A stretch of 51,179 nt of DNA from Cyclobacteriaceae bacterium. GTDB taxonomy: Bacteria; Bacteroidota; Bacteroidia; Cytophagales; Cyclobacteriaceae. The stretch is from NCBI GenBank assembly GCA_020436085.1, contig JAGQYM010000032.1, positions 1 to 51,179 on the forward strand. The letters run 5' to 3'. A program made the translations under genes and the position numbers. This document shows, piece by piece, positions 1-51,179 of this stretch. Under the pieces are notes generated by a model. The model made no database searches. It was not told the DNA's origin and was given only the letters and a program-made list of their open reading frames with translations. Within the stretch, counting starts at the first letter, position 1; each line of letters opens with the position of its first letter.

Positions 1-406
1 GGGAAGCCATAGTTGCGTAAAAAGACATTGTAGAACTACCAACCGGTGTTTGGGTTGGGGCCTCTTCATTGGAGGCAATAGTGCCGTGCTGGAAACTTAA
101 CATACCAACGCCTTCAGAGGATTGCGGTAGTAGTACGAGCCCTGATGCTGTAATAACTTCACCATTCAGGTGTGATTTATACGTTATTTTGTATACATCC
201 ACCCCTGTTTTTATTGTTGCGGTTGAGATAGGAAACGATGACCCCTCAACAAATGAAATAATTTGTTCCTTAGATTTCGACACTATCAGTTGAGACTCAA
301 TTAGAGTCTCAGGAACTAAGCTTGGCTCATTGTTCTCATCTTGGCATCCGATTAAACCTGCAAATGAGAGAACAGCGAAAAGCCAAAAGTTCTTTGATGT
401 TACCAT
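1..406 (-). CDS. Lipoprotein alpha/beta-hydrolase (secreted esterase/lipase-like), 3' end beyond the window
   Basis: The frame opens at an ATG at 406 and stays open to the left edge (135 codons), so only the N-terminal part is visible. It begins with a short hydrophobic signal and a lipobox LIGC with the cysteine at residue 21, followed by QDEN, an acidic stretch typical of surface-exported Bacteroidota lipoproteins. Further in, GLVLLPQ followed by LSFQHGTIASNEEAP resembles the start of the catalytic domain of secreted lipases/prolyl-peptidase-like hydrolases, where a polypeptide strand leads into a QHGT oxyanion segment. The nucleophile elbow would lie outside the window. It follows the TonB receptor gene by 6 bases and is probably co-transcribed, which suggests that it processes the ligand imported by that receptor. 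The family call is by pattern only. Confidence 0.65.
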   Translation of the reverse strand, partial: MVTSKNFWLFAVLSFAGLIGCQDENNEPSLVPETLIESQLIVSKSKEQIISFVEGSSFPISTATIKTGVDVYKITYKSHLNGEVITASGLVLLPQSSEGVGMLSFQHGTIASNEEAPTQTPVGSSTMSFYATMAS

Positions 407-412
407 GACAGC

Positions 413-3367
413 TTATTTGCGGAGCAAGTCATCAAATGTGATTGAGGTGTAGTATAAAGCTCCGATATTTGGCCCGCCAAGACTCTGAATATACTTCTGG
501 TTAAATAGATTTGATCCGCCAATCTTAAGTTGTGCTTTCAGGCCGGTTAATTTCACGGATACTTGTGCATCAACTGTAGTGTATGAAGGTACCTTTCCGT
601 TGGCTGGTAGAGTGAAGGATGATTGCCACTCAAATTCAGACTGCCAGCGCATGTTCACATTAAATCCAATTTTTTCTGTGAGTTTTCTGTTTCCGAAATT
701 AAAATTCATTTTATGCTCAGGTGTATTAAACTCACTTAGAAAATTTGTGTTCACTGTATTCAATACATTCCAGTTGTAGTTTCCGCCAACAGTGTAGCCC
801 TTAGGTAGATTATAGGTTAGACCAATCACTGCACCTTGTGAGGTAACTTGCTCATCGGAGTTAGAGTAGATTTGGCTAGTATTTCCACCGATACTTCCAT
901 TTGAATTTACAATATGTGCGGTACCGTTAAGCATTGACGCATAGTTGGGACTGCCATCTGGAAGTTCGGTTGCAGTTACAATTCTAATTTGAGTAATGAA
1001 GTCATTATAAATATTGTAGTAATAGGTAAGGTCAACTAAAAGGTCTCCGCCTATTATTCCTTTGTAACCAGTTTCTATGGACTGAATTACCTCAGGCTTT
1101 ACTTTGTTGAACTCGGTATATGGAGTTAGTAAGGCTGTATTTGCTGGATTAAATATTTGTGCCTGACTAGCACCTGCGTTGAAAACAGCTGTCCTGTAGT
1201 TCTGCACGGAAAATCCTTCATAAGCAAGCGGCTGCCCTGTGGAGGAACTCCTCACCAAATTGTATTTCTCTGCATACCTTGGTAGTCCTCCTAAAAGCCT
1301 TGCTGAAATAATGTTCAAGTCAATGTGCTGCCCTTGTGTTGTGGGCAGACGGAAGCCAGTCTGATAGCTTAATCGAATATTATGATCCCTTCCAGCCTTC
1401 CACACCAGGGAGATTCTGGGGTTAAGCCTGCCTTTAAAATTTTCGTTTTTGTCGTACCGTGCCGACCCCGATAATTTGACTTTGCGGTCACCGAGCCACT
1501 TTCCAGCTTGCACATAGGCTCCATACTCCTTTATTGTGATATTTTCGTTTGCATCATCAAAAATGGTCCCGTTTGAATTAAGGTCATACATTCTAAAACT
1601 TCCACCAGCCTGAAGTTCAATACTTGTAATTTGATTTTTGAAGTCATATTGTCCTTCAATATGGTAAAGATTGCTCGCGTCCTTGAACTTTGGCCCGTCA
1701 GGAACCACTCCATTGAGTGCCTGTTTTTTTGCGTTCTCGAATTCTGCAGTACCTACAGGAAGAGGAAAACGATTATCAGTTTGCGTTCTCGCGAAATTGT
1801 GAGCCGCCTCCTGTACATTTAGGGGAATACTCACGTTATTCCCACCAACTGATGGGTCCGGATAGCCATTATCATAAAGGTATCTAAGGTAGTATATGCC
1901 ATAGGTCCCCAACCAGTTAGATACATTTCCCCCGCTTCTTATGTCTTGGAGTCGTTTTGACAAAAATTCTGTAATGTAAGAGTCTCCAGAATTTTCACGA
2001 GTAGTGTACGCTCTCACATAGAAATTATCGGCACGGATTTGTAGTCTGTGTTGCTCGATTCCAAAATTCTTCAATGAATAACGTTGTGCTCCAGTGTAGA
2101 TACTAGTTCCGAAACCTCCATTATATAGGTAGCTCAATTCTACTCTATCATTAAGGCGATAGTATAGTCCTGCATTGAACTTAATGTTCTTGGCACCGTA
2201 ATCGATCAAATCAGCTTCTTTGTACGGAGTCACAGAAACTACGTGCCCTGGAAGCCAGTCATTTTGCGCATAATTCCAAGCTGTTACCCCTGGAGCAAAA
2301 AGACCAATCCCGGAACTTGCTAAGGCTTCCCATCCAGGACCCGCAGGTGTATTTGCGCTTAATCTGAAGATTGATAATGGGATTGATGCTTCGTCCCCCA
2401 TTAGATGCAAGCCATCAGAACCTGGATTAAAACTAAATCCGCTGGGTGTTCTGGCTATTTCTCGGTCAGTAGCATCAGTACCATGCCAGTCTTCCGCCTG
2501 CATGTACGCGGCATTTAACTTAAATGCAAATTTGTTATTGAAAGCTTTTGCATACCGGATAGCCCCTTCCCATACAGGCGATGGGCCATTGAAGTCGGCA
2601 TCGCTTCCTATATGATTGAAGCCGGTCTTTGCGAATGCGCTTAACCCTTGATATTCAAATGCATTCTTACTGTTTACCAACAAGATTCCGTTAAAAGCAT
2701 TTGGTCCGTATAGGGCTGAAGATGCGCCAGGAATTAGTTCAACGCTTTCCACATCCAGCTCCGAAGGTCCGTTCAGATTTCCGATAGGAAAATTAAGGGC
2801 GGGAGCCTGTGTGTCCATCCCGTCTGTCAATTGCACAAACCTGGTATTGCCTGTTGACCCAAAACCTCGTGTATTAATAATCTGAAAATTGATGCTACTT
2901 GTGGTAACATCGACCCCCTTTAAGTTGGCAATACCTTTGTAATAATTGTCTGAGGGTGTCGTCTGTACAGCAAGAATATCCATCTTTTCAATTGATACCG
3001 GAGACTCCATTATACTCTCTTCGACTCTCGAAGCTGACACCACAACCTCCTGACCAAGGAGGGTTTCCTCTTCCATACTAAGGTCTAACGTTGTACTCGC
3101 CTCGGTAATGTCAATCTCCTGAGTTCGAAACCCGATAAACGAAACCACCATTTTCATCGGGGGAACGTCATTAACCGAAAAGTTGAACTTGCCGTTTAGG
3201 TCAGTGATCGTTCCGATCACCCTGCCTTTGATGACAATATTCACTCCCGCAAGTGGCTCACCCTTGTCGTCCTTGATTGTTCCGGAGATTTGAGTTTGCG
3301 CGAATGAGGCGGCCGAGATGAATAAAAAGATGAAAAGAAACTTGAGACTCAAGTAACATTGCTTCAT
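413..3367 (-). CDS. TonB-dependent outer-membrane receptor with carboxypeptidase-regulatory-like N-terminal domain
   Basis: 984 residues. A signal peptide ends near SFAQ (about residue 24). It is followed by a CarboxypepD_reg-like beta-sandwich (about 27-112, starting ISGTIKDDKGEPLAGVN), a plug domain (about 118-245, with NTRGFGSTGNTRF and SALYGPNAFNGI) and a long beta-barrel ending in an aromatic-rich strand near the C terminus. The length and the plug wording fit the general TonB receptor family (iron complex or organic-ligand uptake), not the SusC subgroup, because there is no SusD partner. It is the first gene of a pair with the lipoprotein hydrolase at 1-406. The ligand cannot be named from sequence. 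The start ATG directly precedes the signal peptide. Confidence 0.9.
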   Translation of the reverse strand: MKQCYLSLKFLFIFLFISAASFAQTQISGTIKDDKGEPLAGVNIVIKGRVIGTITDLNGKFNFSVNDVPPMKMVVSFIGFRTQEIDITEASTTLDLSMEEETLLGQEVVVSASRVEESIMESPVSIEKMDILAVQTTPSDNYYKGIANLKGVDVTTSSINFQIINTRGFGSTGNTRFVQLTDGMDTQAPALNFPIGNLNGPSELDVESVELIPGASSALYGPNAFNGILLVNSKNAFEYQGLSAFAKTGFNHIGSDADFNGPSPVWEGAIRYAKAFNNKFAFKLNAAYMQAEDWHGTDATDREIARTPSGFSFNPGSDGLHLMGDEASIPLSIFRLSANTPAGPGWEALASSGIGLFAPGVTAWNYAQNDWLPGHVVSVTPYKEADLIDYGAKNIKFNAGLYYRLNDRVELSYLYNGGFGTSIYTGAQRYSLKNFGIEQHRLQIRADNFYVRAYTTRENSGDSYITEFLSKRLQDIRSGGNVSNWLGTYGIYYLRYLYDNGYPDPSVGGNNVSIPLNVQEAAHNFARTQTDNRFPLPVGTAEFENAKKQALNGVVPDGPKFKDASNLYHIEGQYDFKNQITSIELQAGGSFRMYDLNSNGTIFDDANENITIKEYGAYVQAGKWLGDRKVKLSGSARYDKNENFKGRLNPRISLVWKAGRDHNIRLSYQTGFRLPTTQGQHIDLNIISARLLGGLPRYAEKYNLVRSSSTGQPLAYEGFSVQNYRTAVFNAGASQAQIFNPANTALLTPYTEFNKVKPEVIQSIETGYKGIIGGDLLVDLTYYYNIYNDFITQIRIVTATELPDGSPNYASMLNGTAHIVNSNGSIGGNTSQIYSNSDEQVTSQGAVIGLTYNLPKGYTVGGNYNWNVLNTVNTNFLSEFNTPEHKMNFNFGNRKLTEKIGFNVNMRWQSEFEWQSSFTLPANGKVPSYTTVDAQVSVKLTGLKAQLKIGGSNLFNQKYIQSLGGPNIGALYYTSITFDDLLRK

Positions 3368-3444
3368 GTTGGAGAAATTAAGGTTCTTATAAATCTACAA
3401 GAATTTGCTTAATTCCTAACGTGAGTCTCTACGCTTTTTTACGA

Positions 3445-3478
3445 GCGGGGAGGCCTTTCCCGCCTCAAAATTTTGAGG
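3445..3478. repeat. Two adjacent palindromes between gldC and the TonB receptor gene
   Basis: A near-perfect GC-rich palindrome (3445-3463, GCGGGGAGGCCTTTCCCGC, two wobble positions) abuts a perfect 16-base palindrome CCTCAAAATTTTGAGG (3463-3478). They lie just after the gldC stop codon and before the TonB receptor promoter. They could end the ftsX-to-gldC transcript or be a protein-binding site. Neither arm is followed by a clean T-run on the minus strand, so a classic terminator is not proven. Confidence 0.4.
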
Positions 3479-3493
3479 TGCTAAGCGTGAATT

Positions 3494-3820
3494 TTATCCG
3501 TTTTCCCGGACGTGTTTGGCCAGTTTTTCGCACAAATTGTTGATCTCGCTGGCCATCTTTTCATCACCTGTAGCGGTAAGCGCGCTCTGTGCAATTCCGC
3601 CAAGGCAGTCGATATAGAATCTTTTCATTTCGTCTACCGGCATGTCTTTAGTCCACAGGTCAATCCTGAGGGTATTTTTTTGAACGTGGTCCCAAAGCGA
3701 CAGGCTTATAGATTTCGTTTCGCTGAGCTCTTCTGGCTTATCGCTGGCATCCCAAATAATCTTTTCGGGTATGTTCTTTTCGTCCAGATCTATTTTGAAT
3801 TGTATGATTGACTGCTTCAT
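3494..3820 (-). CDS. gldC: Gliding motility protein GldC
   Basis: 108 residues, matching the usual GldC length of about 110. The central block LRIDLWTKDMPVDEMKRF is the hallmark of GldC, preceded by the typical opening in which a short beta strand (IIQFKIDLDEKNIPEKI) leads to WDASD. It is a soluble, probably cytoplasmic protein without signal or membrane segment. In Flavobacterium johnsoniae gldC is tied to gliding and the type IX secretion/gliding machinery, but its biochemical role is unknown. It is the last gene of a long overlapping chain; its ATG overlaps the stop of the upstream ligase gene as ATGA. Presence of gldC alone does not prove that the organism glides, since non-gliding Bacteroidota also carry it. 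Confidence 0.88.
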   Translation of the reverse strand: MKQSIIQFKIDLDEKNIPEKIIWDASDKPEELSETKSISLSLWDHVQKNTLRIDLWTKDMPVDEMKRFYIDCLGGIAQSALTATGDEKMASEINNLCEKLAKHVRENG

Positions 3821-5775
3821 GATTTAGGTTTCAAGCGTTGATTGTAAAAATCAATATAAAATTTCATTGAGTCGGGGTTTCGAAGTGCCCCTTTGTTCAC
3901 CACTTTTTCCGGGTCCCTACCCATAAAGATTTTCTTTATCGGTGCTTCCGTTTTTTTGCCGCTGATTGTGTATGGTATGTCGGGTGTGATCAGTATTTCA
4001 TCCGGCACGTGACGTGGGCTGTATGCGTCCTTGATCGCTTTCTTTATTTCGGTTTTTAGGTTATCCGAAAGTATTGCTCCTTCTGCAAGCATAACAAATA
4101 AAGGCATATAGAATTCGCCCTTATCCCGCTCGATGCAAAGAATGACGCTGTCTTTAACTTCTTTTATCTTATCTACGGCCCTGTATATTTCACTCGTACC
4201 AATCCTGACTCCTCCTCGGTTCAGGGTTGCGTCCGAGCGTCCATAGATAATGACGCCATTGTTTTCCGTGATCTCAATCCAATCGCCATGCCGCCAGACT
4301 CCTGGAAACATTTCGAAGTAGCTTTCAAAGTATCTCTCGAATTTTTCATCATTCCAAAGAAATATCGGCATCGAGGGCATGGGCTTAGTGATCACCATTT
4401 CACCCACCGATTGATTAACAACTTGACCGTCTTCGTCATAGGCGAAAAGTGAGCACCCCAACGTACGACACTGAATCTCTCCCTCGTGAACTGGCCATAG
4501 TGCATTGCCACCTACAAAGCCACTGCACACATCTGTTCCTCCGCTCATTGACGTTAGCCAGATATCAGACTTCACTTCATCATAAACCCAAGCAAAGCCC
4601 TCTGGAGGCAGTGTACTTCCAGTTGATCCGATCGCGCGAAGATTGGATAAATCAAACGACTTGCCTGGCGTAATCCCTGCCTTCATGTTGGCAAGCAGAA
4701 ATCCGGCACTCGTACCAAAGTGATTCATCTTGGTGTCCTGAGCAAACTTCCAGAGTACATTGAGGTCAGGGTAGGCGGGACTGCCATCATACAGAATCAT
4801 GATGCCCTTGCACAGCAAGCTTGCTTGAATGTGGTTCCACATCATCCACCCTGTAGTGGTGTACCAAAAACAAGTTTCTCCCGGTTGAAGATCCTTGTGG
4901 AATGTCAGGTATTTTAACTGCTCAAGTAAAATGCCTCCGTGGGAATGTGTGATCGCCTTAGGCAATCCCGTGGTTCCACTTGAGTACAGCACCCAAATTG
5001 GATGATTGAAATCGACCCTATTAAAAATGAGTGTGCCATTGGAATCTTTCATGATGTCACTCCAGTAAACACAATCAAGATCAGTGGACTTATTCTCTGA
5101 AATCAGAACGATTTTTTCAATAGAAGGAATGGCTTTCGCTACTTCTCTGACCACGTTCGTCTTGTCAAACTCCTTTCCGCCATAAAAATACTTATCAACC
5201 GCTACGAGTATTCGAGGTTCAATCTGTGCAAAGCGATCAATTACGGACTGTGTGCCAAAATCAGGTGAACAACTGGACCAAATGGCACCCTGGCAATTGG
5301 CACCCAGAAATGCAACGGTAGCTTCCGGAACGCAAGGCAAATAGGCGACCACCCGATCGCCTTCGCTTATTCCAGATTCCTGCAGGAACTTTTGAAAGGC
5401 AGAGACATCGTTTCGCAGCTGGTCCCATGTGATTTCCTGAGTTGCCTTTTTTTCACTTGCATGAATGATGGCGGTTTCTCCTGATGCAAAATTTCGAAAG
5501 ACATGTTCAGCGTAATTCAGCCTTGCGCCATCAAACCACTTGATGCCTGGCATCTGATCGGATGAACGAACAGCCTCGTAGGTTCCTTCTGATATGATTT
5601 CAAAATAATCCCACACGCATTTCCAAAAGTCGTCTATCTCATCTACCGACCATTGCCACAGTTCATCGTAGTTCTTGAAAGTGAGATCACGATGGGCTGA
5701 AAGCCAGCTCATGAATTTGGTGAGGTTGGCATTTTCAATCGACTGTTGGGTAGGTTTCCACAAAACTCGACTCAT
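3817..5775 (-). CDS. Acetoacetate--CoA ligase (acetoacetyl-CoA synthetase)
   Basis: 652 residues, the usual length of acetoacetyl-CoA synthetase. It belongs to the adenylate-forming (ANL) superfamily. The ATP-binding loop YSSGTTGLPK is at about 264-273, the A8 hinge region contains GRSDATLNRGGVRIGTSE, and the catalytic lysine lies in YTISGKKTE at about 607. The N-terminal half has W and F-rich segments (LWQWSVDEIDDFW, GIKWFDGARLNYAEH) that separate acetoacetate ligases from acetate ligases. It would activate acetoacetate with ATP and CoA to acetoacetyl-CoA in the cytoplasm, feeding lipid or ketone-body metabolism. It overlaps ribF upstream and gldC downstream by 4 bases each, so it is translationally coupled to both. 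A related short-chain acyl-CoA ligase is the main alternative. Confidence 0.88.
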   Translation of the reverse strand: MSRVLWKPTQQSIENANLTKFMSWLSAHRDLTFKNYDELWQWSVDEIDDFWKCVWDYFEIISEGTYEAVRSSDQMPGIKWFDGARLNYAEHVFRNFASGETAIIHASEKKATQEITWDQLRNDVSAFQKFLQESGISEGDRVVAYLPCVPEATVAFLGANCQGAIWSSCSPDFGTQSVIDRFAQIEPRILVAVDKYFYGGKEFDKTNVVREVAKAIPSIEKIVLISENKSTDLDCVYWSDIMKDSNGTLIFNRVDFNHPIWVLYSSGTTGLPKAITHSHGGILLEQLKYLTFHKDLQPGETCFWYTTTGWMMWNHIQASLLCKGIMILYDGSPAYPDLNVLWKFAQDTKMNHFGTSAGFLLANMKAGITPGKSFDLSNLRAIGSTGSTLPPEGFAWVYDEVKSDIWLTSMSGGTDVCSGFVGGNALWPVHEGEIQCRTLGCSLFAYDEDGQVVNQSVGEMVITKPMPSMPIFLWNDEKFERYFESYFEMFPGVWRHGDWIEITENNGVIIYGRSDATLNRGGVRIGTSEIYRAVDKIKEVKDSVILCIERDKGEFYMPLFVMLAEGAILSDNLKTEIKKAIKDAYSPRHVPDEILITPDIPYTISGKKTEAPIKKIFMGRDPEKVVNKGALRNPDSMKFYIDFYNQRLKPKS

Positions 5776-6713
5776 ATCAACTTCTTTTCTTTTAGAATTT
5801 TAAGCGCAGATTCTTTGTCGGCAAACAACTGTTGCTTAAGTGCCTCCAGGTCTGCAAAGTGTGAATCTTTTCTTATCGGTGCCAGTATTTTCAATGTCAG
5901 GCTTTCACCGTAGATATCTTTATCAAAGTTGAAGATGTTTACTTCAATTGATCGTTTTGTGCCTCCCACCGTGGGCCGGTTGCCGATATAAAGCATTCCA
6001 CCGTAGCAATCTGATCCGTGACATACCATGACAGCATAAATTCCCTCCGCGGGAATCAGTTTGTGGTGTGAATCAATGTCAACATTGGCGGTTGGAAATC
6101 CGAGAACTCTTCCCAGTTTGTCCCCTTTGATCACGCGTCCCGAGATAGAGTAGGGGCGGCCAAGAAAATGAGTTGCTGTTTCTATGTCACCCTCCAGTAA
6201 CGCTTTGCGAATTTTGGTTGAGCTGACGCCAATATCATCAATGTCTTGTCGCGGAATCTCCTCTACCTCAAATCCATATTGAGGCCCGTTTAGTTTTAGT
6301 TGCTCAAAACTCCCCTCTCTATTTTTGCCAAATCGGTGATCATATCCAATTACAAGTTTTTTTGTGCCGATCTTGTTTACGAGAATATGGTCAATAAACT
6401 CCTGGGATGAGATTTGCGAAAATTCTTTCGTAAAAGGTATTCGCAAAAGATGTTGAATTCCTTGTTGCTTTAGTAGCTCTGCTTTCTCTTCAAACGTATT
6501 TAGAATTTGCAGACTGTTGTCTTCAGGGTAGAGAACCAGGCGCGGATGAGGCCAGAAGGTGATGACCACCGTTTCACCCTTATTTTTCTCCGCGATTTCC
6601 TTCAGTCTTTCCAATATTCGCTGATGGCCGATGTGAACACCATCAAAGGTGCCGCTGGTGACAACACCATATCTAAGTTTCTGAAAGTCGTCTACACTGT
6701 GATAAATTTTCAT
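5772..6713 (-). CDS. ribF: Bifunctional riboflavin kinase / FAD synthetase
   Basis: 313 residues from the ATG at 6713. This start overlaps the truB stop as ATGA and puts the N terminus at [10 protein letters not shown], as in family members; a longer reading to 6776 would need a non-ATG start and adds an unlikely leader. The N-terminal nucleotidyltransferase domain has GTFDGVHIGH at 21-30 and VSSTKIRKALLEGDI before the domain boundary. The C-terminal riboflavin kinase domain has GDKLGRVLGFPTANVD, PAEGIYAV and IEVNIFNFDKDIYG. The protein converts riboflavin to FMN and FMN to FAD in the cytoplasm. Position next to truB is conserved in many bacteria. Confidence 0.95.
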   Translation of the reverse strand: MKIYHSVDDFQKLRYGVVTSGTFDGVHIGHQRILERLKEIAEKNKGETVVITFWPHPRLVLYPEDNSLQILNTFEEKAELLKQQGIQHLLRIPFTKEFSQISSQEFIDHILVNKIGTKKLVIGYDHRFGKNREGSFEQLKLNGPQYGFEVEEIPRQDIDDIGVSSTKIRKALLEGDIETATHFLGRPYSISGRVIKGDKLGRVLGFPTANVDIDSHHKLIPAEGIYAVMVCHGSDCYGGMLYIGNRPTVGGTKRSIEVNIFNFDKDIYGESLTLKILAPIRKDSHFADLEALKQQLFADKESALKILKEKKLI

Positions 6714-7363
6714 TGGGCCAGCTCTTCCAGAGAAGTGGCATCTTTCAACGTAAAATCGCCAATTCTGGTGCGGCAAAGTTCAGCCAGATAGGCGCCAACT
6801 CCAAGTTCAACACCAAAATCCCTTGCTAAACTTCTTATGTAGGTACCTTTTGAACATACCACCCGAAAGGATACCTCTGGGAGGCTAATAGCTGTGATCT
6901 CAAACTTAGATATGGTCACCTTTCTCGATTTCAGTTCAGCTTCTTTTCCAGCCCGAGCAAGTTGGTAGGCTCTTTTTCCATCCACCTTTATCGCAGAATG
7001 AAGTGGTGGCACCTGATCGATTTCGCCTTCAAATACTTTTGCAGCGGCAAGAATTTCTTTGTCGGAAATATGAGAGTAGCTGACGGGTTCAGTCGGTTCG
7101 GTTTCAAGGTCATAGGAGGGCGTGGTTTGTCCGATAATCATTTTGCCAGTGTATTCCTTTTCTTGAGCCTGAAACTCTTCAATCCGCTTCGTCATTTTGC
7201 CGGTACATAAAATGAGAAGCCCTGTGGCGAGCGGGTCAAGAGTGCCCGCATGACCGACTTTTTTCATCTTCAGAATACCTCTCACTTTTCGAACTACGTC
7301 AAAGGAAGTCCACTCGAGCGGTTTGTTGATTAACAACACACGGTCTTCTGAAGCATTTGTCAC
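6710..7363 (-). CDS. truB: tRNA pseudouridine(55) synthase TruB
   Basis: 217 residues from a GTG start at 7363 that overlaps the uppP stop as GTGA. The only in-frame alternative upstream start would read far into uppP. The catalytic block [13 protein letters not shown] sits at about 36-48 with the catalytic aspartate near 43. The opening [15 protein letters not shown], then [17 protein letters not shown] and [12 protein letters not shown] are typical TruB motifs. It makes pseudouridine 55 in the T-loop of elongator tRNAs. No C-terminal PUA domain is obvious, as in the short Bacteroidota form. Confidence 0.93.
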
Positions 7364-8154
7364 AATATAGAAAGCTCTACACCTGAGAAAACAAGAATAA
7401 GTATGATGATACCAGCAATGATTCGATAGTAGCCAAACCATTTAAAGCCGTGTCGGGTGAGAAAGCTGATAAATGATTTAATGGCGATCATAGCCACGAC
7501 AAATGCGACAACGTTGCCAATGACTAACAGCGTAATTTGGTCTCCACCGAATTGATATCCTTCCAGGTAAAATTTCAACAGTTTGTAGGCAGTGGCTGCA
7601 AACATGGTGGGCACGGCCAGAAAGAATGAGAACTCAGCTGCGGCTTTTTTATTCAGCTTCTGTGTAAGGCCTCCAATAATAGTAGCCGCAGATCGTGATA
7701 CACCGGGGATCATTGCTATGGTTTGAAAGAAGCCAATGTTTAAGGCCTTCAGGTAAGTCGGTTCGCTTTCCCCAGTTTCTTCGGTTGATTTAAAGATGCG
7801 ATCTATAAACAAAAATAAAACGCCTCCAATGATGAGTGTTACAGCCACAACCTCTACTCGCTCTAGTAGTGCATCGATGTAGTCATTGAAAAGGAAGCCG
7901 ATGATCGCTGCGGGGATAAAGGCGACTACTAGTTTAAAATAAAACTCAAGTGACACAAAGAATCTTTTCCAATACAAGACAACGACAGAAACAATAGCAC
8001 CGAATTGAATCGCCACAGTGAACGTCTTGGTAAACGGATCATCAGCTATACCCATTATTGACGAAGTGATAATCATGTGGCCGGTAGAGGACACGGGTAA
8101 GAATTCCGTTAGCCCCTCAACGATGGCTAACAAAATAGATTGAGCAATTGACAT
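7360..8154 (-). CDS. uppP: Undecaprenyl-diphosphatase UppP (BacA)
   Basis: 264 residues and largely hydrophobic, with about seven or eight membrane segments. The two signature blocks are present: [15 protein letters not shown] at 12-26 and [10 protein letters not shown] at 150-159, which hold the acidic, serine and arginine residues of the active site. It removes the terminal phosphate from undecaprenyl pyrophosphate so that the lipid carrier for peptidoglycan and O-antigen can be reused; overexpression of family members gives bacitracin resistance. It is preceded by the DUF3098 gene (6-base gap) and followed by truB with a GTGA overlap. Confidence 0.95.
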
Positions 8155-8160
8155 TGACGA

Positions 8161-8367
8161 CTATTTCTTTTCCTTCGGAGTATAGAGGATGGCAAATATC
8201 TCTATTACAAAACCAGCCATCACAACGATAGGACTCAAGGTAATTCCAAGGAAACCAAAGCCGTGCGGCTGATCATCCATTGCCATAATAAAAAAGCCAA
8301 GTGCTACCACCAGCACTCCGATGATCATGAGTTGGTAATTCTTCTTTGTGAAAGGAAGTTTGCTCAT
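8161..8367 (-). CDS. DUF3098 family small membrane protein
   Basis: 68 residues with two predicted membrane helices (about 12-30 and 41-62) and a lysine-rich C terminus. The wording PFTKKNYQLMIIG at the start, MDDQPHG in the loop and SPIVVMAGFVIEIFAI in helix 2 match DUF3098, a Bacteroidota family that is almost always found directly after ftsX. There is a 1-base gap from ftsX and 6 bases to uppP. Function is unknown; the fixed position suggests a role with FtsX or with lipid-carrier recycling at the inner membrane. Confidence 0.85.
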   Translation of the reverse strand: MSKLPFTKKNYQLMIIGVLVVALGFFIMAMDDQPHGFGFLGITLSPIVVMAGFVIEIFAILYTPKEKK

Positions 8368-8368
8368 T

Positions 8369-9265
8369 CTAGTATAATTCGTCCAGGGAGAGTTTGAGAT
8401 ATTTATTAACAGCGCGGAATGTACTCAGCAGCGCTACCAACATTCCGGTAAACAAGAGCACCGCGATGAGCAGTACCAGTCTTTCATTATTTTGAATCAG
8501 TTGAAGGTCTTCAATCCGCTTGTTGCCAAATGAAATCAAGGCAATCAAAAATCCTGATGCGATAACACCCGCCAATAGGCCGTGCGCGGTGGCACGAAAC
8601 AGAAAAGGTCGTTGAATAAACCACCGTTTAGCACCTACCAGTTGCATACTTCTAATGAGGAAGCGTTGGGAGAATAAGGCCAATCTCACAGTATTGTTGA
8701 TCAACAAAACAACGGTCGAGAGTAGGAGCACAGCGAGTCCAAGTAGTATCAGGCTAATTTTGGTCACGTTCTTATTGATCGAGTCAATTACGTTTTCAAC
8801 ATAGTAAACCTGAAAAACTCCGTTCACCTTTTCCAGCTCGGATTTGATTGCCGCCAGACTCTTTGAATCATGAAACTCCTCGGCTATGCTTACAAGGTAT
8901 GCGTCTCGCAATGGATTTTCACCCAAGAATTGTTGAAAGTCTTCACCCGTTTCCTGAATGAATTGCTTGGCAGCTTCTTCCTTGGAGATGAATTGGATGG
9001 GCTGCGCCTGATTTTTTGCAGTGTAGGGCTTTGACGCCAATGACTTCTGAATTTGGAGTCGCTGAGCTTCCGTAGCCCGGCTTTGCAGGAAGACCTGAAT
9101 TTTTACATTTTGCCGCACTACACGCTCCAGCTCCTTTGAGTAAATGATTAGCGCTCCAAATACGCCAATAACAAAAAGGGCCAGAGAGATGCTGAAGACT
9201 ACACTCAGATAGGGGTAACTACCCAGTTTCTTTTTCTTGACCTTGAATTTTGGAGCCTCCGCCAT
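8369..9265 (-). CDS. ftsX: Cell division protein FtsX (permease-like)
   Basis: 298 residues. The layout is that of FtsX: a basic cytoplasmic N terminus (KFKVKKKKLGSYPYLS), a first membrane helix (about 20-43), a periplasmic domain of some 110 residues with NVKIQVFLQ and VYYVENV, then three membrane helices (about 168-192, 222-246, 262-284) of the FtsX permease fold. FtsX works with the ATPase FtsE to activate peptidoglycan amidases or hydrolases at division; ftsE is not adjacent here, as is common in this phylum. It heads the chain ftsX-DUF3098-uppP-truB-ribF-AACS-gldC. A perfect -7 promoter element lies only 12 bases before the ATG. Confidence 0.9.
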   Translation of the reverse strand: MAEAPKFKVKKKKLGSYPYLSVVFSISLALFVIGVFGALIIYSKELERVVRQNVKIQVFLQSRATEAQRLQIQKSLASKPYTAKNQAQPIQFISKEEAAKQFIQETGEDFQQFLGENPLRDAYLVSIAEEFHDSKSLAAIKSELEKVNGVFQVYYVENVIDSINKNVTKISLILLGLAVLLLSTVVLLINNTVRLALFSQRFLIRSMQLVGAKRWFIQRPFLFRATAHGLLAGVIASGFLIALISFGNKRIEDLQLIQNNERLVLLIAVLLFTGMLVALLSTFRAVNKYLKLSLDELY

Positions 9266-9276
9266 AATACAAGCCC

Positions 9277-9284
9277 CAAAGATA
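9277..9284 (-). promoter_or_regulatory. -7 promoter element (TATCTTTG) for the ftsX chain
   Basis: Minus-strand TATCTTTG fits the Bacteroidota sigma-ABfrA consensus TAnnTTTG exactly. It ends 11 bases before the ftsX ATG, so transcription would start about 5 bases before the start codon. No clear TTTG -33 box is visible at the expected distance. Confidence 0.5.
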
Positions 9285-9323
9285 AGTAGAATGATGATTT
9301 AACCTACCTGAATACCGATGGGC

Positions 9324-10166
9324 TTACTTCTTGCCATTGTGGTACCTCTCCAAAACACTCAGAAGTTCTGAGTCCCGAATCATGATAAGCGGCACGATCA
9401 GATGCTCCTTTTCGTCAAGGTGATAGAAACTATCCTTGTAATACAGGAACAGGTTGTGCTTGCCTCCATTGATTTCGATGATCTCGTACAGGCTGGTATC
9501 GAATGGTCCATACAGCACCAACTTATCGTTCTTAAATTGATAATGGAATGGATAGGTTTTATTGGTATTGTCAGTCTCTACCTCAACGGAAGAAGCTGAC
9601 ACTACAGGCTTTGACGTGTGAACAGGAGGTGCTGCTGAGGTCTCCTCGTTGTCTTGTCCCATTTCTGTAGTCAAATCCATCACCTCGATTTTTGGTGATG
9701 CTGGTTTAGTTGCATCAGACTTTACACCAGCTGAGTTCTTCTTTTCAACAACTGGATTTTCACTTTCAACTACTTCTTCCTGCTCAGTTGCAAGTGTCGT
9801 TTCTTCGATAATCTCAGGTTCAGTTGCCGGAGTTTCAACTGCAATTGGTTCTGTTTCAGTTATAGTCTGAGGCTTGTCGTCACCTTGAAGCGCGAAGTAC
9901 AATACAGTTCCGAGAATACCTGCTGACAAAGTAGCCAGCGCGATCTTTCCGGTCAGCGCTCCTGAAGTTCCTCCTACAGGTACATTATTTAGCATGGTTT
10001 TCAGTTCCGCAACACGCGCCTGTTTCACCCCTTCAATAATCCCCTTCTGTAGCGATACTTCAGCCTTCAATTGTGAATCTGCCTCCATCCGCTGCTCAAA
10101 ATTCACCCTGGCTGCTTCGTCCATGCGGTTGGTCAGGTAGTCATCGATTAATTCAAATTGGCTCAT
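9324..10166 (-). CDS. Membrane anti-sigma-factor-like protein
   Basis: 280 residues. The first 60 are helical and charged (LIDDYLTNRMDEAARVNFEQRM), the form seen in Bacteroidota anti-sigma N-terminal domains that lack a zinc finger. One membrane helix follows (about 74-94). The region from about 98 to 200 is rich in Glu, Thr, Pro and Val with little predicted fold and acts as a spacer. The C-terminal 80 residues form a compact aromatic-rich domain (YPFHYQFKNDKLVLYGPF onward) that I do not recognise and that should lie in the periplasm. The gene follows the sigma factor gene by 6 bases. The likely job is to hold the sigma factor at the membrane and release it on an envelope signal. This is inferred from layout, not from a family match. 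Confidence 0.65.
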   Translation of the reverse strand: MSQFELIDDYLTNRMDEAARVNFEQRMEADSQLKAEVSLQKGIIEGVKQARVAELKTMLNNVPVGGTSGALTGKIALATLSAGILGTVLYFALQGDDKPQTITETEPIAVETPATEPEIIEETTLATEQEEVVESENPVVEKKNSAGVKSDATKPASPKIEVMDLTTEMGQDNEETSAAPPVHTSKPVVSASSVEVETDNTNKTYPFHYQFKNDKLVLYGPFDTSLYEIIEINGGKHNLFLYYKDSFYHLDEKEHLIVPLIMIRDSELLSVLERYHNGKK

Positions 10167-10172
10167 GCTCTT

Positions 10173-10712
10173 CTAGTCTAAAAAGTCCTTTTCTGAATAC
10201 TGTGCTTTAACTAGTTCATCCAGTTTTTGTTTACACTTATATTTTTTCGTCTTGGCAGTGTCTGTATTGGCAAACCCTAGTTTATCCGCTATCTCCTGCA
10301 TTGACATCTCATCAAAATAATAATACATCAAAACCTTCCTACAAGTTTCACCCAGTTGGTTCAGGCACTTGGCCATGATTTTTTCCCTTTCCGGGCTGTC
10401 CATGTCAATGGTCTCCGATGAGTCCTTTGACTCATTGGTGAGGCGTTTTTTTCGATCTAGTTCCTTTCGCCAAAGATTCTGACATATGCTGTATACGTAC
10501 GTACTGATCTTTGAGGTTAGTACCAGCTTTCCTGATCTGGCCTTTTGCCAGAATACCACAAGGGCATCCTGGTAAACGTCTCTTGCCTCGTCTTCAGTTC
10601 CACTATTGGTAATGACCAACTTGGTCATCATTCGATAGTACTTTTTGTAAATGAACTCCAAAGCCTTCTCATCACCCTTTTGGATTCTTTCGAAGATCTC
10701 TTTTTCGTCCAT
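10173..10712 (-). CDS. ECF-type RNA polymerase sigma factor
   Basis: 179 residues from the ATG at 10712; an in-frame GTG at 10745 would add 11 residues and is less likely. Region 2 covers about 20-85 with DVYQDALVVFWQKARSG, and region 4 covers about 115-168 with YYYFDEMSMQEIADKLGF, the -35-recognising helix-turn-helix. The spacer between them is short, as in extracytoplasmic-function sigma factors. Its neighbour 6 bases downstream encodes a membrane protein that fits an anti-sigma partner. No FecR or TonB-receptor gene is adjacent, so it is unlikely to be a FecI-type import regulator. Region 4 is lysine-rich near its end (DTAKTKKYKCKQKL). Confidence 0.9.
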   Translation of the reverse strand: MDEKEIFERIQKGDEKALEFIYKKYYRMMTKLVITNSGTEDEARDVYQDALVVFWQKARSGKLVLTSKISTYVYSICQNLWRKELDRKKRLTNESKDSSETIDMDSPEREKIMAKCLNQLGETCRKVLMYYYFDEMSMQEIADKLGFANTDTAKTKKYKCKQKLDELVKAQYSEKDFLD

Positions 10713-10816
10713 TTTAGAACCTGAGTTGAATACTCTGAATGACACTGCTGGTAACCCTATTTAATGGTAAATGGAAGTATTACAAGTTAAAGATCAATTA
10801 ATCCAGACAAATGGTG

Positions 10817-11255
10817 TCAGTTAGACCTATGCCATACCTGAGTACGAAAAAATGGCCCCCAGTAACCCCTGACTTTGAGATTTTCGCCATCAAGCCAGAG
10901 ACGACACCGGTAGACACGTCCCACTTTTGGGTCAAGAATAGTCCCATCACTGTATTCGTCACCGTCTGGCTTCATATCTCGGATAATTTCCATGCCGATC
11001 ACCTTCTTAATTAAATCGCTCATCATCCTCCGAGCACTCGCTACAGACTGGGTCGGGATCCTCGTCTGGCTTTCTGAATAGGTTGGTAATCGTTCCGTAT
11101 AGTTTTTCGCCTCTTTGGGTTATCTCTACTACCGATTTCTTTTCACCTGTCTCGTCATCTATGGTTACCCATTTTCCAATTATTGACTGCCCTGACACAA
11201 GAAGGGGAGCAGTCAGCAGACAGATAAGCAGAGTGGTTTGAATCACATTTCTCAT
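10817..11255 (-). pseudogene. DUF2147 family secreted protein, split by a +1 frameshift
   Basis: The first reading frame runs from ATG 11255: signal peptide ending LLVSGQ, then SIIGKWVTIDDETGEKKS, NLFRKPDEDPDPVC and SECSEDDERFN, and stops at TAA near 11007. A second frame carries straight on with KKVIGMEIIRDMKPDGDEY, GTILDPKVGRVYRCRLW and KVRGYWGPFFRTQVW to the stop at 10817. Together they give one normal DUF2147 protein of about 145 residues. Removing one T from the AATTAAG at the junction (about 11008-11013) would restore the frame as FNKKVIG. It is therefore a single-base insertion, either real or a sequencing/assembly error. The family is secreted and of unknown function. It sits downstream of hppA's terminator and upstream of the sigma factor gene. 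Confidence 0.85.
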
Positions 11256-11269
11256 ACCCCAAAATAAAC

Positions 11270-11298
11270 AAAAAAGGTCACGCACGAGGCATGACCTT
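11270..11298 (-). terminator. Rho-independent terminator of hppA
   Basis: On the minus strand AAGGTCATGC, a 5-base loop and GCGTGACCTT form a 10-pair stem, followed by TTTTTTG and more T-rich sequence. It begins 20 bases after the hppA stop codon. Confidence 0.85.
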
Positions 11299-11317
11299 CT
11301 TATTGATATACCGTTGA

Positions 11318-13612
11318 TTACTCAGCGTCTTGTATCATATCTGATGCTTCTGTAATGATTTCGGTTTTAGGCTCCTGATTTTCCTTTAAAGCCGTTGAAT
11401 CGTCTGACTTAGCTAACAACGGAGCGATTACCAAAGCAACAACTGACATCAATTTCAAAAGGATGTTCAGTGACGGACCAGAAGTATCCTTGAATGGATC
11501 CCCTACAGTATCACCAACCACTGCAGCTTTGTGTGGATCAGACTTCTTGTAATACATCTGTCCATTGATATCCACGCCTTCTTCAAAGCTCTTTTTGGCA
11601 TTGTCCCAAGCACCACCAGCATTCGACTGGAAGATCGCCATCAATACGCCACACACCGTTACTCCGGCCAGCATACCGCCCAGAGATTCTACTCCGAAGC
11701 CCGGAGTGAATGCGATAATAACTGGGACCACAACTGCCATTAGGCCCGGCAGCACCATTTCCTTGATCGCAGCCTTGGTTGAGATTTCAACACACTTTCC
11801 ATACTCGGCTTTGCCATCAGCTTCAGCGAAAGTCTTCTGGTCTTCTGATGGCCAATCTTTCAATTCTTTGTCGCCATTTCGCTTCATTGCATCAAGTGCA
11901 GATTTCAATGCAGGGATGTTTGCAAACTGTCTTCTTACTTCCTCAATCATCGCCATAGCAGCACGGCCTACCGCGCCCATTGCCAACGCTGAGAATACGA
12001 ATGGCAACATTCCACCGATGAACAATCCGGCCATCACGTTGGCTTTAGAAACGTCAATAGATCCTAGATGCGCGGTAGTCATAAACGCACCAAACAAAGC
12101 GAGAGCGGTCAAAGCAGCAGATCCAATCGCAAAACCTTTACCTATAGCAGCAGTTGTATTTCCTACTGCATCCAATTTATCAGTCCTTGAACGTACTTCA
12201 CTTGGTAGCTCTGACATCTCAGCAATACCACCAGCATTGTCAGAAATTGGTCCGTAAGCATCAACAGCCAACTGGATACCAAGGTTAGAAAGCATACCAA
12301 CTGCAGCGATCGCAATACCATACAATCCACCGAAACTAAACGCTCCAATGATTGCAAGAGCAATGATCAGAATAGGAATCGCTGTAGACATCATACCTAC
12401 ACCAAGACCCGCGATGATGTTTGTTGCAGCACCAGTTGATGACTGCCTTACAATTGACAGGACAGGCTTCTTGCCCATACCAGTATAATATTCAGTTACC
12501 AAGCCGATAAGCAAGCCGGCTACGAGACCAATTACTGTTGCAATAAAAATTCCTGTTGAAGTGTACGCGTTTCCTTTTTCAGGATCTGCCCACGAATACA
12601 AAGGATCTTTAAACCACCATTCATTTGGCAGCATATTTTTAATGATAAACCATGAAGCGATAATCATGATCACCGCTGACACGATCTCACCTGTGTTAAG
12701 TGCTTTTTGAGGGTCACCACCTTCTTTCACTTTCACGAAGAAGGTTCCGATGAATGACATCACGATACCTGTGCCTGCTAGTACCAGAGGAAGTAATACA
12801 GCTGAGAGCCCTCCGAAATTATCTGCAAAACCAGGCACCATGAATGCAGCACCCAATACCATTGTACCGATAATCGATCCAACATAAGATTCAAAAAGGT
12901 CAGCGCCCATTCCGGCAACGTCACCCACGTTGTCACCCACGTTGTCAGCAATTGTCGCTGGGTTCAAAGGGTGATCTTCAGGAATACCAGCTTCTACTTT
13001 TCCAACAAGGTCTGCACCAACGTCAGCGGCTTTGGTATAAATACCGCCACCAACACGCGCGAAAAGTGCGATAGAGGATGCTCCGAAGGAGAAACCTGTG
13101 AGTATGGTGATAACCTGTGTAAGGCTTGCCTGACTATCGATACCGTAGATGTTGGCATAGATGATAAAGAGAACACTCAATCCCAATACTCCGATTCCTA
13201 CCACACCCATTCCCATTACAGATCCGCCAGTGAAGGCAACCTCAAGTGCGCGGCCCAGACTGGTACGCGCTGCATTGGTAGTACGTACGTTTGCTTTTGT
13301 AGCTACGCGCATTCCAATAAAACCAGCGAGTGCTGAACTGAAGGCTCCCAACACAAAGGAAATACCTACGAGCGGAGAGGAGGTCTCGCTATTGGCGGTA
13401 AAAGCCAGCAACAAGGCAACACAGATTACGAATATGGAGAGAACTTTATATTCCGCTTTCAGGAACGCCATCGCACCTTCCGCGATGTGACCTGCGATTT
13501 TCTTCATCTTATCAGTACCGGCATCCTGCTTGGATACCCATGCACTCTTCCAAATCACGTACAACAACCCCATTACTCCGAACAGGGGCAAAACATACAA
13601 TACAGTCTGCAT
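11318..13612 (-). CDS. hppA: Membrane-bound K+-dependent-type pyrophosphatase (H+ and/or Na+ pump)
   Basis: 764 residues from the ATG at 13612; an in-frame TTG upstream is unlikely. It is very hydrophobic with about 16 membrane helices. The pyrophosphate and magnesium site motifs [11 protein letters not shown] (197-207) and DNVGDNVGD (223-231) are intact. At [10 protein letters not shown] (484-493) the residue after TT is alanine, and glycine stands before KG, as in the K+-dependent subfamily; K+-independent proton pumps have lysine there. That subfamily contains Na+, dual Na+/H+ and H+ pumps, so ion choice stays open. The enzyme hydrolyses PPi in the cytoplasm and exports cations across the inner membrane. 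It is a single-gene unit with its own promoter and terminator. Confidence 0.95.
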
Positions 13613-13672
13613 ATGGTTAGGTTTATTAAACAAACGCCAGATTATGGCCTGGCAGGGCTTTCAAAAGCTCCG

Positions 13673-13680
13673 CAAAGATA
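13673..13680 (-). promoter_or_regulatory. -7 promoter element (TATCTTTG) of hppA
   Basis: Exact match to the Bacteroidota consensus TAnnTTTG, 60 bases before the hppA ATG, with T-rich sequence upstream. The predicted leader of about 55 bases contains a small hairpin, GCCAG/CTGGC. Confidence 0.55.
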
Positions 13681-13717
13681 GAATAAGCTTCAAAAAATTA
13701 AAATAAAAGGGAGTGCG

Positions 13718-14107
13718 TCAGGCAGCGGTAAAAAAGAGCTGTTTTAGGGTAAGCCAAAGCTTCTTTTTTAGAGCGTCATCATCCTGTAAAACGGCTAACG
13801 CGTCAGCCAAAACCATGCGGGTTTGAGGCGTCACAACGGGTTCATATTTGACTACACCTGGCATCTCAATTCCAAACCCCAAAAGATGGGCAGGCTTTTC
13901 CGACCATTGGGAAAGGTCCAGTGCTTTTGTGTTCACAACCTTAACACTCGCCAAACTTTGTCTGACTGCGGTCAGGATTTTAGAAAGCAATTCGACCTCC
14001 TCAGGTTTCAACTCTTTCCAAGGTGTAGCGAGCACAACGGTTACGGGCGAATTGATTTTATACAACGCTTCATCGTAGGTGAATTCTGTCAAATCGTTGC
14101 TACTCAT
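13718..14107 (-). CDS. Small protein of unknown function (possibly DNA polymerase III psi-like)
   Basis: 129 residues from the ATG at 14107, which overlaps the thioesterase stop by 8 bases (ATGAGTAG). It is a soluble alpha/beta-looking protein: a strand PVTVVLATPW, a helix EVELLSKILTAVRQSL, a segment PAHLLGFGIEMPG and a C-terminal basic end KKKLWLTLKQLFF. This order (strand, helix, LxFG motif, LW..LK.LF tail) reminds me of the psi subunit HolD of DNA polymerase III, which has a uracil-DNA-glycosylase-like fold, but the likeness is loose and unproven. It is translationally coupled to the acyl-CoA thioesterase gene. Confidence 0.6.
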   Translation of the reverse strand: MSSNDLTEFTYDEALYKINSPVTVVLATPWKELKPEEVELLSKILTAVRQSLASVKVVNTKALDLSQWSEKPAHLLGFGIEMPGVVKYEPVVTPQTRMVLADALAVLQDDDALKKKLWLTLKQLFFTAA

Positions 14108-14630
14108 CCTTCGGAATATCAAATATTGACTTTAGTTCGGTAGCATCATTAGGACTCATGCGTCCAGAAAGTATTAGCCTAAGTTGCCTTCTACGGAGGG
14201 CGCCATCGAACTGCAACTTTTCATCGTCTGTTTCAGGCTCCACTTCGGGCACCGGAGTCGGGTGTCCGTCTTTGTCAAGGGCTACAAAAGTAAAATAGGC
14301 GGAGTTGCTGTCGATGCTTTTGTCAGATGGTACGTCTTCTGCCTCCACATCAATTTTTACTTCCATTGATGTATTGAAGGACCGTGTAACCTTAGCTTTC
14401 AATGTAACCACATTGCCCAATTGAATGGGCGATTTGAAAGAGATGTTATCGACCGAGGCAGTTACCACTACGTGGTTGGAATGTTTTTGTGCGGCTATGG
14501 CGGACACGATGTCCATCCAATGCATCAAACGACCACCCATCAGGTTATTAAACGTGTTGGTGTCGTTGGGTAAAACAAGTTCGGTCATATTTACCGAAGA
14601 CTCACGAGGAAATTTTTTCTTTTTAATCAT
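14100..14630 (-). CDS. Acyl-CoA thioesterase, hotdog fold (BACH/BFIT type)
   Basis: 176 residues from the ATG at 14630. Another ATG at 14675 would add 15 residues that look unlike the family. The single hotdog domain shows TELVLPNDTNTFNNLMGG followed by RLMHWMDIVSAIAA, the N-terminal active-site loop and hotdog helix of acyl-CoA hydrolases, and VVVTASVDNISFKSPI as the next strands. A C-terminal helical tail (RRRQLRLILSG) is present, as in Bacteroidota members. It should cleave fatty acyl-CoA to free acid and CoA in the cytoplasm. It is divergent from thrB and coupled to the small unknown gene downstream. Confidence 0.88.
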   Translation of the reverse strand: MIKKKKFPRESSVNMTELVLPNDTNTFNNLMGGRLMHWMDIVSAIAAQKHSNHVVVTASVDNISFKSPIQLGNVVTLKAKVTRSFNTSMEVKIDVEAEDVPSDKSIDSNSAYFTFVALDKDGHPTPVPEVEPETDDEKLQFDGALRRRQLRLILSGRMSPNDATELKSIFDIPKDE

Positions 14631-14746
14631 GAAAGATTGAATAGAGGGCCTATGCGCATGTGCGGTAAAATTCATAAAAAATCCTGTAAGTGGTGTGAGG
14701 ATAGAAAAGTATCTTAGCGACCGAACTCTTTTAATTTGATCATAGA

Positions 14747-15670
14747 ATGATTACAGCATTTGCGCCAGCCACAGTTTCGAACGTCAATTGTGGTTTCGAT
14801 GTACTTGGATTTGCAATGGAAGGACCGGGTGACGAGGTGCAACTTGCTCTTAATGACCTTCAGGAAGTTCGCATTACCAAAATCCTACCTGAAACCGTGA
14901 AGCTTTCAACTGACCCGATGAAGAATACGGCTGGAGTTGCCATTCGTTCCTATTTAAAGGCGATCGATTCGAGCCAGGGAGTAGATGTGGTGTTGACAAA
15001 AAATCTTCCATTAGGGAGCGGGATGGGGTCAAGCGGAGCGAGTGCAGCTGCAGCCCTTATAGGAATCAATAAACTGATGGGTAACAAACTGTCCAATGAA
15101 GAACTGGTGCCTCACGCGATGGAAGCAGAGCGCATTGCATGCGGATCAGCACACGCAGACAACGTGGCTCCATCGATTATGGGTGGATTTGTGCTAGTGA
15201 GGAGCTATCATCCTTTGGACATTGTGAAGATTCCATCTAAAGCGAATTTATGGTGCGCATTGGTTCACCCTCAGATTGAATTGAGAACAGAAGACTCGAG
15301 AAAAGTACTTCCTGAAAAAGTAGAAATAAAAAAAGCCATTTCGCAGACAGGTAATATCGCTGGCTTGATGATCGGACTTATGAAACCTGATCTTCCGCTG
15401 CTTTCCCGATCGCTTGTCGATGAGATCGCAGAACCGCACCGAATCCAATTTATTCCCGGATACTTGGAGATCAAGAAACAGGCTAAAGCTGCTGGTGCAA
15501 CGGGCAGTGGAATTTCGGGCTCAGGCCCTTCAATATTTGCGCTTGGAGAGACCAGGGAGGTAGCAGAGCAAGCCGGGGAAAGAATTCAATCTGTTTTCAA
15601 AGTCAACAATGTGACCAGTGAGGTTTACGTATCACCCATCTCCGATGTCGGAGCAAGAATCCTGAATTAG
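14747..15670 (+). CDS. thrB: Homoserine kinase
   Basis: 307 residues, the standard length. GHMP-kinase family: the opening AFAPATVSNVNCGFDVLGFA, the ATP loop PLGSGMGSSGASAAA at 88-102 and the C-terminal glycine-rich GATGSGISGSGPSIFAL are all present. It phosphorylates L-homoserine to O-phosphohomoserine for threonine synthesis. One base separates it from thrC, so the two are co-transcribed; thrA (aspartokinase-homoserine dehydrogenase), which often precedes them in this phylum, is not in the window. Upstream, TATCTTAG at 14711-14718 differs from the TAnnTTTG promoter element at one base. Confidence 0.95.
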   Translation: MITAFAPATVSNVNCGFDVLGFAMEGPGDEVQLALNDLQEVRITKILPETVKLSTDPMKNTAGVAIRSYLKAIDSSQGVDVVLTKNLPLGSGMGSSGASAAAALIGINKLMGNKLSNEELVPHAMEAERIACGSAHADNVAPSIMGGFVLVRSYHPLDIVKIPSKANLWCALVHPQIELRTEDSRKVLPEKVEIKKAISQTGNIAGLMIGLMKPDLPLLSRSLVDEIAEPHRIQFIPGYLEIKKQAKAAGATGSGISGSGPSIFALGETREVAEQAGERIQSVFKVNNVTSEVYVSPISDVGARILN

Positions 15671-15671
15671 A

Positions 15672-16964
15672 ATGAAGTTTTATAGCACGAACAATTCGCA
15701 GCACAAAGTGTCGTTGCGGGAAGCAGTTTTAAAAGGTTTGGCACCCGATGGTGGGTTGTATCTTCCGGAACAGATTCCGGTACTACCTAAGAGTTTTATT
15801 GGTTCACTATCAGAGCAATCTAATGTTTCCATGGCGCTGACGGTCGCCAGAAATCTATTGGGCGGGGAGGTGGAGGAAAAAGAGCTTCAGCGCATTGTGG
15901 AGCAAACTGTCTTCTTTGACGTACCAGTCGTTGAAGTTGAAAACAATGTTTATTCATTAGAGTTGTTTCATGGACCGACCTTGGCCTTCAAAGATTTTGG
16001 TGCTCGGTTTATGGCATCGCTGCTGGGCTATTTTTCAAAAAGTGAAAAAGAGGAAATTACAGTTCTTGTAGCTACTTCAGGAGATACAGGGAGTGCAGTA
16101 GCACATGGCTTTCATAAGGTTCCGGGAGTCCGCGTTTTTGTCTTGTATCCTTCAGGGAAGGTGAGCGACCTGCAGGAGAAACAGTTTACTACACTTGGCG
16201 ATAATATCACAGCGCTGGAGATTGATGGAACTTTCGATGATTGTCAAAGACTTGTTAAGACGGCCTTTCAGGATGCTGAATTAAAATCAAAATTGGTGCT
16301 GACCTCCGCCAACTCAATCAACATCGCCAGACTGATTCCTCAGTCGTTTTATTATTTTTTTACACTGGCCCAACTCGGACTGAAAGAGCCGGTGGTATTT
16401 TCTATTCCTAGTGGCAACTTTGGTAATCTCACCGGAGGTATCTTAGCATGGAAGATGGGTTTACCGATTTACCAGTTTATTGCGTCTACCAATGTCAACG
16501 ACATTGTGCCTTGCTACCTTGACAATGGAAAGTTTAACCCACGCCCCTCGATTCAAACCATCAGCAACGCCATGGATGTTGGTAATCCTAGCAACTTTGC
16601 CAGGATGCTCACGCTCTTCCATGATGACTATTACGAGATGACACAAATGATAAAGGGTTATTCTTTCACTGATGAAGAGACCCGTGAGGGTATGAGAGCA
16701 GTTGACAAACAATCTGGGTATACGCTCGATCCGCATGGAGCTGTTGGTTATCTCGGTCTTAAGAAGTATCAGACTTCACACTCCGTGAAAGGTGTCTTTT
16801 TGGAAACTGCACACCCCGGAAAATTCAGAGAGGTGGTAGAGGAGACATTGGGAAGAAAGATTGAATTACCGGAAAGGTTGAACAATTTAATCACACGACA
16901 AAAGAAGTCGATCGAAATGAGTTCTACGTTTGATGAATTTAGGGAATTCCTATTGAAGTATTAA
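15672..16964 (+). CDS. thrC: Threonine synthase
   Basis: 430 residues, the size of the bacterial/yeast-like class. The N-terminal motif MKFYSTNNSQHKVSLREAV and the PLP lysine in LAFKDFGARF (Lys107) are clear. ATSGDTGSAVAHGF and SANSINIARLIPQ bind the cofactor phosphate and substrate. It converts O-phosphohomoserine to threonine and phosphate. Its stop codon TAA at 16962-16964 directly touches the stop of the convergent pcm gene, leaving no room for a separate terminator. Confidence 0.96.
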   Translation: MKFYSTNNSQHKVSLREAVLKGLAPDGGLYLPEQIPVLPKSFIGSLSEQSNVSMALTVARNLLGGEVEEKELQRIVEQTVFFDVPVVEVENNVYSLELFHGPTLAFKDFGARFMASLLGYFSKSEKEEITVLVATSGDTGSAVAHGFHKVPGVRVFVLYPSGKVSDLQEKQFTTLGDNITALEIDGTFDDCQRLVKTAFQDAELKSKLVLTSANSINIARLIPQSFYYFFTLAQLGLKEPVVFSIPSGNFGNLTGGILAWKMGLPIYQFIASTNVNDIVPCYLDNGKFNPRPSIQTISNAMDVGNPSNFARMLTLFHDDYYEMTQMIKGYSFTDEETREGMRAVDKQSGYTLDPHGAVGYLGLKKYQTSHSVKGVFLETAHPGKFREVVEETLGRKIELPERLNNLITRQKKSIEMSSTFDEFREFLLKY

Positions 16965-17612
16965 TCACTTCCAACCCTGATCTCCCAGCAAAGGGACAAA
17001 TGCAAAATTGTCGAACTCATCTCGCACAGGCTTTCCATTTTTTATGATGATGCGAACCATTTTTTGGCGCTCCCTATCGCCCACGGGGATCACGAGTGTT
17101 CCACCTTCCTTGAGCTGCTTTATCAGGTCGTCAGGAACGACTGGCGCCCCAGCGGTCACCAGAATCTTATCAAATGGCGCCTTTGAAGGCATCCCTTTTG
17201 AGCCGTCTCCAAATGCGAAATAGGGGTTGTAGCCAAGCTTGGGTAAAAATGCCCGGGTACGCTCAAAAAGTACCCTGTTGTACTCAATAGTATAGACATT
17301 GGCGCCCATTTCCAGGAGCACACACGCCTGGTAGCCAGATCCGGTCCCGATTTCGAGAACTTTGTCTCCAGCCTTTACTGCCAACTTCTCAGTCTGAAAG
17401 GCTACGGTGTAGGGCTGCGAAATGGTCTGGCCCTCACCGATGGGAAAGGCCTTGTCCTCATAGGCGTGGAGGAGCAGGGCATCATCGAAAAATGCGTGTC
17501 TGGGCACCCGTCCGACAGCCTCTAAAACCCGCTCATCCTGTATGCCCTTTAAACGCAGTTTTTTGACCAGTTTGTTTCTCAGGCCTCGTTGCTTGTAGTC
17601 GTCCTTTACCAT
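16965..17612 (-). CDS. pcm: Protein-L-isoaspartate O-methyltransferase
   Basis: 215 residues from the ATG at 17612; a longer frame to 17654 would need TTG. The S-adenosylmethionine loop VLEIGTGSGYQACVL lies at 85-99, and the substrate-site segment GQTISQPYTVA at 61-71. VGRVPRHAFFDD near 33-44 is also typical. The enzyme methylates L-isoaspartyl residues in aged proteins to start their repair. It converges with thrC with zero bases between stop codons. A candidate small RNA starts about 90 bases upstream in the opposite direction. Confidence 0.93.
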   Translation of the reverse strand: MVKDDYKQRGLRNKLVKKLRLKGIQDERVLEAVGRVPRHAFFDDALLLHAYEDKAFPIGEGQTISQPYTVAFQTEKLAVKAGDKVLEIGTGSGYQACVLLEMGANVYTIEYNRVLFERTRAFLPKLGYNPYFAFGDGSKGMPSKAPFDKILVTAGAPVVPDDLIKQLKEGGTLVIPVGDRERQKMVRIIIKNGKPVRDEFDNFAFVPLLGDQGWK

Positions 17613-17702
17613 GAAAATTTGTCGCAAAAAAGGCCAATTTTTCAGGTTAAACAAAGTTTTAGATTTTTTGTAGGAAAATTGAAACCGAAGCGGCTATCTT
17701 AG

Positions 17703-17863
17703 GGTTCTCTTAAAACACAGTCAATAAGCTTTTTGCCATAGCGTTAAACTGTGTGAACCTGACCCTTCACAGTAGGAGTGGTATCCCCACTAACTACTGG
17801 ATGGTCAGGTGAGAAATCAACAAAAAACCTCAAAATCAGCTTGATTTTGAGGTTTTTTGTTTT
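17703..17863 (+). ncRNA. Candidate structured small RNA with intrinsic terminator
   Basis: This 160-base gene-free stretch holds three well-formed hairpins in a row on the plus strand. Hairpin 1 pairs ACACAGT (17715-17721) with ACTGTGT (17748-17754). Hairpin 2 pairs ACCTGACC (17757-17764) with GGTCAGGT (17803-17810), then CAGTAG (17770-17775) with CTACTG (17794-17799), and closes with AGTGG/CCACT around the loop TATCC. Hairpin 3 is a strong terminator with a T-tail. A weak promoter-like TATCTTAG lies at 17695-17702. No plus-strand gene follows, so a riboswitch is unlikely. I could not match it to 6S, SRP, tmRNA or RNase P RNA. The minus strand could be the transcribed strand instead. Confidence 0.45.
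17822..17858. terminator. Bidirectional terminator between the candidate RNA and the CHAT gene
   Basis: Perfect inverted repeat: AAAAAACCTCAAAATCA, a 3-base loop, and its 17-base complement ending GGTTTTTT. Both orientations carry a T-run, so it can end the plus-strand RNA and the minus-strand CHAT-protease transcript, whose stop codon is 13 bases away. Confidence 0.9.
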
Positions 17864-17870
17864 TAGACCT

Positions 17871-20570
17871 CTAGTAACCAAGCACTACGAAGGGTGCCCA
17901 ATAGTAAGGCGCAGCGTATGTTTTTTCCTGGATCATATTTCGCTTTGCAGCACGCAAAGCACCAGCGAAATCACGGCTATTTCCGCTTAATAAAAAGCCA
18001 TAAAAATCAGTCATTAATTTTGATGTTGACGCGTCTGCAACGTTCCAAAATGATACGATAATACTCCGTGCCCCAGCGTATACTAAGGCTCGGGAAAGCC
18101 CTATTACTCCTTCTCCTTTTGATATTTTTCCGAGGCCTGTTTCGCACGCTGAAAGGGCTACTAAATCTGCATTTAGTTCAAGGTTATAAATCTCACCTGA
18201 ATAAAGATTTCCATCTTCACTATCACCCTGGCTCAAGAAGATGCGAGAAAGCTCAGGGTTCTCTTCGTCTACGATGCCGTGAGTAGCAAAGTGCAGGAAT
18301 TGATAGTCCTTTATCGAACCTGATTTAATCTGATCTTCATCCGCCTGACCTTTCAGCAGTTTTTGAGTCTTCAAGTTACGAGCTGTAAAAAGCTGCTCAA
18401 TTTCATTAACCTCGACCTCGGTCCCTGGTAGTGTATTAAGGTTGGTAGTTGGATTAAACTCAACAGGAGCGCATAACAGAATTGATGGGTTGGACTGAGC
18501 ACTCTTGTTGTCTATATTTTTCTGCAATATCAATCCGGCTGAAAACTCGTAGCTAATACTGTACTGATTGAGCATATACGGTAGATGGTTATACTCGTTG
18601 ATGTCTTTGACTGGACCGGTAAAGAGTACTTCAAATGGTATTACACCCATTCTTCCCGTTGGAATGATCACCAGGTTGTTAATTCCTTTTGGGATCTTGG
18701 GTACGATTGCGTCTGACAGTTTTTCAGCTGTTGATTTGTAAACATTGATCTCATTGTAGAATAGACTATTACGCAGCCCGGTGATCTGCTTGTCAAAGTC
18801 CTCCGGGATGGTGCGATCTTCGATGTTGTATTTATCACGTGTAATGATGAAGGTGTAAAGTCGACCATTCTTTTCATCCATAAAGTAACTAATCACCGCA
18901 GCTTGTGGTGCGAGCTTAGACTGAATTTGTGAGATAGTAGGCGAGGTGGAGTTGAACTTCAGGTTGTAGTATTCGGGGAATTTCTCTTCCAGATTTTTTA
19001 CGAAGACCTGATAATCCCTGTTGACTTTGAAAAGAATGTCTCTGAACGATTGCTCTTCTTCTGGTGATGGTTTTTGCGCGAGCTGCTGATTGCAGTAGGC
19101 AGCCAAAGCTTTCAGATATCGCTCTTCTTCCAATAGTTCATCAGGGATGCCTGCAAAGGATTTTGCATTGGAATCCGAGATAGCATCCTGTAAAACAGCA
19201 GATTTACTTTTTTCAGCAAAGTAGAACGCCATCTCTCGATACGGTTGTTTCTTCCACGCATTCTCAGCCAACGTGTAGGCAACACGCACACCATCTGTAT
19301 ACACCTCGTTTGCAACTACACCTAAGGCGATCTTATCGCTTTCGTTTGTTATTTGATTGCGAAGATTCTCAACCAGGGTGTCACACTTTTTTATGGCTTC
19401 CATGCTGGACAGCAGGTCCGCAAATTTCAGCGTTTTGCCAAAGTGCTTTGACTCGAAAGCCTGCGCTTTAAAGAGCAGGGAGTAGAGGAGCACATTGCCA
19501 TTATAGTAATTGTCGACTGGCGGATTGACCATTACGTCACTTGTATCAAATCCGCTAATGTTTGCCTGCATGGCTTGCTGATATAACTGCAACGCTTCAT
19601 CATACTTTCGCTGCGATACTTTGATGTTGCCGATTGCATTCAGCGTGGAGGCGATGTCGGGGTGTCGTGCCCCGTAGCTGTCTCGGTACATTTTCAAAGC
19701 TCTGTTGTAATACCCCTCAGCTGCCGTTGGATCACCCATGCTCAAATACGTGCGACCAAGGTTTGACAACACAAACGCCTTGGAGGGGTGAGGTTGTGTA
19801 TATACTTTGTCCCAGATGGCCAAAGCAGTTTCCAAACTATTCACCGCATCGCCATAGAATTCGAGTTCCCGGTAAGTCACGCCAAGGTTTGTATTGGCAA
19901 TAGCGATCTTGGGGTGCGTAGATTCATGAAGAGCCTGATACACTTCAAGTGCCTGATCGTAGTAGGACAGCGCTTTATCAGGATCAATGTTGGTATAAAC
20001 CAGACCCAGATCGTTATAAGAGGCGGCCATCAGCTCGTGGTTCTCTGGCAGCTGTTCTTTTCTCAAGGAGAGGGCCCTCAGAAGTTGTTCCTCCGCTTGC
20101 TGCGTCTTGCCAGTCACGTTGTAGATAATGCCAAGCGTGGCAATGGCGTCTGCGGCATCCAGTGAGTTGCTGTTGCCAGATCGTTCGTAGGCTTCAATAG
20201 CAGCTTGGAGAGCCTCAAGCGCCAGATCATTCCTACCTTCGTTAAGACTCACTGCCCCTTTAGCTGCCAATACCCTTGCCAGTGCAAGATCTTTTTTTGT
20301 TGTTAGCTGATTTACGGCCTTCTCTAATTTTGAAACCAGTGTTTTGGCTTCATCAAGATTTCCCACACGGATCAATGCCTGTGCTCTTTTGCATTGGATA
20401 TTAATGTCTTCAATGCTATTGAGTACAGTCTCGCCAGCAGTCAACTGAATTACGCGATCATAGTTCGAGTTAAGGAGAAGAGAATCCAGCGTTTTTATTT
20501 TTGCCTCCTGAGCATTTGCTCCAAAGCAGATGTAAAGCAGTGACAATATGAAAGTGAAACGCATCTTCAT
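17871..20570 (-). CDS. Secreted TPR-repeat protein with CHAT caspase-like protease domain
   Basis: 899 residues. The signal peptide ends at about residue 20 (CFGANAQ). Tetratricopeptide repeats fill roughly 60-345 (for example AIEAYERSGNSNSLDAADAI, YNDLGLVYTN, LSNLGRTYLSMGD, LNAIGNIKVSQ). A helical linker leads to a C-terminal CHAT domain (about 590-899) with the catalytic histidine in FLHFATHG (about 760) and the cysteine in LSACETGLG (about 809), both intact, and the typical ending YYWAPFVVLG. CHAT domains are cysteine proteases of the caspase/separase clan. The ATG overlaps the stop of the beta-barrel gene as TGATG; a second ATG two codons in is equally possible. The signal peptide puts the protease in the periplasm or outside. 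Target and trigger are unknown. Confidence 0.88.
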   Translation of the reverse strand: MKMRFTFILSLLYICFGANAQEAKIKTLDSLLLNSNYDRVIQLTAGETVLNSIEDINIQCKRAQALIRVGNLDEAKTLVSKLEKAVNQLTTKKDLALARVLAAKGAVSLNEGRNDLALEALQAAIEAYERSGNSNSLDAADAIATLGIIYNVTGKTQQAEEQLLRALSLRKEQLPENHELMAASYNDLGLVYTNIDPDKALSYYDQALEVYQALHESTHPKIAIANTNLGVTYRELEFYGDAVNSLETALAIWDKVYTQPHPSKAFVLSNLGRTYLSMGDPTAAEGYYNRALKMYRDSYGARHPDIASTLNAIGNIKVSQRKYDEALQLYQQAMQANISGFDTSDVMVNPPVDNYYNGNVLLYSLLFKAQAFESKHFGKTLKFADLLSSMEAIKKCDTLVENLRNQITNESDKIALGVVANEVYTDGVRVAYTLAENAWKKQPYREMAFYFAEKSKSAVLQDAISDSNAKSFAGIPDELLEEERYLKALAAYCNQQLAQKPSPEEEQSFRDILFKVNRDYQVFVKNLEEKFPEYYNLKFNSTSPTISQIQSKLAPQAAVISYFMDEKNGRLYTFIITRDKYNIEDRTIPEDFDKQITGLRNSLFYNEINVYKSTAEKLSDAIVPKIPKGINNLVIIPTGRMGVIPFEVLFTGPVKDINEYNHLPYMLNQYSISYEFSAGLILQKNIDNKSAQSNPSILLCAPVEFNPTTNLNTLPGTEVEVNEIEQLFTARNLKTQKLLKGQADEDQIKSGSIKDYQFLHFATHGIVDEENPELSRIFLSQGDSEDGNLYSGEIYNLELNADLVALSACETGLGKISKGEGVIGLSRALVYAGARSIIVSFWNVADASTSKLMTDFYGFLLSGNSRDFAGALRAAKRNMIQEKTYAAPYYWAPFVVLGY

Positions 20571-21517
20571 CAGAACCTGTAGTAATAGCTAACTGTAGAA
20601 ACCATATTTCTGGTAAGCCCATCCGGATTGACCTTTCTGTCTGTTAGCTTAACGCCCATCAACAGCCGAACCCCTGACCTTACATTCAGACTATATCCAA
20701 ACGTACCAATGATAGATAGTGCCATACCAGTAGTGCCATCCAGTTTTTTTCTTAATCCAGTATCAGGATCTTCGATTTCATCTTTTGTGATTCGAAAAAT
20801 TGGCAGTGCGCCAAGTGAGAAATTGTATTGTGCAAAACGGAAATTTCGTTCTACTCTTAGCATTACATCAGTGCCTCGTTTTAGTTTGTTAGATTCAAAA
20901 TATGTTCGAACATATAGTGAATCAGGGTAGATATCGGGTTCGGGCCATTCTTTGAACTTAAACGTGTTTTCGTTTTCGTTAAACGGATGTTGAATCCCTG
21001 TGGCGAACAACCAATCCCGCGTTTTCAAAGAGATACCAGCAATCGCATCATACGTGCCAAGGCTGGTTTGATAATACATGGGGAAATCGATATTGTTTCG
21101 AGTGGGGTCGGATAGGTCGGCATTGTTTGATGGAATCTTACCACCTACAGTCGCGTTGATATCATATTTGTCGGTTGACTTAAGAGTACGTGTGAGACTG
21201 AGCGAGATATCGCTGAGACCGTTAGTGCTACCGAAATTTCCATTTACGGCCTGGTAGGGAAGTTTTACCTGGAAAAACGTATTACGGTTTAAGCTGAAAC
21301 TGAAGTCTGCAGTGGCAACGTAAACGATAGGTGAAGTAGTTGTAGTGCCCCGGTAAAAACTGAACTCCATGGAGCGCAGTTTGAACTCAACTTTCTTGTT
21401 GAAGGGTTGATCTGGTTTCATGGCACCCATGGTACAAAATCCCGCATCGCTGCAACCTTGCGCGTTAACCTGAATAGCCAGTGCGGTCAAGAACGCGCCT
21501 ATGAGAAATCGAATCAT
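20570..21517 (-). CDS. Outer-membrane beta-barrel protein, unknown function
   Basis: 315 residues. A signal peptide ends near NAQ (residue 19-20) and is followed by a cysteine-containing segment GCSDAGFCTMG. The rest alternates hydrophobic and polar residues in strand-like pieces (FKLRSMEFSFYRG, ADFSFSLNRNTFFQVKLPY, ISLSLTRTLK) and ends with the aromatic strand TVSYYYRF, a typical outer-membrane insertion signal. About 12 strands are plausible, similar to small transporter-like barrels. It is the first gene of a two-gene unit with the TPR-CHAT protease and overlaps it by one base, so the two are likely made together. The partner suggests that the barrel could anchor, export or be processed by the protease; this is inference. 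A TGAATTTG element just before the ATG is one base off the promoter consensus. Confidence 0.75.
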   Translation of the reverse strand: MIRFLIGAFLTALAIQVNAQGCSDAGFCTMGAMKPDQPFNKKVEFKLRSMEFSFYRGTTTTSPIVYVATADFSFSLNRNTFFQVKLPYQAVNGNFGSTNGLSDISLSLTRTLKSTDKYDINATVGGKIPSNNADLSDPTRNNIDFPMYYQTSLGTYDAIAGISLKTRDWLFATGIQHPFNENENTFKFKEWPEPDIYPDSLYVRTYFESNKLKRGTDVMLRVERNFRFAQYNFSLGALPIFRITKDEIEDPDTGLRKKLDGTTGMALSIIGTFGYSLNVRSGVRLLMGVKLTDRKVNPDGLTRNMVSTVSYYYRF

Positions 21518-21585
21518 GGCGCAAATTCAAGATTTATCCTCCAATATTCAACCTTGTCTCTAATTAACTGGAAGTTACCGTCAGG

Positions 21586-22566
21586 TTACATTCCCAGCGA
21601 TTGGTTCTCCACAGAAGCCAATTCAACTATCTTCTCGTATTCTTCAGGATTAAGATCGTTAAAGAAGTAGTGCACAGGGTTTACGTGGCGGCCGTTGATG
21701 AATACTTCGTAGTGAAGATGGGGCGCGGTGGAGAGTCCCGTGTTTCCAACATAGCCAACTAATTCGCCCCGCTTGATTTTTTTGTTTTTACTTACCGCAA
21801 ATCCGTGCATGTGTGCATACCGGGTGCGGTAGCCAAAACCGTGATCAATCTCGATTACTTTCCCGTATCCGCTGAAGCTCACATTTACTTTATCAACTAC
21901 GCCATCGGCCGTGGCATAAATGGGCGTACCAATAGGGGCAGAGAAATCGATGCCAGGGTGCATCTTCTTCACTTTATAAATCGGGTGGAACCGCATGCCA
22001 AAACCTGATGATAGCCTGATTAGTTCTTTGTTGGCCACAGGTTGTATTGCTGGTATAGCTGAGAATAATTTTTCTTTGTTTACCGCCATTTGCACTACCT
22101 CATCCTGGGACTTTGATTCGATATAAATTTTTCTTCTAAGCCTGTCCACTTGCTCATTCAGCTTGACGATGACGTCCTCGTGGATGATATCTTTATCACG
22201 AATGTCCTCATAGCGATCTGCACCACCGATGCCGGCATTTCGGATCGAGCTTTCAATGGGCTCTGCCCCGAGCACAGCCCGGTAGATATTATCATCGCGA
22301 TGCTCCATTTCTGTGAGCAGAGCATCCAATTTTTTTACTTCACGATCCAGGTTGTCGTAGTAATATTCAAGTTCTCGCACTTCATTTCTCAAAAGCAATT
22401 CTTTCGGAGATTCGAAGTATGTGGTGTAGAGCAAGAGAAGCCCCACCGCCATAATCAACGTCAGTGATAAAATTCCCAAAGTATTGAGAATGATATCACC
22501 TGTGGTAGTCTTTACACGCTCGTATTTACAAGTCTCTGTATCGTAGTAGTACTTTATCCTTGCCAT
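21586..22566 (-). CDS. M23 family peptidoglycan endopeptidase (LytM), membrane-anchored
   Basis: 326 residues. A short cytoplasmic tail rich in tyrosine and charge (MARIKYYYDTETCKYERVK) comes before one membrane helix (about 25-48), a coiled-coil region (about 55-155) and a C-terminal LytM domain (about 185-300). The zinc ligands are intact: HPGID gives His203 and Asp207, and HLH gives His283 and His285. The family cuts peptide cross-links in peptidoglycan. The layout (tail, helix, coiled coil, LytM) is common in Bacteroidota M23 proteins that bind bactofilin-like or division partners. It lies 6 bases after mogA, so it is probably in the trhO-mogA unit. Confidence 0.9.
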   Translation of the reverse strand: MARIKYYYDTETCKYERVKTTTGDIILNTLGILSLTLIMAVGLLLLYTTYFESPKELLLRNEVRELEYYYDNLDREVKKLDALLTEMEHRDDNIYRAVLGAEPIESSIRNAGIGGADRYEDIRDKDIIHEDVIVKLNEQVDRLRRKIYIESKSQDEVVQMAVNKEKLFSAIPAIQPVANKELIRLSSGFGMRFHPIYKVKKMHPGIDFSAPIGTPIYATADGVVDKVNVSFSGYGKVIEIDHGFGYRTRYAHMHGFAVSKNKKIKRGELVGYVGNTGLSTAPHLHYEVFINGRHVNPVHYFFNDLNPEEYEKIVELASVENQSLGM

Positions 22567-22572
22567 AGCAGA

Positions 22573-23103
22573 TTATACTTTTGCCGGCCTGAAAGGTTTT
22601 ATAATATCCTCATTACACTCCAAAAATGGCCCCTCCAAAAGGTCAATGCAGTAGGGGATTGCCGGAAACACTGCATCTAAACACTGTCTGATCGCTTTTG
22701 GTTTCCCTGGCAGATTTACGATCAAAGTCTTATTTCGGATGCCCGCTGTTTGCCTTGATAGAATTGCTGTTGGAACATATTGTAAACTCACAGATCTCAT
22801 TAGTTCGCCAAAGCCCGGCATCATCTTTTCACAAACAGCTTCAGTGGCTTCTGGGGTTACGTCACGCAAGGCTGGCCCTGTTCCTCCTGAAGTCACGATC
22901 AGGCAACAACCTTTGTTGTCTGCCATATCAATCAAAGCTTCTTCAATCAGATTTTGTTCATCGGGAATAATAGCGTACTCTTTTTCCCAATCACTTTTCA
23001 AATACTCATTGAGTGTTTCGACAATGGCTTTGCCGGGAAGGTCTTCGTAGATGCCTTTGCTGGCCCGATCTGAAACATTGATGATACCAATTCGGGCAGT
23101 CAT
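22573..23103 (-). CDS. mogA: Molybdopterin adenylyltransferase
   Basis: 176 residues. MoaB/MogA family: IGIINVSDRASKGIYEDLPG at the start, VTSGGTGPALRDVTPEA (70-86) as the molybdopterin-binding loop, and NLPGKPKAI near the end. MogA adenylylates molybdopterin before molybdenum insertion. The full wording (SRQTAGIRNKTLIVNLPG) favours MogA over MoaB. Its start overlaps the trhO stop as TAATG. The molybdoenzyme at 43230-44453 in this window is a plausible user of the cofactor, although the two genes are 20 kb apart and other moa/moe genes are not here. Confidence 0.9.
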   Translation of the reverse strand: MTARIGIINVSDRASKGIYEDLPGKAIVETLNEYLKSDWEKEYAIIPDEQNLIEEALIDMADNKGCCLIVTSGGTGPALRDVTPEATEAVCEKMMPGFGELMRSVSLQYVPTAILSRQTAGIRNKTLIVNLPGKPKAIRQCLDAVFPAIPYCIDLLEGPFLECNEDIIKPFRPAKV

Positions 23104-24137
23104 TAAGCTTTGACTTTAAACAATATCTTTTCCGATCGGCCTTTCTTAAATACTTGCCGACCTTTGTTGATTCCTTTCCTTAATTCTTTCTGTTGCTCTT
23201 CTGGAAGGGCAATAATTTCTTTGCACTCATCAGAGCAGCAGCCATTTAGCTTGGCCGCGCATTCCTCACACTGAATAAAGAGGAGATGACATCCATCATT
23301 CTTGCAATTAGTATGTGTGTCACAAGCTTTTCCGCATTGATGGCACACACTGATAACGTCTTCAGAAATCCGCTCGCCAAGACGTTCGTCAAAAACGAAA
23401 TTCTTTCCAACGAATTTGTTCTCCAGGCCTTGCTCATTTACTTGTCGTGCGTATTCGATGATGCCCCCATTTAATTGGAAGACATTTTTAAAACCGTTGT
23501 GTTTCATCCATGCACTTGCCTTCTCACAACGGATACCACCGGTGCAGTACATGATCACGTTCTGGTCTTTCTTTTCCTCGAGCATTTTCACCACAACAGG
23601 CAACGACTCGCGAAATGTATCAACATCGGGGAGAACTGCATTTTTGAAATGACCCACTTCACTTTCGTAGTGGTTGCGCATGTCAACAATCACCGTTTCA
23701 GGGTCACTTGCGAGTTTGTTAAAAGATATGGCATCCAGATGCTGACCGGAATTGGTGACATCAAAAGTGTCATCGTTTAGTCCATCAGCCACTATCTTTT
23801 TCCGAACTAGAATTTTCAATTTGAAGAACGACTTTCCATTATCCTCTACCGCAATGTTTAGGCGTACCCCGTTCAGAAAGGAGATACTATAAAGCAAATC
23901 TCGAAAGTCATTCAAGTTTTTTGAGGGAACGCTGATTTGTGCATTGATCCCCTCTTTGGCCACATAAATTCTTCCCCACACTTCTATCGTCTCCAGCTTT
24001 TTGTACAACTCATCTCGAAATGCAGCTGGATCGGTGATATGATGATATTGGTAAAATGAAAGTGTAGTCCTCTCATAGGGGATGTGCTGCATCCTTTCCT
24101 TAAGTAGTTTCTTATCAATGCGGTTATAAAGCGCCAT
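23103..24137 (-). CDS. trhO: tRNA 5-hydroxyuridine synthase TrhO (rhodanese-like)
   Basis: 344 residues. The N-terminal domain has the TrhO layout ([31 protein letters not shown]). The rhodanese domain spans about 135-235 and has the active-site loop [11 protein letters not shown] at 197-207 with the cysteine near 198. The C terminus has cysteine-rich segments ([30 protein letters not shown]) that probably bind metal. TrhO uses oxygen to make 5-hydroxyuridine at position 34 of some tRNAs. It heads the unit trhO-mogA-M23 peptidase. A perfect -7 promoter element lies 17 bases before the ATG. Confidence 0.92.
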
Positions 24138-24153
24138 AGTGCTAATAATGTGG

Positions 24154-24161
24154 CAAATTTA
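24154..24161 (-). promoter_or_regulatory. -7 promoter element (TAAATTTG) for trhO
   Basis: Minus-strand TAAATTTG matches TAnnTTTG. The 13 bases ATTCTTAAATTTG are identical to those at the promoter of the ACMSD-like gene at 25882. It ends 16 bases before the ATG, giving a leader of about 10 bases. Confidence 0.5.
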
Positions 24162-24217
24162 AGAATTTTAGTCGGTTGTTTTGGTATCTAACTGATTACC
24201 AATCAGTGTGTTGCTGG

Positions 24218-24850
24218 TCAGGGGTTTGCGCGGCCTGGCTGAAGTTCACCTCTCAATAGCAGGTTATATTGTTCGCATTCCAGGTAGCCGTGTTTGTTGC
24301 AGTAGGGGCAAGTCCGGTAGGTATCTTCGATGTACCCTTTTTTGATTATCACGGTAGACCCTTTGCATACTGGGCAGGTGACTTTACCCGTTGGGCCACA
24401 GTCGATGTCATAGTCTTGAGAAAGGACTTGCGCAGCGTCTTGTGATTGTTTTTGTCTTTGTTTTAATACTTCCGCTTCGGCTAATTTCAACCACTCCACA
24501 GCAGGTTCAGAGAACTGTCCGGTTGTTCCTTTTAGTTGGATGTACTTATTCAACCAGTCGATGCTTTGTCTATAGTTACCGAGGTGGTAAGAGTTCCTTC
24601 CGAAGTAATACACAAGGTCAGAAGGAATGCTTTTGTAGGCTCTCAGCAGTACTTTAAACTCATCATCAGCACGCTTGTACTCCCCTCGCTCTGAAAAGAG
24701 AATAGCGGAGTCCATTTGAACGCTGAGCTTCCGCTGATCGGCAGCTTGTCGCTGGAGTTCGTACTCTCTAATCTTTTCCTCCTGCGTCTGCGCTAGCGAA
24801 ACAGATACCAGACCCACAACTCCAAACCAAATCAACAGTATTGTTCTCAT
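24218..24850 (-). CDS. Secreted TPR protein with C-terminal DnaJ-like zinc ribbon
   Basis: 210 residues from the ATG at 24850. Signal peptide ends near SLAQ. The middle (about 40-125) has TPR-like helix pairs (AILFSERGEYKRADDEFKVL, YFGRNSYHLGNYRQSIDWL). The end carries a cysteine-rich ribbon with KVTCPVCKGS, CPYCNKHGYLEC and an earlier CGPTG, in the spacing of the DnaJ zinc-binding repeats. I do not recognise a named family. It begins 4 bases after the ACMSD-like gene, so it is co-transcribed with it. A zinc ribbon of this kind in an exported protein is unusual because such cysteines could become oxidised in the periplasm. Confidence 0.7.
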   Translation of the reverse strand: MRTILLIWFGVVGLVSVSLAQTQEEKIREYELQRQAADQRKLSVQMDSAILFSERGEYKRADDEFKVLLRAYKSIPSDLVYYFGRNSYHLGNYRQSIDWLNKYIQLKGTTGQFSEPAVEWLKLAEAEVLKQRQKQSQDAAQVLSQDYDIDCGPTGKVTCPVCKGSTVIIKKGYIEDTYRTCPYCNKHGYLECEQYNLLLRGELQPGRANP

Positions 24851-24854
24851 GTCT

Positions 24855-25862
24855 TTACACAAATTGTGACTTCGGTATATCTAGCCACTCTAAGGTAGAG
24901 TTGCAAAATATGTCCTCTTTGCTTTGCTCGCTGATATCCATCTCTTCAATAAACTTGCCAATCTCCAAATCTCCTAATGGAAAAGGATAGTCGGATCCGA
25001 GTGTAATCTTTTTCGTTCCCTGCAGTTTAATGACGTAGTCCAACATCATTGGATCATGTGTGATGCTATCGACCCAAAACTTTCCTAAATAATTGCGTGG
25101 GTTTACATTATTGTCAATGGCCACCAAATCAGGGCGACAATTAAAGCCGTGTTCGATTCTGCCGATAGTCGACATAAAAGATCCCCCAGCATGGGCGAAG
25201 TTTACGCGAAGCTTTGGTAGTCGCTCGAAGATTCCCCCAAATATCATGGAACACATGGCGCGGGAAGTTTCTGCGGGCATACCGACCAGCCAGGGAAGCC
25301 AGTATCGCTGCATGTTCTTTTGTCCCATCATGTTCCACGGGTGTACCAATACAGCCATGCCGAGTTTTTCACAGGCTTGAAAAATGGGGAAGAAGCGCTC
25401 TTCGTTAAGGTTTTCATCATTGATGTTCGAGCCGATTTGAATTCCCTTTAAGCCGATCTTTTTGCAACGCTCTAATTCTTTGACCGCAAGTTCTGCATCC
25501 TGCATTGGCACCGTAGCCAGCCCGACATAGTGTTTTGGATACTTTTCAACAACCTCTGCGATATGATCGTTGAGGAAAACAGATACCGAAAGACAGTCGA
25601 GGGGCTTTGCCCAATAAGAAAACATCACTGGAATGGTGCAAACAACTTGTACTTGCGTGCGAAATTGTTCGTATTCCTTTATGCGCAAATCCTCATCCCA
25701 GCAGTTCTCCTTGATTTCTCTGAAGAACTGATTGCCTCTCATCATCTTTGCCATCCCCTTTTTGTGGTGCTGCAAATAGATGAAGTCGCCATAGCCAAAC
25801 TTCTCACTCCAGTCGGGAAGCTTTTTTGGTAGGATGTGCGTATGTGAATCTATTTTCAGCAT
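24855..25862 (-). CDS. 2-amino-3-carboxymuconate-6-semialdehyde decarboxylase (ACMSD) of the amidohydrolase family
   Basis: 335 residues from the ATG at 25862, the same size as animal and pseudomonad ACMSD. The family wording is very close: KIDSHTHILPKKLPDW at the start, LQHHKKG, MFSYWAKPLD, QIGSNIN, YWLPWLVGMPAETS, NFAHAGGSF and LGSDYPFPLGDLE. The zinc ligands are His7, His9, His174 and Asp291, with the catalytic His224, all intact. The enzyme decarboxylates the open-ring product of 3-hydroxyanthranilate and so diverts kynurenine-pathway carbon from NAD synthesis. In this window it stands without other kynurenine genes and is paired with a TPR/zinc-ribbon protein. A different decarboxylase of the same family (for aromatic acids) is possible, but the local match is strong. 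Confidence 0.88.
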   Translation of the reverse strand: MLKIDSHTHILPKKLPDWSEKFGYGDFIYLQHHKKGMAKMMRGNQFFREIKENCWDEDLRIKEYEQFRTQVQVVCTIPVMFSYWAKPLDCLSVSVFLNDHIAEVVEKYPKHYVGLATVPMQDAELAVKELERCKKIGLKGIQIGSNINDENLNEERFFPIFQACEKLGMAVLVHPWNMMGQKNMQRYWLPWLVGMPAETSRAMCSMIFGGIFERLPKLRVNFAHAGGSFMSTIGRIEHGFNCRPDLVAIDNNVNPRNYLGKFWVDSITHDPMMLDYVIKLQGTKKITLGSDYPFPLGDLEIGKFIEEMDISEQSKEDIFCNSTLEWLDIPKSQFV

Positions 25863-25881
25863 TTGTGAACAGGGCAATCCA

Positions 25882-25889
25882 CAAATTTA
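25882..25889 (-). promoter_or_regulatory. -7 promoter element (TAAATTTG) of the ACMSD-like gene
   Basis: Exact TAnnTTTG match on the minus strand, 20 bases before the ATG at 25862, sharing ATTCTTAAATTTG with the trhO promoter. T-rich sequence with TTTAC lies near the -33 position. Confidence 0.5.
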
Positions 25890-25930
25890 AGAATAAAGTG
25901 TAAAGCGAATGGGCCAAAAAGCGCCTGCGA

Positions 25931-26179
25931 TTACTTTTGAAGGTCTTTTTTTGGAACGGGATCGTAACCGCTAGTGCCCCAAGGATGACATCTTCCAATT
26001 CGCTTCATGCCCAACCAAATTCCCTTGGCTGGTCCCCATTCGATGATCGCTTCAATGGCATATTGTGAGCAGCTCGGTGTATGTCTGCAATGCGCCCCAA
26101 GCAGGGGAGAGATCGTAACTTGATAGAATCGGACTGGTATGATGAAAATTCTTCGAACTATCGAGATGTTGTTTCCCAT
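25931..26179 (-). CDS. yidD: Membrane protein insertion efficiency factor YidD
   Basis: 82 residues with the complete family signature: [20 protein letters not shown], then [24 protein letters not shown] and GYDPVP, with the three conserved cysteines. The protein is amphipathic and binds the inner face of the inner membrane, where it helps YidC-dependent insertion. Its ATG directly follows the cysS stop (TAAATG). It usually neighbours rpmH, rnpA or yidC; here it pairs with cysS. Confidence 0.95.
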
Positions 26180-27682
26180 TTATTCTATCACGTAGTCAAT
26201 TGTGCCGTCTTTGCCGTCTTTTAGCTGAACACCCACCTGCTTTAAATCATCCCTTATTTTGTCCGACAAGGCGAAGTTCTTATCCAGGCGCGCTTTCTTC
26301 CTCAATTCAATCAATATTTGAATCGTGCCATCCAACAGATCATTGTTCTGTTCATTTTCTTCACGAAGACCCAATACGTCCTTTACAAAAGATTGATAGG
26401 TCGTTTTGAATTGATCGAAAACGTCTTTGCTCACCTTTGAGAGTTGGGTATTTCCAGATTTGAAATCATTGATTCTCGCAGCCATCTCAAACAGCACTGC
26501 CAATGTCTTGGCGGTGTTGAAGTCATCGCTCATGTTCTTGTAACACTCTTCTATCAGTCGAAGCAGATCTTTTTCAATCGAATCATCTACCTCCTTCTGC
26601 TCGTGTACAAGGGCATTAAGGGCGGCCAGTGCGTTGATGATTTTTTTATAGCCCTTTTCAGCTGCACCCAATGCATCGTTGCTAAAATCTAACGTGCTTG
26701 AGTAGTGGGACTGTAGCATAAAAAATCGAACAGTCATTGCGCCATAACCGCGATCAAGCAGAGCATGGTCCCCGGCAAAGAGTTCGCGTGGCAAAAATGA
26801 GTTTCCTAACGATTTGCTCATTTTTTGACCGTTCACCGTCAGCATGTTTGAATGTATCCAATAATTGACTGGCTTTTGGTCGTTGGCACCAACTGCTTGT
26901 GCAATTTCACATTCGTGATGAGGAAACTTTAAATCCATTCCACCTCCGTGAATATCAAAGGTGTCTCCAAGGTATTTCGTACTCATCACTGTACACTCGA
27001 TGTGCCATCCAGGAAATCCATCACTCCATGGCGATGGCCATCGCATAATGTGGTAAGGTGATGCTTTCTTCCAAAGCGCGAAGTCAATTTTGTTTCTTTT
27101 CTCATCCTGACTATCCAGCTTTCTACCGCTTTCCATCAACTCTTCGATCACGCGACCAGACAGGATACCATATTTATATTTTTCGTGATACTTGGTTACA
27201 TCAAAATAAACTGATCCATTGGCCTCATAGGCAAAGCCATTGTCGATTAGTTTTTTAGTAATCTCAATTTGATCTACAATGTGACCTGTGGCAGATGGTT
27301 CAATGCTAGGTGGAAGGATGTTGAACTGTCGCATGACCTCATGAAAACCTTCGGTGTAGTGCATCACCACTTCCATGGGCTCCAACTGCTCTAGCCTTGC
27401 TTTCTTTGAAATCTTATCTTCACCCTCGTCTGCATCGTTTTCGAGGTGACCGACATCGGTAATGTTTCTTACATAACGAACTTTGTAACCCAAATGCCTG
27501 AAGTATCGGGTGACCACGTCAAAGGACATGAACGTGCGAACATTTCCGAGATGCACGTCATTGTAAACGGTAGGACCGCATACGTAAATACCAAGGTGAC
27601 CGGGATTTACCGGAACGAATAATTCCTTTTTTCCAGATAATGAGTTGGTGAGGTGAACTGGGTATTTTTCAATTAAAGACAT
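26180..27682 (-). CDS. cysS: Cysteinyl-tRNA synthetase
   Basis: 500 residues. Class I synthetase with the HIGH-like HLGN at 44-47 in [17 protein letters not shown], the zinc cysteine at 35 (YVCGPTVY), [10 protein letters not shown] and [18 protein letters not shown] for the other zinc ligands, and the KMSKS loop in [11 protein letters not shown]. It charges tRNA-Cys. The C-terminal anticodon-binding helices contain the conserved [18 protein letters not shown]. Upstream, minus-strand TATCTTCG near 27702-27709 is one base from the promoter consensus. Confidence 0.97.
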
Positions 27683-27775
27683 CAGGTCAAAAAATTTGCC
27701 ACGAAGATACTACTATTCTATAGTTTATGACACTAAACGTAACACCCGCCCAGTTGGTTGACGAAAGGGTAAGCG

Positions 27776-28684
27776 TTAAGAGAACAGTTTTCCGCTGCTT
27801 GCATCCGAAACAAATTTCGGTTCTGGAATCGCAGTTCCACAGACTTTATTCAGTTGCTGAATGACATAGCGACTAAGCTCTGGCGAATAGATTTCCTCAT
27901 GCTGGTGCATAAAAAAGTACACTCGCTCTATTCCCTGGTTCATCCATGTTTTGATTCGCTGAACCCAGTCGTCTACTCTGGTATAATCAGTAGGGTGGAG
28001 GCCGTTGCCCACAAACCTGATAAAGGCGACAGGAGTTGTAAGTCTCATGTGCACGCAGTCTCTCCTGCCTGAAGCATCAGTGATGATTGATCCGATTTTA
28101 TTTGTCTCCATCACGGAGAATACCGTCTCAAAATTTTCTTCGAGGAACCACTTGGGGCTACGTAGTTCGGTAAACACTTCAATGTCTTTGGGAAGAGTCT
28201 CTAGATAGTTTTTGAGCGCATCAAAGTTTTTGGGAGTGAAGTTGGGGGGTAGTTGAAGGAAGATAGGTCCGAGAGCATCTTTAAAAGCCGACACGCCTTC
28301 GAGAAACCGTTCAGTAAGTTCTTCCGCATCTTTTAATCGTCTGTAATGGGAAATTTGATCTGTGAACTTGGGACAAAATTGAAATCCATCACCGACTTTT
28401 TTTCGCCATCCTTCCACTTGTTTTTGTGTAGGCATGCGATAGAATGTAGCGTTCAACTCGATACAGTTGAAATGCCTGGCGTAATGTTCGAGGAAGTCTG
28501 CTTCCTTGGTCTTTTCCGGATAAATTTTTCCAACCCAATCTTTTCTGCCCCACTTAGCACAGCCCACGAAGACTTCTGGTTTCTTTTTTGACTTTGTCTT
28601 TTTGAATAGCGAAGTGGTTCCAGGGGCATCTGGCGGAAGAGTGAAATCGATATTTTCAAGGCTGTCTACTTTACCAAAATCCAT
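27776..28684 (-). CDS. DUF72 (YecE-like) family protein
   Basis: 302 residues. A lysine-rich N-terminal extension of about 35 residues precedes the DUF72 TIM-barrel: VFVGCAKWGRKDWVGKIYP, FNCIELNATFYRMP, FQFCPKFTDQISH, LQLPPNF, VFTELRSPKW and YFFMHQHEEIYSPEL are the standard family blocks. Its biochemical role is unknown; the family has a TIM-barrel like that of some endonucleases and is widespread. The core is of normal length, so the extension is the odd part. A near-consensus promoter element (TACCTTAG, 28703-28710) makes it a likely single-gene unit after the SusCD locus. Confidence 0.88.
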   Translation of the reverse strand: MDFGKVDSLENIDFTLPPDAPGTTSLFKKTKSKKKPEVFVGCAKWGRKDWVGKIYPEKTKEADFLEHYARHFNCIELNATFYRMPTQKQVEGWRKKVGDGFQFCPKFTDQISHYRRLKDAEELTERFLEGVSAFKDALGPIFLQLPPNFTPKNFDALKNYLETLPKDIEVFTELRSPKWFLEENFETVFSVMETNKIGSIITDASGRRDCVHMRLTTPVAFIRFVGNGLHPTDYTRVDDWVQRIKTWMNQGIERVYFFMHQHEEIYSPELSRYVIQQLNKVCGTAIPEPKFVSDASSGKLFS

Positions 28685-28733
28685 AACTTCAAAGGTGTTG
28701 CACTAAGGTAGTAAATGGCAGACAGACTTGGGA

Positions 28734-30110
28734 TTACGGCACGAGGAAGAATTCGTATTTGTTACAGGGATTGAAAAGCCTGAAAAGTTTGAATCCGTCA
28801 ACAGGTTCATCAAACGCATAGAACTCTCCACCCTGGAATATCTCATCGGTTATTTCCATCAAACTTTGTTCGGTGCCTGCTGGTGGTGTTGCAGTGTAGT
28901 AGTACTGATCGAGAAGGGTCATCTGAACAAGATTCACTTTGGTGCTGGTAGGTTGAAATTCTCTTACGTAGAGTTCGCCATCATCCATAATGAAACCAAC
29001 AGAATAGATAGGAATATCTGGATTGTTGAGTTCCACCCCATAGACGAAGATAAAGCCGGATGCGTTTGGTAACTTTTGACCGATACTGCCATTGTCAAGA
29101 AGTGAATTACCATCTGCATCGAAAACAAACTGGGCGTTGACTGAATAAAGCGTGTTAGTGAATTCATTTCCTCTATTGCTCAAAAGGGTGTTCACCATGT
29201 TCACGGTAATGAGATTGCTCGACCCTTCATAAAGAGGTGATTCATTCAGTACGGACGAAGCGCACAGGTCAGGTGCCGTCATGCTGAAGTTGGTTAGTGC
29301 CACGCTACTTATTGTGTTTTGAATATTGTTAAGGACAAACTTAAAAGGCTCCTCGAGCACGAGCTGTCCATCGCGATAGGTGAATTTTGTGGTGTGGTTA
29401 ATATTAACTCTGTTGCCATTAATCACCTCGTCACGTGTAGTGCCCGTTCCGGCAAACTCGGCAATAAGATTTCGTTTATCCAGATCGATGGTCCAAAACA
29501 TCGAGACATTACGTTCAACAAGAATGAGCTGCTGACTTGGAAGAATCGGCCCAAAAATCTGAGGATTGCTCATCTTAAAGTTCTCAAGGTTTTCTGGAAG
29601 CTCCCGTGCAAAATCATTTTCTTCACCAGCAGAAGCAGGTGTAAATGTTAAGATTGTTGGATTTGTAAAATCAGAAATGCTTTCGAAGATGAGGTTCTCA
29701 CCTTCCTTGCCTTTATATAAAAACTCAAATTCCGCACCAAACGTGGCTTGGTCTAGCTCGAAGAGATGATGAAATACGGCATAGTTCTCAAGTATCAACT
29801 CTAGTCCCAAAGCAGCGTCAATTCGGTAGGTGATATCCTGATCATAAAATTCTCCGCCACCACCAGGTACATCTGATTTGATGTTAAGATTGCCGTTGGC
29901 GTCAAATTTCATTAGAATAAAAAATGATCCTGACTCTGGGGTTGGTTGGTATTCGAGGTGCCAGCCGTTCGCGGGTGCAACGAGGTCGCTTCGTAGTTCT
30001 TCCTTAGCGACCGAGGTTCTTTCCTCAACGGAAGGAAGATCGTTGCCATCGTCTTGGCACGCCATCAATACTATTCCAATTATTCCGATATAGAGGAACT
30101 TCTTTATCAT
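28734..30110 (-). CDS. DUF4302 family lipoprotein
   Basis: 458 residues. Lipobox LMAC with the cysteine at residue 18, followed by QDDGND (surface-export type). The early segment SVEERTSVAKEELRSDLVAPANGWHLEY (quoted in parts: VAKEELRSDLVAP, NGWHLEYQPTP) and the repeated beta-sheet regions with TPESGSFFILMKFD fit DUF4302, a Bacteroidota family found with SusC/SusD and zinc-peptidase lipoproteins. It is the last gene of the locus; its ATG directly follows the peptidase stop. Its function is unknown, and it most likely binds ligand at the cell surface. Confidence 0.82.
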   Translation of the reverse strand: MIKKFLYIGIIGIVLMACQDDGNDLPSVEERTSVAKEELRSDLVAPANGWHLEYQPTPESGSFFILMKFDANGNLNIKSDVPGGGGEFYDQDITYRIDAALGLELILENYAVFHHLFELDQATFGAEFEFLYKGKEGENLIFESISDFTNPTILTFTPASAGEENDFARELPENLENFKMSNPQIFGPILPSQQLILVERNVSMFWTIDLDKRNLIAEFAGTGTTRDEVINGNRVNINHTTKFTYRDGQLVLEEPFKFVLNNIQNTISSVALTNFSMTAPDLCASSVLNESPLYEGSSNLITVNMVNTLLSNRGNEFTNTLYSVNAQFVFDADGNSLLDNGSIGQKLPNASGFIFVYGVELNNPDIPIYSVGFIMDDGELYVREFQPTSTKVNLVQMTLLDQYYYTATPPAGTEQSLMEITDEIFQGGEFYAFDEPVDGFKLFRLFNPCNKYEFFLVP

Positions 30111-31007
30111 TTAGTTTAATCTTGCCTGCACTGCAGCTCTTACGCTATTTAAATCCACACTTACCACCTTTTTATAGTGTTCTATAATTGTTGTTAGCTT
30201 CTGCCTGATCAATTCCCGACCCTGATTTCTCTCTTCGCATTCTGCTGTTGCACAGCTTGGTTCGTCAGTCATAAAGTTTGCAATGAAATCCGGATCCTGA
30301 AGGAACACGGCAACGGTCTCAGCAAAATCTTCATTTGGTGAACTGGTCGCATAGGGTGTGACAAACCCTCTCATTAATGCCTCCTCGTCCGAAAGTGTAA
30401 ACCATGATCCAGCGCTGGTATAACCAGTTTGAGCAATTTTTTCAAAGTCTGTGGGAAGTTTGTGCTTCTGATGAACGATGTGAGCAAATTCGTGGTAGAC
30501 CGTTTGAAGTTGCAAGGAGCGCCAGGCGTCATCATTCGGGTCAATACTGTTCACGTCAGTAAAGGTGATTTGAGCTCCAGCGTCAGCAGTTCCCAGTGTT
30601 ACGGTACCATCGTCATTAAAAATCAATCCGCCAAGAAAGACTACTTCAGCAGGTACATGTGCCCTGAAATATGCTTCTCCATTTTGAACTTCAAGGAACG
30701 GGTCGATCCAAAAGTTCTGGATAAAATCCAGCATGGGGTCAACGACTGAAAGTTTTGGAGGAGCAACGCGTTGAGTTGGCTGAATGAAACGGTCCACAAA
30801 CTTGTAGCGGATTGCCATTCCATACTCCGCTCTAAACTCCTCATCAATTCTGATATCGAGTGCTGTAGTAAGTTCCGCATCCGAAGGAGTGATCGGGACA
30901 TTGAGTGTCTCGTCAGGATAGCAACCACTCACAACAAATACAAATGATGTCGCGAGTGATGCAATCATCAGCGAATGTAGCCTGCCAAATATTTTATGTG
31001 CCTTCAT
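30111..31007 (-). CDS. Zinc metallopeptidase lipoprotein (Mx1-type)
   Basis: 298 residues. A signal peptide and lipobox VSGC put the lipidated cysteine at about 29. The zinc site is HEFAH at 172-176 within VYHEFAHIVHQKHKLP, with a downstream acidic helix NEDFAETVAVFL (226-237) that probably supplies the third ligand. This arrangement fits the putative zinc-binding metallopeptidase family (Peptidase_Mx1, gluzincin-like) of Bacteroidota SusCD loci. The segment DEPSCATAECEERN has two close cysteines. ATG overlaps the susD stop as ATGA. It should act at the outer surface and trim protein or peptide before uptake by SusCD. The substrate is unknown. Confidence 0.85.
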   Translation of the reverse strand: MKAHKIFGRLHSLMIASLATSFVFVVSGCYPDETLNVPITPSDAELTTALDIRIDEEFRAEYGMAIRYKFVDRFIQPTQRVAPPKLSVVDPMLDFIQNFWIDPFLEVQNGEAYFRAHVPAEVVFLGGLIFNDDGTVTLGTADAGAQITFTDVNSIDPNDDAWRSLQLQTVYHEFAHIVHQKHKLPTDFEKIAQTGYTSAGSWFTLSDEEALMRGFVTPYATSSPNEDFAETVAVFLQDPDFIANFMTDEPSCATAECEERNQGRELIRQKLTTIIEHYKKVVSVDLNSVRAAVQARLN

Positions 31008-32506
31008 CGCGGGTTAGGTTTTAATCCAGCCACGTCTATTGCCGATGTTGGTATCTGCAACACTTTTCTTAAGTCGTCACCTTCCAACTCAATAGTGCTG
31101 CCATCTACTAAAACATGCTCTACAGGAATTTCGAAACGTTTGATATCATACCATCGCATGCCCTGAGTGATAAATTCTCTCCGTCTTTCATTGATCACAT
31201 ACTCAATCACAACTGCTCTGTTGCTAATTGTTGGAATTGTACCCACACCATAAAAATTACGCAATTCTGTTATCGTGATGGTGCTAATGTTGCCGCTGTA
31301 TCTTTTATTCGCCAACGTTTGAATGTCAGTAATCGCCTCAGTGATTCTATTTTTTTGAGCCAACGCTTCGGCTCTGTTTAAGAGTACTTCTTCACCGCGG
31401 AACATCAGTCCTATGTGATAGGGTAGGCCCACGTTGGAATTGAGGCTGCTTCGCTCGAAGAGACTTTCATACCATGCAGGGAACTGACCATTCTGACCTT
31501 TCACGAAGGATGGGTTTTCGCGCTCGTCAGTGCCACCAAATGGATTTCCACTGAATACTTCATCATATACATCACCTGTTGGTCCGTGGGCAAAATCTAC
31601 GCGCTGCACGAGCGAAATTTTCCTCATGAGAAGAAGATTACTTCTCTGTTGTGGGGAGGAATAAAGTTGAGGATATGCCTGCACAGAAGAACTGGCGGCT
31701 TGAAACTCTTCTGATGTCAGATCTCTCACGAACGATCCCGGGTCAGCTCCCAATAGGAGATTCGCGTACTCGATAACTTTATCATAGTTGCCCTTGAAGA
31801 GATAGAAACGAGTGGCGAATGCAAGTGCTGCGTTTTTATTGAAGTGATATTTTCCGGAATTGGCAAAAAAACTATCATCAACCAGTTCAATACCTTTCAG
31901 CATATCTGCTTCCACCTTGTCGTATACTTCCTGGACTGTATTCCTTTTATAAGTTTTGATGAACACTGTCTCTGGCGTTTCAACATACGGCACGCCCTGG
32001 TCGCTATCAGCGGTACTCGCGTCATAATGTTTTCCAAATAAATTGACGAGCATAAAGTGGCCGTAGGCGCGAACCAATCTCGCTTCTGATTCTACTGCTC
32101 TTTTTTTCTGCTTAAGTGCTTCTGTATCGGCAGGTAGAGAGGACAGCACGGCCAATACTTCGTTTGCATGGGCTATTGCATTGTAGGTTTGAAACCAGAA
32201 GAAGGATGGCGAGTCGCTTTCGTTGGGATCATCAACAAAATCTTGCCACTCAAACGCGCGCTGATGTATTTGCCGTATTGTAACTCCACGTGTGTAGGCT
32301 GTGTTGTCAGTCATCCAATCGGTGAATGCAGGCGATGCAACTGAGTAGGCGTTGGTAAGTAGTTGAGCGGCCTTGTCAAGGTCATTGAGTGCAACACGAT
32401 TATCGGGTGCTTCGTTGAGGAAGTCGTTGCAGCTGCCCACGAGTGCTGCTACCAACAGCAGCGACACTTTCATTATTCGATTTGATATTGGCTTACTGTT
32501 CATCAT
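31004..32506 (-). CDS. SusD/RagB-family nutrient-binding lipoprotein
   Basis: 500 residues. Lipobox LVGSC with the cysteine at 26, followed by NDFLNEAPDNRV, the classic SusD opening. TPR-like helices follow (ARLVRAYGHFMLVNLFGKHYDA; quoted part VRAYGHFMLVNLFGK), and the C-terminal blocks VIEYVINERRREFITQGMR (parts INERRREF, GMRWYDIKR) are those of RagB/SusD. It sits on the outer face of the outer membrane as the lid of the SusC transporter and binds the ligand. It overlaps the susC stop as ATGATG. The length and form are ordinary, with no sign of decay. Confidence 0.93.
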   Translation of the reverse strand: MMNSKPISNRIMKVSLLLVAALVGSCNDFLNEAPDNRVALNDLDKAAQLLTNAYSVASPAFTDWMTDNTAYTRGVTIRQIHQRAFEWQDFVDDPNESDSPSFFWFQTYNAIAHANEVLAVLSSLPADTEALKQKKRAVESEARLVRAYGHFMLVNLFGKHYDASTADSDQGVPYVETPETVFIKTYKRNTVQEVYDKVEADMLKGIELVDDSFFANSGKYHFNKNAALAFATRFYLFKGNYDKVIEYANLLLGADPGSFVRDLTSEEFQAASSSVQAYPQLYSSPQQRSNLLLMRKISLVQRVDFAHGPTGDVYDEVFSGNPFGGTDERENPSFVKGQNGQFPAWYESLFERSSLNSNVGLPYHIGLMFRGEEVLLNRAEALAQKNRITEAITDIQTLANKRYSGNISTITITELRNFYGVGTIPTISNRAVVIEYVINERRREFITQGMRWYDIKRFEIPVEHVLVDGSTIELEGDDLRKVLQIPTSAIDVAGLKPNPR

Positions 32507-35500
32507 AACCCAATATTTAATGAGACGGTGATAATTCTGGTTTGCGGCAAAGCAACGCCACCAGAACTAAAAAATTCGGGATCTTGTCCTTTCAGCGTTG
32601 CCCTGTCTGCGTAGAGTAGTGCCAGGTTTTGCCCTTCGACAGATAGATTTGCATGAGATAATCCAGCGCGTCTTGCCCAGCCGGAAGGTAGTTGGTAGGA
32701 CAGCCTTGCGGTCTTTAATCGAACATAGTCTCCGTTGGCTACTCGAACAGAACTTTTGTTGTAGAGATCATAAGCGAGCACGGCATCTGAGCTCACCTGC
32801 GCCACGCCCTGATCCAAAATTACCGGGATGTTAGTGATGTTCTCATCACCGGGAACAGCCCAACGATTGACCAAATCTCCAGGCAAGGCATCAATGTCAG
32901 AGTAAGTTCCGAAGAAGGCATCGTTCAAGCGGATCTTGTAATCGTATTTGAATGAAAGTAAGAAGCTGAAAGTGAAATTCTTGTACGTAAAAGTGTTGGT
33001 CAACCCACCTGCCCCGCGTGGTTCAGTGGGGCCTTCACAAATAAGTGTTTCAGCAAGTCCATCGCGTTCCTGCAAGTCAAGACTGAACACGGTTTCGCCA
33101 TTGCCGTCCAGGAAAGTCGGAATACCGCTGTTGTTAAGACCAACGAATTTGCTTGAGTAGAGTCCTCGTCTAGGGCCACCCAGCACAGACGCTCCTCCCT
33201 GGTTTATTGCATCAACTAGTCGTGGGCCAAAGTCGAGTCGGGTTATTTTATCTCTTGTGTAACCAAAGTTAAAATCTGTTCTCCACGAGAATTGTGGTCT
33301 TTTAAGGTTGACGGTTGAGATGGAAACCTCATATCCCTTCGCTTCCATGTCCGCAAAATTTCCTGTCTTTAACCCTTGACCACCAATACCACTGGTTTGA
33401 ACGACACCGATGAGGTCAAAAGCATTTCTGATGTAGTAGTTAAGGCTACCACTAACGCTCGCTTTCCTCAGGCTGAAGTCAAGACCAACGTTAAATTCTT
33501 TTAGCTTCTCCCACGATAATTCGGTGTTAGTTAGATCAACGATGCCAAGAACTGGTTCAACATCCGTTGGTCGAATAGTGGCGTCAGCCTGTAGATTTAG
33601 AAGTGCGCTGGCGTTAGGAGGGAGGTTACCGGAGATGCCGTACGTACCTCTGAGTTTCAGATTTTCAAAAGCATTTAAAAAAGGTGTGTTATCAAAAAAG
33701 TTTTCGTTGTGCAGATTCCATGCGCCACTCACATTCCATGTAGGTAGGTAACGAACAGCATTACTCTGGCCCAGTTGATTAGATCCATCGTAACGAGCAG
33801 TGAAGTTTCCTACGTAACGAGATTTGTAGGCGTAACCACCGTTAAAAAATAGGCCGACAAACCGATCCTTTTCATTTACTCTTGAGTAGTAGTCGATATT
33901 CTGAAGGTTGAAGAACTCAATGATCTTTGGATCAGTAATTACGATTCCACCACTTTCATAAATAACACCAAGGCCTGTTGTACTTGTCGTCAAGCGATTA
34001 GTAAATCTGATCTCTTCTCCGGCTAACACATTCACCTCATGGTTGTCACCGATCTTTTTCGACCAATTCACACTCATTCGGTTGAAGAAGTTGAGCAGGT
34101 TATTTTGATCGAGGTAGTTAAAACCTCCTTGCGGAAGTACAACTTCCGGATTCAAGCCTGGGTTATTGGGATCTCTGAACAACAGATTATTTGCATCCTG
34201 AATAAACTGTGTGCCATTTGCCCGATACGCTTCTGCCTGATTGGAACGTTCATGAACAGTATGGTCACGTTTAGTAAATGCGTAACGAGCCTGTAGTACT
34301 CCTTTGAAAGAAAGGTTTTCTTTTGGTTTTACTTCAAAATCTGTTTGTGCAGAAACGTCCGTTACGTTAATATCCATATAATTAAGATCGAGTTCTTCGA
34401 GGATATTAAATGGGGCAAAGTTTCTTCTGAAGAATTCGCGGCTACCATTATCGTCAAATGGACGGATGGAACGCGCGGTATTCAAAGCATAACTAAATGG
34501 GTTGATGTCAAATCCACGACTGAATCTACCAGTTATTGGGTCGAACTCACGGTTCCTTGTTCCGGGCACTAGCTGGTCGCGATAGCTTGCCGTCAGTTTT
34601 AAACCGAACGTGAATACATCAGATAGAAAGTAGGTGTTTCTCGCAGTTCCCGTAAATCGTTGAACCTTATCTGCAATGGTTTGTCCCTGGTCAGCCAGAT
34701 AGCTGAGTGAGTAGTAACTGTTTGATTTGTCATTTCCACTGGTGAAACTTAATGAGTGCTGTTGCTGCAGTCCGATGTCGTGAAACAGAACATTAAACCA
34801 GTCGGTGTTAGCATTTTCATATTTGTTAAGAAACTCTTCATTCAATGTGCTGCCAACACCCCAGTTGAGTTGCTTGTTGGCAATGAGGTCAAACATCTTG
34901 CCCATGGCACCATAGTTAGAAGAGCGCACGGAGGTGCTGATATCCACGATTCCTTTTTCATACAATTCGCGATAGACGGACATTTCTTGTGCGGAATTCA
35001 GCAGGTCGAATTGGTTGTAGGTAGGTCTTAGTTTGCCTGAGAAGTTTGCTGTGTAGTTGACGCGAAGAGCTCCACTCTTTCCTCGCTTTGTGGTAATGAC
35101 GATCACACCATTGGCCGCGCGCGCTCCGTAGATAGCAGTAGCTGAGGCGTCCTTTAAAACCTGGAACGACTCAATATCATCGGGATTAAGGTTGGCAACA
35201 GAAGAGCTAATTAAAGTATTGGTGTTTCCGGAGATTAGATCATCGGTGCTTACATTTGAAAGGTCCTCAAGGATTACACCATCCACGACAAACAAAGGTT
35301 GGTTGTTACCGTTGATTGATGCATTACCACGAATCCTGATTTTTGGGGATGTACCAAATGTGCCTGATACGTTGTCAACACTCACTCCGGCTATTCGTCC
35401 TTCCAACACGCGGCCTGCATCGGCCAGTCCGTCCATTTTGATTTCGGACATCTTCACATTTTCTGAGGCACCGGTGAACAGTTTTCTGTCGACTTCCTGA

Positions 35501-35850
35501 AAACCAGTTACTACAATTTCATCGAGCAGAGAAGTAGCCTCGTTGAGTGTGACATTGATAGTGGTCCGGTTATTCACTTCTTGCCGTACATACTCCATGC
35601 CCACCATTTGGAAAAGAAGCACCTGATTGCTGGCAGCGCGAATAGAGTAGGTACCGTCAAGATTAGTAACGGTACCCGTAGTGGTATTTTCTATGATAAT
35701 GGTGACCCCGGGAAGTGCAGCGCCTGAATTGTCAGTTACGGTGCCAGATACGATAATGTCGGTTTGGGCAAGAGCGCTGGATGGAATGGTAAACCACACC
35801 AGCCAGCAAACAATACTTCGTAGAACCCACGCCCATCTTCCAACACACAT
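32503..35850 (-). CDS. SusC/RagA-family TonB-linked outer-membrane transporter
   Basis: 1115 residues. The signal peptide ends near SSALAQ (about residue 29). A CarboxypepD_reg-like domain (about 32-115) begins VSGTVTDNSGAALPGVTI. The plug has FVVDGVILEDLSNV and TAIYGARAANGVIVITTKRG, both SusC hallmarks. A long beta-barrel ends in TVSLNIGL. No N-terminal FecR/secretin domain is present, so it is not the anti-sigma-linked type. It imports the large ligand bound by SusD, powered by TonB. It follows the PKD lipoprotein gene by 38 bases and overlaps susD by 4. Confidence 0.94.
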   Translation of the reverse strand: MCVGRWAWVLRSIVCWLVWFTIPSSALAQTDIIVSGTVTDNSGAALPGVTIIIENTTTGTVTNLDGTYSIRAASNQVLLFQMVGMEYVRQEVNNRTTINVTLNEATSLLDEIVVTGFQEVDRKLFTGASENVKMSEIKMDGLADAGRVLEGRIAGVSVDNVSGTFGTSPKIRIRGNASINGNNQPLFVVDGVILEDLSNVSTDDLISGNTNTLISSSVANLNPDDIESFQVLKDASATAIYGARAANGVIVITTKRGKSGALRVNYTANFSGKLRPTYNQFDLLNSAQEMSVYRELYEKGIVDISTSVRSSNYGAMGKMFDLIANKQLNWGVGSTLNEEFLNKYENANTDWFNVLFHDIGLQQQHSLSFTSGNDKSNSYYSLSYLADQGQTIADKVQRFTGTARNTYFLSDVFTFGLKLTASYRDQLVPGTRNREFDPITGRFSRGFDINPFSYALNTARSIRPFDDNGSREFFRRNFAPFNILEELDLNYMDINVTDVSAQTDFEVKPKENLSFKGVLQARYAFTKRDHTVHERSNQAEAYRANGTQFIQDANNLLFRDPNNPGLNPEVVLPQGGFNYLDQNNLLNFFNRMSVNWSKKIGDNHEVNVLAGEEIRFTNRLTTSTTGLGVIYESGGIVITDPKIIEFFNLQNIDYYSRVNEKDRFVGLFFNGGYAYKSRYVGNFTARYDGSNQLGQSNAVRYLPTWNVSGAWNLHNENFFDNTPFLNAFENLKLRGTYGISGNLPPNASALLNLQADATIRPTDVEPVLGIVDLTNTELSWEKLKEFNVGLDFSLRKASVSGSLNYYIRNAFDLIGVVQTSGIGGQGLKTGNFADMEAKGYEVSISTVNLKRPQFSWRTDFNFGYTRDKITRLDFGPRLVDAINQGGASVLGGPRRGLYSSKFVGLNNSGIPTFLDGNGETVFSLDLQERDGLAETLICEGPTEPRGAGGLTNTFTYKNFTFSFLLSFKYDYKIRLNDAFFGTYSDIDALPGDLVNRWAVPGDENITNIPVILDQGVAQVSSDAVLAYDLYNKSSVRVANGDYVRLKTARLSYQLPSGWARRAGLSHANLSVEGQNLALLYADRATLKGQDPEFFSSGGVALPQTRIITVSLNIGL

Positions 35851-35888
35851 ACACCACGGCCTTATGGAAATTGATTTAATAAAAATTG

Positions 35889-36662
35889 CTATCGTATTTC
35901 GAAGAAGATATCTACATCAAGCAACAGATTCCCATTATCATCTAATGCAATGACTCTGATATAACCTTCATCACCAGCAGTACTTTTTACAGCGAGTCGT
36001 GTTACTGGATTAAACGTTGTTCCAATAATGTCTTCAAATGGGTCCGCAAGAGTAATATTCTCAGGGTCAGAACCGTCCCAATCAGAGAGTACGATAGCCC
36101 AGGTTTCGTTTGTTAATATCACGTCTTCAGAAGCGCCTGAATTTATTGAGCCAGGCAGGGCATTGGCAAATATTCCATCCAATACAGAATTGGCTATTTC
36201 ATCATCACTCGGATTAGATTTGTTAACAATCATAGTGACAAGCACGTCAGCACGTTGCTCGTCTTCATCTACTTCCGCTTCGTCCCAAGGCCCACCATCC
36301 TTCTGATCGATAAAATAGTTGACGATATATCCAGTAAGATATCTCTGTTTTACAGTAATGGATTTTGTGATTGACTGTTCCTGACCGTCTTGAGTAACCG
36401 CCTTTAGCACTACGTCATAAGTTCCAGGCGCATCGTATGTGACCGCGGGGGAAATTTCTGTTGATGTTTCTCCATTACCAAAGTCCCACTCATAGCTATT
36501 TGCATTCAAAGAAAGATTGTCAAACATCATCTCAACGCCAACCTCGACAACTGCAGGGTCGGTCTTAAAATCTACAGTGGGCAGGGGCAAGGGATCATCT
36601 TCACTACATGCAAAAACCACCACTAAAGCCATGATCCACAACTGTCTAGCTAGCTTCATCAT
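35889..36662 (-). CDS. PKD-domain surface lipoprotein, first gene of the SusCD locus
   Basis: 257 residues from the tandem ATG at 36662/36659. Lipobox VFAC with the cysteine near 19, followed by SEDDPLPLP. A PKD domain spans about 28-108 with NSYEWDFGNGETSTEISP and VTYDAPGTYDVVLKA, the classic WDFGDG-like and GTY motifs. The C-terminal 140 residues, acidic (EAEVDEDEQRAD), form a separate domain that I do not recognise. PKD lipoproteins commonly sit in SusCD loci and help bind extracellular polymer. A candidate -7 element TAACTTTA (36730-36737, one base off consensus) would give a leader of about 65 bases. It is the promoter-proximal gene, so its protein may be the most abundant of the set. 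Confidence 0.8.
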   Translation of the reverse strand: MMKLARQLWIMALVVVFACSEDDPLPLPTVDFKTDPAVVEVGVEMMFDNLSLNANSYEWDFGNGETSTEISPAVTYDAPGTYDVVLKAVTQDGQEQSITKSITVKQRYLTGYIVNYFIDQKDGGPWDEAEVDEDEQRADVLVTMIVNKSNPSDDEIANSVLDGIFANALPGSINSGASEDVILTNETWAIVLSDWDGSDPENITLADPFEDIIGTTFNPVTRLAVKSTAGDEGYIRVIALDDNGNLLLDVDIFFEIR

Positions 36663-36849
36663 ACATTTAAGAATTGAATTGTATTCTATTTTGTCCAAAA
36701 TCGCACGGACACACTTTCCATGTCTTCCCTAAAGTTAGAATTTCTGGTTTTATTTTTAGCCTGCCAGATGAAATATACCCCACAATGGAAGAGAAATTGG
36801 GCGGTATTAGGGGGATGCAAAGTGGACGCGCATTTTTGCCGAAATTAAC

Positions 36850-37341
36850 CTATTGCGCACTCGCTGATTTTCTCACTCTAAACCACTTGAATTTCAGCCG
36901 ATTGAATAACGCAATTCCGATGATGGTTACTGCCACAGAAGCCAATATCACCATCCCTGAAAAGGACTGACCGGGTATTCGTGTAAGCACCTCCGAAAAG
37001 AAGGCTGCATATAAACCGACAACTGAATAGTACATAAATGTGCCATGGAGTCGTTGCCACGATTTTATTTTCTTTCTAAAGAAAACGGGAATCATTCCCC
37101 CCATTAAGGTTAGCAAGCTAAAAATGGCTGCTACATGAAATGGACCGAAGTGACCAAGTAATCCATACAACATGAAAGAACTCAGATTCATGGTGAGCAT
37201 GCAAAAGAAATAAGTGTACCCAATTGCCACATGCAATCGGGTGCCCTTGGTTTTAATTATTACAATTGTTCCGGTGAACATCGACATTAAAGCCATGATC
37301 ACATGAAACAGACCGGTGGTGCTGTGAATGATTGTTTCCAT
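36850..37341 (-). CDS. DUF2306-like membrane protein
   Basis: 163 residues with about five membrane helices (roughly 8-29, 37-58, 66-88, 99-120, 127-146). Histidines lie within or near helices (FHVIMALMSMFTG, RLHVAIGYTYFF, GPFHVAAIFSLL, QRLHGTFMYYS) in the pattern of the DUF2306 family, which is thought to be haem- or quinone-related but is not characterised. The C terminus is basic. It lies about 30 bases after the stop of the next gene cluster and has no clear partner. The region between it and the PKD gene (36663-36849) holds only the candidate promoter of the PKD gene. Confidence 0.72.
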   Translation of the reverse strand: METIIHSTTGLFHVIMALMSMFTGTIVIIKTKGTRLHVAIGYTYFFCMLTMNLSSFMLYGLLGHFGPFHVAAIFSLLTLMGGMIPVFFRKKIKSWQRLHGTFMYYSVVGLYAAFFSEVLTRIPGQSFSGMVILASVAVTIIGIALFNRLKFKWFRVRKSASAQ

Positions 37342-37369
37342 TTCGTCTTGCTAGATGCTTACTACAGTG

Positions 37370-37897
37370 CTACTTCTTGACAAGGTTGAGTTCAATGAAT
37401 TTCATCCAGGTGTTACCGTCTCTCGAATATTCACCTACTTCATTCCACGATTTCTGTTTTGGATTCAACAATATCGTGTAGCGGGTTTTACCTCCGGTTG
37501 GTATGTCAAATCCCCACTCGAACTTGTTGTCATCAAGGATACGGAAGTAGGCATCAGTTGAATAACCTTCCTTTGCGTAGGACCTGAATTTGTACTGCTT
37601 TGTGAAGGGATCGAAGTTCAACACAGCAAAGGCCTGAAACTCAGTTTGACCATTTGCCTTTCCAGTTCCCTCGATCGCCAATGTGAGCCCATCAAGTTTC
37701 CACTCGATATGCTCAGTCTGATCGAGTTCTCTTTCACCTTGCTGCGTAATTACTTTGGCTTTACCCGCCCAGTCGCCTGCGAGGTAAGCAAGTTTCTGCA
37801 TGGCCTCTTTGCATTGTGGAGAGAAGTCTGGACGCTGTGCCCAGACATTAGCATTAAAAGCAACTAGTGCTCCGATTATCATGATTATTGTTTTCAT
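37370..37897 (-). CDS. Secreted DUF1579-like (lipocalin-type) protein
   Basis: 175 residues. A signal peptide ends near NVWAQ. The mature part is beta-rich: YLAGDWAGKAKV, EHIEWKLDGLTLAIEGTG, FQAFAVLNFDPFTKQYKF and FEWGFDIPTGGKTRYTI follow the order of the DUF1579/lipocalin-like family. Function is unknown; such proteins may bind small hydrophobic molecules in the periplasm. The start codon lies directly below a palindromic operator (37902-37926) that is identical in its 17-base core to one before the membrane protein/regulator operon, so this gene is probably controlled by the neighbouring winged-helix regulator. Confidence 0.72.
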   Translation of the reverse strand: MKTIIMIIGALVAFNANVWAQRPDFSPQCKEAMQKLAYLAGDWAGKAKVITQQGERELDQTEHIEWKLDGLTLAIEGTGKANGQTEFQAFAVLNFDPFTKQYKFRSYAKEGYSTDAYFRILDDNKFEWGFDIPTGGKTRYTILLNPKQKSWNEVGEYSRDGNTWMKFIELNLVKK

Positions 37898-37901
37898 ATT
37901 T

Positions 37902-37926
37902 ATAAACTGGTTTATTTTATAAACTA
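37902..37926. promoter_or_regulatory. Operator: palindromic site before the DUF1579-like gene
   Basis: GTTTAT-TTT-ATAAAC at 37910-37924, plus an extra ATAAAC half-site at 37902-37907. The 17 bases GTTTATTTTATAAACTA are identical to the site at 38882-38898 read on the other strand. It lies 4-29 bases before the ATG at 37897. Confidence 0.65.
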
Positions 37927-37941
37927 AATGGATAAAAAAAA

Positions 37942-38226
37942 TTATTTATTGATATACTGTTTCAATGCGTTCACGTAGTTTTCAAAAGCACTCAATCCTT
38001 TCTTAGTAACAGCGCATGTGGTGAGTGGCTTCTTTCCTTTAAATGATTTTGTCACTTCAATGTATCCCGCCTCTGAAAGCTTGTCTATTTGTACGCTCAG
38101 GTTTCCTGCAGTGGCACCCGTCTGCTCTTTAATGAACGTGAACTCCGCTGAATCGACACTCATCAACAATGACATGATGGCCAGCCTCAATTGTGAATGA
38201 AGTAGTGGATCGAGTTCTTTAAACAT
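37942..38226 (-). CDS. Winged-helix transcriptional regulator
   Basis: 94 residues. The fold is a short MarR/ArsR-like winged helix: LHSQLRLAIMSLLMS (helix 1), FTFIKEQTGATAGNLSVQ with the recognition helix NLSVQIDKLSEAGY, then the wing EVTKSFKGKKPLTTCAVTKKG and a C-terminal dimer helix FENYVNALKQYI. This matches the small HTH_34-type winged-helix family. It is coupled to the membrane protein gene upstream by an 8-base overlap. Two copies of the same palindrome flank its neighbours, so autoregulation and control of the adjacent secreted protein are likely. One cysteine (TTCAV) in the wing could sense redox, but this is speculation. Confidence 0.88.
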   Translation of the reverse strand: MFKELDPLLHSQLRLAIMSLLMSVDSAEFTFIKEQTGATAGNLSVQIDKLSEAGYIEVTKSFKGKKPLTTCAVTKKGLSAFENYVNALKQYINK

Positions 38227-38803
38227 TTTTTTCGCGCATGTTCTTTAATAAATAACCTGGAATAAGGTAGCCACAACCGATAGCAACCGCTCCAACCAGA
38301 TATTGATTTAGAGGACTCACTAAAAAGCAGAGAATTCCGAAAGCATAAAAACTAATGCCCCCCATCATCAATGGTCTGAACCGTAATATGATTCCCGTAA
38401 GGAATGTCGGCACTGAGGTAATCACTAGCACAACTGGATTGACATTGAATCCAATGTTTTGCATAAATATTATAAAAGGAAGGATGCTGAAGCCATAGCT
38501 GATCCACATCCACATATTGATTTTATCCAAGTGTGTTTTCTTGCCAGCCTTACGACCTTGCTTTGATCCATAGATCATGGTTATAATCCAGGCTGGGATT
38601 GCTATTAACCACACAGCATATGGGTAGGGGAAGTCAGTGAACTTGTATAGGCCATACATTCCCAAATTGGCTAACAGAATGGCCCAGCCCCAAAGGATAA
38701 AGTAGAAGCTATTGTTCAGCAGATTGCCCTGTGCCTGCCTGATCATGGTCTGAATCAGGTCCAGGCTCTGTTGAGGGGAAAAATCGTTGGTTTCAGTGCT
38801 CAT
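38219..38803 (-). CDS. Multi-pass membrane protein paired with winged-helix regulator
   Basis: 194 residues. A cytoplasmic helix (QQSLDLIQTMIRQAQGN) precedes about five or six membrane helices (roughly 30-52, 62-78, 97-112, 120-140, 145-160, 165-182). The wording (SFYFILWGWAILLANLG, YPYAVWLIAIPAW, GYLIPGYLLK) is seen in Bacteroidota proteins always found before a small winged-helix regulator. Function is unknown; a sensor or transporter coupled to the regulator is plausible. The gene has a perfect -7 element (TATATTTG) and an operator just upstream. Confidence 0.75.
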   Translation of the reverse strand: MSTETNDFSPQQSLDLIQTMIRQAQGNLLNNSFYFILWGWAILLANLGMYGLYKFTDFPYPYAVWLIAIPAWIITMIYGSKQGRKAGKKTHLDKINMWMWISYGFSILPFIIFMQNIGFNVNPVVLVITSVPTFLTGIILRFRPLMMGGISFYAFGILCFLVSPLNQYLVGAVAIGCGYLIPGYLLKNMREKNV

Positions 38804-38870
38804 ATTTGTTTTGATTGATTTTTGGCCTCAAAAACCCTGTTTTCGAGCCTCATTACTCCCTTATACGGAA

Positions 38871-38878
38871 CAAATATA
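38871..38878 (-). promoter_or_regulatory. -7 promoter element (TATATTTG) of the membrane protein/regulator operon
   Basis: Exact TAnnTTTG match on the minus strand, 68 bases before the ATG at 38803. The palindromic operator lies directly upstream of it, in the -33 to -10 spacer. Confidence 0.6.
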
Positions 38879-38881
38879 AAG

Positions 38882-38900
38882 TAGTTTATAAAATAAACTA
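38882..38900. promoter_or_regulatory. Operator: 19-base palindrome overlapping the regulator promoter
   Basis: TAGTTTATAAAATAAACTA is a perfect inverted repeat (GTTTAT-AAA-ATAAAC with TA flanks). It sits between the expected -33 and -7 boxes of the operon, the place where a bound repressor would block RNA polymerase. Its minus-strand core equals the site at 37910-37926. Confidence 0.7.
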
Positions 38901-38943
38901 AAATGTTTTAAAGAATTATGAATTAGAAATGTTTCTAGATGGC

Positions 38944-38976
38944 AAAAAAGAAGGTGCCATTGGCACTTTCTTTTTA
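38944..38976 (-). terminator. Terminator of the VWA-protein gene
   Basis: On the minus strand AAAGTGCC-AAT-GGCACCTT forms a stem and is followed by TTCTTTTTTG. It starts 18 bases after the VWA gene's stop. The plus strand also has a T-run, so it may work both ways. Confidence 0.8.
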
Positions 38977-38993
38977 TGGTCAAATCAAACAAT

Positions 38994-40163
38994 TTACTTC
39001 CAATCAAAATTTAGAGCCCTGGCTTTTTCCCGAATGGCTTTGATCATAGCGGCATCCAGCATCGAGTCATCATTTTCGTTGGTGCTATGAGAGGCGATAT
39101 ATTCCTGACGCTTCTTATTCAGTGCTTGAATTTCATTTTGAATTTTCTTTCGTTCTTCAGCCTTTTGAGCCACGTACTTTGTGCGTTGTTCCGTAGACAT
39201 TCCCTGCATTTCTGGAGGAAGCTCTTGCGCAGGTGCAGACGCGATGATCTCTTCATCCTCTTTCGCTGCATCGACTAAATCCCATGAAGAGTTTTTATAA
39301 GCATGCGAACTTTTTGAAACAGCTCTCTCCACTTTATTGGCCTGGCCATAACTCTCAGCATTTCTGTCCTGCGTAGCCTGGGCAGCTTTCTTTTGCTCGC
39401 CTGATGCACCGTAATAAAGATAAGTCTTGTTGAGACGCTCATTGCAAGAAGCGATCTGATCGTCATAGGGTGTAGCGATATATACAGTTTTACGATTCTG
39501 CTCAATGCTCATGTAACTTCCACCCGCGATGTCGGCACCATCTTTCCAACTGGTTCTCATTCCTTCATCAAAGTTTCCGCAGAAGATCGTGTTCACTACG
39601 ACACCTTTTTCTTTTGCTACACCACATGCCAGGCGATACGAAACTGATCCTTGTGTGAATGGTTCGTTCCCAGCAATGAAAATCATTTTCAAATCGGCAG
39701 GAGAGGTCGACCATGAAAGCTGGTTAAGTGAAGTTTTGATCACCTGACCGCAAAACTCGTTACCTCCGTTGGTTGACAATGCAAACAGCTTTTCTGAGAT
39801 AAGATCTAGGTCATCTGTTAATCCACTAACCTGCCGAATGTAGCCTTCAGAAGAGGGGAGCCCGTCATTGCCATATTCATACAAGGCAATTTTGATACTG
39901 GGTCTCGATCCATCTCCGCATTTTGCCGCTGCCAGTTCATTCACAATTTTCCATAGCTGAGATTTGGCCTGGTCGATGAGGCCGTCCATACTGTTGCTGG
40001 TATCCAACAACAAAGCCAGCATGATTCGCTGATCTTTTGCGGGGCTCTTTACCGGTAAACACTTTTCTGTGTGAATGGATTTGAATCCCGTTCCGATGAT
40101 GACAGCAAACATCACGAAGACTAGCTTCACTATCCTTGGAATCATTTTGTTTCTGGTTTTCAT
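38994..40163 (-). CDS. Von Willebrand factor A domain protein, exported
   Basis: 389 residues from the ATG at 40163; other ATGs at 40217 and 40145 are possible. A hydrophobic signal (about 10-32) comes first. The VWA domain (about 45-225) has the metal-binding MIDAS motif DTSNS in ALLLDTSNSMDG; NGGNEFCG and AGNEPFTQGS continue the fold. After it lie a spacer and a C-terminal coiled coil (AEERKKIQNEIQALNKKRQE). The metal site looks complete. VWA proteins usually bind partner proteins, often in MoxR-type maturation systems, but no MoxR gene is nearby. The function here is unknown. It ends at a strong terminator. Confidence 0.82.
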   Translation of the reverse strand: MKTRNKMIPRIVKLVFVMFAVIIGTGFKSIHTEKCLPVKSPAKDQRIMLALLLDTSNSMDGLIDQAKSQLWKIVNELAAAKCGDGSRPSIKIALYEYGNDGLPSSEGYIRQVSGLTDDLDLISEKLFALSTNGGNEFCGQVIKTSLNQLSWSTSPADLKMIFIAGNEPFTQGSVSYRLACGVAKEKGVVVNTIFCGNFDEGMRTSWKDGADIAGGSYMSIEQNRKTVYIATPYDDQIASCNERLNKTYLYYGASGEQKKAAQATQDRNAESYGQANKVERAVSKSSHAYKNSSWDLVDAAKEDEEIIASAPAQELPPEMQGMSTEQRTKYVAQKAEERKKIQNEIQALNKKRQEYIASHSTNENDDSMLDAAMIKAIREKARALNFDWK

Positions 40164-40300
40164 AATTCTGATGGTTTGAATTTTGACTATAGGATGCAAC
40201 CGCCAGTCAGATTCCATACCGTCAAAGCAGAAATTTTGAAAATGGGCCGTTGAGACTAAAAAAGGCCTATTTTAATTAACAAGAGATGTAGTGTTCTAGA

Positions 40301-41581
40301 TCAGTTTTTATAAACGACCCCGCCCTTAATCACAAACTCCACCTTTTCAAACTGTTTGAGATCCCCCAGTTCCTTTCCCTTCACCGCAATGATGTCAGCA
40401 TATTTGCCCTTTTTGATAGAGCCGACTTTGTCATCCCATTTCAAAAGCCGGGCTGCGTCAATGGTGGCCGATTGGATAGCCTGCATCGGGGTCATGCCAT
40501 ACTTCACCATGTAGGGGAGTTGCTTTGCATTCCACCCGTGGGGATAAACTCCACTGTCAGTGCCGTAGGCGATCTTTACTCCAGCCGCCACCGCTTTCCT
40601 GAACCCACTGCGTTGTGCTTCTGTAGTTTCTTCATTTTTCGTAAGGTACTCCTTTGGCCATCCTTCGCGCTGGCCCACTTCTGTGATGTAGTCTCCATTA
40701 TAAATATCGGCCACGAGGTAAGTGCCCTGCTTTTTCATCATTGCAATACCCTCATCATCAATAAGTGATCCATGCTCGATAGACTGCACTCCGGCACGAA
40801 TTGCATTTTTGATTCCTTCTGCTCCGTGCGCATGTGATGTTACTTGTGCTCCATACTTTGTCGCTTCGGTAACTGCTGCATGCAATTCTGATTCTGAAAA
40901 TTCTGGCACTCCAGGTTTTGTTCCGCTGGTAAGTACCGCGCCTGTTGCCATGATCTTAATGAAGTCCGCACCGCCATTCAAAAGTTGACGTACTTTTTGT
41001 TTCACCTCATCTTCAGAATCGGCAACACCAAAACGCATGGTAGACGGTAACTCAATATCGTGCGCGATGCCGGTGATGTCACCACTTCCGCTTGTTGTAG
41101 TAATGTAAGTGCCTGCCACTTGCATCCTCGGTCCGGGCACCAGTCCTTCGTTGATGGCATTGCGCAAAGCAACATCAGTAAACACTCTCCATGTGCCGAC
41201 ATCTCTCACTGTTGTGAATCCAGCCATTAGAGTCTTCCTGGCATTTCGTACCCCGGCAAAGGCGTATTCAGCTTCCGACTTTTCTAGCGGTCCGGCAGGA
41301 CTGGATGATTGATTATCCACGAGATGTGTGTGGCAGTCGATCAGCCCGGGGGTAACAATATAACCGGACAAATCTATTACAGTTGCATCTTTTGGTACGG
41401 CAGTGTTAGCGGGTTTCACGTCAACGATTAACTCACCCTGAACGAATATGAGTTGGTTCGAAGTGATAGTTCCTTCTTCAGTATTTACCAATTGTCCCGC
41501 TTTTATAACGATGAGAGTTGGTAATTGCTGAGCAAAAGTGAACTGGGTCAGGAAACAGAATAAGGCTGTTCTTATGTTCAT
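40301..41581 (-). CDS. Secreted amidohydrolase (prolidase/imidazolonepropionase-like)
   Basis: 426 residues. A short signal peptide ends near TFAQ. The amidohydrolase barrel has the metal ligands HTH in DCHTHL (His84, His86), the carboxylated-lysine position in FIKIMATGAV (Lys209), His250 in TSHAHG, His270 in IEHGS and Asp342 in YGTDSG. The wording agrees with the Xaa-Pro/Xaa-Arg dipeptidase-like branch of the family, found outside the cytoplasm in many Bacteroidota. The likely substrate is a dipeptide or cyclic amide. It is divergent from the S10 carboxypeptidase gene, which fits shared peptide breakdown. Confidence 0.85.
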   Translation of the reverse strand: MNIRTALFCFLTQFTFAQQLPTLIVIKAGQLVNTEEGTITSNQLIFVQGELIVDVKPANTAVPKDATVIDLSGYIVTPGLIDCHTHLVDNQSSSPAGPLEKSEAEYAFAGVRNARKTLMAGFTTVRDVGTWRVFTDVALRNAINEGLVPGPRMQVAGTYITTTSGSGDITGIAHDIELPSTMRFGVADSEDEVKQKVRQLLNGGADFIKIMATGAVLTSGTKPGVPEFSESELHAAVTEATKYGAQVTSHAHGAEGIKNAIRAGVQSIEHGSLIDDEGIAMMKKQGTYLVADIYNGDYITEVGQREGWPKEYLTKNEETTEAQRSGFRKAVAAGVKIAYGTDSGVYPHGWNAKQLPYMVKYGMTPMQAIQSATIDAARLLKWDDKVGSIKKGKYADIIAVKGKELGDLKQFEKVEFVIKGGVVYKN

Positions 41582-41643
41582 TGAGGTTTGATTTGAATCG
41601 TGATGGCGAATGGAATCAAGTTAGCCAAAGGCGATGTAACTTC

Positions 41644-41673
41644 TCTTTTGACGCCCTCCAAATTTTAGTACTT
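41644..41673 (+). promoter_or_regulatory. Candidate promoter of the S10 peptidase-molybdoenzyme operon
   Basis: TTTTG (41644-41648) and TACTTTG (41667-41673) lie 18 bases apart, resembling the TTTG / TAnnTTTG pair but one base short in the -7 box. Transcription would start about 25 bases before the ATG at 41706. Confidence 0.35.
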
Positions 41674-41705
41674 TGAGCTTCCTTTTACTATCCAATACAA
41701 TAACT

Positions 41706-43226
41706 ATGAAATTATTCAATCGACTTTTCCCATTGGTATTATCTGTTTTGATTTTACCATTCTCGGTGTTTTCGCAAGCAAAAAATGATACGATTCCCAA
41801 AGGCGAGGTTTCGACCACGAGCCAGTCTGTAAGAATTGACGGCAAGGTGATCACTTATAAGGCAATGGCAGGGACCATGCTACTGCGTAATGACAAGGAT
41901 GAACCGATCGCATTACATGGATTCACAGCCTATTTCAAAGATGGTGTGACCGACTCAAGAACGCGACCTATCAGCTTTGTTTTTAATGGAGGTCCAGGCT
42001 CATCGTCCATTTGGTTGCACATGGGTGTGATCGGGCCGAAGCGCGTTGTAGTAACCGATCCTGGATTTACTCCAGCTGCACCGTACACGCTTGAAGACAA
42101 CAACTCTTCTATTCTGGATGTGTCAGACATCGTAATGATGGATCCTATCGGCACCGGCCTTAGCCATGCCGTTGGAAAAGCAAAGAACAAAGACTTCTGG
42201 GGTGTAGATCAGGATATTAGAATGATCAGTCAATTCATCAAACAGTTTATTACTGAGTATGATCGCTGGAACTCTCCCAAGTATCTCATTGGCGAAAGCT
42301 ACGGTACGTTTCGCAATGCAGGTGTAGTTAACTATCTGCAAGAAAATATTGGAATGGCGATGAATGGAGTGGTAATGGTTTCTGCCGTTTTTGATTTGCG
42401 AACACTGGTGTTTGCTGCCGGTGACGACATCTCATACGTAATGAACTTACCCACTTATGCAGCCACCGCATGGTATCACAACAAGGTGCAAAACAAGCCC
42501 GCTAGCTTGGATGCATTTCTAAAGGAAGCACGTGAGTTTGCCAAAGGAGAATATACTACTGCGCTAATGGAAGGAGATGGTTTGACTGGAGCAGCGAGAG
42601 AAAAAGCACTTGATCGCCTTTCGTATTTCACTGGCTTGAATAAGTCATATCTTGACAAGGCTAACTTACGCGTGACTGAACCCGAATTCACGGAAGAGTT
42701 GTTGAGAGCAGAACGGAAAACCGTAGGACGATTAGACGCGCGCTTCACAGGCATTAATCAAGACCCTCTTAGTCAATACTCAGTTTACGATCCACAGAGT
42801 TCTTCCATCAGCCCTGGCTACACCGCGTTGTTTATGGATTACTTCTACAATACGTTGAAAGTAAACAAGGCCAACACTTACTTCACCTCTGCTTATGCCA
42901 GAGAAGGATTTGATTGGGACTGGGATCATGCCTTTGGTGGAGGTTTTGGTTTTCCAACGCCACCGAACACTGGACAAGACATGGCGCAAGCAATGTCAAG
43001 AAATCCTCACCTGAAGATTTTAATTCTGAACGGACTTTATGATTTGGCCACGCCTTTCTATGGTGTTGAGTATTCAATTGATCACCTTGGATTGGAGAAA
43101 GAAATAAAATCCAACATCATCATGAAATACTACGAGGCGGGTCATATGATGTACACACATCGTCCCTCGTTAGAGAAATTCAAAAAGGAAACCGCGGAGT
43201 TTATTCTCCAAACCAGCAAGCGCTAA
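41706..43226 (+). CDS. Secreted serine carboxypeptidase (peptidase S10)
   Basis: 506 residues from the ATG at 41706. The signal peptide ends at about residue 24 (SVFSQ). The alpha/beta-hydrolase core carries FNGGPGSSS (93-101), the nucleophile Ser198 in IGESYGT, the acid in NGLYDLATPF and the histidine in EAGHMMYTHRP, so the Ser-Asp-His triad is complete. It should remove C-terminal residues from peptides in the periplasm or outside. Three bases separate it from the Tat-exported molybdoenzyme gene. An eight-residue pattern, DWDWDHAFGG, is a normal feature of this bacterial branch. Confidence 0.9.
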   Translation: MKLFNRLFPLVLSVLILPFSVFSQAKNDTIPKGEVSTTSQSVRIDGKVITYKAMAGTMLLRNDKDEPIALHGFTAYFKDGVTDSRTRPISFVFNGGPGSSSIWLHMGVIGPKRVVVTDPGFTPAAPYTLEDNNSSILDVSDIVMMDPIGTGLSHAVGKAKNKDFWGVDQDIRMISQFIKQFITEYDRWNSPKYLIGESYGTFRNAGVVNYLQENIGMAMNGVVMVSAVFDLRTLVFAAGDDISYVMNLPTYAATAWYHNKVQNKPASLDAFLKEAREFAKGEYTTALMEGDGLTGAAREKALDRLSYFTGLNKSYLDKANLRVTEPEFTEELLRAERKTVGRLDARFTGINQDPLSQYSVYDPQSSSISPGYTALFMDYFYNTLKVNKANTYFTSAYAREGFDWDWDHAFGGGFGFPTPPNTGQDMAQAMSRNPHLKILILNGLYDLATPFYGVEYSIDHLGLEKEIKSNIIMKYYEAGHMMYTHRPSLEKFKKETAEFILQTSKR

Positions 43227-43229
43227 AAA

Positions 43230-44453
43230 ATGACTTCAAGGCGGAGATTCATTACACGCAGCGCGCTGGCTTCGCTTGTTGCAGTCATAGGAACAGACAT
43301 AGTCTTCGGAAAGAACCTTTTCGAGGACTATGTTCCTTTATTTTTAGATCAGCAAGATCCTGCATCTGCTTTTGGTAAAGTGAAGGATATGATTGTGCTG
43401 AACGATCGGCCGTGGAATGTTGAAGCATTGGCGCATCATCTTGACGATGCCGTAACTCCTGCCAGCAAGATGTTTATTAGGAATAACGGACTAATTCCAA
43501 CCGATGTTGATCCTGCAAAATGGACACTTACAATCGATGGTGAGTCCGTTGCACAAAGCAAGATCTACACGCTGCAAGACTTAAAAACGAAATTTAAACC
43601 TTCCACTTATCAACTGACGCTGGAGTGCGGAGGAAATGGCAGAGGAGAATTCAATCCACCGGCCAGTGGAAATCAATGGGGCGTAGGCGCAGTTTCGTGT
43701 GCCCGATGGACAGGAGTTCGAATGAGAGATTTGTTAAATGACGTGGGTTTAAAGAGCGATGCAGTTTATATCGGTTACTATGGTGCCGACTTGCATCTCA
43801 GTGGTGATTTAAACAAAGATTCAATTTCTCGCGGTGTGCCCTTGGCCAAGGCATTGCAAGACGAAACGTTGCTTGCCTATCAAATGAATGGTGAAGACAT
43901 TCCACTAATACATGGGTTTCCCCTCAGGCTAGTAGCAGGAGGGTGGCCAGCTTCCGCATCAGGCAAATGGGTAAAGCGAATTGTCGTGAGAAACAAAATT
44001 CATGATGGAGAGAAAATGGGAGGCGATTCGTACAGGATGCCTTGTAAGCCGGTAGCGCCCGGAGCCGAAGTGTCGGATGAAGACATGTGTATCATTGAGT
44101 CGATGCCTGTGAAATCAATCATTACTTATCCAAAATCCGGTGCGATTATCAATGGTGGAAAAAAGCTAGCACTTCGAGGACACGCATGGGCTGGAGAACT
44201 GGAAGTAAAAGAGATGCATCTTTCGTTCGACTTTGGGGCAACATGGAAACAATGTCGGCTTACATCACCCGCTAATCGATTGGCCTGGCAGCAATGGGAC
44301 ATTGATATTCAACTTCCCCAAATGGGATACTATGAGCTTTGGGCTCGCGCCACTGACAGCATGGGAAATGCACAACCGATGGTTGTTCCTGGTTGGAACC
44401 CGAAGGGCTACCTCAACAACGCTTGTCATAGAATCGCAGTAAAAGTAGTGTAG
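43230..44453 (+). CDS. Tat-exported sulfite-oxidase-family molybdoenzyme (SorA-like)
   Basis: 407 residues. A twin-arginine signal SRRRFITRS starts at residue 3. The molybdopterin domain has the molybdenum-binding cysteine 133 in LECGGNGRGEF, and GVRMRDLL, YYGADLHLS and PLIHGFPLRLVAGGW follow the family order. The C-terminal Mo-co dimerisation domain (about 290-405) begins after SMPVKSIITYPKSG. The enzyme oxidises sulfite or a related substrate and passes electrons to a cytochrome. The adjoining cytochrome c gene supports that. MogA at 22573-23103 may supply the cofactor. Substrate is not proven by sequence. Confidence 0.9.
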   Translation: MTSRRRFITRSALASLVAVIGTDIVFGKNLFEDYVPLFLDQQDPASAFGKVKDMIVLNDRPWNVEALAHHLDDAVTPASKMFIRNNGLIPTDVDPAKWTLTIDGESVAQSKIYTLQDLKTKFKPSTYQLTLECGGNGRGEFNPPASGNQWGVGAVSCARWTGVRMRDLLNDVGLKSDAVYIGYYGADLHLSGDLNKDSISRGVPLAKALQDETLLAYQMNGEDIPLIHGFPLRLVAGGWPASASGKWVKRIVVRNKIHDGEKMGGDSYRMPCKPVAPGAEVSDEDMCIIESMPVKSIITYPKSGAIINGGKKLALRGHAWAGELEVKEMHLSFDFGATWKQCRLTSPANRLAWQQWDIDIQLPQMGYYELWARATDSMGNAQPMVVPGWNPKGYLNNACHRIAVKVV

Positions 44454-44454
44454 G

Positions 44455-44916
44455 GTGGAAGACAGATTTATCAAATTAGTCCGACTGGCCGTTCAGGCGG
44501 TTTCATTGGTACTTGCTGTGTGCGCGCTGATGACAATCGGACTCATTTACTTTCAGGTTTTTTATCAACCGTCACATTTTGAGTTTGGAGAGACAAAGCA
44601 ACTTGGGGTTGTTACCTCTATCGATGACGTAAAGGATGGAGTTCACCTGCCAACGGGTCTAAAAGTCGATGTGAATTTTGAATTGGTGGTCACTAACTGT
44701 ACAGGATGTCACTCTGCAAAATTGATTACGCAAAATAGAGCAAATGCTGACGGATGGAGCAACATTATCACCTGGATGCAGGAGACGCAAAACCTGTGGG
44801 ACCTCGGTGAAGACAAAAGCTTAATTGTAGATTATCTCTCAAAAAATTACGCACCCGAGCAACAGAGCAGGAGAAAGCCTCTGGCCAATGTCGAGTGGTA
44901 CGAACTCGAGGATTAA
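44455..44916 (+). CDS. Membrane-anchored monohaem cytochrome c (SorB-like partner)
   Basis: 153 residues from a GTG start one base after the molybdoenzyme stop. One N-terminal membrane helix (about 10-36) anchors the protein. The haem-binding motif CTGCH lies at 82-86, and ITWMQ supplies a likely axial methionine near 108. The segment before the haem (ETKQLGVVTSIDDVKDG) is an extra spacer. Wording QNRANADGWSNIITWMQ agrees with small cytochromes paired with sulfite dehydrogenases. It should accept electrons from the enzyme upstream and pass them to the respiratory chain. The stop codon is one base from the convergent ABC permease stop. Confidence 0.85.
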   Translation: MEDRFIKLVRLAVQAVSLVLAVCALMTIGLIYFQVFYQPSHFEFGETKQLGVVTSIDDVKDGVHLPTGLKVDVNFELVVTNCTGCHSAKLITQNRANADGWSNIITWMQETQNLWDLGEDKSLIVDYLSKNYAPEQQSRRKPLANVEWYELED

Positions 44917-44917
44917 G

Positions 44918-47332
44918 CTATTCGTCTTTTAAGCTATTGACAGGATTCGCTGTAGCAGCTCTTATCGCTTGATAGCTGATCGTAGTCAACGTGAACAGCA
45001 ATACAATTCCTCCAGCCAACAGGAAAGTGTCTATCGACAAGTTTATTCGATATGCAAATGACTGAAGCCACTGATTCATTGCTATCCATGCGATAGGAGC
45101 CCCGATTAAGAACGCCATCAAGACAAGTTTTGCAAAATCGTTTGAGATCATTTTCACGATGCTTACCACAGTTGCACCAAGGACCTTGCGAACACCAATT
45201 TCTTTTGTGCGCTGGCTGGCTGTGAATGCAGCAAGTCCAAAGAGGCCAACGCAGGCAATGACAATCGCTATCATACTAAAGGTAGTCAGTAATTTACTTG
45301 ACGATTGTTCGGAAGAGTAAAGGCTGGCCAGTTGATTGTCCATGAAATAGTAAATGAAAGGTTCTTCCGGTATCACTGTTTTCCATGTATTTTCAATAGA
45401 CGCAATTGTTCCTGTAGCATCTTCTGTGCTCAGTCGTGCAATCAATACGCTTTGAAAATTCATCTGTCCCTCAGTACTCATGATGAATAGCGGAGTAATC
45501 TCCGTATGCAATGACTCGAAATGAAAGTCTTCGACTACACCCACTATGGTGTAGGATACAGGAGTGTTGGGGTCTGCATTATTAACAAGCACGGTTCCAA
45601 TCGGATTAGACAGATTCATCGCTTCAACTGCTTTTTTATTGACAATCAGAGAAAGCGAGTCATTGAATTGGTCGCTAAAGGATCGCCCTTCAACGATGTT
45701 TACATTTAGCGTTGAAGTAAAACTATCATCAGCGGTCATTCCTTTCGGAGTGAAAATCTCAGACGTGCCAGGCTGTCTGAAGGACAATCCAAAAAAATAG
45801 CCACCGGGAGTTGAATTACCGGAACCGATGTTGACAACGCCTGGTACTTTTTTTATTTCCTCTTGCAACGCAGCAGACTGCTCATCGATGCTGTTGTGAT
45901 TGATGACCAACAAGTTTTCCTTGTCAAATCCCATCGACTTCTTTTGAACGAAGTTGAGTTGATCGTAAGTGATGAGCGTGGCTGAGATGAGAATGATAGA
46001 TATGGTGAACTGAAAAACCACCAAACCATTGCGCAGCCATCTTCCTTTTGAAGATGATATCAATTTTCCTTTCAATACCTGAACGGGTCGCATGGCAGAT
46101 ATGTAAAAAGCAGGATAAATTCCCGCCACTAAGCCTAGAGCCAGGGTGACACCAAATAGCGCGATGATGAGGGTAGGGTTGGTGACAAAACCAAGTTCAA
46201 GTGGTAGTGTAGACAGGCCATTGAAGTAACCAAGAGAGAACTGAATCAAGGCGATTGCAATCAAAATTGCAACAACGCTTATTAGCAGAGACTCAGAAAG
46301 AAACTGAGTTACCAACTGTTTTTTTCTGGAGCCCAGAACTTTCCGCACGCCAACTTCTTTTGCCCGCTCGGCCGAGCGGGCGGTGGCCAAGTTCACAAAA
46401 TTGATTCCAGCGATGACGAGTATTAATACACTTATGAATCCCAGCACTGTAACAGTCGTTTTGCTTCCATTGATTTTAATCTCGTTGGAGCGATGAGAAG
46501 TCAGGTAGATGTCGGCCAATGGCTGTAGAAAATATCGATAGCCATTTCCGGCCTCGATGTATTTGTCATAAGGGATCCCCAAATCACGCTCTATCTGACC
46601 GGCTGCATATTTATCCACCAGTCCTGGTAGCTTTGAATTCAGTGAACTTGCATCAGCACCTTCGTGCAACTTGACATAGGTGAATGTGCCAGCGATGTAA
46701 AAGTTTGGTTCCGCCAGAAATTGAATGCCTAGTGAGGGAGTGAGCGCGTCAAATTTCATATGCGAATTTTCTGGTACATCCTCAATCACCGCCACAACGC
46801 CTTGATCTATGTTATTCAGCTCGATTGTTTTTCCGATGGGATCACTATCTCCAAAGTATTTTTTGGCAGTTGATTCAGTTAGAACGATTGTATTGGGGTC
46901 ACGAAGAGCTTGATCAGGGTTTCCTTTAAGAAATTTGAAAGGAAAGACTTCAAAAAAATTAGAGTCAGCAGAGAAGAAGTAGTGTTCTGAGAAAATATTG
47001 TCTTCATACCTCGCTACCTGCGCAAAGTTTGGAAAGCCGATCAAACGAGTTGATTTCTCCACTTCCGGGATTTCTTCAGGAAAAATGGTTGAGAACCCTC
47101 CGGGAATCATCGCAAAGTGCGAAAGATGATCGGGGTATATCCGATCTTCAACCACCCGATAAATATTTTCGTGATCCGGAATAAATTTATCAAAAGAGAG
47201 CTCCGCCTGAACGTAGAGAAAGATGATCAGCGATGCGGCCGCGCCAACAGACAGACCGACAATGTTGATAATGGAGTATATCTTTTGCTTAACGAGATTT
47301 CTGAATGCAATCTTGAGGTAATTGATAAGCAT
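44918..47332 (-). CDS. ABC transporter permease (MacB/FtsX type)
   Basis: 804 residues. Membrane helix at about 20-42, then a periplasmic MacB-like core domain (about 50-285), FtsX helices (about 295-460), a second periplasmic domain and three more helices near the end. NFVNLATARSAERAKEVGVRK (parts: NLATARSAERAKEVGVRKVLG) and its second copy AAFTASQRTKEIGVRKVLG mark the two FtsX half-repeats. No ATPase gene is adjacent; Bacteroidota often encode it elsewhere. It is ordinary in length. It exports lipids, peptides or lipoproteins, or transmits envelope stress; the role is not set by the sequence. Confidence 0.88.
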   Translation of the reverse strand: MLINYLKIAFRNLVKQKIYSIINIVGLSVGAAASLIIFLYVQAELSFDKFIPDHENIYRVVEDRIYPDHLSHFAMIPGGFSTIFPEEIPEVEKSTRLIGFPNFAQVARYEDNIFSEHYFFSADSNFFEVFPFKFLKGNPDQALRDPNTIVLTESTAKKYFGDSDPIGKTIELNNIDQGVVAVIEDVPENSHMKFDALTPSLGIQFLAEPNFYIAGTFTYVKLHEGADASSLNSKLPGLVDKYAAGQIERDLGIPYDKYIEAGNGYRYFLQPLADIYLTSHRSNEIKINGSKTTVTVLGFISVLILVIAGINFVNLATARSAERAKEVGVRKVLGSRKKQLVTQFLSESLLISVVAILIAIALIQFSLGYFNGLSTLPLELGFVTNPTLIIALFGVTLALGLVAGIYPAFYISAMRPVQVLKGKLISSSKGRWLRNGLVVFQFTISIILISATLITYDQLNFVQKKSMGFDKENLLVINHNSIDEQSAALQEEIKKVPGVVNIGSGNSTPGGYFFGLSFRQPGTSEIFTPKGMTADDSFTSTLNVNIVEGRSFSDQFNDSLSLIVNKKAVEAMNLSNPIGTVLVNNADPNTPVSYTIVGVVEDFHFESLHTEITPLFIMSTEGQMNFQSVLIARLSTEDATGTIASIENTWKTVIPEEPFIYYFMDNQLASLYSSEQSSSKLLTTFSMIAIVIACVGLFGLAAFTASQRTKEIGVRKVLGATVVSIVKMISNDFAKLVLMAFLIGAPIAWIAMNQWLQSFAYRINLSIDTFLLAGGIVLLFTLTTISYQAIRAATANPVNSLKDE

Positions 47333-47446
47333 GGTGATGAGGTTTAGATTTTAGTCTATCATGTCAACCATTATGCCAAATGCCGAAATCACGCCAGACG
47401 GCTTTTTTTATGTTCGCATCACAACATGAGGTGTGCGATTTTGGAA

Positions 47447-47953
47447 CTATTCAGGAAGGTACTTTGCCGGGATGGGGTTGCTCGTTCGCTCACTATCGTA
47501 GACCCAATTTAATACCCACCATCGTTCGCCATCATTGTACAGTTGAATGCTATTAATACCTCTGCCTAGTACTGGTCCACCAGGAGTGTCACGAAATTCA
47601 TACGTGCTCCAAACGTGAGAGATCGAACCGAATTGTTCCGTTACCCGATGAATTTCGTTTTCGTAAAAAGCGTCTGTTGGCGTGTTGGCATGAAATTCCT
47701 TCAGCGTCATCGTGCGAATGAAGGGCTCTCCGGTTTTTGTAGTACCCGTTATCATCACGTTAGCAGAAGGATGATGAAGAGATTTATCGCGCTCGGTTTG
47801 TTTGGGGCCTTCGGGACCGGATACTACTTCGTAATACGCATTGATTATACCATCCAGCGTTGCCACGTCTTCTTTTAAAGGATACGGATTTTGCGCAAGC
47901 AAGGTAGTCACAGTGACAGTCAACAGAACAACGACAGAAGATCGTAAAAACAT
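47447..47953 (-). CDS. Secreted NTF2-like (SnoaL/DUF4440-type) protein
   Basis: 168 residues. Signal peptide ends near LLAQ. The mature domain shows the NTF2-like order: a helical start (LDGIINAYYEVVSG), strand ANVMITGTT, RTMTLKEFH, HRVTEQFGSISHVWSTYEF and RWWVLNWVYD. This family uses one fold for many jobs. It begins 10 bases after the glutaminyl cyclase gene and closes that envelope operon. No catalytic residues can be assigned. Confidence 0.78.
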   Translation of the reverse strand: MFLRSSVVVLLTVTVTTLLAQNPYPLKEDVATLDGIINAYYEVVSGPEGPKQTERDKSLHHPSANVMITGTTKTGEPFIRTMTLKEFHANTPTDAFYENEIHRVTEQFGSISHVWSTYEFRDTPGGPVLGRGINSIQLYNDGERWWVLNWVYDSERTSNPIPAKYLPE

Positions 47954-47963
47954 ATTCGAGGGA

Positions 47964-48758
47964 TTAGACAGGTTGCTGAAGTTTTAGAACGTAAATGTAA
48001 GGCCAGAGTTTACCGGTTACCAGTAATGATTGAGTTCCTTCATGCCACGCGATGCCATTAAGCACGTCAGCATTTGGATTAAGCTGCATGGCCTGTTTGA
48101 CCAGCGGATTTAGATCAAGGAACCCAACGATATTACCCGTGTTGATGTCGATTTTTGCGATGAGACTTGTTCGCCATACATTGGCGAAGACGAACCCGTC
48201 AATAAATTCAAGTTCATTCAATTCGTTTACTGGTTTGCTCTCATAGGTCACTTCAATGTTCTTTACAATTTTCAGCGTGGCAGTGTCGAGAAAATGTAGT
48301 GTAGAAGTGCCATCGCTCATAATTAGGTTTTGATTGTTGTGGGTGATTCCCCATCCTTCGGAATTGTATGTGAATTCTCGAATCTGATCGAATGATTCCA
48401 GATCGTAAACAAAACCTTTCTTATTCTCCCAGGTCAGCTGATAAACCTTGTTGTTCAAGATTGTGATGCCTTCTCCGAAGTATTGTTTGTCGAGCGTTAC
48501 CTTCTTATCTGCCTTGCCGGTTTTGATATCCACAATTCCTATCCAGGAATTGTCCTGCCCCGTGCTTTCATAAAGTACTCCTCTGTGAATCACAAAACCC
48601 TGAATGAACGACTCACGATCGTGCGGAAATGAATTCACAACTTTGTAGTCGATGAGCTTTGGGTTTTTGATGTCACTTCCCGTTTTGTCTGATCCACAAC
48701 GAATCAGTAACGTAGTGATAGCGAGAAGGACGAAAATTTGATTTAGTACACGATTCAC
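47964..48758 (-). CDS. Glutaminyl-peptide cyclotransferase (beta-propeller type), lipoprotein
   Basis: 264 residues from a GTG start at 48758; a second GTG three codons in is possible. The N terminus is a lipoprotein signal with lipobox LLIRC (Cys21); arginine at -1 is unusual, as Ala, Gly or Ser is normal there. The rest is the five-bladed propeller of plant/bacterial glutaminyl cyclases: FTQGF-like FIQGFVIHRGVLYESTG, FGEGITILNNKVYQLTW and NGIAWHEGTQSLLVTGKLWP. It turns N-terminal glutamine into pyroglutamate. Its start overlaps the deacetylase gene by 86 bases in another frame. Confidence 0.86.
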   Translation of the reverse strand: MNRVLNQIFVLLAITTLLIRCGSDKTGSDIKNPKLIDYKVVNSFPHDRESFIQGFVIHRGVLYESTGQDNSWIGIVDIKTGKADKKVTLDKQYFGEGITILNNKVYQLTWENKKGFVYDLESFDQIREFTYNSEGWGITHNNQNLIMSDGTSTLHFLDTATLKIVKNIEVTYESKPVNELNELEFIDGFVFANVWRTSLIAKIDINTGNIVGFLDLNPLVKQAMQLNPNADVLNGIAWHEGTQSLLVTGKLWPYIYVLKLQQPV

Positions 48759-49833
48759 TGACTGCAGGATTTATCCATAAATGACTATACCAATACCATT
48801 CACCACTGTTGTCAGGGGCTGTGATCGTGTAAAGTGTTCTTCTTGCGCGAGCAATTGACGATTCACTTTGGACGGTAACTCGAACAGTTGAGTCTGACTC
48901 TGGAGTCACCTTCAACTTACATTTGCTCCCCTGAATGAAGCAATTGAATTGATCGGTAATTAACTTTTGCTTTTTAATCACAAGACTGAGAGTAGGTCTG
49001 CTATTTTTTCTTGGCAACATGTGACTTTCAGGCTGTTTTGCTGTAACTGACATTGCATGCATTTTTGCTTTTTCCTCAAACATGTCTGCGTAATTTTCAG
49101 ACATGGGGAATCTTGGCAGTTCAAACAAGTCTGTGGTTGCATTGATTACTCCTGAGTTTTGCGCAGCAGCAGACTTAAACCCAAGTGCTTTTACAATCAT
49201 TTTCATCTCGGGATCAAATTCTCCGTAAGGGTACGCAAATACTTTTGGTTTGTGTCCAAGTTCCTTTTCGATTAACTGTTGACTATTCTTAATTTCCCCC
49301 TCAAACGTTGCATAACGATTCGTCTCATCTATGTTAAGAAAATACGAATGAGAATGCGTATGGTTTCCAATTTCAACTCCTGCTGCAGTAGCACGTTCCA
49401 ATTCTGACCAATCCATGTAGTCATCAGAGCCTACCGTTTCAGTGTTTATAAACAGTGTGGCTTGAAAACCGAATTTCTTTAAAAGAGGGAGTGCATTTTC
49501 AAAAAAACTTTTGTATCCATCATCAATGGTAATGACAGCAGTTCTTACATGGGCTGAGCCGCCTGCCTGGTTTTCCAGTGCCTGCGATAGCGTCACGACT
49601 CTGTAGTTATTGGCCTTTAACCACGAAAGATGACTTTCAAAGTCCTTCGTGCTCACGTTTGTACTTGGATACCGTGAGTCACCAAATCGGTGGTACACGA
49701 AGCAAACTACTTCGTATTTTTCATTCAAAGCACTGGAATTCGCGGCCAGAGTCTGTTCCTCAACAGTTTCTTTTTTGGAATCTGTTGCGCATCCAAAAAA
49801 AACCAACAAAAGGGCAACAACTGACAGCCTCAT
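48673..49833 (-). CDS. Polysaccharide deacetylase lipoprotein (NodB domain)
   Basis: 386 residues. Lipobox FFGC with Cys15. The NodB domain (about 95-225) has the metal and catalytic residues: DD in TIDDGYKSFF (Asp104, Asp105) and HTHSH (His158, His162). AYPYGEFDPEM and KALGFKSAA complete it. The C-terminal 120 residues form a beta-rich domain ending TAPDNSGEWYWYSHLWINP. The last 28 residues after that overlap the signal peptide of the next gene, and a stop codon exists in the adjacent frame at 48755, so the tail may come from a frameshift. It may deacetylate peptidoglycan or exopolysaccharide. ATGA overlap with the glucosaminidase gene. Confidence 0.82.
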   Translation of the reverse strand: MRLSVVALLLVFFGCATDSKKETVEEQTLAANSSALNEKYEVVCFVYHRFGDSRYPSTNVSTKDFESHLSWLKANNYRVVTLSQALENQAGGSAHVRTAVITIDDGYKSFFENALPLLKKFGFQATLFINTETVGSDDYMDWSELERATAAGVEIGNHTHSHSYFLNIDETNRYATFEGEIKNSQQLIEKELGHKPKVFAYPYGEFDPEMKMIVKALGFKSAAAQNSGVINATTDLFELPRFPMSENYADMFEEKAKMHAMSVTAKQPESHMLPRKNSRPTLSLVIKKQKLITDQFNCFIQGSKCKLKVTPESDSTVRVTVQSESSIARARRTLYTITAPDNSGEWYWYSHLWINPAVSESCTKSNFRPSRYHYVTDSLWIRQNGK

Positions 49834-50630
49834 TCTTCTTCTACCAGATACTTGGGATCAATTGCATATTTATCGTATTGCACCAGGTTATTCTGGTCGA
49901 TCATTTTTTTCAACTGGATAACATAGTCATTTCTGCGCTCGCTATAAAATCGCAGGTGGGGAAGAAGTTGGTAGGGGTCATTGGTTTCTTTTAATGCATG
50001 TCTGAGTTCTCGATAGGCGCGGGCTGTCCCCAGTGTCTTAAAATAGTCATCAATCGATCCGGAAAAATTCTCGTACACCCTTAGGTGAATTCGCTTGTCG
50101 TCTCTTTTAAATTTTGCCGGGATTCGCGGCTCATTATCATTGTACGACCACATGCCAAAAATATTGTTTCCCTCTTTAAAGAAGCGTGATTGACCCCATC
50201 CGCTCTCGACCGCAGCTTGTGCCAGCACAATGCTATTTGGCACCGTTGCCATCCTTAGCAATAAGTTTTCAAGGTCAGTTGCTTTGTATCTTGCTTTCAA
50301 ATCGTGATAAAATAAACTGTCAACATCTGACCAATCACTTTTGTCTTTGAGTTGGTGAAGTTTCAGCCGTTGCTCTGCAAGATGATACTTTGCAATAAGT
50401 ACGGAAGGAAGAATGGCTGAGATGAAAAGCTTTTTAGCTCTGGGTACGGGTTGATCTTCAAGTCCTTTAAGATGAGTGTAAGTTTTTGGCGCAACTAGTG
50501 TATCATCTAACAGAACAACCTGCTCAAGCGAGTCCACCTGGATCACTTCCGTCCTTAGTACAAACTTCTTCTCCTTGCAACCTGTTGTCAAAAATAGCAC
50601 AGCCAGGATCACTATCAGGCCTCTTTGCAT
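49830..50630 (-). CDS. Glucosaminidase-domain (Bax-like) lipoprotein
   Basis: 266 residues. Lipobox TTGC with Cys18, followed by KEKK. After a helical spacer, the glucosaminidase/lysozyme-like domain (about 110-260) has the catalytic glutamate in LAQAAVESGWGQSRF, then NNIFGMWS, AYRELRHAL and LPHLRFYSERRNDYV. It should cut peptidoglycan glycan chains. It is the first gene of the operon glucosaminidase-deacetylase-glutaminyl cyclase-NTF2-like. The -7 element TATCTTTG ends 7 bases before the ATG, implying an almost leaderless mRNA. Confidence 0.88.
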   Translation of the reverse strand: MQRGLIVILAVLFLTTGCKEKKFVLRTEVIQVDSLEQVVLLDDTLVAPKTYTHLKGLEDQPVPRAKKLFISAILPSVLIAKYHLAEQRLKLHQLKDKSDWSDVDSLFYHDLKARYKATDLENLLLRMATVPNSIVLAQAAVESGWGQSRFFKEGNNIFGMWSYNDNEPRIPAKFKRDDKRIHLRVYENFSGSIDDYFKTLGTARAYRELRHALKETNDPYQLLPHLRFYSERRNDYVIQLKKMIDQNNLVQYDKYAIDPKYLVEEE

Positions 50631-50637
50631 GCAGACT

Positions 50638-50645
50638 CAAAGATA
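50638..50645 (-). promoter_or_regulatory. -7 promoter element (TATCTTTG) of the glucosaminidase operon
   Basis: Exact TAnnTTTG on the minus strand, ending 7 bases before the ATG at 50630. Transcription would start at or beside the start codon. Confidence 0.5.
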
Positions 50646-50709
50646 AGATTTGTCTCTCAATCGTTGGAAAAGAATAGAGAATGCAAAAAATTCAGAATAG
50701 TGATTTTAT

Positions 50710-50997
50710 TTAATAGGCATCGTGCCAATGGCCGTGCTCGTAGGACCAAACCTTGCCGGCAGGTGGATCACCAGCAGGCGGTGGTCCTGGCTTGAATCCT
50801 GTGCTTTGCACTTCTGTTGTCTTGTTTGAATTGACTATGTATCCCACAATTCCTACCGCAATAAGCGATACGAATATTCCAGTCAAAATGAATGCCTTGT
50901 TCATACCCCTACCAGAAGATTCGTTTTTCATATGGCAGTTTTTGTATTTCTTTCCACTGCCGCAGTGACAAGGATCGTTTCTGCCTATTTTTTCCAT
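50710..50997 (-). CDS. SEC-C zinc-finger protein with one membrane helix and His-rich tail
   Basis: 95 residues. The N terminus is a SEC-C motif, [18 protein letters not shown], with cysteines 10, 12 and 21 and the final Cys/His ligand. One membrane helix (about 33-55) follows. The rest is proline-rich ([11 protein letters not shown]) and ends in a Trp/His-rich tail [14 protein letters not shown]. The SEC-C finger would be cytoplasmic (positive-inside around GRGMNK) and the tail periplasmic. SEC-C fingers occur on SecA and on many small proteins, where they bind zinc and sometimes SecB or ribosomes. Function here is unknown. Confidence 0.8.
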
Positions 50998-51060
50998 GGC
51001 CTCAGGTTTAGCGTTGAAATATGAAGTTATGAATTAATCCTCGAAGGGTACAGCCATCGG

Positions 51061-51179
51061 TCACAAAATCGCAATCCTGTTGTAATCCATATTTTTTAAA
51101 ACCCAGTCTGAATCTATTTCATAAAAATGATTGAGAATTTCAGCGTACTCCTTTTTGTCAAAAAACCGAACACCTCTTG
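51061..51179 (-). CDS. C-terminal fragment of an unidentified protein, 5' end beyond the window
   Basis: An open minus-strand frame enters from the right edge and ends at TGA (51061-51063), giving 38 residues, ending DWVLKNMDYNRIAIL. It has a coding-like composition (DKKEYAEILNHFYEIDSD). No family can be assigned from so short a piece. Confidence 0.4.
   Translation of the reverse strand, partial: RGVRFFDKKEYAEILNHFYEIDSDWVLKNMDYNRIAIL

Follow-up and report, generated by a model that had tools for sequence, protein, structure and literature searches.

Two copies of a palindromic operator flank a winged-helix regulator gene in Bacteroidia, the downstream copy behind a conserved T-tract

A small gene module in a 51,179-nucleotide stretch of a Cyclobacteriaceae genome (contig JAGQYM010000032.1 of GCA_020436085.1; hereafter the window) carries two copies of one palindromic operator. 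The first, O1, lies in the promoter of an operon for a membrane protein (MEM) and an HTH_34 winged-helix regulator, and the second, O2, lies between the regulator gene and a DUF1579-like gene, behind a tract of T residues. What the DNA itself shows is the pair of operators with their register, the T-tract, and the conservation of all these features as a set. From this arrangement the regulator very probably acts at both operators, and O2 is likely to act after initiation. We favour, on balance, a reading of the module as a dedicated self-repressing switch with a block of initiation at O1 and of elongation at O2; for T-tract-assisted roadblock termination as the means employed at O2, the chances appear about even.

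The module in the window consists of four genes, all on the minus strand: MEM (38219..38803, 194 aa), which shares 8 nt with the regulator gene; the HTH_34 (PF13601) winged-helix regulator (37942..38226, 94 aa); a DUF1579-like secreted protein (37370..37897, 175 aa), the first gene after O2; and a DUF2306 membrane protein (36850..37341), which is likely co-transcribed with the DUF1579-like gene ahead of it and whose protein cluster was found in nine loci, counting the window. The 175-aa product falls just below the Pfam gathering score of DUF1579 (24 bits vs 25.2) and is therefore labelled DUF1579-like. On the same strand, a von Willebrand A-domain protein gene lies upstream of the module (38994-40217), and downstream of it (32503-35850) there is a gene that, by reading alone, resembles one for a SusC-type TonB receptor.

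The regulator had been described as a 94-residue winged-helix protein from its sequence alone, and the Pfam match agrees with this, at 115 bits against an HTH_34 cut-off of 27. The protein is highly conserved (mean column identity 76% across 52 sequences), and its structural model (pLDDT 95.5) matches the solved HTH_34 member PH1061 (1ub9) with a TM-score of 0.83. It missed the cut-offs of the ArsR/SmtB metalloregulators (NCBIfam HTH_metalloreg, 19.1 bits vs 55) and of MarR in Pfam (18 bits vs 24.6); the MarR-like fold is similar. The model of MEM (pLDDT 91.6) comprises an N-terminal helix (10-29) with a conserved ESLxLIxxMIxxAK motif and six long helices, which presumably span the membrane. 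Searches of MEM against Pfam and NCBIfam assigned no family, the only hits being weak ones, in 1-2 of the 57 members and none of them to SdpI, and a structure search returned no match with an E value under 0.26 and no solved fold with confidence.

As first described, the 17-mer GTTTATTTTATAAACTA is located at 37910-37926 on the plus strand and at 38882-38898 on the minus strand. Because the two occurrences of this 17-mer are on different strands, its final two bases merely follow from the palindromy, and the palindrome itself, GTTTATTTTATAAAC (GTTTAT-N3-ATAAAC), measures 15 bp. Its two exact copies on the minus strand are O1 (38884..38898), ahead of MEM and in the same register as in orthologous loci, and O2 (37910..37924), which is 12 nt upstream of the DUF1579-like start codon and has no promoter elements. 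An extra half-site had been attributed to the copy before the DUF1579-like gene; it is indeed present there (GTTTAT, 37902..37907, minus strand), but O1 has one as well (CTTTAT, 38876..38881, minus strand), which overlaps the -7 promoter element and whose columns are conserved. In operon direction, the sites thus continue as ATAAAC-TA-CTTTAT at O1 and ATAAAC-CA-GTTTAT at O2.

The whole-genome search proposed in the preliminary description found the module pair alone, not scattered copies: GTTTATNNNATAAAC has two exact matches in the window and two in the whole genome of 4,417,838 bases, both at the module, while its reversed control pattern has none. We reject a genome-wide regulon for this host genome, where even the relaxed pattern GTTTAYNNNRTAAAC matches only three times. 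Generic repeat noise is rejected as well, given the two exact copies and the near-absence of the palindrome in shuffles of relatives' loci, and so is an RNA hairpin formed by the palindrome, because O1 lies upstream of the expected transcription start. In many of 146 relatives the reversed control matched as often as the relaxed pattern or more often, so that most scattered sites there represent background.

Conservation was assessed in two sets of loci. For the first, one genome per species was scanned, and the best 80 of 210 regulator-relative stretches were taken together with the window (81 loci); for the second, 80 loci were collected from genomes sampled throughout the class. A site was defined by at least 11 of 12 palindrome positions anywhere in the fetched stretch, and three dinucleotide shuffles of each set served as control. 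At least one site was present in 78 of the 81 loci (127 sites; 3, 2 and 0 in the shuffles) and in 65 of the 80 (78 sites; 2, 6 and 2 in the shuffles). Both sets share some genomes, and removing duplicate site contexts left 200 distinct ones (127 + 78 before). Gene calls were crude (longest ORF wins) and grouped the regulator in 70/81 loci, and regulator positions were redone by tblastn. The consensus in operon direction is about GTTTAY-N3-RTAAAC-YA-NTTTAY for both classes of site, with N mostly G in O2. The comparison of orthologous clusters, which had been put forward together with the genome search, hence revealed strong conservation of the operators in relatives. The regulator itself was detected at E <= 1e-22 in 102 of 395 genomes of the class.

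No site was found in 15/80 class-set loci or in L091, L092 and L111 of the first 81. Since L092 and L111 (region around 2500-4000) contain no GTTTAT-type site, the operator may have changed there. L092 also has two tandem MEM-like genes ahead of the regulator. Another locus, L105, stands on a contig titled Alphaproteobacteria and pairs on the tree with the Bacteroidales locus L099; it is probably a mis-binned contig.

PMC7366714 gives the Bacteroidota promoter consensus as TAnnTTTG at -7 and TTTG near -33, the latter not found in Flavobacterium johnsoniae, and PMC9723704 likewise reports the -7 consensus. O1 lies between the two elements of the MEM/regulator promoter, the -7 element TATATTTG (38871..38878, minus strand) and the -33 position (38899..38902, minus strand). 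The location of one site in the spacer of a TAnnTTTG promoter was therefore correctly recognised at the outset, although the -33 element is degenerate here (TTTA). In the first set, an exact TAnnTTTG follows 57 of the 127 sites at a distance of up to 25 nt, with an offset of precisely +5 in 53 cases, and TTTG stands immediately ahead of the site in 47 of these 57. A repressor on O1 would cover the promoter spacer, and O1 is, judging by its position, the presumed site of initiation repression. T-runs ending 8-13 bp ahead of promoter-type sites occur as well (9 vs 0.67 expected; 106 sites); at some O1 sites in other orders (L179, L180, L184, L186), a hairpin and a T-run end 9-11 bp ahead, close to the O2 spacing, and this is probably the terminator of an upstream gene.

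At O2, the window shows a feature absent from the preliminary description: a T8 tract on the operon strand (37934..37941, minus strand), immediately past the regulator stop codon and separated from the operator by a 9-bp linker (37925..37933, minus strand), the middle of which is poorly conserved among the sequences compared. Among the other 70 of the 127 sites, 46 are preceded by six or more consecutive T that end 8-12 bp upstream, in 34 cases at exactly 9. By reading, the leftover 24 comprise 17 O1 sites whose -7 element is degenerate, four O2-like sites with a shorter tract (L041, L048, L110) or none (L101, where the site precedes a receptor gene), two ahead of a DUF1579-like gene that itself precedes MEM (L068, L079) and one within a coding sequence (L046). 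In the host genome, the TAA-T6 tract together with the operator is found only at the module; TAATTTTTTTT alone is found 10 times.

A subset of 37 of the 127 first-set sites lies behind the regulator gene. All 37 have T at -13 to -10 and the TTTA of the third half-site; positions -8 to -6 are near random, and conservation extends to an ATT at -5 to -3. TAnnTTTG within 25 nt was detected in 0/37. The third half-site is thus kept without any -7 element and is no promoter relic. A run of at least five T follows the regulator stop codon in 36/37 loci with O2 vs 2/44 without (Fisher 1.9e-19, relatedness ignored). On the tree, O2 changes at least eight times, and the tract follows in the same direction in a mean of 4.9 of 5 independent supported pairs, a number of pairs too small to reach significance (p 0.0625). 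Four loci (L034, L045, L057, L075) have the DUF1579-like gene directly behind the regulator, with neither O2 nor tract. O2 and tract could have been lost together through one small deletion, and one deletion per locus could account for the joint loss in these four.

The preliminary description proposed that the regulator represses both its own operon and the adjacent gene. The conserved operator pair, at the own promoter and ahead of the adjacent gene, supports this pairing, but not the repression of a DUF1579-like promoter at O2: as the O2 copies lack TAnnTTTG and follow a T-tract within a series of genes read in one direction, an effect of O2 on elongation is the likelier one.

What follows O2 differs between loci. 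According to a Pfam run on representatives, the first gene in the 37 loci encodes a DUF1579-like protein in 11, a TPR protein in 11, an alpha/beta hydrolase in five, an unnamed family of 213 aa in five, small ORFs in four and a DUF2306 protein in one; the TPR-protein gene usually precedes a TonB-dependent receptor gene. The lipocalin-like DUF1579 gene, initially regarded as a member of the module, is accordingly no fixed partner, with another gene after O2 in 26/37 loci. Many of the encoded proteins look like envelope or secreted proteins.

A different layout was found in ten Bacteroidales-type loci (L077, L082, L084, L085, L090, L095, L096, L104, L229, L237; for L229, L237 and L104 the label is based on layout and sequence) and in Larkinella (L110), where O2 lies 67-81 bp past O1 with the T-tract between them. 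The arrangement in Parabacteroides faecis (L077) is O1, leader, O2, 2TM, DUF2141, outer-membrane protein, MEM and regulator. In nine of these 11 leader loci, a hairpin of -6.9 to -12.7 kcal/mol ends at most one base from the tract; the exceptions are L085, whose predicted minimum is another structure, and L110, with a weaker hairpin (-5.9). Hairpin arms vary by lineage (for instance GUGUAAG/CUUGCAC, GCAAAGA/UCUUUGC, AACAAG/CUUGUU, GUGCAAC/GUUGCAC), and z-scores against shuffles range from about -4 to -0.1, so that single cases are unequal in strength. The gap from tract to O2 is 9-12 bp. Between O1 and O2, most aligned loci share a conserved stretch, about GAGAAATGCGCAGCTC (218-283 in L077 and equivalents), which exceeds the needs of a plain terminator and may have a role of its own.

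Including further contexts other than post-regulator ones, structures with dG <= -6 are found beside the tract in 18/44. Behind the regulator gene, a hairpin precedes only 1/33 tracts, and the fold of the window contains none before its tract (z +1.19). The tract of the window and its nearest relatives is therefore no ordinary intrinsic terminator. In the three regions given to it, a simple terminator scanner reported none; it accepts loops of up to 8, and the leader loops are longer.

The host genome contains a second HTH_34 gene, 34% identical to the first, in the order MEM2-HTH_34'-CreD (L259; G000 contig C112, 54487-55467). We read 60 such loci, none of which has a GTTTAT-type site. Their operator is CTTT-N7-AAAGTACTTT, with the geometry TTT-N7-AAA-N4-TTT of the main module. 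Its exact form is present twice in the host genome, both times at the paralogous module, and a 13-of-14 match was seen in only 2/161 main loci. The operator lies upstream of MEM2 (O1') in 48/60 loci, overlapping an exact TAnnTTTG in 29 of the 48, and behind the regulator stop codon (O2') in 44/60. Profile comparison shows a relationship between MEM and MEM2 (probability 88.9, E 2.4e-6, 188 columns). Altogether, the paralogue resembles the main module in gene order, operator geometry, two operator copies per genome, the downstream T-tract and related membrane proteins; it differs in the half-site (CTTT vs GTTT), in the overlap of O1' with the -7 element and in its effector, CreD.

Comparing 51 upstream and 51 downstream paralogue sites, of which at least one downstream site (L294) is probably a chance match, TTT at -12 to -10 occurs in 48 downstream vs 4 upstream, and an all-A/T stretch from -17 to -10 in 46 vs 5. 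Conversely, the promoter G at +4 occurs in 49 upstream vs 18 downstream sites and the full TAnnTTTG in 28 vs 3. The tract accompanies the downstream copy and rarely the upstream one, which ties it to the transcribed copy and not to the operator itself. About half of the paralogue tracts are AAAATTTT-like, with 3-4 T, and a T-run of at least five is only weakly tied to O2' (23/44 vs 3/16, p 0.037). The gap of 9 bp recurs in 30/44. Two diverged paralogous modules of one genome, each with its own operator, have hence retained the layout of T-tract and O2. This contrast between first and second operator, present in both modules, disfavours a promoter role of O2 and also a mere aid to binding there.

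Three other readings of the tract were weighed against an elongation block. It might be an A-tract in terms of DNA shape, which aids the repressor, a second dimer or looping between O1 and O2, so that O2 would mainly reinforce repression at O1; the nearly constant spacing of 9 bp, the conserved ATT and the AnTm tracts that stand in for T-runs in many paralogue loci would all fit. However, T7 and A7 should bend alike, yet at gap 9 the 93 non-promoter sites have T7 in 31 cases and A7 in none, and this reading also leaves the hairpins before the tract in other lineages unaccounted for. A part of the binding site, moreover, should accompany O1 and O1', most of which have no tract (4/51 of O1'; nine T-runs among the 106 promoter-type sites), and such a role is disfavoured on this ground. 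We regard the DNA-shape reading as rather unlikely.

Alternatively, the tract could serve on its own as a terminator or RNA-processing signal for the mRNA of sensor and regulator, the O2 spacing simply reflecting a short intergenic region. Its position a few bases past the stop codon in O2 loci and the generally short spacer suit this explanation, which we nevertheless judge unlikely: the linker sequence varies, yet its length is 9 bp in 34/46; the tract is absent in 42/44 loci without O2; and the spacing recurs in the paralogue and, at a similar 9-12 bp, in the leader terminators. That O2 is a conventional operator controlling a weak or atypical promoter of the downstream gene, with the tract as its A/T-rich upstream element, appears improbable despite a first ATG 6-20 nt past O2 in 35/37 loci and the T-runs ahead of some promoter-type O1 sites, since the -7 consensus is missing throughout, TTG takes the -33 place in just 2/46 T-tract sites and the paralogue shows the same contrast of promoter elements.

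Under the two-operator switch that we prefer, one promoter would yield both MEM and the winged-helix protein, and the latter would bind the three-half-site operator in two copies. We infer binding, repression, elongation block and sensing from the layout described above. Protein on O2 would meet polymerase arriving through the regulator gene, and the polymerase would stall near the tract, about 10-16 bp before O2, on a weak all-A/U RNA-DNA hybrid; transcription would then end short of the target gene unless the repressor let go. O2 would in this way give the effector genes a higher threshold than sensor and regulator, resulting in a two-step switch in which sensor and regulator come first and the effectors only upon fuller repressor release. 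The sensor would be MEM. By analogy, MEM probably controls the repressor and may hold it at the membrane on a signal, via its conserved N-terminal helix.

The module is found in many Bacteroidia and provides a conserved operator that can be searched for. It couples an unnamed membrane-protein family to this operator, places a series of effectors under a common logic and shows two distinct repressor-operator pairs in one genome. The four operator sequences were absent from the papers searched, and a search for PF13601 with Bacteroidetes gave no match. Among the matches listed, searches for HTH_34, DUF2141, CreD and AAAGTACTTT returned nothing on the module, its operator, its paired membrane protein or the two-site layout. 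For PH1061, we know of no function.

A familiar counterpart is SdpR/SdpI of Bacillus subtilis, in which a multi-pass protein keeps an autorepressor at the membrane. The likeness, drawn from sequence and model, lies in a small winged-helix regulator and a multi-pass membrane protein in one operon (the genes overlap, the helices are modelled and co-transcription is presumed) and in an operator at the own promoter, according to position and conservation. Gene order differs between the two systems, and the membrane protein described here belongs to another family and is accompanied by a second operator with a T-tract.

Repressor roadblocks in bacteria are cited for LacI, PurR, GalR, ArsR, CcpA and CodY in PMC10310618, which describes Mfd as a major factor in termination at a LacI roadblock. 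O2 resembles these in lying downstream of the start site, where an elongating polymerase would collide with a bound protein. It differs in the conserved T-tract at fixed spacing, a feature not mentioned in the passages of PMC10310618 on such roadblocks.

The closest parallel to the tract comes from RNA polymerase I. As described in PMC12366685, a roadblock halts this polymerase within T-rich DNA that lies 15 bp upstream of the bound site; the T-rich DNA weakens the hybrid and promotes backtracking, and release in that study also required an RNA hairpin. Like the Pol I terminator with its T-rich stretch and Reb1/Nsi1/TTF1 site, the module has a run of T on the RNA-like strand at a fixed short distance from the site of the putative repressor; the T-rich stretch is found at -13 to -10 in all 37 O2 sites and at -12 to -10 in 48/51 paralogue sites. 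The hairpin of the Pol I system is missing in the window and in 32/33 post-regulator tracts, and present before the tract in some lineages. In other respects, too, the module differs: the polymerase is bacterial, a signal could trigger release of the putative repressor, and termination is here a proposal. We tentatively suggest, at somewhat less than even chances, that T-tract and O2 act as a terminator gated by a protein and serving as a gene switch, a bacterial equivalent of the T-rich/Reb1 terminator of Pol I: a repressor sitting roughly one helical turn further downstream would halt polymerase on an A/U-only hybrid and end transcription, until the membrane sensor released the repressor. 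If this is true, bacteria use a roadblock together with a T-tract as a regulated stop, similar to termination by eukaryotic RNA polymerase I.
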